Part shown: piece after piece, positions 1 to 64,000 of the stretch
How positions within the stretch are numbered: position 1 is the stretch's first letter
Layout: every line of letters begins with the position of its first letter
Translations under genes and position numbers: made by a program
Notes under the pieces: model-generated
Told to the model about the DNA's origin: nothing
The model's database searches: none
The model's input: the letters and a program-made list of their open reading frames with translations, nothing else
Assembly (NCBI GenBank): GCA_001513105.1
Contig: LFSH01000082.1
Coordinates: 29,595-93,594 of the forward strand
Source: Clostridiales bacterium DTU070
Lineage (GTDB): Bacteria; Bacillota; Clostridia; DSM-8532
Length of the DNA stretch: 64,000 nucleotides
Direction of reading: 5' to 3'

Positions 1-149
1 ATTCTTCATAAGCATTTTTGCGAGTTTCGGCTTGCCCGAGCTGAACTGCACAGTTCTTGCAAATGCAGCGACTGTTTCTGAGCATTCGCACGATATCTTT
101 ACCTTCAAGTGTTTGCGGATATCGTGCAATGCAATGAAAACTATGCAAA
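1..149. other. Left-edge sequence, no gene called
   Basis: No ORF with a convincing start is visible here. The minus strand has an open frame running off the left edge, but it has no ATG or RBS at its beginning, so I do not call it. The stretch holds a perfect 10-bp inverted repeat, GCACGATATC at 88-97 and GATATCGTGC at 118-127, with a 20-nt spacer. It lies just downstream of the TipAS-domain fragment. No T-run follows either arm, so a terminator role is not supported. Confidence 0.3.
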
Positions 150-575
150 TTATTTATTCATTCCGGTATAGTTTAAAATGGCTTCCTTTAGGAACTCTGC
201 CGCTCCGGGGCATATTTTGTCATAGTATTCCCTGAAACGTTCGTCCTGAACATACATATGCGCGAACCCGGCATGAGCCTCCCTGCTGTATTCAGGCCAT
301 GTAAAGCCAAGCCACTGCCTGTGCAGGTCTGCTACTTTCCAGCCAAGCTCTCCTGCAGGGTCACCGCTTTTGCAGGCCTCTTTCAGCAATTCATTTACCT
401 GTTCGCCGATTTTTGTGAATTCCGCAAACTGTTCCTCGGTCATATCCATAAACCTTTTATTGGACTTATCAACTGTTTCGTTTCCGTATTTTGCCCTTAT
501 TTCTGTGCCGTATTTCTTCTCGTTTTCATCAACAAGGCTTTTCTTGAAACCTTCAAACTTCTCAGTGTCCTTCAT
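150..575 (-). pseudogene. TipAS-domain protein, probable 5'-truncated MerR-family regulator
   Basis: The protein matches the C-terminal drug-recognition half (TipAS) of MerR-type regulators. The segment from MKDTEKFEGFKK onward, the EIRAKYG stretch and the GWKVADLHRQWLGF region read like this family. A full TipA-like protein is about 250 residues and begins with a MerR DNA-binding domain, which is absent. The open frame continues upstream to 746 through the end of the linker coiled coil, but that part runs into the terminator of the xylanase gene. I chose the ATG at 575 because GGGAGAGG lies just upstream, giving about 141 residues. It is either a remnant or a stand-alone TipAS protein that binds a small molecule without acting on DNA. 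Confidence 0.6.
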
Positions 576-720
576 GGAACCTCTCCCTTCCTTCTGTGCT
601 ATTGTCCTTTCAACGTTTGAAATGAGCCTGCTAATCCTTGCTTTCTCGTTAAGGAGTTTTTTATGATGGCTTTTCGGATAGTCTATACCTTTACGTAACG
701 CTAATGTCAACACTTTTAAA

Positions 721-756
721 AAAATACCTCTGCCCCAATCCGGCAAAGGTATTTTT
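721..756 (-). terminator. Terminator after the GH10 gene
   Basis: The arms AAAATACCTCTGCC and GGCAAAGGTATTTTT pair with one mismatch around a 7-nt loop. On the minus strand the hairpin is followed by a T-run. It sits just after the GH10 stop and also covers the 5' end of the extended TipAS frame, which argues that the upstream part of that frame is not translated. Confidence 0.7.
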
Positions 757-767
757 ACTTACTAACT

Positions 768-2252
768 CTACGATCCCATTATTCTTTTCTTCAGCGCCTT
801 CAGCCTGAAATACATTTCACGGGGTATAAAATCCTCAAACAGGAACGGGGATGTCTTCATAAAGCCGGGATCCTGGAAATCCCACCATGTGATGGCTTTG
901 ATCTCGAGCCTTGCTGCAGCAATTGTATAAAACTGCTCAACCCAGTCTGCCTGGACATGCTCATCCCATGGCGCATGCCAGATTCCTTTCGTTAATCCTA
1001 TTTGCGACTGGGGATCGGCTGATTCTACATTATCCCGCTCTCCGCGTGCAGGACCGCTTGGAACTCCCATTTCCGTTATATGAACAGGCTTGCCGAACCT
1101 GGCATACTCGTTCAGAAGAAGGCTTACAGCCACCATGTCCCTTGCCGGAAAGTAAAGCTGTACACCGACTGCGTCAAAATCAATACCTTTCTCCATGGCC
1201 CGTTCAAAGAAAGCCAGCGGGGACACGGGCTGTTCAAAAACGGGACCGTAACAGACGAACTTCCCTGCAACATACTCCGCGAAAGGCAGGCAAACATTAA
1301 TTATCGATGTGGCTTCGGGGTTGCTTTCACGAACGGTTTCGCAGCATATACGCGCCAGGTCCATGAGTTCGTCCTGGGTGAAATCAAAACAGTTCGCCCA
1401 GTCGTGAGGCTCGTTTATTGAATCCCACACATCTATCCTGCCGCGGTACCTTGTAACGGTCTTCCTGATATATTCCTGTGCAAACCGTGATAATTCCTTA
1501 TAGCTTCTTCCGTACATCCATTTTGGGTTAACTCCGCCATGCCCGAACCACAACGGGTGTCCTTTCGCCTTTATCCCGTTCGATTCGCACCATTCCAGGA
1601 TTTCGTCACGGCGGGCATAGTCAAATATCCCCTCCTCGGGTACCACCTGGTAATAATAAAAGGGTAATGTCGCAAAGTTGAAAAGTTCTGTAAAATATTT
1701 CGAATGAAGATTGTCACCCGAATATTTAAACGCGTTGCAGCCAAGCAGGAGATCCGGCCTGGGACTTGACTCAGTTTTTGCACGGGAGGTTTCAAACAGC
1801 GCAGCCTCGGCTGCAAAAATTGCATGGGAAAGGGCTTTCAGTAGGCAGTAATCCCGCTCCGTGCCTTTTTCGGACAATTCCTTGTATTCATACGCGGCAT
1901 CGAGGTGCCCCCTCGCATAAACAGATAGCTCAAAGCCTTTTCCAATCCTTTCAGCCTCATAGATATACGTTTTCAGCGCTTCGGAAACAAAATCAACAGT
2001 ATCGTCCGTATAGCCCTGTCCCTCGTTGTGCGCCATAACCCAAATGTTCCCGTAAAGCGGAATATTCAACCTTGCATGAAGCATATACGGGCTTTTTGTA
2101 ACTTTAAGCTCAACTGTTCCGTCGGGCATTATGCGGCTTTCCCGGATATCGGGTTCAAAGTGAAGATCGCTTGCATAGAGTGTATTAAGCAGGTACTCCG
2201 GAACAGGTTCTCCGTTTGTTCCCGTGATCCTGACCCTGATAAGTTTTTCCAT
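768..2252 (-). CDS. Intracellular GH10 endo-beta-1,4-xylanase
   Basis: This is a glycoside hydrolase family 10 enzyme cleaving beta-1,4-xylosidic bonds with retention. The acid/base glutamate is in DSINEPHDW (about E281) and the nucleophile in HITEMGVPSG (about E394). The TIM-barrel core covers roughly residues 160-490, preceded by a domain of about 150 residues that I do not recognise, possibly a beta-rich accessory module. No signal peptide is present (it starts MEKLIRVRIT), so it should act in the cytoplasm on imported xylo-oligosaccharides. An AGGAG lies upstream of the ATG. It lies 72 nt downstream of proS on the same strand and ends at a strong terminator. It probably works with the GH43 enzyme and UxuA found elsewhere in the window. 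Confidence 0.9.
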   Translation of the reverse strand: MEKLIRVRITGTNGEPVPEYLLNTLYASDLHFEPDIRESRIMPDGTVELKVTKSPYMLHARLNIPLYGNIWVMAHNEGQGYTDDTVDFVSEALKTYIYEAERIGKGFELSVYARGHLDAAYEYKELSEKGTERDYCLLKALSHAIFAAEAALFETSRAKTESSPRPDLLLGCNAFKYSGDNLHSKYFTELFNFATLPFYYYQVVPEEGIFDYARRDEILEWCESNGIKAKGHPLWFGHGGVNPKWMYGRSYKELSRFAQEYIRKTVTRYRGRIDVWDSINEPHDWANCFDFTQDELMDLARICCETVRESNPEATSIINVCLPFAEYVAGKFVCYGPVFEQPVSPLAFFERAMEKGIDFDAVGVQLYFPARDMVAVSLLLNEYARFGKPVHITEMGVPSGPARGERDNVESADPQSQIGLTKGIWHAPWDEHVQADWVEQFYTIAAARLEIKAITWWDFQDPGFMKTSPFLFEDFIPREMYFRLKALKKRIMGS

Positions 2253-2324
2253 TGTATAATCAGCTCCTCTCAGCTTCTATTCTACCCTTGAACCATGTTC
2301 CCTTTCAATCGCGGTTTGCCTTTT

Positions 2325-4022
2325 TTATTCAACCAGTAATTCCCTGACCCTGCTTTCCACGTGTTCAACCGGTACTGTCTCTCTTATTTTTTTATCGCGG
2401 GTGACAATTTCAACCTCACCATTTTCAACATTTCGTTTACTCACTATAATCCTTACAGGCACTCCCAAAAGATCAGCATCGGCAAACTGAATGCCTGCAG
2501 CAACCTCCCTGTTGTCAAAAATAACTTCAAAGCTCCTGTTCAGCCTGTCATACAAATTCTGTCCGACCCTGTTTACCTCTTCAATACTTCCGTTCAGCAT
2601 GCAGATATGAACCTGCCACGGTGCAACCGCCTTCGGCCAGACAGGCCCGAATTCATCATGGTGTGATTCAATGATGCAGGCGATAAGCCTTCCTATGCCA
2701 ATGCCGTAGCAGCCCATTACGGGATGTTTCCTTTCCCCGTCCTTATCTATATATGTCATGTTCATGCTTTCGGTATACTTTGTATCAAGCTGGAATATAT
2801 TCCCGACTTCAATTCCCCTATTAAGGGTCAGCCTGCCCCCGCAATGAACGCATGAATCATTTTCGCTTACCTTTGCAACATCAGCAAACACGGCATCCTT
2901 AATGTCTCTTTCAATACTTACGCCTCTCAGGTGATAGTCAACCCTGTTTGCACCGCAGACGGTATTTCTTTCACCCTTAAGGGACAGATCAAAAAGTATG
3001 TCAACCTTGCTTCTGTCAAGGCCAACGGCCCCGATAAAACCAAATTGCAAATCGGTTTCATCGTAAGCCGTAAAGGGTTTAATGCCGGATTTGACCAGTT
3101 TCCTCAGTTTTGCCTCGCTTACCTGCAGGTCACCGCGTATGAAAACAACAAGCGGTTTTGGAGAGTTTTCAACCGAGAAAACGGTTGCTTTCATGGTTTT
3201 ACCTGCAGGTATGTTCAAATACCCGGCAAGGGAGTCTATATCCTTTATGCCGGGCGTATACACCTCTTCAAGGGGCTGTTCCGTGTCACTGCCGGATGAT
3301 ATTTTCGACACGGCCACCTCGATATTTGCCCTGTAGCCGCAGCTTTCACACAGCACAATTGTATCTTCCCCGGCATCGGTCAGCAGCATAAACTCATGGG
3401 CAACATCACCGCCCATCATACCCGTGTCCGAGCGTACCGATATCACCTCCGGAAGGCCCACTCTCTGAAAAATCCTGTGATATGCTTCCAAAACCCTGTT
3501 GTAGAACCGGTTAAGGTCTTCTTGCGACGTATGGAAGGAATATGCGTCTTTCATGATAAACTCTCTGACACGGATTAGGCCGCCCCTGGACCTGGGTTCA
3601 TCCCTGATTTTTGTTTGTATCTGGTATATCATGAAAGGGTATTTCGTATATGACAGGGCTTCGTTCCTTGCCAGGTGAACGGCTGCCTCTTCATGGGTCA
3701 TGCCAAGGACCATGTCATTGCCTGTCCGATCCTGGAAACGCACCATTTCACTGCCTATACTGAAATACCGACCTGACTCTTTCAGCAGATCAGCAGGCAA
3801 AGCAACCGGGAACAGGACTTCCTGTCCGCCTATCCGGTCCATCTCCTCGCGTATTACGTTCTCAATCTTTGAAGCAATTCGCTTTGCCGGAGGAAGCAGG
3901 GAATATATTCCGTTTGAAACCCGGCGAATATAGCCGCCCCGTACAAGATAAACATGACTTGTAAGGACAGCGTCACCGGGTTTCTGCTTCATTCTTTCTC
4001 CGAGCAAATCCCTGATCAGCAT
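2325..4022 (-). CDS. proS: Prolyl-tRNA synthetase, bacterial type with editing insertion
   Basis: This enzyme charges tRNA-Pro with proline in the cytoplasm. Class II motifs are visible: motif 2 region RDEPRSRGGLIRVREF and motif 3 GCYGIGIGRLIACIIE. Between them is the YbaK-like editing insertion (about residues 240-390). A C-terminal anticodon-binding domain starts near PWQVHICMLN. The ORF track begins at 4121, but I chose ATG 4022 (MLIRDLLGERMKQKPGDA) because this is the normal family start and AAAGGA precedes it. The result is 565 residues, usual for the family. No T-box specifier or antiterminator is visible upstream, although many clostridial synthetase genes have one. Confidence 0.95.
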   Translation of the reverse strand: MLIRDLLGERMKQKPGDAVLTSHVYLVRGGYIRRVSNGIYSLLPPAKRIASKIENVIREEMDRIGGQEVLFPVALPADLLKESGRYFSIGSEMVRFQDRTGNDMVLGMTHEEAAVHLARNEALSYTKYPFMIYQIQTKIRDEPRSRGGLIRVREFIMKDAYSFHTSQEDLNRFYNRVLEAYHRIFQRVGLPEVISVRSDTGMMGGDVAHEFMLLTDAGEDTIVLCESCGYRANIEVAVSKISSGSDTEQPLEEVYTPGIKDIDSLAGYLNIPAGKTMKATVFSVENSPKPLVVFIRGDLQVSEAKLRKLVKSGIKPFTAYDETDLQFGFIGAVGLDRSKVDILFDLSLKGERNTVCGANRVDYHLRGVSIERDIKDAVFADVAKVSENDSCVHCGGRLTLNRGIEVGNIFQLDTKYTESMNMTYIDKDGERKHPVMGCYGIGIGRLIACIIESHHDEFGPVWPKAVAPWQVHICMLNGSIEEVNRVGQNLYDRLNRSFEVIFDNREVAAGIQFADADLLGVPVRIIVSKRNVENGEVEIVTRDKKIRETVPVEHVESRVRELLVE

Positions 4023-4298
4023 AAGCACCAATCCTTTCAAACCGTAATTACACTGCATGAAAACAATAGATGCATGAATATAAATTAAATAAATTTTATG
4101 TAAAAATAAAAGAAAGTACAAGCAATATTATTATTTTAACAGAAAATAAAAACATGCCGGATTATGCGGTGATTGATTTTGGACAGGCATTGCCCCTATA
4201 ATTTTTTCATGCCTTTTAATGGCTTTTATTTCAATGATATTGCATAATATCAATTATTTGTATGACTTGCTGATTTGTCAATGGGATTGAGGAAGAAT

Positions 4299-4969
4299 AT
4301 GGCTTATATTTGCATTGACTTTGATAAGGGGGTTCCGCGTCTTTCCTATACCGGCTGTTCAAGATGTACAAGCCTGATAGGAATCAGCCTGTCCCAGACA
4401 AAAAACAGGGGATGCTGTTACTACTTCCCGAAGTTTTACCCGTGGAAATCCAAAGAATGTGCCACTCTGAAGAAGGAACGGCATTGCTTTACAGCATTGT
4501 CAGCATGCCCAATACCGTTATATATGACGATCATATTCTTGTTAAAGGAAGTTATGACATTATACTTCACGACAAAATGATGAGGGAAGGGCTTGTGCCT
4601 GTGGACGGAAATGTTACCGATACATCGGTTTTTTTTAAAACATGCCCCTTTGTCCGTTCGGGTTCGGGCTGCACCCTTCCGCCGCGGTACAGATCATACG
4701 TCTGTAATTTCTTTCTTTGCCGTGAAATCCTTGAAAACCCGGAGTATAAGGATAAACTTGAGCCGTATGTAAGGGAACGGAACAATTATGTCCGTTTTCT
4801 TGAATGGGAAAACAACCAGCTGTTTACAGCAATGAATGAGGAAGGTCTCTCATTCAGAAAAAACCTTGACGGTGCAATTGAATTTCTTAAAAATCTTGAG
4901 ATAAACCAATACGATTTCCCGCTTCTTGAGCCCGTTGTTATACCTGACAATCATTCAATGGGCGCATGA
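4299..4969 (+). pseudogene. Cys-rich conserved hypothetical protein with a frameshift
   Basis: Two overlapping frames make one protein. The frame starting at ATG 4299 (MAYICIDFDKG, preceded by GAGGAAGAAT) gives a Cys-rich N-terminus with CSRC and GCCYYFPKF. The frame ending at 4969 continues with VEIQRM, CPFVRSGSGCTLPPRYRSY and CNFFLC. Together they resemble an uncharacterised clostridial family of about 220 residues with conserved cysteines, possibly metal or Fe-S ligands. The switch falls at the T4 run 4434-4437, where one extra T would join the frames as KFLPVEIQRM. This is either a real one-base deletion or a sequence error. No function is assigned. Confidence 0.65.
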
Positions 4970-5077
4970 TATCCCGTACCAGGTTCACAAACTCTAAATA
5001 TAATTCCTGTAAACTGTGTTATAATTAAGTAGATGCCGGTATGGCATATTATCAACTTTCTGCGGGAGTTGGAGTTT

Positions 5078-5953
5078 GTGAAGGGTGTCCGCTTAAAAAT
5101 CAAAAAGGCCGTAATATTGACACTGGTTACTGACATTATTCAGACAGCTGCTTTGACAGCCCTGCTTCTGTACCTGTTTTTATCACCGAAATCGTTCCTT
5201 TCCCAATCCGATACTGGAGAAAGGATATTTATTGCATCCGTAACAGTCGTATCCTTTGCGGCGATTTTTTTCTCAATGCGCGATATATATCATATTATTG
5301 ACATCAATCTGCAGAACAGTATGATCAGGGAAGCCCTGAGCTCGGTTGAGAACCTGAACAATTCACTGAGAGCCCAGAGGCACGATTTCCTTAACCATCT
5401 TCAGGTTGTTTACGGCCTGATAGAACTGGATGAATATTATGAAGCAAAAAACTATATCAATAAAGTATATAAAGATATACAGTCGGTCAGCCGTGTGCTG
5501 AAAACAGCCAATCCCGCCGTTAATGCCCTGCTGCAGGCCAAGCTGATGACCTGCGAGGAAAACCGGATAAACGCCGAGATTCTTGTTTCATCCCGCTTTG
5601 AGAACATTCCCGTTCCGTCATGGGAATTATGCAGGGTACTTGGAAACCTTACGGACAATGCAATTTCAGAACTCTGCGAAAAACCCGATAACCGTCTTCT
5701 GCAAATCGAATTAAAGGAAGATCCCGGATCATTTATTGCCGTTGTTAAGGACAACGGTCGGGGAATTCCCGACAGCATCAGGGACAGGATATTTGAACCC
5801 GGGTTCACGACAAAAAAGAACGGTGAAGGCATGGGACTTTCGATAGCAAGGAGAATAATACATAAATACGGCGGAAGGATTGAAGTGAACAGGGATAACT
5901 ACTGGACGGTGTTTACGGTATTTATGCCTAAACAGGAACCGCCTGATGTATGA
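5078..5953 (+). CDS. Sensor histidine kinase, SpoOB/CitA-like
   Basis: This is a membrane-bound kinase with two N-terminal membrane helices (around VILTLVTDIIQTAALTALLL and IFIASVTVVSFAAIFF). The H-box RHDFLNHLQVVYGL is of the SpoOB type, and the C-terminal ATPase domain carries DNAISEL, DNGRGIP and GEGMGLSIARR. No sensor domain of any size separates the helices. The ORF track starts at ATG 5033, but a TATAAT at 5020-5025 would place transcription start at about that codon. I therefore prefer GTG 5078, which has GGGAG upstream, giving 291 residues. The likely partner is the LytTR regulator at 7966, with three genes in between. Confidence 0.85.
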   Translation: MKGVRLKIKKAVILTLVTDIIQTAALTALLLYLFLSPKSFLSQSDTGERIFIASVTVVSFAAIFFSMRDIYHIIDINLQNSMIREALSSVENLNNSLRAQRHDFLNHLQVVYGLIELDEYYEAKNYINKVYKDIQSVSRVLKTANPAVNALLQAKLMTCEENRINAEILVSSRFENIPVPSWELCRVLGNLTDNAISELCEKPDNRLLQIELKEDPGSFIAVVKDNGRGIPDSIRDRIFEPGFTTKKNGEGMGLSIARRIIHKYGGRIEVNRDNYWTVFTVFMPKQEPPDV

Positions 5954-6072
5954 TTTCAGGTAAAAACGACATTTGAACTGCAGAACTGTATTATTTGTCA
6001 GGTTAATCTTCAGTCAGCCGCAGTTAAGAAGTATAATTATAACCAGTAAAGCCGTTAAAAGGAGGTGCTGCT

Positions 6073-6570
6073 GTGGATATTTTCAGTTTCCTGGATGGAA
6101 TACAGATATACCAGGTAATAATACTTCTTCTTGGCATTATCCTGTTAATAATTGAAATGTTTACTCCCGGGTTCGGCGTACCGGGCGGCATGGGCATTAT
6201 TCTTCTGGTCGCCGGTATCATCCTGACGGCTTCAACCCCGTTTGAGGCTCTCGTCATGATAGTAATTCTGCTTATTATTTTGGGTGCGGCGCTTAAAATA
6301 ATCCTGCATTCGGCTGCAAGTGGATGGCTGTCGAAAACCCTTATTCTGAACGATTCATTAACCAAAAGCGCCGGATATATCGGAACAGAGGATCTTGAAT
6401 ACTTTGTAGGCAAAGAGGGAATAACTCTTACTGTTTTAAGGCCTTCAGGCAGCGCAGAATTTGATGGAGTAAAACTTGATGTTGTCAGTGAAGGCGAGTA
6501 CATCCCCAAAAATACAAAAGTGAAAATAACCGAGGTTTCGGGGCGCAGAATTGTGGTAAAACCCGTTTAA
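6073..6570 (+). CDS. NfeD-family membrane protein, short form
   Basis: This 165-residue protein has membrane helices in the first half (IILLLGIILLIIEMF, GIILLVAGIILTA, MIVILLIILGAAL). The C-terminal OB-fold begins near GKEGITLTVLRPSG and ends ITEVSGRRIVVKPV. This is the NfeD1b-type layout without the ClpP-like protease domain of long NfeD proteins. Such proteins act with flotillins in membrane microdomains, and the flotillin gene follows after 83 nt. It starts with GTG behind a near-perfect AAAAGGAGG. Confidence 0.88.
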   Translation: MDIFSFLDGIQIYQVIILLLGIILLIIEMFTPGFGVPGGMGIILLVAGIILTASTPFEALVMIVILLIILGAALKIILHSAASGWLSKTLILNDSLTKSAGYIGTEDLEYFVGKEGITLTVLRPSGSAEFDGVKLDVVSEGEYIPKNTKVKITEVSGRRIVVKPV

Positions 6571-6653
6571 TGCCTTTTTTAAGGTCGGGACGCGCATCTT
6601 TCACCGTACAGGTCTGAAACTTCAAGATAATTAATATAAAGGAGGGTTTCCAA

Positions 6654-7652
6654 ATGTCAGGGAGTTTGGTTGGAATTTTGGTAATAATCATTGCAGTTAT
6701 ATTGTTTTTCTCATTGTTTTTCAGTTTTGTACCCGTTGGATTGTGGATTTCAGCTGCAGCATCCGGGGTAAGGGTTGGTATTTTAACCCTTGTAGGTATG
6801 AGGTTAAGAAGGGTGGTACCGTCAAGGATAGTGAATCCCCTGATTAAAGCAAGGAAAGCCGGGCTTGACGTTACCATCAACCAGCTTGAGGCGCATTACC
6901 TTGCGGGCGGAAATGTAGACAAGGTTGTTAATGCTCTTATTGCCGCCCAGAGAGCAAACATACCTCTCGGCTTTGAAAGAGCGGCGGCGATAGATCTGGC
7001 AGGCAGAGATGTTTTAGAGGCGGTCCAGATGAGTGTTAACCCGAAAGTAATCGAGACACCGAATATAGCATCTATTGCAAAGGACGGTATTGAGCTGATT
7101 GCAAAGGCAAGGGTTACGGTCAGGGCAAACATTGACCGTCTCGTGGGCGGTGCCGGTGAGCAAACCATCATCGCCCGTGTCGGTGAGGGTATTGTTACTA
7201 CCGTAGGTTCATCGGAGTCGCACAAGGAGGTTCTTGAAAACCCCGACCTTATATCCAAAACCGTTCTTGAAAAGGGTCTTGATGCAGGCACCGCGTTTGA
7301 AATTCTTTCTATTGACATAGCCGATATTGATGTGGGCAGAAACATAGGCGCACAGCTCCAGACCGACCAGGCCGAGGCCGACAAGCGCATTGCCCAGGCC
7401 AAGGCTGAGGAAAGAAGGGCAATGGCCGTTGCAAAGGAACAGGAAATGAAGGCCATGGTACAGGAAATGAGAGCCAAAGTTGTTGAAGCAGAGGCAGAGG
7501 TTCCCAGGGCGATGGCAATGGCGCTTCGCGAGGGCAAATTAGGTGTTATGGATTATTACAACATGCAGAACATAATATCCGACACCCAAATGAGGAATTC
7601 AATATCAAGTATGAGCAGGCAGGATAACAATAAACAGCCCGACAAGAAATAA
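6654..7652 (+). CDS. floA: Flotillin-like protein FloA
   Basis: This is a membrane scaffold protein of the FloA (YqfA) family, which organises lipid-raft-like domains in Firmicutes. An N-terminal hydrophobic segment ([20 protein letters not shown]) anchors it. The SPFH/band-7-like region follows ([20 protein letters not shown] onward). A C-terminal Ala/Glu-rich coiled coil ([19 protein letters not shown]) supports oligomerisation. Its 332 residues match the family. The RBS is AAGGAGGG. It lies directly after nfeD, the usual pairing, but here both sit between a histidine kinase and a response regulator, which is unusual. Confidence 0.93.
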
Positions 7653-7684
7653 CAAACCGTATCATGAAGGCAGGTGCAGCGTAA

Positions 7685-7969
7685 ATGGCAAAACATCTCA
7701 ACCAATACTACAACCAACACTATGGGAATGTTTATTCCCGGAACAAAAACGATACACAGTCAGATCCCGGTACGAAAAAGCAGAACCCGAATACCGCGGT
7801 TAAGAATGAAAGTTTAAAATCAACTGTCAGAAATCCATCAGATGCCAGGACAACACCGGCAGTTGATGCACCTGTTTTCCCATCCCCGCTTGACAGGAAT
7901 AACCTGATTGCAGGGATAATAATGTCGGAGATCCTGGGAAAACCGAAAGCCATAAGAAAAGGTTGGTGA
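7685..7969 (+). CDS. Small Asn/Gln-rich protein of unknown function
   Basis: This 94-residue protein follows floA after 32 nt with an AGGTG-type RBS. The first 65 residues are polar, Asn/Gln/Lys/Thr-rich and probably disordered. The C-terminus (NNLIAGIIMSEILGKPKAIRKG) could form one amphipathic helix. No signal peptide, membrane helix or known motif is visible. Its stop overlaps the GTG of the response regulator gene as GTGA, so the two are probably translationally coupled. I do not recognise a family. Confidence 0.6.
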   Translation: MAKHLNQYYNQHYGNVYSRNKNDTQSDPGTKKQNPNTAVKNESLKSTVRNPSDARTTPAVDAPVFPSPLDRNNLIAGIIMSEILGKPKAIRKGW

Positions 7970-8715
7970 AAACCTTGTACAGGGTTTTATTGGCCGATGA
8001 TGATGCCGGGATGAGGCTTCTTTTGAAAAAAGTACTGGAAAAAAACACTCAGTTCAGTGTGGCCGGAGAGGCAGCGGATGGAGAATCTGCTGTTTCTCTT
8101 GCAGAAACGCTGAAACCCGATGTCATCTTCATGGACGTGGAAATGCCGGGTTTAAACGGGGTGGAATGCGCTAAAAGGATCCAGGATATAAACCCCAAGA
8201 CAATTATTATTTTTGCCACCGCCCATGAGCAATACATGCCCGAAGCGTTTGAACTTTACGCCTTTGATTATATCGTCAAACCATTCAATATACAGCGGAT
8301 TCATCAGACCCTGAACAGGATAGCCGCCTTGCTCGGGCAAAAGGAAAACGTTCATTCAAGACCGCCTTCACACGAAAAATCCGGGCTTCGAAAGCTTGTA
8401 ATCAAAAACAGGGAAGGCATATCACTAATTGACGAGGAAGACATAGTTTTAATACAGCGTGAGAGCAAAAGTACGGCAATATACACTTCCGACGGGCAAA
8501 AATACGTTACTTCGGAAGGAGTAACCGAGCTTGAATCCCGGCTTGACAAAAACCTGTTCTTTAGAAGCCACCGATCATATATTATAAATATTTCCCACGT
8601 GCATAAAATATATCCGTACGGCCGCTGGACCTACGTGGCAAAACTCAGGGACTCCGATATGGACGCCCTGATCACCCATGAAAAGTACGAAGAGCTTCAG
8701 AAACTTTTCAAATAA
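7966..8715 (+). CDS. LytTR-family response regulator
   Basis: An N-terminal receiver domain has the acidic pair in LADDDAG, the phosphoacceptor Asp in FMDVEMPGLNG and the Lys in YIVKPFN. A C-terminal LytTR DNA-binding domain follows (SLIDEEDIVLIQRESKSTAI, then FFRSHRSYIINI). It should bind direct repeats upstream of targets after phosphorylation, most likely by the SpoOB-type kinase at 5078. The ORF track uses TTG 7963. GTG 7966 makes a GTGA overlap with the upstream stop, and AAAAGG precedes it. The gene ends 1 nt from the convergent DUF4236 gene. Confidence 0.9.
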   Translation: MKTLYRVLLADDDAGMRLLLKKVLEKNTQFSVAGEAADGESAVSLAETLKPDVIFMDVEMPGLNGVECAKRIQDINPKTIIIFATAHEQYMPEAFELYAFDYIVKPFNIQRIHQTLNRIAALLGQKENVHSRPPSHEKSGLRKLVIKNREGISLIDEEDIVLIQRESKSTAIYTSDGQKYVTSEGVTELESRLDKNLFFRSHRSYIINISHVHKIYPYGRWTYVAKLRDSDMDALITHEKYEELQKLFK

Positions 8716-8716
8716 C

Positions 8717-9769
8717 TCATTCCAGCCTTTCCACCGGCTTAAAACCTGTTGTTTTGGCAAAACTCATATTATGCCTGAAATTGGTCAAAGCATCAGAAGG
8801 ATCTATCAGGTCAAAATTCAGGTTTTCAAGAGTATCCCGGTCAAACAGGACGGACAGTATGGTCTCTTCATTAAGATGTCCTGTCCGGGTGTCCACCTTT
8901 TTCCCGACAGCATGCACATAAACCCTTTTAACAGGCAGAAGCGCAAAAATATCCCTTGCTATTCTGATTGTGCAGCTTGATACATAATCCTTGACCAGTT
9001 CGTAATAGGCTGTTTTGGTAAGCTCCTTCCGGGAGACCTTTCCTGTCTTTGTAAGGTTTACCGAATATGTCGGTACAATACCCATGTTAACGGTAAACTC
9101 TACATGCATTTCATCCGCATTGTCGGTACCGAACTCAAAATCGCTTCCGTATTCAACCAGATCATTCAGCGGATTCATCTCGTAAATAACGCTAAGGTAA
9201 GCGTCCGGGTCACCTTCCAGGACCTTCCTTGCCAAAAGATGCAATGTCTCCCAGGTTTCATAATCCTCCAAATCCTCTTTCCTTGCCTGTTCCACCGCCT
9301 GTTCGAGCTCTCTTCGCCTGTCGCCGTATCTCATTCTTTCAAAGAAGGACGGGTTGTAGTTGTTTAGCTCTTCCAAGGCCCTGGCCTGTTTCGGTCCGAT
9401 ATGGCCGGGTTTAAACGGGGGTTCCGAAGCCAACAGGCTTTCCCAGTCTATATAATCGTCACAGAGCCTGTGAATATTTACCAAATTATTGACAAAATCG
9501 TTGTAGCGCTCTGCTTCAAACTGGTTTTCCTGCGCCTGGATATCATTCTTCCGGGTCTGGTACTTCTTTGCCGCTTTATTCTTCACGTTATAGGATTTCA
9601 CATAGGAAATGCCGGTTCCGGGAATTCCAATGCTCGATGTCATTCTGCCGCTTGTATGAATGGTTTGCCTTAGTCCTCGTGTACCGAAACTTATACTCGC
9701 ACCTGTCTTCCCCAAATTCAGGCTCACGCCTTTACAGATTTTAATACTTTTCCGAAAACGAAGACCCAT
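8717..9769 (-). CDS. DUF4236 domain protein
   Basis: The first about 55 residues (MGLRFRKSIKICKGVSLNLG, then KTGASISFGTRGLR) are a clear DUF4236 domain, a small beta-rich domain of unknown function. The remaining about 295 residues are soluble and mostly polar, with a probable coiled coil (FERMRYGDRRRELEQAVEQA) and a beta-rich C-terminal part I do not recognise. I chose ATG 9769 rather than 9820 because GGGAGG precedes it and DUF4236 proteins normally begin MGLRFRKS. No signal peptide is present. It converges with the response regulator gene with almost no gap. Confidence 0.75.
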   Translation of the reverse strand: MGLRFRKSIKICKGVSLNLGKTGASISFGTRGLRQTIHTSGRMTSSIGIPGTGISYVKSYNVKNKAAKKYQTRKNDIQAQENQFEAERYNDFVNNLVNIHRLCDDYIDWESLLASEPPFKPGHIGPKQARALEELNNYNPSFFERMRYGDRRRELEQAVEQARKEDLEDYETWETLHLLARKVLEGDPDAYLSVIYEMNPLNDLVEYGSDFEFGTDNADEMHVEFTVNMGIVPTYSVNLTKTGKVSRKELTKTAYYELVKDYVSSCTIRIARDIFALLPVKRVYVHAVGKKVDTRTGHLNEETILSVLFDRDTLENLNFDLIDPSDALTNFRHNMSFAKTTGFKPVERLE

Positions 9770-9926
9770 ATAATTAACCTCCCGAAAGTCCTTTAACTTA
9801 ATTATAGTATAACATTGCATTCTTTTCCATATTAACCTTTATTACTTGATTTGAATTGAAAAATCTAATACAATTTATTCAATGCAGTATTTCTGATTAG
9901 TAAGTTATGTGAGAGGAGCGCTGTTA

Positions 9927-10613
9927 ATGAAGTTTCTTGACAGACTTGAAAGAAAACTGGGCAGGTATGCTATACAGGGTCTGATGACATACATTGTAGT
10001 CGGTAATTTAGTAGTTTTTATGCTCGATTTGGTATTGCCCCAGCTGGGCATACCGGGAAAACTTGCGCTTATTCCTTCCGAGGTCCTTAAGGGCCAGGTA
10101 TGGAGGCTTGTCACCTATATTTTTATTCCTCCCACTTACAGCATAGTTTTTATATTCTTTACCCTGTATTTCTATTACATTATCGGGAATACCTTGGAGG
10201 GTCTCTGGGGAAGCTTCAGGCTGAATGTTTATTACCTGGCAGGGATGATCGGCACAACCATAGCCGCCCTGATAACAGGCTATTCGGATGCCACCCATCT
10301 GAACCTGTCGCTGTTTCTGGCCTTTGCGCATCTTTTCCCCAATCATGAAGTTCTTCTGTTTTTCTTTCTGCCCGTAAAAATGAAATACCTTGCGTGGCTG
10401 AACTGGGCATTTATCGCCATTACCGTGATTATTGCCCCCTTGGGCGGAAAGATAGCTGCCATTGTATCGGTACTTAATTTCCTGCTGTTTTTCGGTCCGG
10501 ATATTATTAAAGGAATCAGGAACAGGAGAAATGCATACATGAAAAGGAAAAATTTTTACAGGCAGCTTGAAGAGGGACGCAGGGCAAACAGGGAAAACTT
10601 GTGGAAACAATGA
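9927..10613 (+). CDS. Rhomboid-like polytopic membrane protein, probably not a protease
   Basis: This is a 228-residue protein with about five or six membrane helices. The N-terminal part (LKGQVWRLVTYIFIPP) resembles rhomboid proteins, where GQ-WR-T is conserved before helix 2. The catalytic GxSG motif and the partner His of active rhomboids are not seen. The equivalent region reads TGYSDATHLNLSLFLAFAHL. It may be a rhomboid-fold pseudoprotease or a Derlin-like relative. The C-terminus is basic and cytoplasmic. ATG 9927 is chosen over GTG 9909 because AGGAG lies upstream of it. A strong terminator follows. Confidence 0.6.
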   Translation: MKFLDRLERKLGRYAIQGLMTYIVVGNLVVFMLDLVLPQLGIPGKLALIPSEVLKGQVWRLVTYIFIPPTYSIVFIFFTLYFYYIIGNTLEGLWGSFRLNVYYLAGMIGTTIAALITGYSDATHLNLSLFLAFAHLFPNHEVLLFFFLPVKMKYLAWLNWAFIAITVIIAPLGGKIAAIVSVLNFLLFFGPDIIKGIRNRRNAYMKRKNFYRQLEEGRRANRENLWKQ

Positions 10614-10645
10614 GGTTAAGATAAATCAAAAAAACAATGGAATCA

Positions 10646-10672
10646 AAAAGGCTGCGGGATCCGCAGCCTTTT
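10646..10672. terminator. Bidirectional intrinsic terminator
   Basis: A perfect 12-bp stem, AAAAGGCTGCGG with CCGCAGCCTTTT, surrounds a 3-nt loop, with A- and T-rich flanks on both sides. It lies between the convergent rhomboid-like and foldase genes. Confidence 0.85.
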
Positions 10673-10684
10673 GTTTTGACCTTG

Positions 10685-11710
10685 TTACATTCCTGTGAAT
10701 TCATAGTATGCGTCTTTTATTTCAACCTTGTATTCACCTTCGTTCAGGGTTTCCTGCAGTACTGTCTGATACTTGTTTTCCTTGTATGACTTTTCAACCG
10801 AATCCCTTAAATCTTCAAAGGTGTTTTTAATTCCGTCCAGCCTCATTACATGGAATCCGTACTGGGTTTTTACAATCCCGGTATCGCCGACTTCATGGGA
10901 AAACGTCCATTCTTCAAATTCCTCAACCATCTGTCCTTTCTTTACATCATACTGTCCGCCGTTTTCGATTGATCCCTCATCCTCGCTGTATTTCTTCACC
11001 AGCTCTGCGAAATCCTCACCGTTGTTTACCCTTTCAAGGATGCTTTCGGCTGTCTTTTTCTTTTCCTCCACAACCGATTCCTCTGCATCTTCTTCACATT
11101 TAATCAGTATATGGCTTACGGTATTGTAATCAAAGGATTCCTTGTTCTCCTCATAGTAGGATTTAAGTTCCTCTTCGCCAACCTGCATGTCGCTGATTAT
11201 TTTTTCACGGTATTTCTGAGCTTTAACGAGGTTCGAGTATATATTCCTTGCCTGGCCGTATTTTACGCCGTATTGTTCTATGCATAATTTATTCTGGGAA
11301 ATCCCGTATTCCTCGGAAGCCTTTTTAATATCGGAATCAAACTTTTCCAGTGCTGCATCCATATCCTCCCTGCTTACTGAAAAGCCTTCCTTTTGTGCTT
11401 CCTGCAGCAGGTATTCAACTTCAACAGCCTGGCTCAGCGCCTGCTGTTTTGCAAAGTCAATAACGGTCTGTTCATCGACATTCCCCAGTAAACCCATCAG
11501 ATAGGCGGAATACCACTGCAGATAAGACTGCGAGTAGTAGAATTTGAACTCCGCGTTGGAAACTTTGCCGTTTTTAACGGCCGCAATATCCTTCGGCATT
11601 ACAATGTATATAATCGAAGCAGCTATAATAAGCGTCACGATTATGCACACAACCATAAATATTTTCATATCTGAGGCCATTTTTTTCTTAACTTTCGTTT
11701 TTTGCGGCAA
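10685..11710 (-). CDS. Membrane-anchored parvulin peptidyl-prolyl isomerase (PrsA/SurA type)
   Basis: This is an extracytoplasmic foldase. One N-terminal membrane helix (MKIFMVVCIIVTLIIAASII) has no lipobox Cys, unlike classical PrsA. A SurA-like helical domain follows, then a parvulin domain from about residue 200 (VSHILIKCEEDAEE, FAELVKKYSEDEGSIENGG, TQYGFHVMRLDG). It should assist folding of secreted proteins such as the large protease further on. The ORF track begins with ATG 11725, which lacks an RBS. TTG 11710 lies 8 nt after GGGGG and is the likelier start. Confidence 0.88.
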   Translation of the reverse strand: MPQKTKVKKKMASDMKIFMVVCIIVTLIIAASIIYIVMPKDIAAVKNGKVSNAEFKFYYSQSYLQWYSAYLMGLLGNVDEQTVIDFAKQQALSQAVEVEYLLQEAQKEGFSVSREDMDAALEKFDSDIKKASEEYGISQNKLCIEQYGVKYGQARNIYSNLVKAQKYREKIISDMQVGEEELKSYYEENKESFDYNTVSHILIKCEEDAEESVVEEKKKTAESILERVNNGEDFAELVKKYSEDEGSIENGGQYDVKKGQMVEEFEEWTFSHEVGDTGIVKTQYGFHVMRLDGIKNTFEDLRDSVEKSYKENKYQTVLQETLNEGEYKVEIKDAYYEFTGM

Positions 11711-11857
11711 AATATCTACCCCCATTATCAGAGATTTAATTTTAAAAATTGCGCAACATGATCATTATATACGTAAATTTGATTTATTGCCAGCAAATAT
11801 TTATTTTTTACATTCTGTTAACAAATGATATATATAAATAACAGAAAATATGTCAAA

Positions 11858-11894
11858 ACCTCTGTGAATCATTATTATCCATGATTACAGAGGT
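11858..11894 (-). terminator. Probable terminator of the GH13/GH36/GPH operon
   Basis: The arms ACCTCTGT and ACAGAGGT pair, extended inwards by AATCAT/ATGATT around a small bulge. On the minus strand it is followed by TTTTGACATATTTTC. It is 92 nt past the end of the symporter pseudogene. Confidence 0.55.
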
Positions 11895-11985
11895 ATCAGC
11901 CCTGCAATCATAAGCTGTATTGGGTAAGCGGTTTAAAAGCTCAATGCAAAACTTCGCCATATTCTTATTATCATCAGACCCTAAC

Positions 11986-13362
11986 TTATTCTTCGAGGTT
12001 TATATCGCCCCGCTCCCTGAGATCAGAAACAATCCGGCTGTACATTTTCTCGTCGATCATGTATTTCCGTTTGTAAACAATATATCCGGCAACTATGCAT
12101 ATCAGGGGCAGAACAAACATTGATATTTTCAGAATAACAAGCCCTTTTTCGGTGACATCGGCTTTCGATGCGGCGCTGTTGATACCCGATATTATAACAG
12201 TCGCGCCCACTATGCCGCTTGCTATTGCGCCGCCGATTTTATTGATAAAGGGCTGGAGGGAAAGGGTTACGCTGTCGTTGCGTTTTCCAAGTTTCCATTG
12301 CCCGTATTCAATCGTATCTGCAAGAAACATAAGCATCAGAATCTGGATGAATGCCTCGCCGAGGAAGACCAGGATTCCTGCCGTACCGATAAATATCATG
12401 TTCATCGGTGAAAAGAAAAACAGTATATATCCCAGGACCACAAGGACCGTTGACGCGGCATAGAGTTTCTTCCTGTTGAATCTCTTTCTGAACAGGGGAA
12501 ATACTGCCAGCGCAATGATCTGCGTTACACCCAGTATCATGGCGAAGACCGAATACATGTTCTCGTCACCGTAAGCATATTTGAAGAAATATATTCCGAA
12601 ACTTGTTGTGGTGGTGTAGCCTATCATGAACAGGGCCATCGATATGGTGGTGAAAAGCAGCTGATCATTATGGAAAATGGCTTTGAACATGCCTTTAAAG
12701 GTTGTTGCGGTTTCTTCCCTGAATACGCCTTTATGCTCCCTGACACCAAAAAGCGTTATGCACTGGCCTGCCCACATAATTAATGTAATTGCAACAGCGA
12801 AAACAAAATATGCTTTAGTCATGCTTCCGAAAAGATTTCCAAGAGCCTGTGTTATCGGGACAATACCCACTACAACCGCAAAAAGGCCCACATCAGCGCA
12901 AATACGGGCGAAAGCGCCGATTTTCTCGCGTTCCTTCTGATCCATGCTCAATGACGGAAGCATCGACCAGTAGCCTATGTCATTCGCTGTAAAGATTATA
13001 TCCCAGCAGAAATAAATAACTGCGAAATAGATGAGATACGACGTACCTCGAAATCCGAAATCGGTATACATAAGAACCGTGAAGACACCGGTCAGTAACG
13101 CCCCGGCGGCAATTCAGGGTTTGAATTTGCCGAACCTGCTGTTTGTATTGTCAACAAACACGCCCATGATCGGATCGTTAACCGCATCAAAAATTCTTGC
13201 CACAAGCAGGATACCGTTCAGCCACCATAATGTGGAATCGGGAAACTGCAGTATGTCTGTCAGGTAAAAAATCAGGTACATGCTCACAAGGGAGTACAGC
13301 ATATCCCTTCCTACGGTTCCGAGCCCAAAAGCAAACTGGTTGCGTTTTTACATTGATTTCAT
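11986..13362 (-). pseudogene. GPH-family sugar:cation symporter with two in-frame stops
   Basis: The reading frame from ATG 13362 (RBS GGGAGG) to 11986 encodes about 458 residues of a glycoside-pentoside-hexuronide symporter with some 12 membrane helices. Family signatures include GRDMLYSLVSMYLIFYLTD, DAVNDPIMGVFVDNT and ANDIGYWSMLPSL. Two codons in the same frame are stops: TAA at codon 5 (13348-13350, after MKSM) and TGA at codon 83 (13114-13116). The TGA replaces the Trp expected in KFKPW. No frame change is needed, so these look like nonsense substitutions rather than indels. It would have imported galactosides or similar oligosaccharides for the adjacent GH36 and GH13 enzymes. Confidence 0.85.
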
Positions 13363-13379
13363 GTTGAATCCTCCCTGAT

Positions 13380-15709
13380 TCAGGTTTTCTTTATAATATA
13401 AAGGTTTGAACCAAAGTCCCCCAGCAAGCGTGTATTTTTGTTGTAATGACTGCCCATGAACTGGTTGTTGAGGATTATGCCCGACATCAGCATGTCTCCG
13501 TAGCCCGTATATTCCTCAACACAGTCGGTCAGGCAATAATATCGGTTTGCGGTTCGAAGAAGAAATCCGTCAGGGTTCACAGAAAAGGGGACGATATGCT
13601 TCACCAGCCCTCCGAACCGTTTCAGAAACAGGCTCTGGGGATATGTTGAAACCGTATACTTCGCATCGGGATCAAGCCCGGTTAACGGCAGAAAATCGAA
13701 ACTTTCGCTCGGCGAGGCAATTGTCTGGAAAAAGCCTGCAATTGCTTCAGAACCGTCCTCGGATACGCACTGAAAGTGAAACTTGTTCTCCTTTCCCGCG
13801 GGAAGCCTGTAAAACCGTCCGTATTGAAAGGTTCTGCGGTGTTTTTTATAAAACGCGATCTGTTTTTTAATTTCTTTCCTCTCTGCCGGGGACAGGTACC
13901 TTAAGTCCATTTCATAACCCATGCATCCGAAACAGGATACATTGAACCTTGTAGTAAGAGGAGTGTTCCTGAGTGTCTGCTGGTGCGGGGCATCTGAAAC
14001 ATGGGCTCCGATTGTTGACAGCGGATACATGTGATATAATCCGCCTTGTATTTTCAGCCTCTCCACGGGATCGGTATTGTCGGAGGCCCAAATCTGCTGG
14101 GAATAGCAAAGCATTCCGGGATCAAACCTGTTTCCGCCGCTTGAACAGCTTTCAACAAGTATATGGGGCCTGTCCCCGAAAATCCTTCCGAGAATGTCGT
14201 AAAGCCCCATTATATACCTGTGAAAAAACTCGCCCTGGTTTTTTAAGCATGAAGAATAAGCATCGCTGATATGCCGGTTCATGTCCCATTTTACATAGTC
14301 GGCCCCTGTTTCATCAAGAATTTTTGATACGTTTTCAACGATATAGTCTCTCACGTCAGGATTGCATAAATCCAGTACAAGCTGGTTTCGGCCAAGGGCA
14401 GGTTCCTTGCCCGGGGTTTTAACCGCGTATTCGGGATGAGCGCGGTACAAATCGCTGTCGGGATTTATCATTTCGGGCTCAAACCATATTCCGAACATCA
14501 AACCCATTTTCTTTATTCTTTTTGCAAAACGGGCAAGTCCCCGCGGGAACTTCTTCGGGTTTACAGTGTAGTCGCCAAGCCCGGCGTTGTCATCGTTCCT
14601 TCTGCCGAACCAGCCGTCGTCAAGGACAAACAGTTCTATACCCAGGTCTTTTGCCTGTCGGGTCAGCTTCAGGAGTTTTCGCTCGTTAAATTTAAAAAAA
14701 AGGATTCCCATGTATTTATAACAATGGGGCGCTCTTTCCCCTTCCAGTCGCCACGTACAATATTGTTGTTTATAAAGTCGTGAAAATTCCGGCTTACACC
14801 GTTAAAACCACCGGCACTGAAAGTCATGATCGCCTCCGGGGTTTCAAAATACTCATCCTTGTTAAGCGTCCATTCAAAGCAATGAGGATTAATACCGATA
14901 TTTACCCGTACAATGCCGTGATTTGACAGTTCAACCGCGCCGTAATGGTTCCCGCTGTATACCAGGTTGAAACCGTAAACATAGCCATGCTGTTCTGCTG
15001 CATCCCGTTCGGCAAGCAAAAAGCCGGGGTTGTGCCGGTTGCTGCTTGCTCCCGTTGTGGATGAGTTGACGAATATGCCGTAACCCAGCGGAATATCGTG
15101 GCGGTTGGCTTCCTTTATCCAGCCGCCGTCGAAAGTGACCAGCCTGAAGTTTCGGTCTGGCATATCCAGCATAAGGCTCATCAGGCGCCTGATGACAAGA
15201 GGCTTGTCATTATTGTTTTTCAGTACTGTACGGCGGGTTATGACATCGGTTTTCTCATAGACGGCGTAATACATCAAAAGAGTTACGTCATTGGATTCAT
15301 CTTTAAGCGTAATTTCGAGGGAAGTGCATTCAGATTCGGTTCCGTATGCCGACGGCAGTGTTTCCATAGGTACAAAACCGTTAACTATTCTGTGGGATAT
15401 GTATTTGAAATCGCAGTTGAATGAACCGTCAGGCATCTTTATTTCAGCGGGTGAATGGCGGTAGTCCCCTTTTCCGATTCCCGACCATTCAAGGCAGAGA
15501 TTATCAAGGCAGTATAATCGATCGGACGGGTCATAATATACACTGGAACCAACGGCGGCAGTTCGCTTGAGGGCAAGAGCTTCAGGCGGCTGTTCTTTCA
15601 GCCTTGGTCCGTAATAAATATGCTCAAGGTGCCCGAAAGCCGTTACCCTGAACCAGTAACAGGTGTTTTCGGTGGCAAGCCGGAATACACCATCCTTAAA
15701 ATCAATCAC
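13380..15709 (-). pseudogene. GH36 alpha-galactosidase, frameshifted
   Basis: Two frames together encode about 776 residues of a GH36 alpha-galactosidase, a normal length. The first frame (GTG 15709, RBS GGGGG) carries the N-terminal beta domain and ends INTWESFF. The second frame resumes FKFNERKLLKLTRQA and includes LFVLDDGWFG, the nucleophile motif VKWDMNRH, and CSSGGNRFDPGM with the acid/base in WASDNTD. The join lies at an A8 run (T8 on the coding strand) at 14694-14701, where one more base restores frame. A sequencing error, a real mutation or slippage on the homopolymer are all possible. It is the middle gene of an operon between GH13 and the broken symporter. No signal peptide is present. 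Confidence 0.85.
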
Positions 15710-15739
15710 AGTTCAACCCCCCGCATACATAGTAAAAAA

Positions 15740-17341
15740 TCATGCCTTTATTATTACTGCCTCATAAGGCTTTAACACACCGTTAAAAAACTCTGTTCGG
15801 TAATTTGATAAAAGAACTTCTCCGCTTCGGTTGAATTTCTGCTCAACGGGTGAAAAATTAAGGGCTGTAACAAGGCTCTGATCTTTATATGTGCGTTTAT
15901 ATGCAAAAAGGCATTTTGTTGTTTCTATGGCTTCAAAGTTTCCAAACTTCAATACATCGCTTTGTGAACGTATTTCAATCATTTTTTTATAAAAATTCCT
16001 GATCGAATCCGGGCAGTTTATCTGCGACTTCATATTGATCCGGTTATAATTCGGATTCACGGCAAGCCACGGCGTACCGGTGGTGAACCCTGCGTTGGGC
16101 CCGTCATTCCACTGCATCGGGGTGCGCGCATTGTCTCGCGTGGTTTTCTTTATCATGTTCCATCGTATTCTTTCGGGAATATGAAGTTTCTTTGCAAGGC
16201 GGTAAACATTATGTGATTCCACGTCCTTTATCTGGTCCATCGACGTAAAATCGAAGTTTGTCATGCCTATTTCCTGGCCCTGGTAAACAAAAGGCGTCCC
16301 TCTCAGCGTCATAAGCAGAACACACAGCATCTTCGCAGACTCGGTCCAGTATTTGCCTTCATCGCCGAAGCGAGAGACGCTCCTTGGCTGATCGTGGTTT
16401 TCAAGGTAATTCGCATTCCATTCAAGGGCATTCTGCCACCTGGAAATAACCTTTCCGAATTTTTCGGCGTTAAACTTTCTTTTGAACCACTTTACATAAA
16501 ACTGGTCAACTTCCATATGCTCAAAGGAAAAGATTGTGTCCAGTTCCCCGTCGCACAGCTTCCTGCCCATTTCGGGTGTTACGAAAACCGTTTCACCGAC
16601 GGTAAAACAGTTATATGGATCAAATATCTCGCGTCTTAATGTACGCAGAATTTCATGGGTACCTTCCTGGGATATGTAATATTCGCTTCCTGTAAGTGCC
16701 AGCCTCTTTTTCCCGTCTTCAAGGGATGATTTATAGAGCAGGTTTATAACATCACAGCGAAAACCCGCAACACCCTTGTCCAGCCAGAACCTGAGGATGT
16801 TTTTGACTTCCTCAAGTACTTTTGGGTTGTAATAGTTTAAATCGGGCTGTTTCTTTGAAAAGAGATGGAGGTAATACTCACCACTTTTTTCATCATATTC
16901 CCAGCAGTCCTCGGCAAAAAAACTTGTCCAGTTGTTAGGCGGGTTTCCGTTCCTGCCGGGCCGCCAGATGTAGTAATCACGATAGGGGCTGTTTTTGTCA
17001 CGGCTCTGCAAGAACCAGGGATGCTCATCAGAGGTGTGGTTGATAACAAGATCCATTATGATTTTTATATCCCTTTTTTCAGCTTCCCGGATCAGGCGGT
17101 CCATATCGGCCATGGTTCCGTATTCGGGGTTAATACCACAGTAATCGCTTATATCGTACCCGAAATCGGCATTCGGGGAAGGGTAAACAGGGCTCAGCCA
17201 TACAGCTCCGATTCCTAAATCCTGGAGCTCGTCAAGATGACTGATAATCCCCTGAATGTCACCAATACCGTCGCCGTTGGTATCCTGAAAACTCCGGGGA
17301 TAAACCTGGTAGACCACGCGTTCCTTCCACCATTTTTCCAT
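15740..17341 (-). CDS. GH13 oligo-1,6-glucosidase / alpha-glucosidase
   Basis: This is a cytoplasmic alpha-glucosidase of GH13, close to MalL-type oligo-1,6-glucosidases. Conserved regions are DLVINHTSDEHPWF, GFRCDVINLLYK with the nucleophile Asp, GETVFVTPEMG with the acid Glu, and ENHDQPRSVSRFGDE. Further family marks are YQGQEIGMTNF and RTPMQWNDGPNAGFT. I chose ATG 17341 (MEKWWKERVVYQVYPRSF) over 17368 because this is the usual family start and GGTGA precedes it. The length is 533 residues. It is the first gene of an operon with GH36 and the GPH symporter. It would act on isomalto- or raffinose-derived oligosaccharides. Confidence 0.92.
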   Translation of the reverse strand: MEKWWKERVVYQVYPRSFQDTNGDGIGDIQGIISHLDELQDLGIGAVWLSPVYPSPNADFGYDISDYCGINPEYGTMADMDRLIREAEKRDIKIIMDLVINHTSDEHPWFLQSRDKNSPYRDYYIWRPGRNGNPPNNWTSFFAEDCWEYDEKSGEYYLHLFSKKQPDLNYYNPKVLEEVKNILRFWLDKGVAGFRCDVINLLYKSSLEDGKKRLALTGSEYYISQEGTHEILRTLRREIFDPYNCFTVGETVFVTPEMGRKLCDGELDTIFSFEHMEVDQFYVKWFKRKFNAEKFGKVISRWQNALEWNANYLENHDQPRSVSRFGDEGKYWTESAKMLCVLLMTLRGTPFVYQGQEIGMTNFDFTSMDQIKDVESHNVYRLAKKLHIPERIRWNMIKKTTRDNARTPMQWNDGPNAGFTTGTPWLAVNPNYNRINMKSQINCPDSIRNFYKKMIEIRSQSDVLKFGNFEAIETTKCLFAYKRTYKDQSLVTALNFSPVEQKFNRSGEVLLSNYRTEFFNGVLKPYEAVIIKA

Positions 17342-17457
17342 ACAATCACCGATCATTTTATCCTGCACAGGCCATGCAGCACCGCAGGCCCTGCTATTTT
17401 CAGTTTATCCTATTTCTTGCCTGCCCGCAAGAACAATAAAAAAGAATATTGCATTGC

Positions 17458-17886
17458 TTACAGGAATTCCTTTAACTGCTGGACATTGTTTTCCTCAAAC
17501 TTCAAAAGCCTTTCCATGAGATCTGTAATCTCCTTCTCCACTCCCCGGTATCTCTTCAGATTTTTTACCGCATCTATAATACCCATATTACTGCCTATTA
17601 TCAGCATTTCTGCTATATGCGATGAAGATTTGTCGGCAAGGGTCTGCATGTTTATCATCAGGTATGTCCGCAGCTTTTCAAACGCGTTAATCCCCTTTTC
17701 ATCATAGCCGAGTTTATTCAGAAGCGCCTCAGCTTCGTTATGGATTGCCTTGTACTCGTCATACTGGGCTTTCAGATGCTTTCTGAACTCCTCATCTTCC
17801 GCAATATCCATAAGCTGTTCGATGGTTCTTACACCCATTTGTGAGTTCTGGTAGATAAAATTCAGCATTTCAGCACTTGCATTCAT
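17458..17886 (-). CDS. Conserved hypothetical four-helix protein
   Basis: This 142-residue, almost entirely helical protein (NASAEMLNFIYQNSQMG, HIAEMLIIGSNMGIIDAVKN) resembles small clostridial proteins predicted to form a ferritin-like four-helix bundle. No obvious di-iron EXXH pair is visible. I chose ATG 17886 because AAAGGTG precedes it. The longer frame to 17946 would add a poorly conserved leader. It is monocistronic between GH13 and a divergent membrane protein gene. Function unknown. Confidence 0.65.
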   Translation of the reverse strand: MNASAEMLNFIYQNSQMGVRTIEQLMDIAEDEEFRKHLKAQYDEYKAIHNEAEALLNKLGYDEKGINAFEKLRTYLMINMQTLADKSSSHIAEMLIIGSNMGIIDAVKNLKRYRGVEKEITDLMERLLKFEENNVQQLKEFL

Positions 17887-17969
17887 TTCTGTCACACCTT
17901 TCCCATTTTGCATTGTATAGTACTGCCATTGCATAATAGTATGCACTTGTTGAAAGACTAAATAATACT

Positions 17970-19493
17970 TTGGATTTATTATTTCAGAAAGCCATAACAG
18001 TTATGAAAGAATATTTCACCAGGATCAGCGTTATACTTTTTTTAATATGCTCGGTAATCACAGTGACATATGTCCTTTTCATCCCGCCGCGTCCCGGGGT
18101 TGCAGACCAGGGAGATTTTCAGCGTGTCATGGATGTCACCGGGTTAAAGGAAAAAGAAACCGGCACGGCCGACCGCGACATGCTTTTTTTCAGATACGTA
18201 AAACCAGAATATGAAATGGCACCTGTAAACCCGTTGAGATTATCCGGCTTAATCCCTACAACAAGCATGATTTACCCTGTTACAGCGGCAAAGCTCCTGT
18301 GCAGAATCACCGGCCGGGAGTTTTTTAGCACGGAAGTACTGGCAGTTATATATGCCGTTGTGTATATAACCGCACTGACACTGTGTATGAAGTGGTATGC
18401 TCCCGGCAGCAAGCCCGTTTTCACTATTACCTCCGTACTCTCCCTATTTGTTTTGCTGGACGGCAATTATCTTGTCTGGTTTAACAGCCTTTACGGTGAA
18501 CCCATGATGATAACAGGACTTGCACTGTTTATCGCTTCGGTGCTGAATGTGTCAAATAAAACCGGTCCGACGGACGATAAGGACATTTTATTCGTCGTCA
18601 TATCATCTTTTCTTTTTCTTGGCTCAAAGGCCCAGTGCATAACCGCCCTGCCCTTTGCCGCTTTCATGATTGTCAGGGTTTTTTCGCTTAAATACAGGAA
18701 TCTGCTTGAATTTAAAACAGCGGGATATTATGCCTTAAGAAAATCATTAATTCCCCTTGTTCTGCTCGTTTTCTATACATTGGGCTTCTTTATCCAGGTA
18801 AACATTACATGCGGCGTGGATACAAAGTACAATTCAGTGTTTTACGGCATATTGGCGGACTCGGACAATCCTGAAAGGGATCTCCTGGAGCTTGGCCTTA
18901 ACACCGACATGGCGGTGGAAGCAGGAAAACATGCCTATCTGCCTGAAAACGAATATAAAAAATACGTACCCTGGTCGGATATTACATTGGAGGAGTTTAA
19001 CCGGAAAATCAGCAATTTCAAAATTATCAGGTTTTATCTTCAAAACCCGGAACGGCTTGTCCGGGGAATGGAGTATACGGCTTCACAGTGCTTTCAGACA
19101 GCAAGTTCCCTTGGAAAATACAAAAAAACCGACGTTGAAGAGTATACGCATCAGTTCGGCAGGTTTACGCTGTGGTCCGATATAAGAAGCAGATACTTTC
19201 CGAGGAAACTGTGGTTTATTATATCCTTTTTCATTGTTCTTGCTGCATTCACACTGAAAAAATACATTAAGGCAAAAAACACCCCTGACAGGCTCAGGAT
19301 TGAACTTATCTGGGTCATCGCAGCCATCGGAATTTTCCAGTTCCCGATGCCGTACCTGGGCAATGGCAGGGCTGATACGGCAAAACAGCTTTTTCTTTTC
19401 AACTATATATTCGATATTTTATTCCTGGTCATGGCAGGTTTTCTTTCAGAATACATCGTAAGTCTTTTGAAGAAAAAACAACCGTTATCTTAA
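17970..19493 (+). CDS. Polytopic membrane protein, GT-C-like (possible hexosyltransferase)
   Basis: This protein of about 500 residues has some ten membrane helices. After the first helix there is an acidic extracytoplasmic loop motif, VADQGDFQRVMDVTG. An early acidic motif after helix 1 is typical of GT-C lipid-dependent glycosyltransferases, and similar GDF motifs occur in clostridial glycan hexose transferases of the WsfD kind. A soluble stretch (about residues 285-390) precedes the last helices. The start is uncertain: TTG 17970 in the track or ATG 18003 (MKEYFTRISVILFLI), neither with a strong RBS. The role would be transfer of a sugar to surface glycan, but the evidence is only motif-like. 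Confidence 0.5.
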   Translation: MDLLFQKAITVMKEYFTRISVILFLICSVITVTYVLFIPPRPGVADQGDFQRVMDVTGLKEKETGTADRDMLFFRYVKPEYEMAPVNPLRLSGLIPTTSMIYPVTAAKLLCRITGREFFSTEVLAVIYAVVYITALTLCMKWYAPGSKPVFTITSVLSLFVLLDGNYLVWFNSLYGEPMMITGLALFIASVLNVSNKTGPTDDKDILFVVISSFLFLGSKAQCITALPFAAFMIVRVFSLKYRNLLEFKTAGYYALRKSLIPLVLLVFYTLGFFIQVNITCGVDTKYNSVFYGILADSDNPERDLLELGLNTDMAVEAGKHAYLPENEYKKYVPWSDITLEEFNRKISNFKIIRFYLQNPERLVRGMEYTASQCFQTASSLGKYKKTDVEEYTHQFGRFTLWSDIRSRYFPRKLWFIISFFIVLAAFTLKKYIKAKNTPDRLRIELIWVIAAIGIFQFPMPYLGNGRADTAKQLFLFNYIFDILFLVMAGFLSEYIVSLLKKKQPLS

Positions 19494-19642
19494 AGCTGCT
19501 GCAGGGTAAAAATATTATACGGATATCCGTGCAGTGCAGCGAAACCCTCTACCCGTCGTTTTCTTGCTTTTATGCTGCATTTGATTTATTATTCTTGTAT
19601 ACTTACTTTATTTGTATGATAAAAGCATCAAACGGAGGTTTT

Positions 19643-20320
19643 ATGAGTTATTTCAAATACGACACCCATGTTCACACCTCGGAAACAAGCATCTGCGGAA
19701 AAGTTGATGCAAAAACCCTTGTGAGGTTATACAAAAAAGCCGGCTATCACGGTATTGTCATTACCGATCACTATACAAAAGATTTTTTTGAAGGGTTAGC
19801 GCAGGACAGCTGGAATAAAAAAATGGACAGGTACCTAACGGGCTATTTCACGGCTGTTGAAGAAGGGAAAAGAATAGGGCTCAGGGTTCTTCTAGGAATA
19901 GAATTAAAGTTCGGCGAGAACAACAATGAGTATCTCGTTTACGGTTTTGAACCCGACTTTTTGTATCAGAATCCTGGCCTGTACGAAATGGATCTGAAAA
20001 GTTTCAGTAAGTTCGCGGAAGACACCCGGCTGCTTGTTTACCAGGCCCATCCGTTCAGGGTAATGGTAACACCTGCAGATCCCCGGTACCTGCACGGAGT
20101 TGAAATATACAACGGAAACCCAAGGCATAATTCGTATAACGAAAGGGCTTATGACTATGCCGTCAGGCACAATCTTAAAATGCTGTCCGGCTCTGACTTC
20201 CACCAGATGCAGGATACTTCGCGCGGCGGAATAATATTAAAGGAAGCCCCGGAGAACTCCCTGGAGTTTGCCAATATTTTAAGAAATAATGGTATCGTGG
20301 AATATATAACCACTGCATAG
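19643..20320 (+). CDS. PHP-domain metal-dependent phosphoesterase
   Basis: This 225-residue PHP-family protein has the metal-binding motifs DTHVHTSE, VITDHYTKD, YQAHPFR and SGSDFHQ. PHP proteins hydrolyse phosphoester bonds using two or three metal ions. The specific substrate cannot be read from the sequence. I chose ATG 19643 because CGGAGG precedes it and the H-x-H motif then lies near the N-terminus as usual. No signal peptide is present. Confidence 0.85.
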   Translation: MSYFKYDTHVHTSETSICGKVDAKTLVRLYKKAGYHGIVITDHYTKDFFEGLAQDSWNKKMDRYLTGYFTAVEEGKRIGLRVLLGIELKFGENNNEYLVYGFEPDFLYQNPGLYEMDLKSFSKFAEDTRLLVYQAHPFRVMVTPADPRYLHGVEIYNGNPRHNSYNERAYDYAVRHNLKMLSGSDFHQMQDTSRGGIILKEAPENSLEFANILRNNGIVEYITTA

Positions 20321-20475
20321 AATATTGGGGTTAATCCCAGGCATGCCTTTACAGCCGTCCCCGGTACTGAAATCCTTTGCCGCCGGCCCGTTTATCCAGC
20401 CATTTTATCAGCCTGCACCAGGCATAAATGCCTATTCCTTCAAGTATAATGAAAAGGTAAAACTTCCACATACAA

Positions 20476-20946
20476 TCACCTGCGCCTGTATGCCCTGTTT
20501 TTCAGAAAGTCATTAAGCCAAAGAAGCCCGCCGAATATTGCTGCATTGTTAAACACACTTGCAACCAGGTTCCAGTGAGGCGTTACCAGGACACCGGCAT
20601 GCTTCACAATAGCCTCAAAAACAGCAAATCCGCCGGTAAAAACCAGCATATGAATTAGCTGCAGTAATGGATTTTCAGGAGTAAACTGCAGATACAGAAT
20701 ACCCATTGTGACCGGGAGCCCGAAAGTGAAAAAGGCCGATACATTCAGTATTTCAATCCCTGATTCATGAAAATAATACATCCCCAATGCATACGCATTT
20801 GAATCCTGCCATAATTCAAGCAAACAGCTCATAATCCCACCCCATATGTTTTTGCGAAGTTCCCGCAGGTCCACTAATAGCAGAAACACTACCCAGCCTG
20901 TAACAAATGTAAAAAACCACCTGTTTGAAAGTATATTCCCCGACAT
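20476..20946 (-). CDS. CBO0543-family membrane protein (copy 2)
   Basis: This 156-residue protein has about four membrane helices. It shares the layout of the gene just upstream: NRWFFTFVTGWVVFLLLVDLR, then KNIWGGIMSCL. This matches the CBO0543 family of clostridial and bacillar membrane proteins, of unknown function. The ATG at 20946 overlaps the stop of the upstream gene as TGATG, with AAAGGTGG before it, so the two are coupled. The longer frame to 21018 reads through the upstream gene's C-terminus and is not the start. Confidence 0.75.
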   Translation of the reverse strand: MSGNILSNRWFFTFVTGWVVFLLLVDLRELRKNIWGGIMSCLLELWQDSNAYALGMYYFHESGIEILNVSAFFTFGLPVTMGILYLQFTPENPLLQLIHMLVFTGGFAVFEAIVKHAGVLVTPHWNLVASVFNNAAIFGGLLWLNDFLKNRAYRRR

Positions 20947-21440
20947 CAGGCACCACCTTTTTCTGGTTTGCTTAGAAACTGCATATCTTCCTGCTTCCCG
21001 AAATTGTTTTTTATCCATCCGAAGAAAAGAAAAAGCAGGAACTGGCGAATAACAAAATAAGGTTTGAATCTTATAAAATTGATCAGGTTAAAGGCCAAGG
21101 CCAGGTAGTTAAAAGCAGCCAAAAACAATGCCCATACTGCCGCGTCTGCAAGCTGGCAGCCCATTTTCCGCGGCTGATTCTGAACGATCAGAATTCCAAT
21201 ACTAAATGCAATTCCCGTGAGGAAAATATTCAGCTTATTTGAAAACAGGAACATGTCGGGCATGTACAGCGGAACCGAGTTATACTCAAACAATTCAAGC
21301 CCTGATGCAAGAACGGTTTCTGCCTGCATAAACACAGCCGACAGTATTCCTCCGTACAGGTTTTTTGGTATCTGTCTTAAATCAGCCAGCAGCAATAAAA
21401 GAGCAATGCTGACCAGGAAAGAAAAAAACCATGGATTCAT
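20946..21440 (-). CDS. CBO0543-family membrane protein (copy 1)
   Basis: This 164-residue membrane protein is paralogous to the following gene. The N-terminus NPWFFSFLVSIALLLLLADLR and the motif KNLYGGILSAVF align with NRWFFTFVTGWVVFLLLVDLR and KNIWGGIMSCL. About four helices are predicted, and the C-terminus is polar. I chose ATG 21440, with GGGAGA upstream, over the in-frame TTG at 21446. The pair probably arose by tandem duplication. Function unknown. Confidence 0.75.
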   Translation of the reverse strand: MNPWFFSFLVSIALLLLLADLRQIPKNLYGGILSAVFMQAETVLASGLELFEYNSVPLYMPDMFLFSNKLNIFLTGIAFSIGILIVQNQPRKMGCQLADAAVWALFLAAFNYLALAFNLINFIRFKPYFVIRQFLLFLFFGWIKNNFGKQEDMQFLSKPEKGGA

Positions 21441-21545
21441 GAACAAACTCTCCCTGATTTGGAATGCCTGTTTAATATTATGTCTTCAGCGGGAAATAAA
21501 AATACGGGAAAACGGGATATGACCAAAAAAAGAAAAACCGAAACA

Positions 21546-22277
21546 TCAGGCAAGCAGGTAATTGATTGCATCTGCAAGGCTTATATTCTCAGGATCCCAT
21601 GTCCTTTCGGTCAGCCCTGTCTTTTCATAAGGCAGGTTCAATGAGTTCACAAACCACATAAAATCATTGTCAAACCAGGGCGGCACCCATGCCCCTGATC
21701 TGCAGATATGTACCGCCGATATGTCTATAAAGGGTTTAAAGCCGTTTATGTCTGTGTACCTTATACTAAAGCGGTGGTTCATGGCTTTAAAATAATCAGG
21801 GTTTTCGGTAGTGTAAGGACTGTAAGCAATGAATGCACGGCTTACTGCCTTTTCTTTCAGAAGTTTTCCCAGCCAGTTGGCACAGTTCACTTCAAAGTTC
21901 AGGGACGCCATGCCGCCGTAGCCCAAATCCGAATGAGCGTCAAACAGGTACACCGTATCGGCATTGCTTTCCCTTGCAATTTTATAGGAAAGTGAATGGG
22001 AGTCGGAGACAAAGACTTTTACGTTTTCTGAAAACCTGAAAAATTCCCTGATTCTATTCCAAAAGGACCTGAACTCAGGGCATAGTTTGTAAAACCTGCA
22101 AATATCCTTTCCCGCCTGCTTTGAAACTATGTACCGCCTGTACCATTCATCGATAAGGCTTCTCCTGTTTTCCAGATATGAACCCTGATATGTACTCTCG
22201 GTGAAAATGAAATAATCCCAGTCAACAGACAGTAAGCTTATCCCAATTCCCTCACCTCTTATAACGGAACCTGCCAA
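21546..22277 (-). CDS. Arginase-fold (UPF0489-like) hypothetical protein
   Basis: This protein of about 243 residues has SVDWDYFIF near the N-terminus, SDSHSLSY in the middle and LFDAHSDLGYGG after it. The Asp/His arrangement looks like metal ligands of an arginase/deacetylase fold, as in UPF0489 proteins. No substrate can be named. The start is uncertain: the track uses TTG 22277 without an RBS, and the best RBS-like sequence (AGAGGTGAGGG) lies inside the frame ahead of an ATT. It is transcribed alone. It could be a non-enzymatic relative. Confidence 0.45.
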   Translation of the reverse strand: MAGSVIRGEGIGISLLSVDWDYFIFTESTYQGSYLENRRSLIDEWYRRYIVSKQAGKDICRFYKLCPEFRSFWNRIREFFRFSENVKVFVSDSHSLSYKIARESNADTVYLFDAHSDLGYGGMASLNFEVNCANWLGKLLKEKAVSRAFIAYSPYTTENPDYFKAMNHRFSIRYTDINGFKPFIDISAVHICRSGAWVPPWFDNDFMWFVNSLNLPYEKTGLTERTWDPENISLADAINYLLA

Positions 22278-22438
22278 TTATACAAAGTGAATTTCTTGGG
22301 ATGCGCATGAATTTATAAGCAACTTCTGCCTATATTATATCAAAAAAACAAAATGAAGGATAAGAGAATTTAATTTTGAGTATTCCGGGGAAATCAGACA
22401 ACATCGTATGCCATCCAATCCCCCGGCAATCAGTATGA

Positions 22439-23275
22439 CTAAAAGAATACATTGTCCGGATGCGGAAGGAACCTTTTGTCGCGATTCAGTGAGTTAATGG
22501 CTTCCATATCCTCTTCCGACAGGTTAAAATCAAAAATCTGCGAATTCTCAATAATCCGTTCCTTATGAACCGATTTGGGAATAATAACTATCCCCCTCTG
22601 AAGATGCCAGCGCAAAACAATCTGTGCCGGAGTTTTTCCATATTTTCCGGCGATCTCATCAAGCTCCGGAACCTCGCTCAGATGTCCGCTCATAAGAGGG
22701 CTGTACGCTTCCACCTGGATATTGTGCTTTTTGCAGTAATCAACCAGTTCAGCCTGGTTCAGCCACGGATGCAGTTCAACCTGGTTTACTGCAGGAACAA
22801 CACCCGTTTCATTTATAATATCTTCAAGATGATGAATAAGGAAGTTGGACACGCCTATTGCCCTGACCAGTCCTTCATTGTATAGTTTTATCAATGCCTT
22901 CCAGCTCTCCGTATATTTCCCTTTAACCGGCCAGTGAATCAGGAACAGGTCTATATATTCAAGTCCGAGACTTTTCCTGCTTGTCTCGAAAGCCTTCAAT
23001 GCAGCCTCATAGCCTTTTCTTTGCATTTTGTTCGCCAGTTTAGTGGTGATAAAAATTTGCTCACGCGGGATTCCCGACTCTCTGACGGCTTTGCCCACAC
23101 CCTCTTCATTTCCGTACATGGCTGCTGTGTCGATACTGGCGTACCCTGCTTTTAGGGCTGTCTTAACTGCAAAGTCAACTTCTTCAGGGTCCGTGACTTT
23201 CCAGACCCCCAAGCCAAGCCATGGCATTTTTACTCCATTGTTCAAAGTTGTACAGTCTTTAATGCTGCTAATCAA
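22439..23275 (-). CDS. Aldo/keto reductase
   Basis: This is a NADPH-dependent aldo/keto reductase of 278 residues. The catalytic tetrad is visible as D49 (SIDTAAMYGN), Y54, K79 (ITTKLANK) and H114 (FLIHWPVKG). Cofactor-binding signatures are GVSNF, YSPLMSGHL and IPKSVHKERI. It resembles the AKR5-type 2,5-diketo-gluconate or glyoxal reductases of Firmicutes, which reduce small aldehydes or sugar aldehydes. It is monocistronic and cytoplasmic. Confidence 0.92.
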   Translation of the reverse strand: MISSIKDCTTLNNGVKMPWLGLGVWKVTDPEEVDFAVKTALKAGYASIDTAAMYGNEEGVGKAVRESGIPREQIFITTKLANKMQRKGYEAALKAFETSRKSLGLEYIDLFLIHWPVKGKYTESWKALIKLYNEGLVRAIGVSNFLIHHLEDIINETGVVPAVNQVELHPWLNQAELVDYCKKHNIQVEAYSPLMSGHLSEVPELDEIAGKYGKTPAQIVLRWHLQRGIVIIPKSVHKERIIENSQIFDFNLSEEDMEAINSLNRDKRFLPHPDNVFF

Positions 23276-23396
23276 CCTGCAATCACTCCTTTTTGATTAT
23301 TTCCGGCAGCCGGTTGTTGTGAATGGCCGACCAGTTTCACCTCCGAAATCAAAACCCCACAAATAATTATATAACCATATAAACCCGGGATAAACA

Positions 23397-24863
23397 TTAC
23401 TGTTCTGCTGCTGCTCCCGAAGCAAACCCTTCATATCGGTTCAGAGCATTTTCTGCTATTTTTTTCATCGCAACGGTAACCGTATTCCCTTTAAAGGTTA
23501 TTGTAATATTTACGCTTGCCGGCAACTCGTCGATAATGTATGAACGAAGGTGCAGCGTATTCCCGCTGACCCAGGCTGCCGAATTTATACTCAGCAAATC
23601 TATCTCAGGGAAATTCTGCTGTTTCATGTGCCCCAGGCCGAAATCAATCCGGTGGCTGCCTGTTTCATTGATATAGAAAAATGTGCCTTCATTACCCTCC
23701 CTGAATTCCAGCCTGCATTCAGATATTCCCATCTGATTAGGAGCCATAAGGTATCTTTTTCCGTTAATCTCACCGGCAATTTCCCGGAATACGGAACCCT
23801 TCACCACTTTAACCTCAAGTTTTGAAAGCCTGTCCTTAAGTTTTTCTCCTGATGCCCTGTCTTCTTTAAGAGCGCCCTTCTTTTCCTTCAGATACGGGAA
23901 TATTTCGGTCCACAGGGCCGAATATACGCTGTGTATGCCGTTGGGTATCCCCTGGTTATCTGCGTTCGTGGCAAGTATGAAGTCAAAGTCCGGAAGGCAT
24001 ATCGCAAGCTGGCCTCCCATGCCGTACATTGCAAATCCGTTGTTCCTGCATCTCCAGAACTGGTAACCATATCCCTGCTGTTCTTCTATCCCGTACAGCA
24101 TACATGTATCTGTCTGCTTCGACGTCGCTTCCCTGATATATTCCTCAGGAACTATTCTCTGCCCGTTATACACACCGTTATTCATACACATGACGGCAAA
24201 CCTCGTCATATCCCTCAGAGTGCATATCAAGCCGCTCCCGCCCTGGCTGACACCCATCGGATCGGTAAGCCACCTGAACTTGCCCGTGCATCCTATTTTG
24301 TCAAGGACCCTGACTTTGAGATACTCAAGAAGGGACATTCCGCTCAGCCTTTCCACCAGCGCCGCAAGCACATGTGATGCTGAAGTATCATATACAAAGG
24401 TTGTACCGGGATACCGGACAGGTTCAACATGGAAAAATGTTTTAACCCAGTCATCACATTCCATGAGCTTATAAGTGGTTGACTTATGCGGTGAAGTCAT
24501 CCTGAGCATGTCCCGTATTGTTGTTTCACGAATGTAAGGATGTGGTCCCCCGGCAGGAATCTTGTCCGGGAAATAATCACATATCCTGTCGTTTATCGAT
24601 AATTTTCCTTCTTCCTGCAGAAGACCTATCGCAACCGATGTAAAGCTTTTAGATATCGAAAACATTCTGTGCGGGAAATCTGCATGGAACGGTGCATAAT
24701 ACCCCTCAGCAAAAACTTTTCCGTCCCGGAGCATAATAAAACCGTGCATGCAAAGGCCTTCAAATTCCAGCCTGTCAATAAAGTTTAAAACCGCCTGCGA
24801 TGGAATTCCAACCGTTTCGGGTGATACAACCACCCAGTCCCTGTCTCCGTTATTTCCTGTCAT
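23397..24863 (-). CDS. Serine beta-lactamase-fold hydrolase (class C / EstB-like)
   Basis: The N-terminal about 350 residues form a penicillin-binding/beta-lactamase fold with the SxxK motif in FSISKSFTS (S69, K72) and a YDTSASH stretch in the position of the second motif. The C-terminal about 140 residues form a separate beta-rich domain (GNTLHLRSYIIDELPAS). No signal peptide is present, so it is probably a cytoplasmic esterase or peptidase rather than a resistance enzyme. The 5' leader holds an unusual run of ten C (TCCCCCCCCCCG in plus orientation). Confidence 0.8.
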   Translation of the reverse strand: MTGNNGDRDWVVVSPETVGIPSQAVLNFIDRLEFEGLCMHGFIMLRDGKVFAEGYYAPFHADFPHRMFSISKSFTSVAIGLLQEEGKLSINDRICDYFPDKIPAGGPHPYIRETTIRDMLRMTSPHKSTTYKLMECDDWVKTFFHVEPVRYPGTTFVYDTSASHVLAALVERLSGMSLLEYLKVRVLDKIGCTGKFRWLTDPMGVSQGGSGLICTLRDMTRFAVMCMNNGVYNGQRIVPEEYIREATSKQTDTCMLYGIEEQQGYGYQFWRCRNNGFAMYGMGGQLAICLPDFDFILATNADNQGIPNGIHSVYSALWTEIFPYLKEKKGALKEDRASGEKLKDRLSKLEVKVVKGSVFREIAGEINGKRYLMAPNQMGISECRLEFREGNEGTFFYINETGSHRIDFGLGHMKQQNFPEIDLLSINSAAWVSGNTLHLRSYIIDELPASVNITITFKGNTVTVAMKKIAENALNRYEGFASGAAAEQ

Positions 24864-24972
24864 TAAAAAATCCCCCCCCCGTTAAGCAAAACAGTTTTTT
24901 GCTTTCCAAATAAACTGTTATGTCTGCACTTCATTTGCTATTATACTATACCCTGAACACTGTTTCCAGTAA

Positions 24973-25097
24973 GACGAAGCAAGACGGCTGCCGGAAACGC
25001 TGCCAACAGGCGGCATATCCGTCGCGGTAAATTGTTTCCCGCCGGATAATCGGACACATCCTGTGCCGGACAGTCGCTTCGTCCTGTTGTTTTTTTT
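24973..25097 (+). ncRNA. Structured leader or attenuator-like RNA upstream of the subtilase gene
   Basis: This about 125-nt element is bounded by an 8-bp pairing, GACGAAGC (24973-24980) with GCTTCGTC (25076-25083), followed within 6 nt by a T8 run, like a terminator. Inside are further helices, such as GCTGCC-AACA-GGCGGC, GACGG/CCGTC and CACA-TCC-TGTG. A TATACT at 24952-24957 could be the -10 of a plus-strand promoter. It lies in the divergent gap before the subtilase gene. It may be a riboswitch-like attenuator or a small RNA. It does not match the riboswitch consensus sequences I know. Confidence 0.35.
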
Positions 25098-25205
25098 GAA
25101 TCCGTGATAAATATTGACATCTTGAAAATATTATCTTATATTAGTAAACTAATGTTATGCATCCATTTATTTCTTACACATTTTATTATGAAGGGAATGG
25201 TAGTC

Positions 25206-28200
25206 TTGAAAAGGAAAATAAGAGGCATATTCGCAGTATTATGCATGGTTTTTCTACTGGCGAACACGGTTTCTCTTGCCTCAGGTGACAGCAATGCGGC
25301 AGAAAAACTGTACGACCCGCCGGCATCGGCCAGGGTGGAAAATTCCGATAGAAATTCTGTAACAAAGGAGCTCATTACTGACGCGGATAATATTGTACCA
25401 GGCAAACTTGTTGTTAAGTTTGCAGACCACCCGACAGTACGCAGCAAAACCTTTCTGAACATGAACAGCAGCATGATCAAATCCCTTGAAAAAACTGCAG
25501 ACAGCAATATAGTAACAGTTGATCTTGCAGAAGACACAGATATCCATAAGGCTGCAGTATTATTCAGCAAACAGCCTGGCGTTGAGTTTGCGGAACCGCT
25601 GTACATATATAAAGCTTATGGGCTTGAAACCGCTCAGCCCCGGACCGTGACTGAAGCAGTCTATGAACCCGATGATCCATATTACCGGAATAAATGGCAG
25701 TGGGGTCTCCAGGCAATCAATGTCACAGATATCTGGAACAGGGTTCCGGAAGAAATAAGAAGCAAGGTAACAATTGCAGTTATTGATACGGGTGTGGACC
25801 TTGATCACCCGGATTTGAAGGACAGCCTTGTTGACGGGTATGATTTTGCAAACAACGATAATGATCCCGATGACGACAACGGTCACGGTACTCATGTGGC
25901 AGGTATTGCCGCTGCAATTGCCAACAACGGAACAGGAATAGCCGGAGTTGCAAGCGGTGCAAAAATTATGCCTGTCAAGGTTCTTAACAAAAACGGGCGC
26001 GGAAGTACCTTAGATATATATCTGGGTATTGTGTACGCAGTAAAAAACGGTGCGGATGTTATCAACCTCAGTCTCGGCTCAAGTGTTCCCAGCCAGCTGG
26101 TAAAAGAAGCAATTGAATATGCTGTAAGCCATGATGTTGTAGTTGTTGCGGCAACAGGCAACGAGTACAGCAGTTCAGTCGGTTTCCCCGCTGCATTTGA
26201 CGGGGTTTTGGGTGTCGGTGCGGTAGACTACATGGACGGCAATGACTTTATACTTGCAGCTTTCTCGAATTTTGGCCCTGAAACCGACTTAACGGCACCG
26301 GGTGTTGATATTATCAGCACAATCCCTGTTGAACTTGATATTTTCGATGGTAAACAGGACGGTTACACCCTGTACGAAGGAACATCCATGGCCACACCTT
26401 TCGTAGCAGGAATGGCTGCGTTGTTAAGAGCTGAAAATCCGGAGCTGTCCTGCCATGAGATCGGGCAGAAACTCATGGAAAATGCCTATGACATTTACTA
26501 CGACGGATGGGATGCTTTTACCGGGGCAGGCGTTGTCAACGGAAGCGCCGGCGAAGCAAAAGTTCCCGATATTTTTGAATTCCCCAATGTTTCAATCAAT
26601 ATTAACAGATTATCTTCCGACAGCCTTAATATCGAGGTAACGGCAGGAAAGGCCAAAGGAGTGCCAAGTGACAGTTTCAACGGTGACATAACGGTCAATT
26701 TCAGCCGGCTTCTCAGCGAACCGTTCAATGACTACTATTACTACGGAAGAATTCTGTCATCAGCAGGAAGCAAACTGCAGGCCGATTATGATTTCGCAGC
26801 CGATACAGAAATATCGGTCACCGTTTCTGTTTACAGCGGGTTTGGTGAAACAGACTTCACATTCGAAAAATCAGGATTCTACCTGTTTTCGCCAGACAGT
26901 CAAACCATCCCCGAAAACTTTGTCCTAACCTACCCCAATGCCATTTTCAAAATTGAAAACAACGATGTCTGTATTTCAGGAAACATTAATATAGAGAAAC
27001 CTTTCGACAAGGATACATGTATAATGTTGCTTGCCGTGAATGAAATCTATTCATTATATATCGACAGCGGTTATGCGGAGCCCGTCTTTCTGATCATTCC
27101 GGCCGGGACGGAAACTTATCCCTATGAACTGTATCTGCCCCGGGACACGAAATATAAGTTGTACTATGGAATTCTTGATGATAATGATATTTATTACAAT
27201 TACGGATTCTACAGGGAACCATCCGTTACATCCCGTGATCCTTTGGATTTCACCCCGATAGATCTGACAGGAGGAAGCGCAGCGGGTATCGACCTCAATA
27301 TCAACATAGTTGAAGATCTTGACGATGATGTAAGCGACACACGGGAAAATGCACTTGAATTATCCCTTGAAGAGCCTGACGGCTTGTATTCTGATATTTT
27401 CTCCCTTGAATACAAGGGCGACCGTGACTTTTTCAGGATTGAAACTGAAGAAACCGGTACATACCTCTTTGCTGCGTTACCTTATAGTTACCAGAACCTG
27501 AGGATTACCGTTTATAACCTGTCAGGCGAAGTAATAGCATCTGATCTGAATAGCGAAATATCCCTGGTTCTCACCCCCGGAACATATTATGTTAAAGTGG
27601 AAGACGAGACAGGTCTTGAAACCGGTATTTACATACTTGTATACGGAATTTGGGAAACTGACGAACATGAACCTGTAACTGTTGAGTTTGAGGATGAAAA
27701 CCTTGAGGCAGCCATCCGCACGCTGTTAGGGAAATCGGTTTCAGAGGCTGTTTATGATTATGATGTAGCAGCAATTGAAAATCTTGACATAAGTAATATG
27801 AACATATCCTCAATTAAAGGCCTGGAGTATTTCAAAAGCCTCTGGTGTCTTGAGCTTGGTAACAACAATATTTCAGAACTGGGCCCGCTGCAGGACCTGA
27901 TGAGTCTTGAGCTGCTTGATATAACCGGAAACAACATAACAGATCTGAGCCCAATAAGCGCCCTGCCAATGCTTTGTGAACTGGATGCAAGTAATAACAA
28001 AATCTCAGCGCTGCCCGGTAACCTGTATGGATGGGGCGAACTCTACCACCTGGATCTCAGCGGCAACGAAATTACGGATATAACGCCGCTGTCTGCGCTC
28101 CCGAATATCGAAGCGCTGTTCCTCCACAATAACAGGATTACAAGCATTGAACCGCTAAGAGGCATGGATCAGCTTAGGGTTTTGTACCTGAAGAATAACC

Positions 28201-29816
28201 CGATTACAGATTACAGCCCGGTTAAGCCATATTACCTCAACCTCGGAGATGTGGACTTTTACTTCCCTGTTGCAACCGATGTATCCATATCCGGAAATGA
28301 CAGGGTAGGCAGTACGCTGACAGGTTCATATACATACAGTAACGCCAACGGCCATCCTGAAAGCGGGACAACGTTCCGCTGGCTGAGAAGCAGTGAAGCA
28401 GACGGTGAATATACGGCAATAGAAGGTGCTGATTCAATAAAATATACCCTTACAAAGGCTGATATTGGCAAATATATCAAGTTCGAGGTTACACCCGGTG
28501 CAGACGGAGCGCCTTCAACAGGGTTCCCTGCAACAAGTGCGGCTTTTGGTCCGATAAAGGCAGCTGCATCGGATGGTGACAGTGGTTCGGGTTCCGGCCA
28601 CGGTTCAGGCACGGGTCCCGGTACCGATCCCGGAACAGGAACAACAACTGAACCTGTACCTACGAAAGTTCCCGAACAATCACCGGGTAAGGAAATAGTT
28701 ACCGATGAAAACGGTAACAGCATCCTCATTGCTAATGCAATGGACCTGCAGCCAGACTGGAATACGGCTCCTGTTATCGATGCAGCCTCAGATTCCGATG
28801 TTTCTGCAGCAGAAGCAAGGATTTCAGCCGACCTGCTCAGCGAATCGCTCAGGCAAAAACAGCCGGTTATCATTAAGTTTAATGGTATTGTATTTACAAT
28901 CCAGCCGGGAACAATAGAAATTCCGGAAAAAGCAGAAAGCATAATGCTTAGGGTTAATTACATGAATGAGAATGAACTGCCTGCGGAGCTGAAGGCACCC
29001 GATGCAAAAGGTGTTTCCGGGATATTTGACATAAGCCTTACAATCGACGGAAAACCTGTTTCATCCTTTGAAAAACCCATTTCTGTAACAATGCAGATAG
29101 ACATGGCAAAAGCGGGCAACACCGACAAGATTGGCGTTTATAACTACAACAGCCGGGATAACAAGTGGACATTCCTCGGCGGAAAAGTGGACAGCAGCGG
29201 AACCATTTCGTTCACAACACCGCACTTTTCACTGTTCCGTGCCATGGAATCCACAAAGACCTTCAGTGATATACAGCAGCACTGGGCTAAAGAGGATATT
29301 GAAATCATGGCCGCAAGACATGTCACCGAGGGTACCGGCGACAATAAATTCACTCCTGACGCAAATATTACAAGGGCTGAGTTTACGGCAATGATTGTCA
29401 GGGCATTGAATATCACCGAAAAAACCGAGAAGAATCCGTTTATTGATGTAAAATCCGGGGACTGGTTTGAAGATGCAGCACTTCGTGCAAACGCCGCAGG
29501 AATTATCCAGGGCGATAACAAGGGAAATTTCTCACCGGGTAACCTGATCACAAGGGAAGAAATAGCTGCCGTTGCAGTACGTGCTTACAGCTATTACAGC
29601 GGTGAAAACCCGGACAGGATAATTACAACCCGGGAAATAAGGTTTACCGACATGGATGATGCATCCGAATGGGCAAGCAAATCAGTTACACTGGCCAGCG
29701 CGCTTGGATTAATGAACGGTTTCCCGGACAAATCCTTCAGACCTAAGAATTACTGCAGCAGGGCAGAAGCCATTGTGGTCGTGAAGCGGTTGATGAAACT
29801 TCTTGAGATCTTTTGA
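25206..29816 (+). CDS. S-layer-anchored subtilase with LRR and SLH domains
   Basis: This is a secreted serine protease of about 1536 residues. A signal peptide (LKRKIRGIFAVLCMVF, ending SLASG) is followed by an inhibitor-type propeptide (about 60-145). The S8 catalytic domain has Asp in VIDTGVDLDH (about 194), His in NGHGTHVAG (about 227) and Ser in GTSMATP (about 394). After several beta-domains comes a leucine-rich-repeat block (about 865-1030, units like LDLSGNEITDITPLSALPNI). An Ig-like unit and a Gly/Ser/Thr/Pro linker follow. Three SLH repeats (FSDIQQHWAKEDIE, FIDVKSGDWFEDAA, FTDMDDASEWASKS) bind the protein to cell-wall polymer. I chose TTG 25206, nine nt after AAGGGA, which gives a clean signal peptide. 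Substrate unknown. Confidence 0.92.
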   Translation: MKRKIRGIFAVLCMVFLLANTVSLASGDSNAAEKLYDPPASARVENSDRNSVTKELITDADNIVPGKLVVKFADHPTVRSKTFLNMNSSMIKSLEKTADSNIVTVDLAEDTDIHKAAVLFSKQPGVEFAEPLYIYKAYGLETAQPRTVTEAVYEPDDPYYRNKWQWGLQAINVTDIWNRVPEEIRSKVTIAVIDTGVDLDHPDLKDSLVDGYDFANNDNDPDDDNGHGTHVAGIAAAIANNGTGIAGVASGAKIMPVKVLNKNGRGSTLDIYLGIVYAVKNGADVINLSLGSSVPSQLVKEAIEYAVSHDVVVVAATGNEYSSSVGFPAAFDGVLGVGAVDYMDGNDFILAAFSNFGPETDLTAPGVDIISTIPVELDIFDGKQDGYTLYEGTSMATPFVAGMAALLRAENPELSCHEIGQKLMENAYDIYYDGWDAFTGAGVVNGSAGEAKVPDIFEFPNVSININRLSSDSLNIEVTAGKAKGVPSDSFNGDITVNFSRLLSEPFNDYYYYGRILSSAGSKLQADYDFAADTEISVTVSVYSGFGETDFTFEKSGFYLFSPDSQTIPENFVLTYPNAIFKIENNDVCISGNINIEKPFDKDTCIMLLAVNEIYSLYIDSGYAEPVFLIIPAGTETYPYELYLPRDTKYKLYYGILDDNDIYYNYGFYREPSVTSRDPLDFTPIDLTGGSAAGIDLNINIVEDLDDDVSDTRENALELSLEEPDGLYSDIFSLEYKGDRDFFRIETEETGTYLFAALPYSYQNLRITVYNLSGEVIASDLNSEISLVLTPGTYYVKVEDETGLETGIYILVYGIWETDEHEPVTVEFEDENLEAAIRTLLGKSVSEAVYDYDVAAIENLDISNMNISSIKGLEYFKSLWCLELGNNNISELGPLQDLMSLELLDITGNNITDLSPISALPMLCELDASNNKISALPGNLYGWGELYHLDLSGNEITDITPLSALPNIEALFLHNNRITSIEPLRGMDQLRVLYLKNNPITDYSPVKPYYLNLGDVDFYFPVATDVSISGNDRVGSTLTGSYTYSNANGHPESGTTFRWLRSSEADGEYTAIEGADSIKYTLTKADIGKYIKFEVTPGADGAPSTGFPATSAAFGPIKAAASDGDSGSGSGHGSGTGPGTDPGTGTTTEPVPTKVPEQSPGKEIVTDENGNSILIANAMDLQPDWNTAPVIDAASDSDVSAAEARISADLLSESLRQKQPVIIKFNGIVFTIQPGTIEIPEKAESIMLRVNYMNENELPAELKAPDAKGVSGIFDISLTIDGKPVSSFEKPISVTMQIDMAKAGNTDKIGVYNYNSRDNKWTFLGGKVDSSGTISFTTPHFSLFRAMESTKTFSDIQQHWAKEDIEIMAARHVTEGTGDNKFTPDANITRAEFTAMIVRALNITEKTEKNPFIDVKSGDWFEDAALRANAAGIIQGDNKGNFSPGNLITREEIAAVAVRAYSYYSGENPDRIITTREIRFTDMDDASEWASKSVTLASALGLMNGFPDKSFRPKNYCSRAEAIVVVKRLMKLLEIF

Positions 29817-29832
29817 ACGGTTGATATAACAT

Positions 29833-29864
29833 AAAAGGCGGAAGGAGATATCCCTTCCGCTTTT
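29833..29864 (+). terminator. Terminator after the subtilase gene
   Basis: The stem AAAAGGCGGAAGG pairs with CCTTCCGCTTTT around a short loop, followed by a T-rich stretch. It lies 16 nt after the stop. The AraC gene converges from the other side and may share it. Confidence 0.8.
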
Positions 29865-29931
29865 ATTTATACTGTAATGCTTCTGTCGTCATGTTTTTCC
29901 GGCATGATTGGGTTTTTATCACATATTATTC

Positions 29932-30858
29932 TTAACAGTTCAGCGAATCGGTTTCAGGCCTGCATCCCTCAAAAAACCGCTTACGGTATTCAAGAGGAGT
30001 TACTCCCGTGTACTTTTTAAAATTTCTGATGAAATTGTTCGGGTTTTCAAAACCCACCATTCTTCCGATTTCAACAACTTTTTTATCAGTATTTACAAGG
30101 GCCTCCTTTGCCGCCTCGATCTTTCTGTAATTCAGATATTTGATCGGAGACATGTGGAATCGTTTTATAAACTCCCTGCAGATATGATATCTGCTTATAT
30201 GATATTTTTGCTCAAGATATTCCAGTGTAATGTTATCCGTATATTTGCAGTCAAAATCATGTTTTATCCTGTAAATACAGTTGCATGTAATATAATTGCT
30301 TTCCCTCAGTCTGCTTCTTTCAATCAGTATTTCATAAAGTATATCGCTTATATATTTTGAATGAATAAGCAGCAGTCTGTCCGGGGAATCGGATAAGAAA
30401 CCATACAGCAGTTCAATTTTATCAGGGATGGATGAGCCGGGCAAAAAGGTATGTACATTTCCGTTATCTTCAGCAAGGCTGTCGTAAAAAAACCGGACGG
30501 GCGGGCCGCTGATAAAAAGTATTCTATAGGTCCAGGGGCTCTTTTTAATCTCCACCCTGTGCTTCCGGCTGCAATCAATAAATGCTATTTTTCCCTGTTT
30601 CAATATATGGCTTTGATCATTGAATTCCAGTAACCCCTCTCCGTCCCGCGTGCAAATCAGGCAGAACGAATCAAGTCCCGAAAGTTCGTAATAATATGGA
30701 TATGACGCGCAGATATTACCATAGGCCTGGATATAGACAAGACTTTCTGCAACTTCTTCCGGAACCGGTGGTGAGTTAAGAGCTTTTTCGCTGTAAATTG
30801 ATTCCCTTAACAGATCATTGGTAATCAGAGCACCTGACAGGGCCGCCTGAAAACTCAT
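29932..30858 (-). CDS. AraC-family transcriptional regulator
   Basis: This 308-residue regulator has an N-terminal cupin-like sugar-sensing domain (about 45-140, with GEGLLEFNDQSHILKQG). A C-terminal double HTH follows (ITLEYLEQKYHISRYHICRE, then KVVEIGRMVGFENPNNFIRNF). It is divergent from the sugar ABC transporter operon at 31213 and probably controls it, either alone or with the LacI regulator at the other end. I chose ATG 30858 over the in-frame TTG at 30873, since the upstream GGGG is better spaced. Confidence 0.88.
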   Translation of the reverse strand: MSFQAALSGALITNDLLRESIYSEKALNSPPVPEEVAESLVYIQAYGNICASYPYYYELSGLDSFCLICTRDGEGLLEFNDQSHILKQGKIAFIDCSRKHRVEIKKSPWTYRILFISGPPVRFFYDSLAEDNGNVHTFLPGSSIPDKIELLYGFLSDSPDRLLLIHSKYISDILYEILIERSRLRESNYITCNCIYRIKHDFDCKYTDNITLEYLEQKYHISRYHICREFIKRFHMSPIKYLNYRKIEAAKEALVNTDKKVVEIGRMVGFENPNNFIRNFKKYTGVTPLEYRKRFFEGCRPETDSLNC

Positions 30859-31212
30859 CCTAATACCCCGCAAATACCAGTTTGCCTGTAAAATTGCTGA
30901 TAATCTGTTTTATTTGCCTGTTCCGCCGTGTATTATGCCAGTTTGATTTTAACATAAATATGAAGTTAATTCAAGCTAATATATTAACTATTTATTCTGT
31001 TTATTACCTTGTTTTTTCTGAATAAAATTAATTAAGTTTAAAATATCTCACAATTTTATTTTTGATAATGCATTTCTTTTATACATATTCTACAAATCTA
31101 TCAATTAATATGTATAAATCGCAATAAATAATGATGAATAATTTGACCAATATTATATAATTAATTTAAGCTATATTTTAGCTAATAAAATAGTTTTATA
31201 GGAGGGAAAAGG
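30859..31212. promoter_or_regulatory. Divergent AT-rich regulatory region (AraC / ABC operon)
   Basis: This gap of about 350 nt has no ORF worth calling. It carries a near-repeat: TTAATTCAAGCTAAT at 30966-30980 and TTAATTTAAGCTATAT at 31161-31176, the latter running into AGCTATATTTTAGCT, an imperfect palindrome. These could be operators for the AraC or LacI protein. No clear sigma-A promoter could be fixed because the whole region is AT-rich. Confidence 0.3.
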
Positions 31213-32628
31213 ATGAAAATCAAAAGGCTTTTAGCAATCTTAACTGCAATCCTGATGATTATTGCCTTGGCCGGCTGCGGTACAGGAGGGTCGGACCAGG
31301 GAGACAAGGATGTTTCGGGCAGCGAAAAAACCGATCCTTCATCTCTTAAGGGAACAACAATCAGGGTATATACTCACATGGGTCAAAGAGTTCTTGGTGA
31401 AGAAAAAAAAGATGAACACGGAAATACATATCGGGATGTAGAGAACACTGCTTACCTGAAGTACCTGGCAGAAGACTTCACTAAGGAAACAGGAATAAAT
31501 GTTGAACTGCATGTAGTTACAAACGAAGAAGAATTACGGCCGTTTTTCCAGGTTAAGGACGATATCGTGGACGTATACACATGCCCGAACTGGAGCCTTG
31601 AGGAATGGAAAGCCTATGCAGAACCCTACTGCACTCTTGAAGAGGGTATTGAGCAATATGGAGAGTACGCGAAAGCAATGCCCCAGGTTGACGGATATAT
31701 CTACAGTATCATGCCGGGCAGAGCGTATAACCAGGCCGTTGTTTACAATGAAGAAGTTATAAAGGCCGCAGGGTATGATGAAATACCTGCCACACTTGAA
31801 GAGTTCAACAACATGTGCGAAAAGATTAAGTCCATGGGTATCACCCCCATTTCACTGCACAGGATTGAGAACTGGCCGTTGGCGACCGTGCAGGATTTTG
31901 CCATATATGTCTCAGGTAACCCGAATGTATTCGCTGAATGCCTCAAGACCGAAAATCCCTTCTCTGAAACCTCCCCGTTCGGAAAAACAATTAAAATGTA
32001 CACAGAATGGAAAGCAAGAGGCTTCTTTGAACCCGAAGTATATACCGATTTCGGCGTTGCCATGGACAGTGTTGCTTACGGAAGAGCCGCTATGATGCTG
32101 TTCGGTTCATGGGTTGTTCCCCAGATCCAGGGACGTGTTCCTGAAGGAAAGGATCCGTCTATAATAAAATTTGCTCCCGCCCCCGACTTCGGCGCCGGCA
32201 GGTACGTACTGGCAGCCCCCGCTGACAACTGGGCAATCAGCAAATTCTCAAAGAACAAGGAAGCAGCAAGAATGTTCATCGAATATATTGCAAACGATGC
32301 AGAATTTATTGCAAACAGCGGATTTATTGCAAACAAGAAGGGTGTAAAACCCATAGTACCTGAGCTTTACGCTATTATTGACGAACTGGTTGAATCAGGT
32401 GAATGCAAGGTTATACTGCAGCCGCCGAATGACGAGAACGCATTGAACAACCAGAAAGTGCTTGAAGAAGCCGGATTATATGCAGACTACAAGTATGTCG
32501 GATTACTGTTTGACGCCCTTGACGTAACAAAACCCGATGACTGGAGTGCTTACAACAAGCAGGTACAGATTCAGAACGAGCTTTACGAAAGATATAAAAA
32601 GGAACTTGGAGTTGAATGGAAAGACTAA
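31213..32628 (+). CDS. Sugar ABC transporter substrate-binding lipoprotein
   Basis: This 471-residue extracellular solute-binding protein of family 1 has a lipoprotein signal peptide with lipobox LAGC near residue 21. It has the fold typical of maltose- or oligosaccharide-binding proteins (IRVYTHMGQRVLGE, then FGSWVVPQIQG and APADNWAISKFSKNKEAARM). It is anchored to the outer face of the membrane and hands sugars to the two permeases downstream. RBS GGAGGG lies before the ATG. No ATPase gene is in the operon, so a shared MsmK-type ATPase encoded elsewhere is likely. The ligand cannot be named. Confidence 0.92.
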   Translation: MKIKRLLAILTAILMIIALAGCGTGGSDQGDKDVSGSEKTDPSSLKGTTIRVYTHMGQRVLGEEKKDEHGNTYRDVENTAYLKYLAEDFTKETGINVELHVVTNEEELRPFFQVKDDIVDVYTCPNWSLEEWKAYAEPYCTLEEGIEQYGEYAKAMPQVDGYIYSIMPGRAYNQAVVYNEEVIKAAGYDEIPATLEEFNNMCEKIKSMGITPISLHRIENWPLATVQDFAIYVSGNPNVFAECLKTENPFSETSPFGKTIKMYTEWKARGFFEPEVYTDFGVAMDSVAYGRAAMMLFGSWVVPQIQGRVPEGKDPSIIKFAPAPDFGAGRYVLAAPADNWAISKFSKNKEAARMFIEYIANDAEFIANSGFIANKKGVKPIVPELYAIIDELVESGECKVILQPPNDENALNNQKVLEEAGLYADYKYVGLLFDALDVTKPDDWSAYNKQVQIQNELYERYKKELGVEWKD

Positions 32629-32638
32629 GCATTTTAAT

Positions 32639-32667
32639 AATGCCTCTTCTTTCTCTGAAGAGGCATT
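32639..32667 (+). terminator. Intercistronic hairpin after the binding-protein gene
   Basis: A perfect 11-bp stem, AATGCCTCTTC with GAAGAGGCATT, has a 7-nt loop and lies 11 nt after the binding-protein stop. No T-run follows at once. Such hairpins in ABC operons stabilise the upstream mRNA or terminate partially, giving more binding protein than permease. Confidence 0.65.
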
Positions 32668-32727
32668 CCCTTCTTAAATCGACAGTACTCTGTTCTATGA
32701 ATGTGATTATTTGGGAGAGGAAGTAAA

Positions 32728-33597
32728 ATGGTAAAAACAAAGGGTACCAGGTTTTTCATTTTTACGTTTTTATTTATTCCTGTTATTCATTTACTGGTTT
32801 TTTCCTATATACCGATCCTGAGCAATATATACCTGAGCTTTACAAACTATAACGGCGTAAATCCGCCCAAATGGGTCGGGCTCAGGAATTATGCAAGGAT
32901 TTTCACCGATCCGCAATACCTGCAGTTGTTCAGGAACTGTTTATGGTACATTATTGTGGCCATACCCCAGTTAATATTTGCCTTCATCCTTGCAATTTTC
33001 GTTAACGGCAAATTCAAGTATATAAACTTTTTCAAGGGTGTATTGATCATTCCGTATTTATTGAACGGCGTTATTATATCAACCATATTCATTATCTTTT
33101 TTAACAACTCAGGGACATTGAATTCGATATTGAGACTGCTGGGTCTCGGAGGACTGGCGCAGCAATGGCTTCAGAACCTGCGCCTGGTTAATCCGGCAAT
33201 AGCATCAATCAGTATCTGGAGATACTATGGCCTGAACTTCCTGATGTTCTTCGGCGGATTGCAGGCAATCCCTACCGAGCTTTACGAAGCTGCATCAATA
33301 GATGGCTGCACGAAATTGCAGGAGATCCGCTACATCTCCATTCCGTCGATAGTTAATATTCTCTTTATCAATATTATACTGAGTATATCGGGCTCAATCC
33401 AGGTATTTGAAATTCCCTACATAATGATGAACGGCGCCAATGGAACTGCAACACCGGTAATCCAGATACAGCAAAGCGCATTTTATGAAAACAGGGTTGG
33501 TTTTGCAGCAGCCCTATCTATAATGGTGTTCGTTATAGTTGTTATAACCGTCAACATCCAAAGAATTTTTGACAAGAGGGGGAATGTTTACTTATGA
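32728..33597 (+). CDS. Sugar ABC transporter permease, MalF/UgpA-like
   Basis: This 289-residue inner-membrane permease has six helices. The ATPase-contact EAA loop is visible as ELYEAASIDGCTKLQEIRYI. The N-terminus begins FFIFTFLFIPVIHLLVFSY and the motif SFTNYNG is typical of this class. It pairs with the next gene, whose ATG overlaps this stop by four bases (ATGA). An AGGAAG-like RBS precedes the ATG. Confidence 0.92.
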   Translation: MVKTKGTRFFIFTFLFIPVIHLLVFSYIPILSNIYLSFTNYNGVNPPKWVGLRNYARIFTDPQYLQLFRNCLWYIIVAIPQLIFAFILAIFVNGKFKYINFFKGVLIIPYLLNGVIISTIFIIFFNNSGTLNSILRLLGLGGLAQQWLQNLRLVNPAIASISIWRYYGLNFLMFFGGLQAIPTELYEAASIDGCTKLQEIRYISIPSIVNILFINIILSISGSIQVFEIPYIMMNGANGTATPVIQIQQSAFYENRVGFAAALSIMVFVIVVITVNIQRIFDKRGNVYL

Positions 33598-34421
33598 TCC
33601 ATGAAAGCAGATTATACAAGGTATTACGCTATATTTTCCTGGCGGCAGCGTGTATTTTTGTAATAGTACCTATTATTCCTCTCATATTTATGGCATTCAA
33701 AACCGGTGCAGAATATTCGTCCACAAGTGTTTTGACTCCCCCCAGGAACTGGTTTAATTTTTACAACTTCCGGTACGCAATAAAAGTGGGTAATTTGGGC
33801 AAGGCACTGTTCAACACCGCTGTTATTCTCGCAATTTCCCTGTCCATCCAGCTTTTGTTTACAACCATGGTATCTTATGTGCTGCACCGGTTTGAATTCA
33901 AAGGCAAGAAAATTATTTTTACAATGTTCATGCTGACAATGTTCATACCTGTTGTAACAACACAGACCGTTGTTTTCCAGATTGTTTACCGGTTGGGGCT
34001 TGTGAATAAAATGCCGAGTATAATACTCCTTTACTCGGGTGTGCATATTGTGGGTATATACATAATGTTCAACCAGTTGAATGCAATACCCAAAGAGCTG
34101 GATGAATCAGCACTGATAGACGGTGCAAGCTATTTCAGAATATACCGGAGCATAATCCTGCCCCTTATGAAGCCTGCATGTACAACTTTGCTGATTATAA
34201 ACGGAATAGGGCATTACAACGACTTTTATATTCCGAACCTTTACCTGAGAAAAAATGTACAAACCTTTACAGTAGCACTGCACAAGTTTTTCGGAAACAC
34301 CGCCACGCCGTTTGAAATTGTAGCTGCTGCAATACTCCTGGGGATTGTTCCGATAATGATTGTGTTCCTTCTTCTGCAGAAACATATATTCTATGGGCTG
34401 GCAGGTGCCGTTAAGGCTTAA
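33594..34421 (+). CDS. Sugar ABC transporter permease, MalG/UgpE-like
   Basis: This 275-residue second permease has six helices and the EAA loop ELDESALIDGASYFRIYRSI. The motif TPPRNWFNFYNF before the second helix is characteristic of MalG-type subunits. It is translationally coupled to the preceding permease. It forms the translocation pore with it for an imported oligosaccharide. The following region has a long hairpin but no clear terminator. Confidence 0.92.
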   Translation: MIHESRLYKVLRYIFLAAACIFVIVPIIPLIFMAFKTGAEYSSTSVLTPPRNWFNFYNFRYAIKVGNLGKALFNTAVILAISLSIQLLFTTMVSYVLHRFEFKGKKIIFTMFMLTMFIPVVTTQTVVFQIVYRLGLVNKMPSIILLYSGVHIVGIYIMFNQLNAIPKELDESALIDGASYFRIYRSIILPLMKPACTTLLIINGIGHYNDFYIPNLYLRKNVQTFTVALHKFFGNTATPFEIVAAAILLGIVPIMIVFLLLQKHIFYGLAGAVKA

Positions 34422-34430
34422 TACCATAAG

Positions 34431-34474
34431 TTCTGCCGTACCGGGCATACATCGGGGCTTTTGTCACGGCAGAA
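34431..34474 (+). repeat. Inverted repeat after the permease gene
   Basis: TTCTGCCGT (34431-34439) and ACGGCAGAA (34466-34474) form a perfect 9-bp pairing around a 26-nt loop, just after the permease stop. No T-run follows, so I do not call it a terminator. It may stabilise the operon mRNA 3' end. Confidence 0.4.
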
Positions 34475-34693
34475 GAAACACTTGAACACCTTATTATATA
34501 TCAATTTGCAATTTTTGCGGACTGCCGGCAGTCTTAAATAAGGCAGCCCGGTATGTTTGTAGTAGACAGAAATTAATACAGAACAAGTATCAGTTGAAAA
34601 ATGGGGGCATAGTGGGTTAAAATAGATTAATAATAATAAAGTTATGTTAAAAATAAAGTAATATTTACTTAAAAATATGCAAGAGGTATCAGA

Positions 34694-35740
34694 ATGGCGA
34701 AAAAGGTAACATTGTCGGATATTGCCAAAAGACTGAATGTGAGCAATGTGACCGTATCCAAAGCACTTTCCGGTCAGAAAGGTGTCAGTGATGAGATGCG
34801 GGAGAAAATTAAAAACCTTGCTGACCAGTTGGGCTATGTGCAACCATCGGCAAAAAACAAGGCAAACAGGAACAAAAGCAAAAACATCGGAATAATAGTT
34901 CCGGGCAGGAACTTTGAGATGTGCAATTCCTTTTACTGGCTCCTGTATCATGAAGTGGCCACTATTGCAATGAAGGAAAAATGCTTTACGATGCTTGAAG
35001 TAATCCAGACCGGGGAAGAAGAGAAACATGAGCTTCCAAAGCTCATCCAGGAGAATAAGGTTGACGGCATAATCCTGATTGGCCGTCCCAAAAACGGCTA
35101 TATCAGGAGAATCCGTGAAGAGAGCTCACTTCCGATGGTATGTCTTGATTTTTTTGACGATTTCAACAACTGCGACTCGGTCATTTCAGACGGTTTTTAC
35201 GGGACCTATATGCTGACGAATTACCTGTTCCGCATGGGACACACTGAAATAGGCTACGTAGGCACGCTGCTGTACACTTCCAGCATAACAGACCGTTACC
35301 TGGGTTATTGCAAATCCATGATGGAACACGGGCAGCAGATACGCAAAGAATGGATCCTTGACGACCGGGACTGGGAAACCGGGGATGTTCTGAATTTTGA
35401 ATTCAAATTCCCCGAGAAAATGCCGACCGCATTTGTTTGTAACTGCGATCTTACGGCCAGCAGCCTGATTAAACAGTTAAGGAAAAACAATTACAGGGTA
35501 CCCGAGGATATTTCCGTTGTCGGGTTTGACAACTACATATATCCGGGTTTATGCGATATCGGCATAACAACCTATGATGTAAATGTGCAGGAAATGGCGC
35601 AAAAGAGCATACAAATTCTGCTTGACAGAATAAATCATGTGAACGTAAGGCCCGGTGTAAGAATAGTCCAGGGCGAAATCGTCTACAAGGACAGCGTAAG
35701 ACCGCTGCATAAAAAGAAAGACTCAAATGGCAATACATAA
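34694..35740 (+). CDS. LacI-family transcriptional regulator
   Basis: This is a 348-residue LacI/GalR regulator. The N-terminal HTH and hinge read VTLSDIAKRLNVSNVTVSKA, and a periplasmic-binding-protein-like effector domain follows (NIGIIVPGRNF, SVISDGFYGTYMLTNYLF, ISVVGFDNYIYPGLCDIGIT). It lies 272 nt downstream of the ABC permeases on the same strand and probably senses a sugar linked to that importer. Like many clostridial LacI proteins, it may act as repressor of the operon together with the divergent AraC protein. Confidence 0.92.
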   Translation: MAKKVTLSDIAKRLNVSNVTVSKALSGQKGVSDEMREKIKNLADQLGYVQPSAKNKANRNKSKNIGIIVPGRNFEMCNSFYWLLYHEVATIAMKEKCFTMLEVIQTGEEEKHELPKLIQENKVDGIILIGRPKNGYIRRIREESSLPMVCLDFFDDFNNCDSVISDGFYGTYMLTNYLFRMGHTEIGYVGTLLYTSSITDRYLGYCKSMMEHGQQIRKEWILDDRDWETGDVLNFEFKFPEKMPTAFVCNCDLTASSLIKQLRKNNYRVPEDISVVGFDNYIYPGLCDIGITTYDVNVQEMAQKSIQILLDRINHVNVRPGVRIVQGEIVYKDSVRPLHKKKDSNGNT

Positions 35741-35891
35741 AATGGCCGTAAACGAAAGCAATTGAAATTTTACTTTAATTGTATTATATGTCATAGTATG
35801 ATTGAATTTGCATAACAGTGGCGGCAGTTTATCATGTATACAGAAAGTTTTTCGTGATTATGATTCTGCTTGTCAGAGAATATTAAAAAGC

Positions 35892-36199
35892 TCATATCTG
35901 TTCATCCCAGTGAAATGACGGAATCCTGAGAAGGAAATATACAACTGACATAACAAAAATAATAAAATAAATGATCCTTATAATCAGCCCTGCTGTTATA
36001 TTTCTCTTTTTTATATCACAGTACAATTCTTTTATAAATTTAGAGTGCGCAAATACATAACACAAGAAAAGCGAGAAAATAAACAGTTTATAAAAAAATC
36101 ACCGGGAAAAATCAAAAGTAAAATAAAGGATAAAGCAATAACGATAATTGATATAACTGCTTCTTCTGTGGTCATTGAGTATGATTTTTTCTTTTTCAT
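35892..36199 (-). pseudogene. Small membrane protein with a frameshift
   Basis: ATG 36199 has a good RBS (AAAGGAG). It opens a frame with an N-terminal helix (EEAVISIIVIALSFILLLIF) that ends in a non-hydrophobic tail at 36032. The neighbouring frame continues the protein much better: FIFSLFLCYVFAHSKFIKEL, then two more hydrophobic stretches and RIPSFHWDEQI before a TGA at 35892-35894. One extra base near 36073-36095 would join the frames and give a three-to-four-helix protein of about 102 residues. The ORF track shows only the first part. No function is recognised. Confidence 0.5.
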
Positions 36200-36299
36200 A
36201 AACCCGGACTCCTTTTCTGTCCCTTTATAAAATTCTAATCCATCCATTATTCTCCAGTCTATAGATTTCAGGCATTTTACTGCGTTTATGCTTACGGTA

Positions 36300-37166
36300 T
36301 CATTTGCAAAGCGAGATAAAGTCCTTTGCGCTATCCGTCAGAAACTTATTTTTATGGTGTATGACGGAGAAACTTCTCCTGAAACTTATCCCGCTTACCT
36401 GGAACCGGCTTATTTCCTTTCGGTCAAGGGAGTCCTTCACCAGTAAATAAGGCAGCACGGATATGCCCAAATTTGCCCGGACCGCCCTTACAATGGCCTG
36501 TGTACTTGTGCTTTCCCAGGCAGGTGTAATTTCCATGCCGTACATTGTCATGATGCTGTCAAAAATTTCACGCCCGGCACTCCCTTCTTCCCTTAATATA
36601 AAAGGTTCGTCCTTAAGCATTGAAATATCAATATTGCTTTTACCGGCAAAGGGGTGCTCATTTCCGCAAATCATTACCAGTTCATCATCCCTGAACTTAT
36701 GCTTTATAATATACGGGCTGTGGACGGCACCCTCTATCAACCCGATATCTATTTTATTGGATAAAACATACTCCTGGATCTTTTCAGAATTATCTATGGT
36801 TACCCTTACATCCATCTGTGGATGCAATTCTTTAAACCGGATAACATAATCGGGCAGTAAATAGTTCCCGATGGTTATGCTTGACCCTACACGGATGATA
36901 CCTTTAGCATCGAAGTTTTTTATTTCCCTTTCCATATCCTCAAAGAGGCCCACAATATGCGTTGCATACTGGAGAAAGTTCTTTCCGGCCTCAGTTAAGT
37001 GCAGCCGTTTTGCAATGCGATCAAACAGCTTAACACCGTAATAGTTTTCAAGCTCTGAAACAGCAAGGCTTACAGAAGGCTGCGCTATAAACAGCTTTTT
37101 CCCGGCTGCTGTAACACTGCCCGTTTCACATACAGCAACAAATATTTTCAGATGTTTTAACGTCAC
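36300..37166 (-). CDS. LysR-family transcriptional regulator
   Basis: This 288-residue LysR regulator has an N-terminal HTH (MTLKHLKIFVAVCETGSVTA, then AQPSVSLAVSELENYYGVKL). The C-terminal effector domain begins near GIIRVGSSITIGNYLLP. It is divergent from the split chromate-type transporter genes and probably regulates them. I chose GTG 37166 over GTG 37175 because AAGGTG then sits 6 nt upstream and the protein begins with the family-typical MTLKHLKIF. A perfect palindrome lies 16 nt upstream. Confidence 0.9.
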   Translation of the reverse strand: MTLKHLKIFVAVCETGSVTAAGKKLFIAQPSVSLAVSELENYYGVKLFDRIAKRLHLTEAGKNFLQYATHIVGLFEDMEREIKNFDAKGIIRVGSSITIGNYLLPDYVIRFKELHPQMDVRVTIDNSEKIQEYVLSNKIDIGLIEGAVHSPYIIKHKFRDDELVMICGNEHPFAGKSNIDISMLKDEPFILREEGSAGREIFDSIMTMYGMEITPAWESTSTQAIVRAVRANLGISVLPYLLVKDSLDRKEISRFQVSGISFRRSFSVIHHKNKFLTDSAKDFISLCK

Positions 37167-37181
37167 CTGGATCACCTTATT

Positions 37182-37197
37182 ATAATAAATTTATTAT
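37182..37197. promoter_or_regulatory. 16-bp palindrome in the LysR/chrA gap
   Basis: ATAATAAATTTATTAT is a perfect 16-bp palindrome in the gap between the divergent LysR gene and the chrA pair. LysR proteins bind T-N11-A dyads in such positions, so it is a good operator candidate. The AT-rich setting raises the chance of coincidence. Confidence 0.4.
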
Positions 37198-37270
37198 GAA
37201 GTATATAATATATTACTATTTTTCTTATATTTCTTCAAGCCATATAATAAAATCCGGGAGGTCCGGGGAA

Positions 37271-37852
37271 TTGAACAGGAAAAAGAAAATTTACCGAAAA
37301 CTGTTTACCAATACTTTTTATTTAAGTGCTTTTGTCCTTGGCGGGGGATATGTCATAGTTCCGCTTATGAAAAAGAAGTTTGCAGATGATCTTAAAATCA
37401 TTGACGAGGATGAAATTCTGGACCTTGTCGCAATTGCGCAATCCTCACCGGGAGCTGTGGCAGTTAATGCAGCAATACTGCTGGGATACCATGTTGCCGG
37501 AATACCGGGAGCCCTGGTCACAATACTGGGCACAGTATTGCCGCCTTTTCTTACCCTTACGGTTATTTCCTTCCTTTACACCGCATTACGTGACCACCCT
37601 GCAATAAATGCAGTCCTGAAAGGTATGCAGGCCGGGGTTGCTGCAGTAATTGCCGATGTGGTTATAAATCTCGGGGGTAATGTCCTGAAGGAAAGGGACA
37701 TTGTATCTGTAATCATAATGGCAGGTGCTTTCATTGTTACATTTTTTCTTGAAGTTAACGTTGTATATACCATCATTGTGTGCGGATGTACCGGAGCCGT
37801 AAGGGTTCTGATTCAAAACAGGAAAAACCGGAAAGGTGGTGATACCCGGTGA
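37271..37852 (+). CDS. ChrA-type transporter, first half-size subunit
   Basis: This half-length CHR-family protein has about six helices. The family signature is seen in FVLGGGYVIVPLMKKKF and IAQSSPGAVAVNAAILLGY. Short-chain CHR proteins come as pairs encoded by adjacent genes that together form the transporter, as here. They export chromate or act on related oxyanions. I chose TTG 37271 because CGGGAGG precedes it. The upstream ATG 37196 has no RBS and overlaps the palindrome. It gives 193 residues. Confidence 0.85.
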   Translation: MNRKKKIYRKLFTNTFYLSAFVLGGGYVIVPLMKKKFADDLKIIDEDEILDLVAIAQSSPGAVAVNAAILLGYHVAGIPGALVTILGTVLPPFLTLTVISFLYTALRDHPAINAVLKGMQAGVAAVIADVVINLGGNVLKERDIVSVIIMAGAFIVTFFLEVNVVYTIIVCGCTGAVRVLIQNRKNRKGGDTR

Positions 37853-38412
37853 TTCTTATTAAACTGTTCTGGAGTTTCTTTCAAATAGGCTTGTTCAGTA
37901 TTGGCGGCGGTTTGGCTTCAATTCCGCTGCTTCAGAACCAGGTAGTAAATATTCATAGCTGGCTGACGCTGTCCGAGTTTACCGACCTGATAACCATTGC
38001 AGAAATGACGCCCGGTCCTGTTTCGATAAATTCAGCCACCTTTGTGGGTTTAAAAATTGCCGGAATTCCGGGAGCTGTTTTCGCCACCGTCGGATGTATC
38101 CTGCCGTCCTGCGTTATTGTTTCAATCCTGGCATGGGCATATTATAAATACAGGGAACTGACGGTAGTACAGGGAATACTGTCCGGATTAAGGCCAACAA
38201 TTGTTGCACTGATTGCATCAGCCGGACTGTCGGTATTCTCTCTGGCTGTGCTCGGAGAAGGCGGTTTCATAAAAAATATCCAGGCAATCAGTATAATTCC
38301 CGCGTTATTATTCTCCGCCGCTTTATTCGTTCTGCGAAAGTGGAAACCCAATCCTGTTTACGTAATATTAGGTTCAGGCATTGTCGGCGGAGTGGTTTAT
38401 ATGCTGATATAA
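37849..38412 (+). CDS. ChrA-type transporter, second half-size subunit
   Basis: This 187-residue partner subunit has its start overlapping the previous stop (GTGA). The CHR signature appears as FSIGGGLASIPLLQNQVV and IAEMTPGPVSINSATFVG, paralogous to the first subunit's FVLGGGYVIVP and IAQSSPGAVAVN. The two halves probably insert with opposite topology. Substrate is inferred from the family only. Confidence 0.87.
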   Translation: MILIKLFWSFFQIGLFSIGGGLASIPLLQNQVVNIHSWLTLSEFTDLITIAEMTPGPVSINSATFVGLKIAGIPGAVFATVGCILPSCVIVSILAWAYYKYRELTVVQGILSGLRPTIVALIASAGLSVFSLAVLGEGGFIKNIQAISIIPALLFSAALFVLRKWKPNPVYVILGSGIVGGVVYMLI

Positions 38413-38557
38413 CAAACCGGTTCCCTTATTTCCCCGCCTTTTTGTTCGTACCACTGTTTTGATTTTACCGGTTCACAACATACCATTCAAATCTTCAATG
38501 TCTGCAGGGTCAGGTATATGAAGTGCTTTATTCGTTCAGCGGTTCAAAGGCAAAGTA

Positions 38558-39601
38558 TCAGTCATCTGGCATATCCGTTCCGGTCAGCGCGCCGGCTCCT
38601 TCATCCGGGTTAAGTCTGTCGGGGCCGGCGAGAATGGCCCTGGCTTCGTTCAGTGATTTTTCAAAGATCCTTTTGCAATCATTGATTTTTGTATGATATC
38701 CCGATGTTTTCGTGGTTTTCTGACGTATTACAATGACTTCGGCGTCATTATCCACGGTGTATTTTTTCACCATGTTTTCGGGAACAATCATGTTTCTTGC
38801 GTGCTGATACAGCCCAAATCCGGGTTTTGCGGCTATGACGCAGTAAAAGTATGGATAACTTGCCCCTTCAACCACATTTATATTAATCTGGGCCTGAAGG
38901 CCATAGAAATCGTCGGGCATATTATCGAAAGTGACTGAAAACCTGCAGTCTTTCGGAACACTTTTCCCCGTTTTGTCCTTTGCAAGCATAAGAAAAGGAT
39001 TAAAGGTCTCTCCATCCCTTTTAATGTTCCGGAAAAATGCCTCCATCTGCCTTGTAATGTCTATTTTTATACGAAGATTTCCCTGCTTAAGAATTCTGCG
39101 TATTCCTGAAAACCACAGCGGCAGAACAAGAAACAGTATGTCTGCCGCAAGGATAGCCCCGGTCCGGCGGTAGGTATTGCCGGCATCCAATATCACAGGT
39201 ACTGCATACGTTGCTATGGCCAATAATGCAAACATCAAAGCGCCCGGTGCATTGCTTATATCAAGGATGTCCCTGTCCCATTTTGTCATTCTGTCATCCA
39301 GTTCTTCCACCTGGCGAATCTTATCCATATCAACCCTGGTCCAGTTGCTGTCTATATTGAAGGATACAAGCCTTACACGACTGTCGTAGCCCTTGACCAT
39401 TGTAAGGATTGTTGCACAGATTAGAAAAACAGCTCCCGGCCAGACCCTCAAAGTATAAACCTGGAGCAGGAACCCCGCAATAAGAAGTATTATATACAAC
39501 AGCATCCTGTTCGTATAATTAAGTTTTTTCATCGCATGAAACTTTACAATGTCCTGCTTTTCCGGCGGAGGAAAGCCTGGCAGGCGCAGCCAGTTATTCA
39601 T
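38558..39601 (-). CDS. Membrane protein linked to the radical-SAM cassette
   Basis: This 347-residue protein has two pairs of membrane helices (YIILLIAGFLLQVYTL / GAVFLICATILTMV, and ALMFALLAIATYAVPVIL / AAILAADILFLVLPLWF). A soluble C-terminal half follows (NPFLMLAKDKTGKSVPKDC onward). I do not recognise a family. Its ATG (39601) overlaps the stop of the radical-SAM gene as ATGA, with GGAGAGGAG upstream, so it is the third gene of that operon. It may be a transporter, anchor or receptor for the modified tail protein. ATG 39640 of the track would lie inside the radical-SAM gene. Confidence 0.6.
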   Translation of the reverse strand: MNNWLRLPGFPPPEKQDIVKFHAMKKLNYTNRMLLYIILLIAGFLLQVYTLRVWPGAVFLICATILTMVKGYDSRVRLVSFNIDSNWTRVDMDKIRQVEELDDRMTKWDRDILDISNAPGALMFALLAIATYAVPVILDAGNTYRRTGAILAADILFLVLPLWFSGIRRILKQGNLRIKIDITRQMEAFFRNIKRDGETFNPFLMLAKDKTGKSVPKDCRFSVTFDNMPDDFYGLQAQININVVEGASYPYFYCVIAAKPGFGLYQHARNMIVPENMVKKYTVDNDAEVIVIRQKTTKTSGYHTKINDCKRIFEKSLNEARAILAGPDRLNPDEGAGALTGTDMPDD

Positions 39602-40929
39602 ACAATACTCCTCTCCTTTAAAAGCCCCATTGATTCCCAACCCGGGACAAGCTCTTTACAGCCGTGTACCCGGAAATACAGGGGACATGCTCCCTGGCAG
39701 GCCGCAAAATGCCTGCATTCCCTGCACTCCAATGGTGCTGATTCCTTTGCGCGAATCTGTTTGCAGCGCTGGTTATACCATACCTGCTCGAAACCCTCTG
39801 TTAAAAGGTTTCCAACAGGCTCTGACCAGCTCGAGCAGGGAAGCACATTTCCCTTCGGATCAACCGAAAGCAGTCCTTCACAGGCGCTGCAACCCCTGTT
39901 GCCGAAACCTTCAGCCAGAGGATTGAACAGGCATACCGGGGTTGGAGAATACCACATGAATTTTATTCCCTGCCTTGAAGCCTCAGCTTTAAGCCTTCTT
40001 ACAATGTCTCCTGCTTCCGTGTAACTTACAGTCAAATCGTCATCGTCCCCGCGCCCTGCGGGTATAACGAGGTTGGCTGAAAACCTTTCTGCTCCGATGC
40101 TTTTGCAAAAAGCAGGGTAATCGGTCAGCCTGTCCTTATTCATCCTGCATATGGTGAAATGCGGGTGAACATGAACCCCTGCCTCTTTCAACGCTTTGAA
40201 ACCAGCTACCGAAGCCTCGTGCGAACCGGGAACTCCCGTAATTGCATCATGTTCGTCGGCATAGGCCGATTCAATGCTTACCTGTGCCGATGAAAGACCT
40301 GCACGGGCAAGCTCCCTTGCCTTTGCAGGTTTAACCAGTGTTGCGTTCGTGATAAGGTTGACCCGCATTTTGTTTTGCTTCGACGCGTATTTTATCAGCT
40401 CGGTCAGGTCCTTATACGCCGTCGGCTCTCCTCCAGTAAACGAAACACTGGGAACTTCGGCTTCATACCGGATAATGTCGAGTATTTTTTTGAAGCCCTT
40501 TGTATCCAGCTGTTCCTGGCCTTTTTTCGGTGTACAGTCCCCGTAACAGAACCTGCACTTTATATTGCACGTATATGTCAGTGCCACCTCCGACAGTACC
40601 GGAAGCTGAATATACCCGATGCTGAATTCGGTCCTGTAAACGGCTTCGGTTTGATAATTCTCGCACACCTCGTTGTTCCACAGGCGCGAGAAATCTGTAA
40701 AAAACCTTTCAAGCTGGGCTTCGGTTTCGGGATAATCGGCCCTTACCCTGATAAAATCCTGAACCGAACCGCCGTCCAGGATATGCGCAATAACCCGTGC
40801 CCCTGCAGAATTCAATTTGAAGGCTTCATTCGGCATGCGTATAAGAACATTGTCGCGAAGGCGCATATATACAAAGGGCTTTATACTATGCAGGAAATCG
40901 TCAACCCAGGACAGCTTGCACTTCTTCAT
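39598..40929 (-). CDS. Radical SAM/SPASM maturase with PqqD-like N-terminal domain
   Basis: This 443-residue peptide-modifying radical-SAM enzyme has an N-terminal about 80 residues ([29 protein letters not shown]) that resemble a PqqD/RRE peptide-binding domain. The radical-SAM core has CNIKCRFC (C121, C125, C128) binding the 4Fe-4S cluster, then [11 protein letters not shown]-terminal SPASM domain supplies further Cys ([31 protein letters not shown]). Such enzymes form thioether or carbon crosslinks in RiPP precursors. The gene starts 4 nt inside the end of the (ACHS)n protein gene, so that protein's tail is the obvious substrate. ATG 40929 follows GGAGG. The track's longer N-terminus is the repeat read out of frame. 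Confidence 0.9.
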
Positions 40930-42659
40930 CTTGCACCTCCGCTGACACATGCCGAGTGGCAGGCTGAATGACAGGCCGAATGGCAGGCCGAGTGGCAGGC
41001 TGAATGGCATGCGGAGTGACATGCAGAATGGCATGCATCATGGCAGGCCGAGTGGCAGGCAAAACGCCCTGTGTTTAAATCCAGGAAGGATTTATCGCTG
41101 ATATTGTCGGGATTGGCAGGAATGGATGCCTCGTACCTTTTATAATGGTTCCTGTATGATCTGTGATGTATATTATGGCGGTAATAATACCAGTGAACCC
41201 ATGTGTTTACATAATACTCCTCATCATAGATATTGTCCTCGTAAAACCAGTCTTCCTTGTTCTTCGGACCGGCACTGTCTTCAAGAATACTCTCGGTCAT
41301 CCTGTCCTGGTAAAACTTGCGGGTTGCTTCAATATCACAGTCATAGGTCTTATTCCGTACATTATCGGCAAGTACCTGCAGAATTCTCTCCACGTCCTTT
41401 TCATCCAGCTCTCCGTCGGCTGCGGCTTCATACATCATGCGTTCATATTCGTTCAGTTCCGACGACATCGGTATTTTGTCCGTCCTTCGTACACGAAGGG
41501 GATCGGCGGATAATTCCTCAAGGTATCCCTGGGCCACCAGTTTTGATAGAATGACCGAAAGAATTGTTTTATACGGCACCCCCATAAAAAGGGCAGCCTC
41601 AAATTCATCCAGATTGTCAGCAATAAGGCCTTCTTTCCTGAAAGAAGCTATTTCAATCTTAGGCGGCTCCCAGTCGGTTCTTGCCCACTGCACCTGGTCC
41701 AGTGTCTGATGGGCTTTTATCATTGACCTGTGCTTTTTGCCGACTGCGAGAAGAGTAACCAGAAACAAGGCACAAAGCGCATACATCAAAGCCGACCTGT
41801 CCGCGGATTCGTCGTATCGCCTGTAACCTGTTCTTCCGGGCATGACCGGCGGCGTGTTACCATCAGGGTAACTTACCTTACCTGTATTATCATCAAATGA
41901 GGCGCTCGAACCCGGCATTTCATTGAAAACATTTTCCGAAATGTACTGCTGGATTCGGAAATGATACTCTTTGCCCGGGTTATCCTTATGAAGCATGACC
42001 TGCACCCTGTTTACCGATTCAAGGTTTATTACACGGTAGTCAATGAGATATTCCTCGTTCATCCATTTTTCGGTGTAAAAATCATTCTCAGCAAGAAACC
42101 TCTCTATTTCCTCCCTGCCTGATGCTTCACCGTTGTATTCCAGCGGGTAGTTTATTGTAACGGTGTAATGGTCCATCGGCTCGTCCCACTTAACGGGAGC
42201 CCAGTTAAACACGACAAGTTTTTTCCCGTTATCCGAGGTTGTCCGGTTCAGATACCCTGCCTGAGCAAGGTCGGCTGCGAACCGGAATTTGTAAGTAAGG
42301 TGCTCCCCGCCGAGGCGCTGATTATTGGCATTAATTATATCGTATTTGCCTCCGCCGAGGTATACAATGTCTATTTTATGGGATGCATTGTCATCGGTTA
42401 TGACACAGGCCTCGCCGGTATAAAAAAGAGGTTCAAGCCTGTCAAAGCCTTCCATCGTAAACGCAAGCATTGTTTTGCCGGGTACCAGGTTATACCTCAC
42501 CGTATACGAAACAATGGCTTTACCGTCGGGAAACAGTATGACATCTGTTTCAACAAATCCAAGATGTGCAATTTCAGAAGCATAAATATGAGTTGGCTGA
42601 ATCAGTAAGACAAATAATATCAACCAACCCAATAAACATTTCAAAAACCGTCTTTTCAT
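40926..42659 (-). CDS. DUF2207-like membrane protein with C-terminal (ACHS)n tail
   Basis: This 577-residue protein has a signal peptide ([20 protein letters not shown], ending YASE). An extracytoplasmic beta-rich domain of about 260 residues resembles DUF2207 ([20 protein letters not shown]). One membrane helix follows ([18 protein letters not shown], about 290-307), then a cytoplasmic part of about 265 residues with a His/Tyr-rich segment. The last 44 residues are ACHS, ACHD, seven ACHS, ACVS and then GGAR. Topology puts the tail in the cytoplasm, where the overlapping radical-SAM gene product can reach it. I chose ATG 42659 for its GAAGGGG site and signal peptide. It is probably a RiPP-like substrate or metal-binding protein. 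Function unknown. Confidence 0.8.
40941..41060 (-). repeat. Ten 12-bp repeats encoding ACHS-type tetrapeptides
   Basis: Ten in-frame 12-bp units encode ACHS x1, ACHD, ACHS x7 and ACVS, directly followed by GGAR and the stop. Units differ at synonymous positions for every residue: TGC/TGT, CAC/CAT, GCC/GCA, and TCG/TCA/TCC/TCT. The amino-acid pattern is therefore kept while the DNA has drifted. Cysteines are spaced every four residues. Confidence 0.95.
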
Positions 42660-42783
42660 ATTTCCCCTTCTACTATCAGCAAGGATGCAGGTTTTCTTTA
42701 TTTTTAACACCGAAAAATACCTGTGTTTTTAGTATAGAAGATCTTAATATATATGTCAAATAATAACACGGCATTAGCGGTTT

Positions 42784-43866
42784 TTACTTACCCAGCCTGT
42801 CCATTCGTGAGATTGCCTCCCATAAACCGTTCAGATATGCAGCACCGAGAGCCCTGTCAAACAGGCCATACCCGGGTCTTCCCTTTTCTCCCCAGATCAT
42901 TCTGCCGTGATCGGGACGTATCGGGCCATCAAAGCCGATATCATAAAAGGCTTTCATGATGTCGAACATGTCCAGGGAGCCGTCCTCCGTCCTGTGCGAA
43001 ACCTCGTCGAACCTGCCGGGCTCGTATATCTTTATATTCCTGACATGACCGAAATGAACCCTTCCCTTTGCACCAAAATACCTGATTATTTCAGGCATGT
43101 TATTTTTCGTGCCCGCTCCGAGCGAACCTGTGCAAATCGTTAACCCGTTATACGGGCTGTCAACAATATTGATAAACCTCTCCAAGTTTTCTTTCGATGT
43201 TATCAGCCTCGGCAGCCCGAATACCGACCACGGCGGGTCGTCGGGATGAATAGCCATTTTTACGTCGTACTTTTCTGCAACGGGTATAACTTCTTTCAGG
43301 AATACCTCAAGGTTTTTCCATACCCTTTCCTCATCCACGTCACTGTACAGTTCGAGAAGCCTTCTAATCTCGTTTATACGTTCGGGTTCCCAGCCCGACA
43401 GAACAAAACCGTTGGACTGGCTGGTCATTTCATCGAACATCTCTGACGGGTTGATCTTTTTTATGATTTCTTCGTCATAGGACATGGTGTTTGAACCATC
43501 TGGCAGTACCTTTTCAAGGTCGGTGCGCAGCCAGTCAAAAACAGGCATGAAGTTATAGCATACAAGTTTTATGCCCGCTTCACCCAGGTTTCTAAGGGTC
43601 TGTTTATAATTCTCAATGTACTTTTCCGCATCGGGTGTTCCGAGCTTGATATCCTCATGCACGTTTACGCTTTCTATTCCTTCGAGAGTAAGGCCTTCCT
43701 TTTCAATCTCATCCTTTAATTCAAGAATCCTGTCCACCGGCCATACCTCTCCGGCAGGTATATCATACAGTGACGATATTACTCCTGTTACACCCGGGAT
43801 TTGGCGAATCTGCCGCAGAGTTATGTTATCCAGTTTGTTTCCGTACCATCTCAGGGTCATTTTCAT
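42784..43866 (-). CDS. uxuA: Mannonate dehydratase
   Basis: This is a 360-residue enzyme of the UxuA family that dehydrates D-mannonate to 2-keto-3-deoxygluconate in the glucuronate branch of hexuronate breakdown. Family features are the N-terminus MTLRWYGN, KLVCYNFMPVFDW, MAIHPDDPPWSVFGLPRL and RPDHGRMIWGE, with His and Asp metal ligands. RBS GAGGTG precedes the ATG. No other uronate gene is beside it. Glucuronic acid from glucuronoxylan would feed this step, which fits the GH10 and GH43 enzymes in the window. Confidence 0.95.
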   Translation of the reverse strand: MKMTLRWYGNKLDNITLRQIRQIPGVTGVISSLYDIPAGEVWPVDRILELKDEIEKEGLTLEGIESVNVHEDIKLGTPDAEKYIENYKQTLRNLGEAGIKLVCYNFMPVFDWLRTDLEKVLPDGSNTMSYDEEIIKKINPSEMFDEMTSQSNGFVLSGWEPERINEIRRLLELYSDVDEERVWKNLEVFLKEVIPVAEKYDVKMAIHPDDPPWSVFGLPRLITSKENLERFINIVDSPYNGLTICTGSLGAGTKNNMPEIIRYFGAKGRVHFGHVRNIKIYEPGRFDEVSHRTEDGSLDMFDIMKAFYDIGFDGPIRPDHGRMIWGEKGRPGYGLFDRALGAAYLNGLWEAISRMDRLGK

Positions 43867-44045
43867 GTGTATATCACCTCTTTTTTACCGGTTATCAGTC
43901 CGCAATAATTTATATATTACCATTATTTCCCGCTGTTTCAACATGTTTTTGCAAAAAAGTACAGGGCGTTTTGCAATGCACAGCCCTGGCTGATGCCCCG
44001 GTAAACGTTGACAGGGTCAATAAGGCCCTGATTTTCAAAAACCGT

Positions 44046-44570
44046 TCATGCCGGGTTTTTCTTAACCTCATCCAAAGCCTTCTCATAGGCTTCCATTGTT
44101 TTTTTGTCAAAGCAGACGATAATCACCGTGTCAATACCGGAGTGCTCCTTCAGAAACCCGGCTATCCCGGATACGGCAATTTTCGCGGCCCGCTCCACGG
44201 GGAACCGGTATGCACCCGTACTGATTGACGGAAAGGCAATTGTTTTTATTCCGTTCTCCACTGCCAGCTGCAGAGAATTTCTGTAGCAGGACGCAAGCAG
44301 CATGTCTTCGTTGTGCTCACCGCCGCGCCAGACCGGGCCTACGGTATGTATAACATATTTTGCGGGCAGCCTGTACCCCTTCGTAATTTTCGCCTGCCCT
44401 GTCTCACAGCCTTTTAGCCCGATGCATTCCTTCAGGAGTTCCGGACCTGCCGCCCTGTGGATCGCGCCGTCCACCCCTCCGCCTCCGAGCAGGGTCTTGT
44501 TTGCCGCATTAACAATGGCATCGGCTTCGATTTTTGTAATGTCGCCCAAAACTACTCTAATGCGTTCCAT
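44046..44570 (-). CDS. Macro-domain protein (ADP-ribose/O-acetyl-ADP-ribose hydrolase type)
   Basis: This 174-residue macro domain carries [16 protein letters not shown] and [17 protein letters not shown], the conserved ADP-ribose-binding loops, and [17 protein letters not shown], the second loop. This is the YmdB/MacroD type, which removes ADP-ribose from proteins or hydrolyses O-acetyl-ADP-ribose. It follows the DUF1848 gene by 15 nt on the same strand. The position beside a restriction system and a Fic protein suggests, but does not show, a role in NAD-linked defence or repair. Confidence 0.93.
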
Positions 44571-44585
44571 AACATCTCCCTTTCC

Positions 44586-45485
44586 TTAAGACTTTCTTTC
44601 ACTGATTTTGTCGTTCATGTTCAGTGCGCCGTACAGCAAAGGTGCTTTCTCATCATGAAGGCGTATATTTTTCAGAACCATATCCCTGCTGAAGTTTGCA
44701 TAACAATACCGGCAGCCATGCCTGCATGTATTATAGGCACCGATGTCCACACTTTTAACACAGCCGCATGCCGGCCTCTGGCCGGGGTCTTTCTTACACG
44801 TGATTCTCTTTCCGGTTATTTTTGATATAAGCTCGCCGTCTATGCAGCTGCCGTGCTTTATATTATATCTGCTTAGGTCAATGTTTTCAGAACATGTAAC
44901 CACCTGAATGCCGTACCTTGAGGCAGCTACTGAAAAACTATACGCTATCTCTTCAACGACGCCGCTATCAAGCGGAAGCAGGTTTATTCCCTTCATGTGT
45001 CTTTCGGCCTTTTTATACAGGTCCATAAAGCTGATTATACACTTTTCGGTATACCCGCTCAGCTTTTCAGCCAGAACACCGAACCATTTTACATGGTATT
45101 CTGCACTGAAATGATCAGTTAAAAGTATCGGATCATACCTCCACACAACCCTTTCCTTCCCGATCATTTCCGAAAGTTTTTTAAAGACCGAAACTATGTG
45201 TTTTTTCCCGGGTATGCCAGGTTCAATACTTTTATCATAGGAGGTCAGCGTAAACTGAAAGTAATAGTTATAATTATTCAGCTCCTGAATCCTGCTCAGC
45301 ATGGGCCCGGGATTTTTGGTCCAGAAAACAATGCAGTCCACGGCTCCAGGCGAAAGATCAACCCTGCTTACCTGGTGTATGTTCATAGGGTTTCTCACCA
45401 GGACATAGCCTTCATGTATCCTGTTAAAAAACCACCCGGAATAAAATGCGGGGATATCGGTTCTTCTGCTTGCACTGATAATCAT
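44586..45485 (-). CDS. DUF1848 Fe-S protein, radical-SAM-like
   Basis: This 299-residue DUF1848 protein begins IISASRRTDIPAFYSGWFFN, with VFWTKNPGPM further on. A cysteine cluster near the C-terminus (ACGCVKSVDIGAYNTCRHGC, then RYCYANF) probably binds a 4Fe-4S cluster. The order, with the CxxxCxxC-like motif at the C-terminus rather than the N-terminus, is peculiar to this family. DNA-repair-like roles have been suggested because of distant likeness to spore photoproduct lyase, but this is not established. It forms a two-gene operon with the macro-domain protein. Confidence 0.88.
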   Translation of the reverse strand: MIISASRRTDIPAFYSGWFFNRIHEGYVLVRNPMNIHQVSRVDLSPGAVDCIVFWTKNPGPMLSRIQELNNYNYYFQFTLTSYDKSIEPGIPGKKHIVSVFKKLSEMIGKERVVWRYDPILLTDHFSAEYHVKWFGVLAEKLSGYTEKCIISFMDLYKKAERHMKGINLLPLDSGVVEEIAYSFSVAASRYGIQVVTCSENIDLSRYNIKHGSCIDGELISKITGKRITCKKDPGQRPACGCVKSVDIGAYNTCRHGCRYCYANFSRDMVLKNIRLHDEKAPLLYGALNMNDKISERKS

Positions 45486-45646
45486 AATGAAATCCTTCTA
45501 TCCCGAATAAATTTCCTTGTTTGCCGTTGGCCGGACAGTTCCAGGTATCCTGTGCAGGTTTTTCAGCAGCACGTTCTGTCAATTTATTATACCAGACCTG
45601 GTGCTTTACTGCATTTACATGTTTAAACCCTTAATTTCTCCAGTAA

Positions 45647-45687
45647 TAGACATAATTTAGCCCCGGATGTTATAATATAACGTTATA
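45647..45687 (+). promoter_or_regulatory. Promoter and palindromic operator of the restriction gene
   Basis: TAGACA (45647-45652), an 18-nt spacer and TATAAT (45671-45676) form a plausible sigma-A promoter. The perfect 12-bp palindrome TATAACGTTATA (45676-45687) covers the expected transcription start. TATAACGT is also directly repeated. A repressor binding here would block the endonuclease gene. No C-protein gene is visible. Confidence 0.5.
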
Positions 45688-45736
45688 ACGTATGTTCTAC
45701 GTCAATATAGATATTTAATACAGGGGGGACATAAAT

Positions 45737-46690
45737 ATGCCGAAGGATTTTTTCCTGCTGCAGAATTATGTTAATAAAGCGTTTGAAAGCCATTCATATA
45801 TTGACCACGAGAAAATATCCAGAAAGTTTATGAATATGCTGAGTGAGGATTTTGACGACGAAAGGTTCGAAAATCTTCTAAAATTCGCAGGCTACATTCC
45901 TGATTTATACCCCAATGATTCAAGCGAAGAAGTGTTATACTCCAAACTTGTTGAGAGCCTGGTCTGTGAATGGTCAAGGCGCATGGGATATTCGGCTGAA
46001 CTGATAAAACAGAAATCAAGCATGGAAGATGTGAAGATAATCATCGATAACAAGGTGATTGTGTGCGACGCCAAGAGTTTCAGGCTTGGAAGAAGCCAGC
46101 AGGCGCCGAATGCGAAAGACTTCCTTAAGCTGGAGGACGTGCGGAAATGGATGGACAGGTATAAAAATGCAATCGGCGGGCTCGTAACCTATCCCGATAC
46201 CCACGAATGGAAGTCAGGCAGCGATATATACCAGTACTGCAGTACGAAAGAGGTACCCACAGTTATGCTTCCATACAAATACCTTGCGTATATTCTCAAT
46301 AACAGGGACAGGTTTAACCCGTCCGACCTGCTTGAATTATGGGACTATGATGAAATCTTCCCCGGCAAGCTGCCAAAGAACATGGAGGGCGGCAATAAGG
46401 CAGCTTACTGGAAAAGAATCAATAAGGCAATACTTAGAATCACCCGGACAGATGAAAGGTATTTCTCAGGGTATATGCAAAAAGCCGATGAGCTTATCAG
46501 GGAGTGCATTGCCGCAAACCTTGAAATGCTTGAAAATTTAAGAAAGGACATTATCAGGGATATTAAGAAAGCAATCGCCGCTGAAAACGATATTGAGAAA
46601 CTGAAAAAGGATATCATAGAATACAGGACTAAAACCGAGACAGATTCATACGACAAGCTTATAAAAAGGATAAAAAACTTTCGCCTGTGA
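45737..46690 (+). CDS. HindIII-like type II restriction endonuclease
   Basis: This 317-residue protein resembles R.HindIII. The PD-(D/E)XK core motif is IIDNKVIVCDAKSFRLGR, with D111 and K113, matching the ADAKSFRLSR stretch of HindIII. The following KDFLKLEDVRKW also aligns with KDFKVKALSEW. The N-terminal helical part and a long C-terminal coiled coil (about 245-317) match its overall length of about 300. HindIII cuts AAGCTT. Whether this enzyme shares the specificity is inferred. RBS GGGGGG precedes the ATG. It converges with the methyltransferase gene across a shared terminator. Confidence 0.85.
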   Translation: MPKDFFLLQNYVNKAFESHSYIDHEKISRKFMNMLSEDFDDERFENLLKFAGYIPDLYPNDSSEEVLYSKLVESLVCEWSRRMGYSAELIKQKSSMEDVKIIIDNKVIVCDAKSFRLGRSQQAPNAKDFLKLEDVRKWMDRYKNAIGGLVTYPDTHEWKSGSDIYQYCSTKEVPTVMLPYKYLAYILNNRDRFNPSDLLELWDYDEIFPGKLPKNMEGGNKAAYWKRINKAILRITRTDERYFSGYMQKADELIRECIAANLEMLENLRKDIIRDIKKAIAAENDIEKLKKDIIEYRTKTETDSYDKLIKRIKNFRL

Positions 46691-46700
46691 ACAGTCCGAA

Positions 46701-46732
46701 AAAGCCGGCATAAACCAGTTTATGCCGGCTTT
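46701..46732. terminator. Bidirectional terminator between endonuclease and methyltransferase
   Basis: A perfect 14-bp stem, AAAGCCGGCATAAA with TTTATGCCGGCTTT, lies between the two convergent stop codons, with A- and T-rich flanks. It separates the two halves of the restriction system. Confidence 0.85.
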
Positions 46733-46736
46733 GTTG

Positions 46737-48899
46737 TCATAGCGAGTCCCTTATTTTTATATTGAATGAAGGAAAATAGTCCATTATCAGCTTTGAAAGC
46801 CGTATTATGGCTTCTTTATCGTCTTTCACCCCGTTTACCTTTTTTGCGTTCGCAATCATTCCAACCGAATAAGCAAGCGTTGCCATTGCAGCGTCGGATT
46901 CGTTCCAGCCCGATTTGTTCATCAGCTGCATTCCGAATACATCAATTATGTTTATTGTTTTTTCCATTATATCCCGGAAGCAGATTTCCTTCTTATCTTC
47001 GGCTGTTTTTCTCGCAACAAATGCCATACATGTATTAACCGCCTCGGACAAAACGGCTCTCGGCCGCCCTTTTCTTTCAATACTCAACGGTTGTATGCTT
47101 GTTATAACAAAAGGTGATTTCCTGTACGCATGGACAACGGCATCCCACCCGTTGACAGAACTATGGGAATAGATAAATGAAAACACTCCGTTATCCTTTA
47201 ATACCCTTGCTGCTTCGCAGAAAGCCTTCTCCAGTTCATTACAGTATTTTTCGTGGGCTTTCTCAGCGCTCTCGTTTCTGACAGATGAAGCAACCAGTTC
47301 ATATTCATAATCAGTTTTATCACTTCCGAACAGTTCAGGTTCTATAACTTCCAGTACGCCTTTCTTCCATGCATAAAAGAAATCCGCAAGTATCGAATAG
47401 TAGATATTGTCATAATATGGGGGATCGGTAACTATTGCATCGAAATATTTATCCTCGAAGGGCAGTTCCTGCGCCGGTGCTTTTTGTACCGAAACCTTTC
47501 CCTTGCTGCATTCAAAGGTTCTTACTCCCTTAATTATCCTGTCAAGTTTGTCCCAAAGGTTCGCAGGCCCTTTAAGCACCTGGTCGGTTTCGGCATAGTC
47601 CCACAGCATCGCAACACCCGGGCCGCAAAAGGCCCTTCCGACCTGTTCGTTCTGAGGTATCCACATCGAAAGCCTGCAGTTCCAGTCCACCACCTGGTCA
47701 ATCAGGCTTGACAATACACCCGTTGCAAACCTGGCCATGGCGGGCTCATATTTGGAAACCAGCCTTTTATATTCATCCCTCAGTATCCTGATTAAATACA
47801 GCAAAACCAGGCGCTGGCGGCGGTTAAGGAAATCCGCATGTGTTTCTATCCCGTAAAGTGCCGGATTAACAATCCCGGACCACCTGGGAAGCTCCGATGC
47901 CGGAAGTTTAAAGTCCATTGAATCCAGCAATTCCTTTTCCTTTGCTCCCATTTCAGGGATACCTGGGACAGCTTTCTCTTCCACCGTATAGAAACTTTTT
48001 CCCACTCCCCTTTTGCCTGAAATGACAGCCACGAGTGTATCTTCACAATTCCTTATGCTGACTTTTTCGTGTCTCCTGCCGCATTTCGGGCAGACTGCAT
48101 GACCTGCATGATTTATCCAGTTGGACGGGAAGGTATAATCAGGACCAACCTCACGGATATCAATTTTCTGCCCTTCATCTTCATTTACCAGGACAAACGA
48201 CAGGCGTTTTCCCTTTTTCTTCGTAAGCCACGGACGCTTAGCCAGGTAGAACCTGTAACCGCATTCTTCGCACTGCATGGAATATGTCCAGAGATATCCG
48301 AATACGTCTTCGCCGTATTTCTCCCTTAACGGAAACAGCCATCTGGTTTCTTCCTTAAGCTCATTCAGTATTTTCCTTCCCGAGTCTTCAATAATCTTCC
48401 CGGCCTCATTAATGTCCATCCCGTCGGAGTACACCATATTGCATTTTTGAATGAATACCGACATTTCATTCGCGTCTATCGAATATGTATCCAGGCCCAT
48501 TTTCTTTGCTTCAAATGGTATTGTCCCGCCTCCGCCGAACATATCAAGAACTTTAGGCGGTTCACAATACCCTTCCTTTATCATTTCAGCCGCCTCCGCA
48601 ATGGCATCGGCATCATTGTTTACCGCCAGCCTGGCCATCAGGTCCACTGCCTTTAACGAAGTATTCCTGCAAACAGATGCAAAAACCAGCGCCCGCATCG
48701 CACTGTGTGGCCTTCTTGCCCACCAGACGTGAATTGTATGGGATGTTTCACCCCTTCTGTATCTTTCGTTATAACCGGCCACAGAAGCCTCGTAATGAAG
48801 CATTCCTGCATCAATCAGCCGTTTTTCAGCACCGGAAGGAATATTCATTATTTGGGGACTTGCAAATACCGTATCCTCCGGTTTTGAATTATTTATCAT
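46737..48899 (-). CDS. DUF1156-type DNA methyltransferase
   Basis: This 720-residue protein has an N-terminal DUF1156-like region (about 20-110, HVWWARRPHSAMRALVFAS). A SAM-binding motif I (VLDMFGGGGTIPFEAKKMG) and the catalytic motif IV (VTDPPYYDNIYYS) of N6-adenine or N4-cytosine methyltransferases follow. Two CxxC pairs (QCEECG, VCPKCG) suggest a zinc ribbon in the middle. It is more than twice the size of M.HindIII, so it is an unusual partner for a HindIII-like nuclease. Its ATG overlaps the stop of the 88-residue gene as TAATG. It probably protects the host recognition site. Confidence 0.85.
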   Translation of the reverse strand: MINNSKPEDTVFASPQIMNIPSGAEKRLIDAGMLHYEASVAGYNERYRRGETSHTIHVWWARRPHSAMRALVFASVCRNTSLKAVDLMARLAVNNDADAIAEAAEMIKEGYCEPPKVLDMFGGGGTIPFEAKKMGLDTYSIDANEMSVFIQKCNMVYSDGMDINEAGKIIEDSGRKILNELKEETRWLFPLREKYGEDVFGYLWTYSMQCEECGYRFYLAKRPWLTKKKGKRLSFVLVNEDEGQKIDIREVGPDYTFPSNWINHAGHAVCPKCGRRHEKVSIRNCEDTLVAVISGKRGVGKSFYTVEEKAVPGIPEMGAKEKELLDSMDFKLPASELPRWSGIVNPALYGIETHADFLNRRQRLVLLYLIRILRDEYKRLVSKYEPAMARFATGVLSSLIDQVVDWNCRLSMWIPQNEQVGRAFCGPGVAMLWDYAETDQVLKGPANLWDKLDRIIKGVRTFECSKGKVSVQKAPAQELPFEDKYFDAIVTDPPYYDNIYYSILADFFYAWKKGVLEVIEPELFGSDKTDYEYELVASSVRNESAEKAHEKYCNELEKAFCEAARVLKDNGVFSFIYSHSSVNGWDAVVHAYRKSPFVITSIQPLSIERKGRPRAVLSEAVNTCMAFVARKTAEDKKEICFRDIMEKTINIIDVFGMQLMNKSGWNESDAAMATLAYSVGMIANAKKVNGVKDDKEAIIRLSKLIMDYFPSFNIKIRDSL

Positions 48900-49165
48900 T
48901 ATTCACACTCCACTTTCAGTTTATTTTTATCTTCCAGTTTCAGCACATAAAACTTCGCATCTTCCGGTAATGCCCTTGTAAATTTATATCCCAGGGAAAT
49001 CCTGTAATACTTCCGGTCAATTTTCTTCTCACCGAGGTAAAAGCCGTTAAGGTAAACCTTAACGGTTGTCAGCCCGTCAAGCATCTTCTCAACCTCCGGA
49101 TTTTTGCTCCTGTTCCAGATAATATAGCCAAACCGTCTTGCACTTTTTGTTATTGGCAGTACCAT
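48899..49165 (-). CDS. Small protein coupled to the methyltransferase
   Basis: This 88-residue basic protein begins MVLPITKSARRFGYIIWNRS and ends in a Lys/Glu-rich tail. It lacks Cys motifs, a membrane helix and an obvious HTH. A strong GGGAGG precedes its ATG, and its stop overlaps the methyltransferase ATG by one base. It is therefore likely an accessory subunit or regulator of the modification enzyme. Its promoter holds two AAGCTT sites. I do not recognise the family. Confidence 0.7.
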   Translation of the reverse strand: MVLPITKSARRFGYIIWNRSKNPEVEKMLDGLTTVKVYLNGFYLGEKKIDRKYYRISLGYKFTRALPEDAKFYVLKLEDKNKLKVECE

Positions 49166-49187
49166 GGCATTACCTCCCTGATTTCAT

Positions 49188-49218
49188 ATTATAACAACGA
49201 AAGCTTTAATTCAAGCTT
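49188..49218 (-). promoter_or_regulatory. Promoter of the methyltransferase operon with two AAGCTT sites
   Basis: On the minus strand TATAAT (49188-49193) and a TTGAAT (49209-49214, 15-nt spacer) form a plausible promoter 23 nt upstream of the 88-residue gene. AAGCTT occurs at 49201-49206 in the spacer and at 49213-49218 over the -35 element. If the linked system recognises AAGCTT, methylation of these sites could control the operon. Confidence 0.5.
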
Positions 49219-49556
49219 TTGCTGTTAAGATAAAATCAAGCACCCTAACGATTTCATGATATTATCTGCGAAACCATCATCTTTACGCATGGATACGGCT
49301 CTGACCGCTTTAGCTTACTGCTGTACAACAGCCTGTTGTTTCTGCAGAAATTTTATGTTTTATGATGATTTTTGAAAAATAGAACATGTAAACTCTTCCC
49401 TACAATAAATATCATGGGTAAAAAATCGAAAAAATTACCCACGTTTTTATTACGTGGGTAGTTGTTACCCATTTGCTTCCTTTGTTACACTTTAAGGTAA
49501 CAACTCATATATCCGTTATGAATAATTTTACGAGTCACCCGTATAAAAACCTGGTT
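49219..49556. other. Gap between the methyltransferase promoter and fic
   Basis: No gene is called here. The stretch contains one copy of the 61-bp element at 49412-49472 and a further inverted pair, GTTGTTACC (49461-49469) with GGTAACAAC (49496-49504). On the minus strand just beyond the element, the sequence weakly resembles the fic promoter (AGGGAAGAGTTTACAT against AGGAAAAGATTGCAT). This suggests an old duplication of the fic regulatory region. A short minus-strand frame ending near 49227 (RKDDGFADNIMKSLGC) may be a gene remnant. Confidence 0.35.
49412..49472. repeat. 61-bp inverted-repeat element, copy A
   Basis: This 61-bp copy matches the one at 50686-50746 at 60 of 61 positions. It contains GGGTAA...TTACCC and the perfect dyad TACCCACGT-TTTTATT-ACGTGGGTA, so it can bind a dimeric protein or form hairpins. 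It lies after the fic stop and some 240 nt upstream of the methyltransferase operon. Confidence 0.85.
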
Positions 49557-50630
49557 TTATCTTTCCAAACCGGCTTGCTTAACAACTTCGAATAAACGCT
49601 TATTCAGAAAAATTCTTTCCTTACCGATTTTTTGAGATATTAAAAATCCTTTTTCTACAAGCGATGATAAATAGTTTGACGCGGTCTTCCTTGTAACGTT
49701 AAGCCCTTTTTCAATATATGCAATTTTGGTATAAAATTCATAGAAGAGCAGGTCTACAAGTTCCCTTGAATATATTTGAGGTAATTTATTTCGAATGTCT
49801 TCCGAGGTTTTCTCCAGGACATCCCTGATTTTCTTTACAAGCAGTAAAGTCTCCTCCGCAGTCTGTTCTATGCCCTCAAGAATAAACAGTATCCATTCCT
49901 CCCAGTTGCCTTTTGTCCGTACTTCCTGCAACAGCCTGTAATATGCCGTTTTATTGCGTATTATATACTTGCTCAGGTAAAGAATTGGACTATCCAGTAA
50001 GTCCTTCAGGATAAGGTACAATACATTAATAATTCTTCCTGTTCTTCCGTTGCCATCATAAAAAGGGTGTATTGCCTCAAACTGATAATGTATGACTGCC
50101 AGCTTAATGAGAGGGTCAACATTGTCATAATCTTCATTTATATACTTCTCGAGGTTATCCATTAAGGTTAATATTTCCTTTTCTCCGCTTGGAGGAGTGT
50201 ATATCACTTCACCCGTTGCTTCATTTCTGAGTACAGTAACCGGAAGTTTTCTGATTCCTGCACGGTTTTTAACAATTAATTGCTGGATTTCTATAACCAT
50301 ATTAGTTGTAAAAAACTGTTTTTCCTTCACCAGTTCATAACCATGCCAGAGTGCAGTCCTGTAACTTACAACTTCTTTGGCTGCCGGATTACTGTAATTT
50401 TCCTGGGACATCGCTTTAAACAATTCATCATGTGTAGTTATAATATTCTCAATTTCAGAACTGTCCTTGGCTTCATTAATAGTTACAGCATTTATAAGAA
50501 TATTTTTATTCGGTATCATGCTCGCATATCCTTTGAATTCTGCCAGTGCTCTATGTGCCCTTGCAAGCTGTTTTAATACCCTTATGGTTTCAAGTTCTGC
50601 ATCCGGAGGTAAAAGTTTTACATCAGCCAT
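49557..50630 (-). CDS. Fic-family AMPylating protein with self-inhibitory helix
   Basis: This 357-residue Fic protein has the catalytic motif HPFYDGNGRTGR at 188-199, intact, with His and both Arg. The N-terminal inhibitory helix has the (S/T)xxxE(G/N) signature in AKDSSEIENI (S57, E61, N62), so it is a class II enzyme that controls itself. The C-terminal about 70 residues form a winged helix (LNVTRKTASNYLSSLVEKGF), which may bind DNA. It would transfer AMP to a target protein. I chose ATG 50630 because a promoter at 50653-50681 excludes the track start at 50681. It sits between the two 61-bp elements. Confidence 0.92.
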   Translation of the reverse strand: MADVKLLPPDAELETIRVLKQLARAHRALAEFKGYASMIPNKNILINAVTINEAKDSSEIENIITTHDELFKAMSQENYSNPAAKEVVSYRTALWHGYELVKEKQFFTTNMVIEIQQLIVKNRAGIRKLPVTVLRNEATGEVIYTPPSGEKEILTLMDNLEKYINEDYDNVDPLIKLAVIHYQFEAIHPFYDGNGRTGRIINVLYLILKDLLDSPILYLSKYIIRNKTAYYRLLQEVRTKGNWEEWILFILEGIEQTAEETLLLVKKIRDVLEKTSEDIRNKLPQIYSRELVDLLFYEFYTKIAYIEKGLNVTRKTASNYLSSLVEKGFLISQKIGKERIFLNKRLFEVVKQAGLER

Positions 50631-50652
50631 ACTAATCACCCCATATAAGCAA

Positions 50653-50681
50653 ATTATATATGCAATCTTTTCCTGCATCAA
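50653..50681 (-). promoter_or_regulatory. fic promoter
   Basis: On the minus strand TTGATG (50676-50681), exactly 17 nt, then TATAAT (50653-50658). The predicted transcript starts near 50646, 16 nt before ATG 50630. The 61-bp element copy B ends 4 nt upstream of the -35 box. Confidence 0.7.
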
Positions 50682-50685
50682 TATT

Positions 50686-50746
50686 TCATGGGTAAAAAAT
50701 CGAAAAAATTACCCACGTTTTTATTACGTGGGTAGTTGTTACTCAT
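50686..50746. repeat. 61-bp inverted-repeat element, copy B (upstream of fic promoter)
   Basis: This copy differs by one base (ACTCAT for ACCCAT) from copy A. It abuts the -35 box of fic and carries the same TACCCACGT/ACGTGGGTA dyad. It is a candidate binding site for the Fic protein's own winged helix or another regulator. Confidence 0.85.
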
Positions 50747-50965
50747 GTTTGGTGCATGCCAGATTTGATTTGCCTGTTAATAGCAGTATATTTTGCATTT
50801 TTCAACAGGCTGACATTCCGGGAAATATTATATTCAGAAAACAGCCAGACTTGCTTTGTTTCTGTTAAAACTGAATCTCAGTAAAGCAATTCGGGCGTTC
50901 ACTCTTCGTTTTAGAAATTCCACCGTCTTTCACCTCAAAGCATCCGTGTTCTCTGCTGTTGCGGC

Positions 50966-50995
50966 TTGATTACACTGTAAAGTTTCTGTTATCAT
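50966..50995 (+). promoter_or_regulatory. Candidate promoter of the GH43 gene
   Basis: TTGATT (50966-50971), 18 nt, TATCAT (50990-50995), predicting a start near 51002 and a 30-nt leader with the RBS GGAGG before ATG 51033. No cre-like site was noticed. Confidence 0.5.
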
Positions 50996-51032
50996 TTAAG
51001 CATTGATAATTTCAAAAAACACGGAGGACAAT

Positions 51033-52565
51033 ATGCGATATCATAATCCCGTTATACCCGGCTTTTATCCCGATCCCAGCATTTGCAAAAAAGGAGATGA
51101 CTATTATCTTGTTACAAGCTCCTTTGAGTTTTTCCCCGGTGTACCCGTCTTTCATTCGAAAGATTTGGTGAACTGGAAGCAAATCGGTCACTGCCTGACA
51201 CGAAAAAGCCAGCTGGATTTGGAAAACATCCCCTGTTCGAAGGGTATTTATGCCCCGACAATCCGTTACAATCCTCATGACGACCTGTTTTACATGGTTA
51301 CCACGAACGTCGGCAAGGGCGGTAATTTTTATGTGACTGCCAAAGACCCTGCTGGCGAATGGTCAGACCCGATATGGGTGGAACAGGGCGGTATTGACCC
51401 GTCACTTTTCTTCGACGATGACGGAAGCGCACACTTCATTTCAAATGCCAGGGACAGAAGCGTTCACGCTGCTGGATTTCTCTGTGCGCCCATTGATTTG
51501 AAAACAGGTAAATTCCTAAGGCCTGCCGTTCCTCTTTGGGGCGGAATCGGCGAGAGTGCTCCTGAAGCACCACATATCTATAAAATAGGCGGCTGGTACT
51601 ACCAGATGATTGCCGAAGGCGGCACAGAGCTTGGCCATATGGTAACAATTGCAAGAAGCAGGGAGCTTTATGGAAAATATGAGGCTTGCCCCTTCAACCC
51701 CATCCTTACCCACAGGCACAGAAAGGGTGATATAATTCAGGCCACCGGGCATGCGGACCTGATTGAGGACAATGAAGGAAACTGGTGGGCGGTATTTTTA
51801 GGTTACAGGCAGACACATCAGTATTTCCACCACCTGGGCCGCGAGACTTTCCTTGCCCCGGTTACGTGGCGTGACGGATGGCCTGTTATCAATAACGGCG
51901 AACCCATCAGTCTGATTATGGAAGGTCCCGGATCTGCAGTCCAGACACTTAACACCGATTATGAGACAGATTTTACCTCAGGAATCGATCCGGACTGGGT
52001 ATATCTGCGCAATCCGCAGGACGGAGCCTGCGAAGCAGGACCCAACGGCCTGGTTCTGAGAGGCAACGCTTATACCTTGTCAGATACAGCCAACCCTGCT
52101 TTTCTTGGTATCCGTCAGCGCGATCTTTCCAACCTGGCAGAGGTGGATTTAACATTCTCTCCGGAAATCAATTATGAAGAGGCCGGATTCAGCATCTACT
52201 ACAAGCAGGATGCCCATCTGGATATCTATATAAGCAGGGTAAACCATGAAAATTACCTGTTCTTCCGAAAGGTAGTCGGGGAGATTCATCACGAAGCGGC
52301 ACGGGTACCTCTTTCCTGCGACAAGGTTACACTTCGTGTTTTAGCCGATAAACTTGAATACAAAGTATATGCAATCGTTAACGGGGCAGAAATCTACCTG
52401 GGTAAAGCGCTAACCCGCTACGTTTCCACCGAAGCCCATGAATTAGGTTTTACCGGTGTTTTCTATGCCCTGTATGCAACAGGAAACGGCAGGAACTGCG
52501 AAACCGAAGCCATGTTCACCCGTTTTTCATACCGTGGCTTTGACAGAAAGGATACCTGCCTGTAG
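51033..52565 (+). CDS. GH43 beta-xylosidase / alpha-L-arabinofuranosidase
   Basis: This is a 510-residue enzyme of family GH43, most like the beta-xylosidase subfamily. The five-blade propeller starts NPVIPGFYPDPSICKKGDDY with the general-base Asp. The pKa-setting Asp lies in GGIDPSLFFDDDG and the acid Glu in SAPEAPHIYK. A C-terminal beta-sandwich (about 320-510) is typical of this group. No signal peptide is present, so it trims xylo-oligosaccharides in the cytoplasm with inversion. I chose ATG 51033 because CGGAGG precedes it. It is monocistronic, followed by a strong hairpin. Confidence 0.93.
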   Translation: MRYHNPVIPGFYPDPSICKKGDDYYLVTSSFEFFPGVPVFHSKDLVNWKQIGHCLTRKSQLDLENIPCSKGIYAPTIRYNPHDDLFYMVTTNVGKGGNFYVTAKDPAGEWSDPIWVEQGGIDPSLFFDDDGSAHFISNARDRSVHAAGFLCAPIDLKTGKFLRPAVPLWGGIGESAPEAPHIYKIGGWYYQMIAEGGTELGHMVTIARSRELYGKYEACPFNPILTHRHRKGDIIQATGHADLIEDNEGNWWAVFLGYRQTHQYFHHLGRETFLAPVTWRDGWPVINNGEPISLIMEGPGSAVQTLNTDYETDFTSGIDPDWVYLRNPQDGACEAGPNGLVLRGNAYTLSDTANPAFLGIRQRDLSNLAEVDLTFSPEINYEEAGFSIYYKQDAHLDIYISRVNHENYLFFRKVVGEIHHEAARVPLSCDKVTLRVLADKLEYKVYAIVNGAEIYLGKALTRYVSTEAHELGFTGVFYALYATGNGRNCETEAMFTRFSYRGFDRKDTCL

Positions 52566-52616
52566 GCCGGACAGCAAAACAAAGGCTCCTGTGAATTACT
52601 GGTACTGAAGAGTTTC

Positions 52617-52649
52617 CAGTTAAGGCATGGATTTACCATGCCTTAACTG
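52617..52649 (+). terminator. Terminator hairpin after GH43
   Basis: A perfect 14-bp stem, CAGTTAAGGCATGG with CCATGCCTTAACTG, has a 5-nt loop and lies 51 nt past the GH43 stop. The downstream T content is modest. Confidence 0.65.
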
Positions 52650-52697
52650 TTGCTGCTTAATGCTGTAACAAACCTCTTTATCGCCCATCCAACCATT

Positions 52698-52928
52698 TTA
52701 TTTTAATATTATCTGAACTTCCTTCCCAAGGCCTTTTGCTACTTTTACCAAAAAATCAAGAGAAGGATTGTATGTTCCACTTTCAAGACCAAGCTCATGG
52801 AACTTTTTCGACAGATAGTGCGGTGAATAACCGCAATAGTCGGAAAGCTGCGACAATGATATATCCTCTTCGATGTTTCTGTCTATCCATGACTTTATTT
52901 TCTGAATTTCATCATACCAATAAAGCAT
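52698..52928 (-). pseudogene. Chimeric HTH remnant (AraC-like start, XRE-like end)
   Basis: The 76-residue frame begins like the C-terminal HTH of an AraC regulator (IKSWIDRNIEEDISLSQLSD, then YCGYSPHYLSKKFHE). It then switches to what looks like the last part of an XRE/HigA-type HTH (SGTYNPSLDFLVKVAKGLGK). The junction near residue 46 removes the rest of both proteins. A good RBS (GAGGAGGAGG) stands before the ATG, so it may still be translated. It is most simply a deletion fusion of two regulator genes. A real tiny HTH protein is possible but less likely. Confidence 0.5.
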
Positions 52929-53120
52929 CCATGTACCTCCTCCTCAATCTTAATATAACTTAACCGGAAATACAAATCCTGATATTTGTTGACATATTCA
53001 TCAATGTAAACACCTGAAATTTCTTCTGCTTTATGAGTTTTGAAAAGAACAGTAATCCTGTTTTTTCATATTATACAGTTATAACCGGTTATCCGGGACC
53101 GGCGGGATGAGTAAAAGAAG

Positions 53121-53148
53121 TTGAGAGAACCGGGTATTATGGTATAAT
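53121..53148 (+). promoter_or_regulatory. Candidate promoter of the J-domain gene
   Basis: TTGAGA (53121-53126), 16 nt, TATAAT (53143-53148). Start is predicted near 53155, giving a leader of about 77 nt. The rest of the gap 52929-53120 shows no gene. Confidence 0.55.
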
Positions 53149-53231
53149 GTAAGTAATTTCCTTGTTGTTGAATTTTTGCTGTAAGCAATGTTACGGTTTT
53201 TGGGTTCAGAAATATCTTAGGGTGAAAGCAT

Positions 53232-53705
53232 ATGCCGGACTGTTGTTATAGCCGGGAGGAAATCAAACGGAAAATAAGGAAACTGAAAAAGGTGGAAGTG
53301 AAAATAAGGTTTGGCAGTTCAGGTTTTTCAGAAAACGGGTTCTCTGAAAGAATACATAATGTAAAACTTGTATGGGATGAATTCTTTGACCTGAATGAGA
53401 CTTATAAAGGGAATGCCCGGTATTCCCTTTCGCAATTGGCTTCAATGGGAAAAGAAACGCTGAAAGATGTTATAAGTGAATTTTTCTTCAATGTATATTA
53501 CAAGTATTACAAGGAAAACGGCATTATTAACACAGGTATTTACGATCCGTATATTCTTGAGCAGTTCGGGCTTCCCTATGACGCGGATATGAACGCAATT
53601 AAGAAAAGATTCCGGGAACTTGCCAAAAAGTATCATCCAGATACCGGTGGCGACAGTACAAAGTTTATTGAACTTATGGAAAATTACAAAAAGCTGAGCA
53701 GATAA
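53232..53705 (+). CDS. J-domain protein with unknown N-terminal region
   Basis: This 157-residue protein has its J-domain at the C-terminus (about 110-157), with the essential HPD in LAKKYHPDTGGD, so it should stimulate an Hsp70 ATPase. The N-terminal about 105 residues are polar and not recognised (KVEVKIRFGSSGFSENGFSE). This is the reverse of the classical DnaJ order and lacks the Gly-rich and zinc domains. It probably targets DnaK to a specific client. A terminator follows at 53721. Confidence 0.75.
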   Translation: MPDCCYSREEIKRKIRKLKKVEVKIRFGSSGFSENGFSERIHNVKLVWDEFFDLNETYKGNARYSLSQLASMGKETLKDVISEFFFNVYYKYYKENGIINTGIYDPYILEQFGLPYDADMNAIKKRFRELAKKYHPDTGGDSTKFIELMENYKKLSR

Positions 53706-53720
53706 ATTCAAGCTGTAACG

Positions 53721-53749
53721 AAGGCCGCCTGTGTGTTTCAGGCGGCCTT
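53721..53749. terminator. Terminator between J-domain gene and the GH operon
   Basis: A perfect 11-bp stem, AAGGCCGCCTG with CAGGCGGCCTT, has a 7-nt loop and lies between convergent genes. The T-run is weak on the plus side. Confidence 0.7.
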
Positions 53750-53770
53750 GCATATATTCATTTGTATTAC

Positions 53771-55807
53771 CTATTCAAATTGGCATTCCAGGATTTTATA
53801 AGACCTTGCAGGAACGGGTACAGTATTCTCATATATACTACCGTCCCCGTAATCCGACATTTTCTCCGATAGTTCAAAATAAACGGCCTGATCTGTACAA
53901 TTAAACAGGAAATAAATCCTTCTGTTGTCAAGTATGCGTTCTATAACCTCTGTGCCCCTGATATCCGGAACTTTAACGGGCTGCGGTTCAATATCCGCAC
54001 TTTTCGCTGCGTATGAAAGAAAAGCCTTCATCTGTTCGTCGGGCAGATCGGTTCCGATATAAAAGCAGCGGCCTTTTCCGAACTGGTTTTCAGATATAAC
54101 CATCCGTCCCTTTTTATAGCCCGAGGCATAGATTCCAACCGCCTTTGCGCTGCCGCCGAGCATCTCGCTCCAGATGCCGTCGGAACAGGTGTATTTTTCT
54201 TCAAGGAACAGCTCCACCTTTTCGTGATAACCGTCAAGAACGGGCTCCAGTTCCTCAACCGTTATACCGGTCACTTCCTGCATTCCGGCAGGCAACGGTG
54301 TTGTGTAGCCTACATTGTGCTCATTTTTTACACTGGTCAAAAACGTGGCCAGCAGCACTCCGCCGTTGCGGACATATTCTGTAAACTTAGCCTGCATTTC
54401 TTCGGTAAAGATAAACGCTGCAGGCAGAATAACCAGGCTGTACTCCGCCAGGTCTTCTGTATAGGGAATTACATCGCTTTGGATTCCAATATCCTTAAGC
54501 AGGTAATACAGGCGTTCACAGTATTGGATATAGTCAAATTCCCTTTTGTTGATCGGCTTTATTTTCAATGCCCACAATGTATTATAGTCAAAACAGATTG
54601 CTGCCTTGTTTTTAAACTTTGACCGGAATACCGGCTCCAGCTGCTTCAGTAATGCAGCTGTTTCTTTCATCTCAAAGTAACGTCTCCGGGGCTGCCCATC
54701 CATGTCAACAATCGCATAGTTCAGCTGTTCCGCGCCTCCGGGGAAAGTCCTGAACTGAAAATGCAGGAGCATCTCTGCGCCATTCGCCATTGCATGCAGT
54801 GTTGCAAGTTTCAGCATTCCCGGGTAGGGCTGCAGCCTGCCCGTGCCGCCAAGGCTGTGCCCTCCTCCTGCCTGGAATTCCAGCACCCAGAATGGTACAT
54901 CCTTCTTCATATGCCGTCCGAACGCATATGGAAATGATGAAATGAAGCTACCCCTCAAATCCGGGTAGTAATCAAATGCATAGCAGTCCAGCGTTTTGCA
55001 GCCTTTATAGTAATCAATGCTGTTCGTTGCAAGTCCTGTGGTATTCGTCGTAACAGGACGGGAGGTATACTTTTTCAGGGCATTTACCTGCAGCGTATGG
55101 TATTCAATCTGGCTGTCGCTGGCAAAGCGCTCGAATTCGAGGCGCAGCGTAGGGCTTTCTCTCTGAGGCTTTAACGCATCCTCTCCTCCAACCTCAATCG
55201 TGGTGATTGGTATATCTATATCGTCGAAACTTTCATACTCCTGCGACCAGAACGTGCCGAGGCTCTTCTTGTTATACTCCCGGATGGATCGATACTTTTT
55301 CTTCAGGTATTCCCTGAATTTCTTTCTGCATACCGGGCAGGCACAGCGGCCTGTTGCCTCCTGCGCGGGCTCGTTGTCAATCTGGAAGCCTATTACATAA
55401 GGATTTTTTCCAAAGACCTCCCCGATCTTTTCAGCAATCCTTTCGGAATACTGCCGGTATATCTCGTTGTTATAGCAGTAAATTCTCCTGCCCCCGAAAG
55501 GCCTGGTAACCCCACGGTTGTCTACATACAGAATCTCCGGGTGCTTTTTTACGAGCCATACAGGCGGGCAGGCGGTAGGAGTACAGATAACCGACTTCAC
55601 ACCGTTCTCTCCAAGGTAATTTATTACGTTTATAAGCCAATCAAAATGGTATTCGCCTTCTGAAGGCTCAATGGTACTCCATGCAAACTCTGCCATCCGC
55701 ACCGTATTGATGCCCGATTCTGTTATCAGTTTCAGGTCATGCTGCAGTTCTTCTTCGGTCTTCTGCTCGGGATAATACGCAACACCGTAATATATATCCT
55801 TGTTCAT
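53771..55807 (-). CDS. GH42 beta-galactosidase
   Basis: This is a 678-residue GH42 enzyme. The N-terminal TIM barrel has GVAYYPEQ, the acid/base in FQIDNEPAQEATG and the nucleophile in WVLEFQAGGG. A cysteine cluster (CACPVCRKKF) matches the zinc site of many GH42 enzymes. A trimerisation domain (about 395-600) and a small C-terminal domain follow. It is cytoplasmic, without a signal peptide. I chose ATG 55807 (MNKDIYYG) with GAAAGG upstream. It is the last gene of the GH31/URO-D/GH29 operon and would remove beta-galactose from xyloglucan side chains. Confidence 0.92.
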   Translation of the reverse strand: MNKDIYYGVAYYPEQKTEEELQHDLKLITESGINTVRMAEFAWSTIEPSEGEYHFDWLINVINYLGENGVKSVICTPTACPPVWLVKKHPEILYVDNRGVTRPFGGRRIYCYNNEIYRQYSERIAEKIGEVFGKNPYVIGFQIDNEPAQEATGRCACPVCRKKFREYLKKKYRSIREYNKKSLGTFWSQEYESFDDIDIPITTIEVGGEDALKPQRESPTLRLEFERFASDSQIEYHTLQVNALKKYTSRPVTTNTTGLATNSIDYYKGCKTLDCYAFDYYPDLRGSFISSFPYAFGRHMKKDVPFWVLEFQAGGGHSLGGTGRLQPYPGMLKLATLHAMANGAEMLLHFQFRTFPGGAEQLNYAIVDMDGQPRRRYFEMKETAALLKQLEPVFRSKFKNKAAICFDYNTLWALKIKPINKREFDYIQYCERLYYLLKDIGIQSDVIPYTEDLAEYSLVILPAAFIFTEEMQAKFTEYVRNGGVLLATFLTSVKNEHNVGYTTPLPAGMQEVTGITVEELEPVLDGYHEKVELFLEEKYTCSDGIWSEMLGGSAKAVGIYASGYKKGRMVISENQFGKGRCFYIGTDLPDEQMKAFLSYAAKSADIEPQPVKVPDIRGTEVIERILDNRRIYFLFNCTDQAVYFELSEKMSDYGDGSIYENTVPVPARSYKILECQFE

Positions 55808-55854
55808 TGTTTTTCCTTTCAAAAATAATATTCTATACTCTGTATCAGTAGCTT

Positions 55855-57210
55855 TTACCTGCTGGTAAAATAAATCCGGTCATATTCCTTGTGTTCTATC
55901 CTGCCATTTACCTTTATTTTCAGAATTGTGTCGGCAAGGGACTTTTCATCCGAAGGCAGGTTTCCAGGAAGACGTATATTCAAAAGCCCGTCGGTTATAT
56001 CGAATTCGCAGGGTACACCGTCAAATGTTGTCACTGCTTCAACTTCATACGGTGCAACCGGAATCTTCTGTCCTGCAAATTTCTTCCTGTCGATAATGTG
56101 CAGATAAATTGTATCCTCCGAACTGGTTGTTCCGTATACATGATCAACCGGTTCTATCGGGCCTCCGCGGGTGTTATAGATGCTTTCTCCATAGATCCTG
56201 AGCCAGTCGCCGACTTCCCTGATACGGTTTTTAATCTCATCCGAAACCTTTCCGTCCCTGTCGGGCCCGATATTAACCAGCCAGTTACCGTCGCGGCAAA
56301 CCACGTTCACCATCATGCGGATAAGCCAGTCAAAATCGGACACGGGGTCATCGGGCATCCAGCCCCAGGATGTTCCGCTGCAGATGCACATATTCTTTTC
56401 CCACGGAACCGGAATTATTTTGCCTACAATCTCATGGCTTCCTTCGTCGCAGTAAAAATCGCCTTCCCAGCCCGAACGCGGATTGCACAGCATCTTCGGA
56501 TTATAGCTCTTCGCCATCCTGTTCAGCTTTTCAGGCTCCCAGAACCAGGCGCTCGATGCATCACTCCCTTTATGCGCAAGCCAGCCCCCGTCATACCAGA
56601 GTATATCAATCATGCCGTATTTACTGCAAAGCTCCTCCACCTGGGCATAGCACTGTTTCTTCATCAGCGCCGCGTTCTCGGGAAGGCCTTCGGGATCAAA
56701 ATAACCCGGGAACCGCCAGTCCATCGGGGAATAATACAAACCAACGCGCAGCCCCGCTTCACGGCATGCCTGCACGTATTCGGCAACAAAATCCCTCTTC
56801 GAAGCGGTATTGTAACTGGTAAAGCCTTCATAGCTGCCGGGGCTGTCCCACAAGGCAAACCCGTCGTGATGCTTCGTTACCATAACCATGTACCTGGCTC
56901 CGAAGGATTTCGCAAGATCGGTCCATTCCTTCATATTAAAGTCTTTCGGGTTAAACTCCCACGCCAGAGCTTCATACTCTTCCTTCGGGATTTTTTCATT
57001 GAACCTGACCCATTCACCGCGCCCAAGAATGGAATACAGGCCCCAGTGTACAAACATCCCTATTTTCGCGTCACGCCACCATTTCAGGTCCTCGGGCGAA
57101 ACATTCAGCTCAGGGCAGCGTACGCCTCCCAGGCTTTTCAGATTTATGCTGCTTTTCAGCATGGATTTAAGCTCAGCACCGGTCATTTCCCGGGGTTTCT
57201 TCTTCAACAT
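55855..57210 (-). CDS. GH29 alpha-L-fucosidase
   Basis: This is a 451-residue GH29 enzyme. Family marks are KIGMFVHWGLYSILGRGEW, MVTKHHDGFALWDSPGS and the nucleophile Asp in IDILWYDGGWL. A C-terminal beta-domain starts near VDHVYGTTSSEDT. No signal peptide is present, so it acts inside the cell on fucosylated oligosaccharides. ATG 57210 has GGAGG upstream and the gene lies 47 nt before the GH42 start. In this operon the natural substrate would be the fucose on galactose of xyloglucan side chains. Confidence 0.93.
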   Translation of the reverse strand: MLKKKPREMTGAELKSMLKSSINLKSLGGVRCPELNVSPEDLKWWRDAKIGMFVHWGLYSILGRGEWVRFNEKIPKEEYEALAWEFNPKDFNMKEWTDLAKSFGARYMVMVTKHHDGFALWDSPGSYEGFTSYNTASKRDFVAEYVQACREAGLRVGLYYSPMDWRFPGYFDPEGLPENAALMKKQCYAQVEELCSKYGMIDILWYDGGWLAHKGSDASSAWFWEPEKLNRMAKSYNPKMLCNPRSGWEGDFYCDEGSHEIVGKIIPVPWEKNMCICSGTSWGWMPDDPVSDFDWLIRMMVNVVCRDGNWLVNIGPDRDGKVSDEIKNRIREVGDWLRIYGESIYNTRGGPIEPVDHVYGTTSSEDTIYLHIIDRKKFAGQKIPVAPYEVEAVTTFDGVPCEFDITDGLLNIRLPGNLPSDEKSLADTILKIKVNGRIEHKEYDRIYFTSR

Positions 57211-57297
57211 AACTCCTCCGTTCCTCACAACCTGTTCAGTTCGAACTTTGCATTTTATATTTTCAGCCGGCTTAATATCCCGGCTTCCGCTTCCTGT

Positions 57298-58413
57298 TCA
57301 CTGTCTGAATTCACCTTTTACATTGCTCCAGTTCTTCTCTGCATAATCCATCAGTTTTTTTGCATCGGCCATCGGCATAGGGTTAAAGTAAAAATAAAGG
57401 CAGTCGGAACCGTACCGCTTTACAAGGCGTTCGCAGTTTGCGATCCAGTCGTCCACCGTTCCTGAATAAACCTTGATCCACAGCGACTTCCCGGCAGCCC
57501 TTGCTTTATCATATATTTCATACCAGTCCTCTAATGTTCCGTCGGGACCGTGATCACCGCTCGTCCACTGCAGCGCGTCAATCTCCTCGATCTCCATAAG
57601 AGCGTCAACATGCTTTATCGCGTCGGGGCCGTCGAGATGGTAAAGAACATTGTCCAGCTTTTTCGCCTGCCGCCGCAGCGATCCCTTGACGAAATCCCGG
57701 AACTGCTGCGGTGACATCAATGCAGAGAAATCACACTGCAGCTTGGCGGTTTTGCCTGGTCCCCATATGGAGAATACCGTGTATGCCGACGACTGATCAG
57801 GCATTTTGATTATGTCGTAAAAGCTGTCATAGTATTTGAAAAAGATGTCATCAATCTGTCTGATCCTTTCTTCGATGGTATCGGGATCATCTATCATGTC
57901 AAAAATAATATTCTGCGCACCGCGCATTGATACAAGCACATCCAAGTTTTCCATCAGATCGGGGATGGTCATTGCAAAATCGCCTCGGGCAAGTTCCGCA
58001 CATTTCCTTACCACTTCAATATGCTTTTTGAACCATTTATTCTCCGGGTTAAACTCGAAAGGCGGTATGTCAGCCCAGTCCTCAACAAACTCGTTAAACC
58101 ATACCGTCCGCTCCTGCCACGTTATATCGCACCCGAGATATGCAGCAATAGAGCCCGGACCGAAATCTACGCTCAGGTTCGGGAAAGATTCGCCCAGGAA
58201 TTCCGTGTTCCGGCACCAGTTACGGAGCCGGCCTACTATTTTTTCAGGATTTGTCCACCTGTCTTCGGGAGACGTCCATTTATACTCCTCGGGAAGCGGG
58301 ATTGGGTCATCTTTTTTTGCCATTACTATCATCAGCGGCCTTCCCTCGTTTTTGCGCTTCCACCAGTTTATGAACTTTTGCTGTGTTTCAGGCCAGTTTG
58401 CCTTGTTAATCAT
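57298..58413 (-). CDS. URO-D-superfamily protein in the xyloglucan operon
   Basis: This 371-residue protein resembles the uroporphyrinogen decarboxylase / corrinoid methyltransferase (MtaA-like) superfamily, with a TIM-barrel pattern and the stretch NVLYHLDGPDAIKHVDALME. In zinc-dependent methyltransferases of this group the equivalent motif is H-x-C-G. Here it is H-L-D-G, so that Cys ligand is missing. It is not a haem enzyme by context, since it lies between GH31 and GH29. It may act on a methylated sugar or other glycoside-derived compound, but this is inference. RBS AAAGGAG precedes the ATG. Confidence 0.75.
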   Translation of the reverse strand: MINKANWPETQQKFINWWKRKNEGRPLMIVMAKKDDPIPLPEEYKWTSPEDRWTNPEKIVGRLRNWCRNTEFLGESFPNLSVDFGPGSIAAYLGCDITWQERTVWFNEFVEDWADIPPFEFNPENKWFKKHIEVVRKCAELARGDFAMTIPDLMENLDVLVSMRGAQNIIFDMIDDPDTIEERIRQIDDIFFKYYDSFYDIIKMPDQSSAYTVFSIWGPGKTAKLQCDFSALMSPQQFRDFVKGSLRRQAKKLDNVLYHLDGPDAIKHVDALMEIEEIDALQWTSGDHGPDGTLEDWYEIYDKARAAGKSLWIKVYSGTVDDWIANCERLVKRYGSDCLYFYFNPMPMADAKKLMDYAEKNWSNVKGEFRQ

Positions 58414-58472
58414 TTTAAGGCTCCTTTCTTTTATCTGTATTCCGGTAAGTATTTTTCTTCGCTGCAGCCTGC

Positions 58473-60848
58473 TCAGCGCGAATGCAGTACTATTTCACAC
58501 CCATTATAATCGCGTACAGGTTTCATCCTTCCGTCTTTCACCCGGGCTGCAACCTGTGTATCACCCTTGTTCCAGGACAATTCTATATATGCGTATTCAC
58601 CCTGCTCATAGGAATAACCGTCTCCGGAGTCTTCATAGATCTTTCCGCTGGCTGTATCCCGGGCGTATATATGAAGTTTTACCGGGGCCGTTTTGAGCTG
58701 CGAAGTATCAGTCAATGCCCCGGTCATGGGAATGATGCTTCCTTCCCGTATGAAAAGGGGAATCCGGTCGATTGGCGCATCAACATCAATCCACTGCCCG
58801 CCGTTATAGAACCTGTCAGTCCAGAAATCATACCAGTCCGCTCCTGCGGGCAGGTAAACCCGTCTCTTTTTCTCTTTATCTATTGGTTTGGAATCCTTAT
58901 CATAGTACATCGGCTCTGTTACAGGGCATACCATTATCGAATCGCCGAAAAGATACTGGTCATCAATTTCGCAGGCAACCTCATCGGAGGCAAAATCAAA
59001 AGCCAGCATTCTCATGATAGTTGCATCGTCATGCCATACCGCGCCCGCGCAGGAATAGATATACGGCAGCAGCCTGTAACGCAGCCGGTTCATTGCCGTC
59101 AGCGAATCATAAAACATTTCGCCTGGTTCCCCAAAATTCCATACTTCCCTGCGGACATCGGTCCCATGGCTTCTGAAAACAGGAAGAAAAGCACCCATCT
59201 GGAACCATCTTGTGAACAGCTCCCTGTATCCCAGGTCATCGGTGCCTTTATCATAATCACCGTTCCAGAACCATTGCTTTCCGCGCTTGACGAAAAACGC
59301 GCCGATATCCAGCGTCCAGTACGGAAGCCCTGTCACACAGTAATTGAGCCCTGCTGCAATCTGGTTCCTGAACACCTTCCAGTTTGCGCTTATATCTCCC
59401 GACCACGCAATTACGCCATATCTCTGTGCACCCGTGTAAACATTGCGGGTGAGATTGACAACACGTTTCGGTGAACCTGTTCCGCGCTGCCCTTCATACA
59501 TCGTGCGGGCATGTACAAGGCCATAGGAATTGCATTTATCGGCAGGTATATATTTAGATGCCTCTGTGACAAACTCATGATACATTGCACTTGGTTCGGG
59601 TTCTGCCATATGGCCCCATTCAGGAGTAAACGGCTCGCTGGAATCGCACCACCAGGCGTCAATGCCTTTATCAAAAAACCCTTCCTTCGCCTGTTTCCAG
59701 TAAAGCTCGCGTGCCTCCCGGCGGAACGCGTCATAGATATTGCTTGCAGGCAGCAGCAGCCCTCTCTCAAAGAATTCGCTGTAATTATCACTGGCTTCAT
59801 TCATGTTTGGCCAGACCGATATCATTAAGTGTGCATTCTGCCTGTGAAGTTCATCCATCATTTTTTCAGGCTCCGGAAATCTTTCGGGGTCAAGGGTTTT
59901 CTGACCCCACAGGCTGCCCTTCCATGAGCACCAGTCCAGTACAATACAGTCAAGGCCGATATTCCTTTTCCGGTACTCCTTTACGACATCTATGAGTTCC
60001 GTTTGCGACTCGTAACGTTCCTGGGACTGAAAGAAGCCGTACGCCCATAAAGGCAGCATGACGGCCTTGCCCGTTAAAAACCTGTAACCCTTTATTATGG
60101 CATCAAAATTCTCTCCTGCCATGAAATAATAATCCATTTGTACATCAGCTTCAGTGTACAGGTACGAACCGTACCGGGTATCGTTGAATATAGCCGGGCT
60201 TCCTGTTGCAAGCAGTATTCCGTAGCCTTTTGTTGAAACCATCATCGGAACGGCAATTTTCATATTCGCCTGGTGTAAATACTGTACTGTTCCGCGCAGG
60301 TTCAGAATCCCTTCCTGCGCCTGGCCGAGTCCATACAGTTTCTCATCCTGCTGCCAGTTGAGATAAAGCCTGGTACGGTACAGCTTCCTGTCGAAAACCT
60401 TCGTTGCTTCCCTAATTCTTTTCTTAATCCCGTCCGGGGTTTCAATTTCTTCAATCAAAGTGTTTTCATCTATGACGGTTTTGTATGAATCGAACTCCTC
60501 GAGGATCCTGCTTTCGTACTCCCTTTCTGCAAGCAATAGTTTCCCTGCCGTGTCGTAATACCGTATTGAGCCCGTATTCTTGTTTACACTGAGCCGCACG
60601 CAGGAGGTTTCAAGTTCAACTGAATCCCCGTTAACGGTATAATTCCACGCTGTACAAGGTTCATGCGGCAGAATGCCAATCCCGCGGGTATCCTCAAAAT
60701 CCTCTTTCCGGGTAAAAGATATGCGTATAATCGAATCGTTCAGTACAGACAGGCGCATAAGTCCATATTCGCTTCTCAAGTAAAGGCCGTCGGGTTTTTT
60801 AAGAATTTCTGAGATGGCATAGGATTCTCTGATACTTACTTCAAGCAT
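58473..60848 (-). CDS. GH31 alpha-xylosidase
   Basis: This is a 791-residue GH31 enzyme. The nucleophile lies in GIDAWWCDSSEPFTPEW and the acid/base region in RYGVIAWSGDISANWKVF. The N-terminal beta-sandwich spans about 1-230 and the C-terminal domains about 600-791 (IPLFIREGSIIPMTGAL). The DSSEP form of the nucleophile loop is that of alpha-xylosidases rather than alpha-glucosidases. It is cytoplasmic. As first gene of the operon it would release alpha-xylose from xyloglucan oligosaccharides. RBS AAAGGAG precedes the ATG. Confidence 0.92.
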   Translation of the reverse strand: MLEVSIRESYAISEILKKPDGLYLRSEYGLMRLSVLNDSIIRISFTRKEDFEDTRGIGILPHEPCTAWNYTVNGDSVELETSCVRLSVNKNTGSIRYYDTAGKLLLAEREYESRILEEFDSYKTVIDENTLIEEIETPDGIKKRIREATKVFDRKLYRTRLYLNWQQDEKLYGLGQAQEGILNLRGTVQYLHQANMKIAVPMMVSTKGYGILLATGSPAIFNDTRYGSYLYTEADVQMDYYFMAGENFDAIIKGYRFLTGKAVMLPLWAYGFFQSQERYESQTELIDVVKEYRKRNIGLDCIVLDWCSWKGSLWGQKTLDPERFPEPEKMMDELHRQNAHLMISVWPNMNEASDNYSEFFERGLLLPASNIYDAFRREARELYWKQAKEGFFDKGIDAWWCDSSEPFTPEWGHMAEPEPSAMYHEFVTEASKYIPADKCNSYGLVHARTMYEGQRGTGSPKRVVNLTRNVYTGAQRYGVIAWSGDISANWKVFRNQIAAGLNYCVTGLPYWTLDIGAFFVKRGKQWFWNGDYDKGTDDLGYRELFTRWFQMGAFLPVFRSHGTDVRREVWNFGEPGEMFYDSLTAMNRLRYRLLPYIYSCAGAVWHDDATIMRMLAFDFASDEVACEIDDQYLFGDSIMVCPVTEPMYYDKDSKPIDKEKKRRVYLPAGADWYDFWTDRFYNGGQWIDVDAPIDRIPLFIREGSIIPMTGALTDTSQLKTAPVKLHIYARDTASGKIYEDSGDGYSYEQGEYAYIELSWNKGDTQVAARVKDGRMKPVRDYNGCEIVLHSR

Positions 60849-61364
60849 TTCATATGCTCCTTTCCGGCTTAGCCCGGTGAGCTTACGTCTTTGGTGGTAA
60901 TCTCAGTCTTTAGCTTTTTCGTAAGCAAACAGGCATTAATATATTTTTTCAATATCTGCCCATGTTTGACTGTATTTTATATTAGTATGGATAATTTCAG
61001 CCCTATTTACATACCGGCAGATTCATTTACTCATCGGTATATTTTCAAGGAGACGATCATAAAGGATTGGTCCGGGCATCATCCTGAAAACTGCTTAAGA
61101 CCTTCCGTTCAACACCGTATGCTTCGGCGGAAGACAGGAGCAAAATCAGTAAAATGCCCCAAAACTGCAGAATCTGACGACCCTGAATCTTCCTTTATAA
61201 ACCTTTGGACAATTGGTGATTTTCTTACCCTAATACTAACAAATTGATGAATTATGTCAATGAATTTAATAATTTTTAGTATAAATTTATTAAATTTTCT
61301 GCAATTTTTTCAATTAAAAGCACAGTAACCCGAAGAGGCAGTATAGGGCTTTGTCATTGAATGT
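60849..61364. promoter_or_regulatory. Long upstream region of the GH31 operon
   Basis: No gene is called in this about 515-nt gap. The track's 118-residue plus-strand ORF lacks coding character. A perfect minus-strand TTGACA (61255-61260) may be the -35 of the GH31 operon promoter. The -10 is less clear (TAGTAT or GTATTA near 61233-61238). If so, the leader is close to 380 nt, long enough to hold regulation. Confidence 0.3.
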
Positions 61365-61508
61365 ATGGCTCAAAAATATGGAAGGGCGGAGCATGAATAT
61401 TCCGCATTTATTGCAGTAAATGGCAACGAAGCTGAATGGTTTTTGCATCTGTCCTCTATTCAGGTTTTTAAAGCTGATATTCCGGGTTATGGCGAAGTAT
61501 GGATATAA
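61365..61508 (+). pseudogene. Short coding-like remnant
   Basis: A 47-codon frame from ATG 61365 to TAA 61508 reads like the end of a real protein (AEHEYSAFIAVNGNEAEWFL, then DIPGYGEVWI). It has no RBS, and a stop lies just upstream in frame. No family is recognised. It is probably the remains of a deleted gene between the two URO-D-like genes. Confidence 0.25.
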
Positions 61509-61574
61509 ACAGCTTTAATCGCGGCAGCAAGGCAGGATATACAAATGTTGTAACAGAATAAATAAAGATAGAAA

Positions 61575-61600
61575 TACCGCCGGCAAACAGCCGGCGGTTA
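61575..61600 (-). terminator. Terminator of the second URO-D-like gene
   Basis: TACCGCCGGC and GCCGGCGGTTA form a GC-rich stem with a 5-nt loop. On the minus strand a T-rich stretch (TATTTCTATCTTTATT) follows. It lies 78 nt past the stop. Confidence 0.65.
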
Positions 61601-61677
61601 TGTTTTAACAGCCTGTTTTCAATGGAGGGTCCTCCCCGTTCGTCCAGTGCACCAGGGGCCGAAAGGGTTATACCTTA

Positions 61678-62934
61678 CTACCAGTATTCTTCAATAAGCT
61701 CTCTTATTATCTGTACCGCCCTGCGCGGCTTTTCGGGATTCCCGCCCAATGAGTAGACATCCCTTTGGGTTATTTCAAGATGGCATCCACGGGCTGCCTT
61801 CAGTGTTTTTTTAATGTGCTCCCGCCATACTTCCTCGTCCAGGTCCTTTCCAATACCGATAAAGTTCGGGGAAGGCTTACGGTGATAGATCACTTTTGTA
61901 TCCTTAAGTCTTTCTCCCATGAATTCTTCATTGCACCAAGGCGAAACTGAGACTTTCCGGAGGTTTTCGCATTTGCTCAGGCAATTGTCCCAGATTGGGT
62001 CAACAGGTTCGCAGCACCCGTAGGAAAACAGCCCGTACAAATCAGATACCCTTTTATAGTACGGGAAAATGAATTCCTCGTACATCGCCGGTGATATCCC
62101 GACTGTCTCCTGTGAGTCCATGAACCCCCACAAATCCTCCGTGGTAAGTTTTCCGTCCTGCGGTATCTCATTCGGAAGTTCATGGGTAAAACAGAATGTT
62201 CCCTGGCCGCATATCTCGTACGATGCCGTAGGAAGCAGCAGTCCTTCCTTCTCAAGCCATTTGAAGTATTCGATGTAATCATCGGTAATCCGCTTCATCA
62301 GTGCATGAAATGTGTCGGGACAGTCATACATCGCGAATAACATGTTTTCCATGCCCATCAAGTGAACAATATCCTGGGTAGGAACGGCATACAGGCAGCC
62401 ATTGGTTATCTTTACAGGAAGGATGTCGCCGAAAATATTCTCAAGGAATTCCTTCCAGGCAAGGGTTTTCTCCCTGTCAACCCCGTATTTCGTCGGGCCG
62501 AGTTTCGGAAAATCCTCTTCCAGATTGTTTATAACGTACTTAAACCTGTGCCCTATGGATTCTCCCCTCGAATTTACCGCATGTTCCCTTTCGATTTTGA
62601 CGCCGAACAGCTGAAAATGCGTATCCCAGGAAATCGGGAAATACGGCGGGACAACCCTGTCGTCATCGATTCTTTCATAGTTTATAAAATTGCGGTATAA
62701 TTCCTGTTCTATGGCACGCCCTGTTTCGCTTTGGCACTGCAGTTCCGGGATTATGTCCTTTTCAAATGTCCCGATTTCAACATGGATCATGGGTTTTTCG
62801 CCTTTTAATTCATTATGCCTGTACCATTGTTCGATGCGTTCCTTCATGATGGGCAGCTGTGAATACTCCAACTGTTTTTTTGCCAGCTCCCGAAGTATTT
62901 TTTTGTCATCAGGCGTAACATAAAAATTGTACAT
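61678..62934 (-). CDS. URO-D-superfamily protein with CC motif
   Basis: This 418-residue protein of the uroporphyrinogen decarboxylase-like superfamily has KRVSDLYGLFSYGCCEPVDP in the position of the metal site, so adjacent Cys residues replace the H-x-D of the first copy. Other marks are MYEEFIFPYYKRV and KVSVSPWCNEEFMGE. It is longer than true HemE (about 350) and stands beside glycoside genes and an AraC regulator, so a haem role is unlikely. Strong RBS AAAGGAGG precedes the ATG. The AraC gene at 63189 is divergent and probably regulates it. The substrate is unknown. Confidence 0.75.
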   Translation of the reverse strand: MYNFYVTPDDKKILRELAKKQLEYSQLPIMKERIEQWYRHNELKGEKPMIHVEIGTFEKDIIPELQCQSETGRAIEQELYRNFINYERIDDDRVVPPYFPISWDTHFQLFGVKIEREHAVNSRGESIGHRFKYVINNLEEDFPKLGPTKYGVDREKTLAWKEFLENIFGDILPVKITNGCLYAVPTQDIVHLMGMENMLFAMYDCPDTFHALMKRITDDYIEYFKWLEKEGLLLPTASYEICGQGTFCFTHELPNEIPQDGKLTTEDLWGFMDSQETVGISPAMYEEFIFPYYKRVSDLYGLFSYGCCEPVDPIWDNCLSKCENLRKVSVSPWCNEEFMGERLKDTKVIYHRKPSPNFIGIGKDLDEEVWREHIKKTLKAARGCHLEITQRDVYSLGGNPEKPRRAVQIIRELIEEYW

Positions 62935-63153
62935 ACCGGAAACCTCCTTTTAATATCCGCCGGTGCAGAAATTTTCGCATCCCGGGCCCCTGTTTCAGAT
63001 GCGGCTGAAACAGCGCCAGTAACCGGGAGGCAGTGCTGTATTCCTATATACGAAGCGTCTTATATTCCCGGAACCAATTTGAATATATCATATAAAACAT
63101 TATCTAAAAATGCACATTATAACTTACAAGATGGACTATATTCCGGTATTTTA

Positions 63154-63182
63154 TTGATATTTGCTGCCGCAGCGGTTATAAT
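63154..63182 (+). promoter_or_regulatory. Promoter of the AraC gene
   Basis: TTGATA (63154-63159), exactly 17 nt, TATAAT (63177-63182) form a near-consensus sigma-A promoter. The predicted start falls on or beside ATG 63189, so the transcript may be leaderless. Confidence 0.7.
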
Positions 63183-63188
63183 AAAACC

Positions 63189-64000
63189 ATGAAACCGTAT
63201 ATAGCACACAGCTTTAAGAATCAGAAGCTGCTTGTTCTTCCGGAAAAAATAACGGACGATATTTCAACACATCCCGTTGCAAGGAATCTGTATATAACGG
63301 ATATAGGTTTTTTTCCGCATGCCAGGTATCATTATATTGAAAGGAAAGATGGCTGCAGGCAGAACATCCTTATTTACTGCACCCGGGGTGAGGGTTTCGT
63401 TATTACCAGCGGGAAGAAAACAAGGATCTGCAGCAACAATTTACTGGTAATACCGAAGAATCTGCCGCATATTTACGGCTCCAATGACGAAAATCCCTGG
63501 GATATTTACTGGATGCATTTCAAAGGCGAGGCAGATTCCTATTTTATCCGGAACAACGATACCATTACAGTTACAGATGTGCCCTTGTCAGATCTGCCCG
63601 TTCTTACGCATCTTTTTGATGAGATTTTTGATGCACTGTCAAGGGGTTTGATTATCAGCAACATAATATATGCATGCTGCTGCCTGAACTATTTCCTTGC
63701 CGCAGCATTGTTCAAGCCGTACAACAGGAATGATTTCAGGGACAAGAAAACCATGTATGTTGAAAACAGCATCGAATTCATGAAAAGCAATATAGACAGG
63801 AGGCTTACCCTTCACGACCTGACAAGCCGCAGCGGCCTGTCAAAAACCCAGCTTACCGATATATTCAGGGAAAAAACAGGGCATTCCCCGATTGACTTCT
63901 TTATACGGCTGAAGATACAAAAGGCGTGTTACTATCTTGACTTTACCGACATGAGCATATCCGAAATTGCCGAAAAGGTCGGGTACAACGACCAGTATTA
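63189..64000 (+). CDS. AraC-family regulator, partial at window end
   Basis: This frame is missing from the ORF track because it runs off the window. About 270 residues are visible. The N-terminal cupin-like domain (YCTRGEGFVITSGKKTRI, then PKNLPHIYGSNDENPWDIYW) is followed by the first HTH (RLTLHDLTSRSGLSKTQLTD). The second HTH begins (MSISEIAEKVGYNDQY) and is cut at the edge. It is divergent from the second URO-D-like gene and probably senses a sugar to control it and the xyloglucan operon. The ATG has no RBS and seems to coincide with the transcription start. Confidence 0.9.
   Translation, partial: MKPYIAHSFKNQKLLVLPEKITDDISTHPVARNLYITDIGFFPHARYHYIERKDGCRQNILIYCTRGEGFVITSGKKTRICSNNLLVIPKNLPHIYGSNDENPWDIYWMHFKGEADSYFIRNNDTITVTDVPLSDLPVLTHLFDEIFDALSRGLIISNIIYACCCLNYFLAAALFKPYNRNDFRDKKTMYVENSIEFMKSNIDRRLTLHDLTSRSGLSKTQLTDIFREKTGHSPIDFFIRLKIQKACYYLDFTDMSISEIAEKVGYNDQY

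Follow-up and report, generated by a model that had tools for sequence, protein, structure and literature searches.

A conserved pair of AAGCTT sites in the promoter of a DUF1156 methyltransferase operon as a probable methylation sensor of a HindIII-family restriction-modification system

Introduction

The presence of a restriction-modification system's own recognition sites in the promoter of its methyltransferase gene is a known but rarely described means of control (PMC12707154, PMC3978073, PMC4824078). In CfrBI, a single copy of its site, CCWWGG, overlaps the -35 hexamer of the methyltransferase promoter, and methylation represses the methyltransferase gene (PMC3978073, PMC12707154). LlaDII and AhdI are listed as systems in which promoter methylation affects only the methyltransferase (PMC12707154). 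In LlaJI, two own recognition sites are located in the promoter, and M1 represses its own operon (PMC1459862, PMC3978073). HindIII, EcoVIII and LlaCI share the target AAGCTT, on which their methyltransferases act (PMC5974420).

The locus described here is located in a 64,000-nucleotide stretch of the genome of Clostridiales bacterium DTU070 (hereafter the window), and comprises a HindIII-family endonuclease gene, R, and a convergent operon of a small protein gene, S, and a methyltransferase gene, M, with two AAGCTT sites in the operon promoter. It resembles CfrBI in the overlap between one of its own recognition sites and the -35 from which its methyltransferase is expressed. However, CfrBI has one site rather than two at a fixed 12-bp spacing, and its genes are divergent, with overlapping promoters and reciprocal activation of R, whereas those of the window are convergent; the window system also differs in its presumed methylated base and in the co-transcribed S. 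With LlaDII and AhdI it would share control of the methyltransferase gene only, their enzymes being unrelated to those of the window. LlaJI is alike in having two own sites in the promoter and a B3 domain in LlaJI.R1 (PMC12707154), but it has m5C methyltransferases and an McrBC-like nuclease, and its B3 fold belongs to the nuclease while here such a fold is predicted in the free-standing protein S. HindIII, EcoVIII, LlaCI and Csp231I share the PF09518 endonuclease and, almost certainly, the target AAGCTT with the window system, and LlaCI and Csp231I also the convergent arrangement of R and M. Unlike the window system, all four have beta-class methyltransferases of about 300 aa and lack S; in addition, no AAGCTT was present in the loci checked on the LlaCI plasmid and an EcoVIII-like plasmid, and Csp231I uses a C protein (PMC4824078).

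Results

The R gene (45737-46690, plus strand) encodes a 317-aa type II restriction endonuclease of the HindIII family. The protein matches the profile PF09518 (RE_HindIII) over positions 1-284 of 285 (E=5.9e-76, 255.9 bits against a cut-off of 25.3) and HindIII in the PDB (E=2.8e-8), and carries the conserved catalytic/recognition segment DAKSFRLxR...NxKDF, which was aligned with HindIII, LlaCI and the loci L002 and L003. Its identity is 55% with the L006 endonuclease and 44% with R.LlaCI, the HindIII-family endonuclease encoded on the Lactococcus plasmid pAW153 (the LlaCI plasmid); both of these genes are convergent to a methyltransferase gene of the M.HindIII type. A candidate promoter of R, TAGACA-18-TATAAT, is located at 45647-45676 on the plus strand, and AAGCTT is absent at or near it in the window. 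Just 3' of its -10 lies a perfect palindrome, ACGTTATAACGT (45671-45700), a possible operator of R. A third AAGCTT, at 46655 in the 3' end of R, was dropped from consideration because homologous R genes contain no such site. R and M, which converge, are separated by a stem-loop (46699-46736; -22.3 kcal/mol, z -6.25) that is likely to be a bidirectional terminator.

The M gene (46737-48899, minus strand) codes for a 720-aa DNA methyltransferase with N6_N4_Mtase and DUF1156 domains (Pfam), in which motif I is DMFGGGGT and motif IV is DPPY, along with a Zn-ribbon-like feature. The PADLOC profile MTase_II (PDLC03233) covers nearly all of the protein (E=6e-207). Together with S (48899-49165, minus strand), an 88-aa protein with a predicted B3-like DNA-binding fold whose gene comes first, M forms a single two-gene operon, the stop codon of S overlapping the start of M (TAATG). 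With 720 aa, M is not one of the beta-class methyltransferases of about 300 aa that are found in AAGCTT systems with the M.HindIII type. No M.LlaCI-like methyltransferase gene was found in the window genome, and M is therefore the likely protector of the system. The combination of M with a HindIII-family endonuclease recurs in genome G669, on the contigs L068 and L069 and in the genus of G605, and we infer that M methylates AAGCTT. DUF1156 homologues of M on cyanobacterial plasmids adjoin helicase or DUF499 genes and were set aside as belonging to a different kind of system.

Two other loci of the window may be mentioned. A gene for a SoFic-like Fic/DOC protein (49557-50681, minus strand) immediately precedes the S-M promoter and is read in the same direction. 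At 39598-42710, a Radical-SAM/SPASM gene overlaps the end of an ORF with about ten C-terminal ACHS repeats, which correspond to a 12-bp tandem repeat (40951-41060); this ORF could be a modified-peptide substrate.

The original prediction assumed that a given hexamer occurs about once per 4 kb, but AAGCTT is far scarcer in this genome, with 244 copies in 2.89 Mb, or one per 11.8 kb (about 0.08/kb). In the window, 8 copies were observed against 22.5 expected, and in a 428-kb genome sample AAGCTT was the most depleted of all hexamers (35 observed against 113 expected). The congeners G024, G025 and G026, in which the R gene is absent, contain 0.52, 0.56 and 0.42 copies per kb, respectively, making the hexamer 5-7 times rarer in the window genome. 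The second carrier genome, G669, is 3-fold depleted, with 0.08/kb against 0.25/kb in two congeners. This lineage-specific depletion in both of the carrier genomes checked gives strong indirect support for AAGCTT specificity. Combined with the family and homology of R, it upholds the proviso of the original prediction that the system recognises this hexamer, which on these sequence comparisons it almost certainly does. Elsewhere, contig L049 (G000:C10) contains a Wadjet operon consisting of JetA, a JetB-like ORF, the SMC-like JetC and JetD (667-7369). The first 12 kb of this contig hold 13 AAGCTT, more than 10 times the genome average, as if recently acquired.

The S-M promoter, which transcribes the minus strand, has the sequence AAAAGCTTGAATTAAAGCTT-TCGTTGT-TATAAT; after it come GGGAGG and the start codon of S, an ATG at 49165. 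The -10 hexamer TATAAT (49188-49193) is part of an extended -10 in the window (TGtTATAAT), and the -35 hexamer is TTGAAT (49209-49214). The two AAGCTT sites were confirmed at 49201-49206 (site 2, promoter-proximal) and 49213-49218 (site 1, distal), 12 bp apart from start to start, and their predicted placement in the spacer and over the -35 is borne out by the promoter sequence: site 2 lies wholly inside the spacer between the -10 and the -35, and the last two bases of site 1 are the first two (TT) of the -35. Only three pairs of AAGCTT starting no more than 36 bp apart exist in the whole genome, and that of the S-M promoter is the tightest. The spacer between -35 and -10 is 15 bp in the window against 17 bp in three homologous operons, and because 15 bp is non-ideal, the -35 assignment is less certain here than in the homologues.

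Three further, independent S-M-R operons were found, one (L045) in G669, which belongs to a different family of the same phylum, and two (L068 and L069) on IMG/VR contigs; with the window this makes four. A contig scan of genomes with weak peptide patterns yielded one locus. In all three further operons, R is convergent, M is 57-61% and S 46-56% identical to the window proteins. Upstream of S in each there is a pair of AAGCTT sites exactly 12 bp apart (1389/1401 in L045, 4663/4675 in L068 and 714/726 in L069), and in all four operons the position of the pair in the promoter is identical, both sites being invariant. The pair is the sole AAGCTT in 8.9 kb of L045 and in 12.1 kb of L068. In the ungapped alignment of the four operons, the 20-nt element AAAAGCTTGAAWTVAAGCTT (49201-49220, minus strand) has a mean pairwise identity of 93%, as against 26-28%, equal to random, in the 100 nt just upstream, and inside the element the hexamers are 100% and the linker 78% identical. 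With the hexamers invariant, the linker variable and the upstream DNA randomised, the alignment therefore shows selection on the hexamers themselves. Thus, the conservation upstream of homologous operons that the original prediction had proposed as a check was found, with the same spacing, in three further operons. In L045, an HTH_3 gene encoding a C (controller) protein-like product is situated directly before R (4875-5108, minus strand); it is absent from this position in the window.

The idea that the pair is common to all HindIII-family systems was rejected, since other such loci are free of AAGCTT. The hexamer was not present in the loci read on the LlaCI plasmid, the EcoVIII-like plasmid and L006, or in the operons of G605, G777 and G490. 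In the loci L042, L043 and L044, from one genus, a HindIII-family R and an M sharing 35% identity with that of the window are arranged in tandem; these loci lack S and contain no AAGCTT in 8-9 kb, and the genomes G605 and G490 have few AAGCTT. A separate observation concerns an R-then-M tandem HindIII system of G040, where an AAGCTT (L047:5273, or L003:1516) within the end of R precedes the start of M by about 60 bp; this may be a separate instance of a site close to a methyltransferase promoter.

Discussion

Own recognition sites lie within the core promoter of M and are conserved in all four homologous operons at the same spacing. Given the AAGCTT specificity and the conserved pair, the locus is best read as having a methyltransferase promoter that responds to methylation: by analogy it would resemble the promoters of CfrBI and LlaDII, but with tandem sites of presumed adenine methylation. 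We consider it fairly likely, on this analogy, that the pair is a conserved methylation sensor exerting negative feedback on S-M, and the system probably gauges how far its own sites are methylated and adjusts its expression accordingly. As long as the sites are unmethylated, in a naive cell or where M is scarce, the S-M promoter would be active and M would be made. When both sites have been methylated by M, the modified bases would hamper use of the promoter and transcription of S-M would fall. This negative feedback would set the level of M, which is expected to surge on entry into a naive cell and then to be damped. We infer that methylation changes S-M transcription, and the precedents suggest that its effect is repressive. 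If M, like M.HindIII, modifies the first A of AAGCTT, an N6-methyladenine of the template strand would face the second position of the -35. As the two sites point to almost the same side of the helix, the response would be steeper.

The original prediction extended the methylation switch to the nuclease as well as the methyltransferase. The methyltransferase part stands as the best reading, in view of the recognition of AAGCTT, the conservation of the pair and the precedents. Direct control of R is not supported, because R is served by a separate promoter at the opposite end of the two convergent units, in whose vicinity AAGCTT is absent in the window; R would be affected only indirectly. The methylation-sensor reading draws on four operons, two of them from the IMG/VR contigs, and LlaCI, the EcoVIII-like plasmids, L006 and the S-less M homologues cope without such sites. 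Moreover, the real reader of the pair could be S, a possible DNA-binding protein that the original prediction did not foresee.

AlphaFold2 models of S have pLDDT values of 87-92 (92 for S of the window). Their top Foldseek matches in the PDB are VRN1, R.NgoAVII, LlaJI.R1, BfiI, LEC2 and At1g16640, all of them B3 domains. The probabilities reach 0.97, but the best E-value is only 0.026 and none is below 0.001, so that the resemblance of the models to a B3 DNA-binding domain is suggestive only. Searches with Pfam and profiles assigned S to no sequence family, and tblastn against plasmids and phages gave nothing useful; S has no Pfam HTH match and does not correspond to a C protein, that is, a small HTH controller with C-boxes. 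The main rival to direct methylation sensing is that S represses or activates the operon by binding the AAGCTT pair as a stand-alone protein of B3 fold. S would then probably be methylation-sensitive, and methylation would be read by S and not directly by RNA polymerase. We regard this as a possible but rather unlikely arrangement. It agrees with the position of S as the opening gene of the operon, with its co-occurrence with the pair in four of four operons, with the missing AAGCTT around the S-less homologues of G605, G777 and G490, with the B3 domains as best matches of the models, and with the crystallisation of R.NgoAVII, one of these matches, with cognate DNA through its B3 domain. Against it stand the weak Foldseek E-values and the lack of a sequence family; the S-less set is a single G+C-rich genus, which makes the co-occurrence thin, and S might instead help M to recognise its target as a specificity partner. 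It is likewise only a tentative suggestion, based on the models, that S represents a new kind of restriction-modification controller sensing the system's own epigenetic mark, unlike HTH C proteins and HTH-tailed methyltransferases.

An improbable reading is that M, or an M-S complex, binds the promoter sites as substrate or product and sterically blocks RNA polymerase, in which case methylation would act only by altering how tightly M binds. The sites are presumed targets of M and overlap the promoter, and EcoRII, MspI, SsoII and others are known examples of methyltransferases that repress themselves by binding (PMC3978073), but SsoII-type enzymes contact a separate operator by means of a helix-turn-helix at their N terminus (PMC3978073), and no such domain was detected in M by Pfam.

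When the 150 bp preceding S are dinucleotide-shuffled, the 12-bp pair arises with P of about 8e-5 for the window and 2-8e-5 across the four operons. Among 255 genomes of the class, the pattern AAGCTTGANNTNAAGCTT with a -10 has a single occurrence, that in the window; 2.9 million viral contigs contain it three times, twice in S-M operons. The DNA-pattern matches L070 and L073 on viral contigs were discarded as chance, restriction-modification genes being absent there. Although AAGCTT can arise randomly in AT-rich promoters, chance or drift leaving two functionless hexamers in the promoter is effectively refuted by the conservation of the pair, given the shuffle P for each promoter, the exact spacing in four of four operons, the randomised flanks and the avoidance of AAGCTT in the checked carrier genomes (that of the window and G669).

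These findings bear on how mobile restriction-modification systems balance protector and killer, for which promoter methylation has been described as a logical yet rarely used control (PMC12707154). In the system described here, a HindIII-type nuclease is paired with a DUF1156 methyltransferase and a small protein with a predicted DNA-binding fold. Phylogenetic footprinting picks out a 20-bp self-targeting element of fixed geometry in an otherwise AAGCTT-avoiding genome, and the methylation thermostat that this element may constitute thereby becomes directly testable with a short synthetic promoter.
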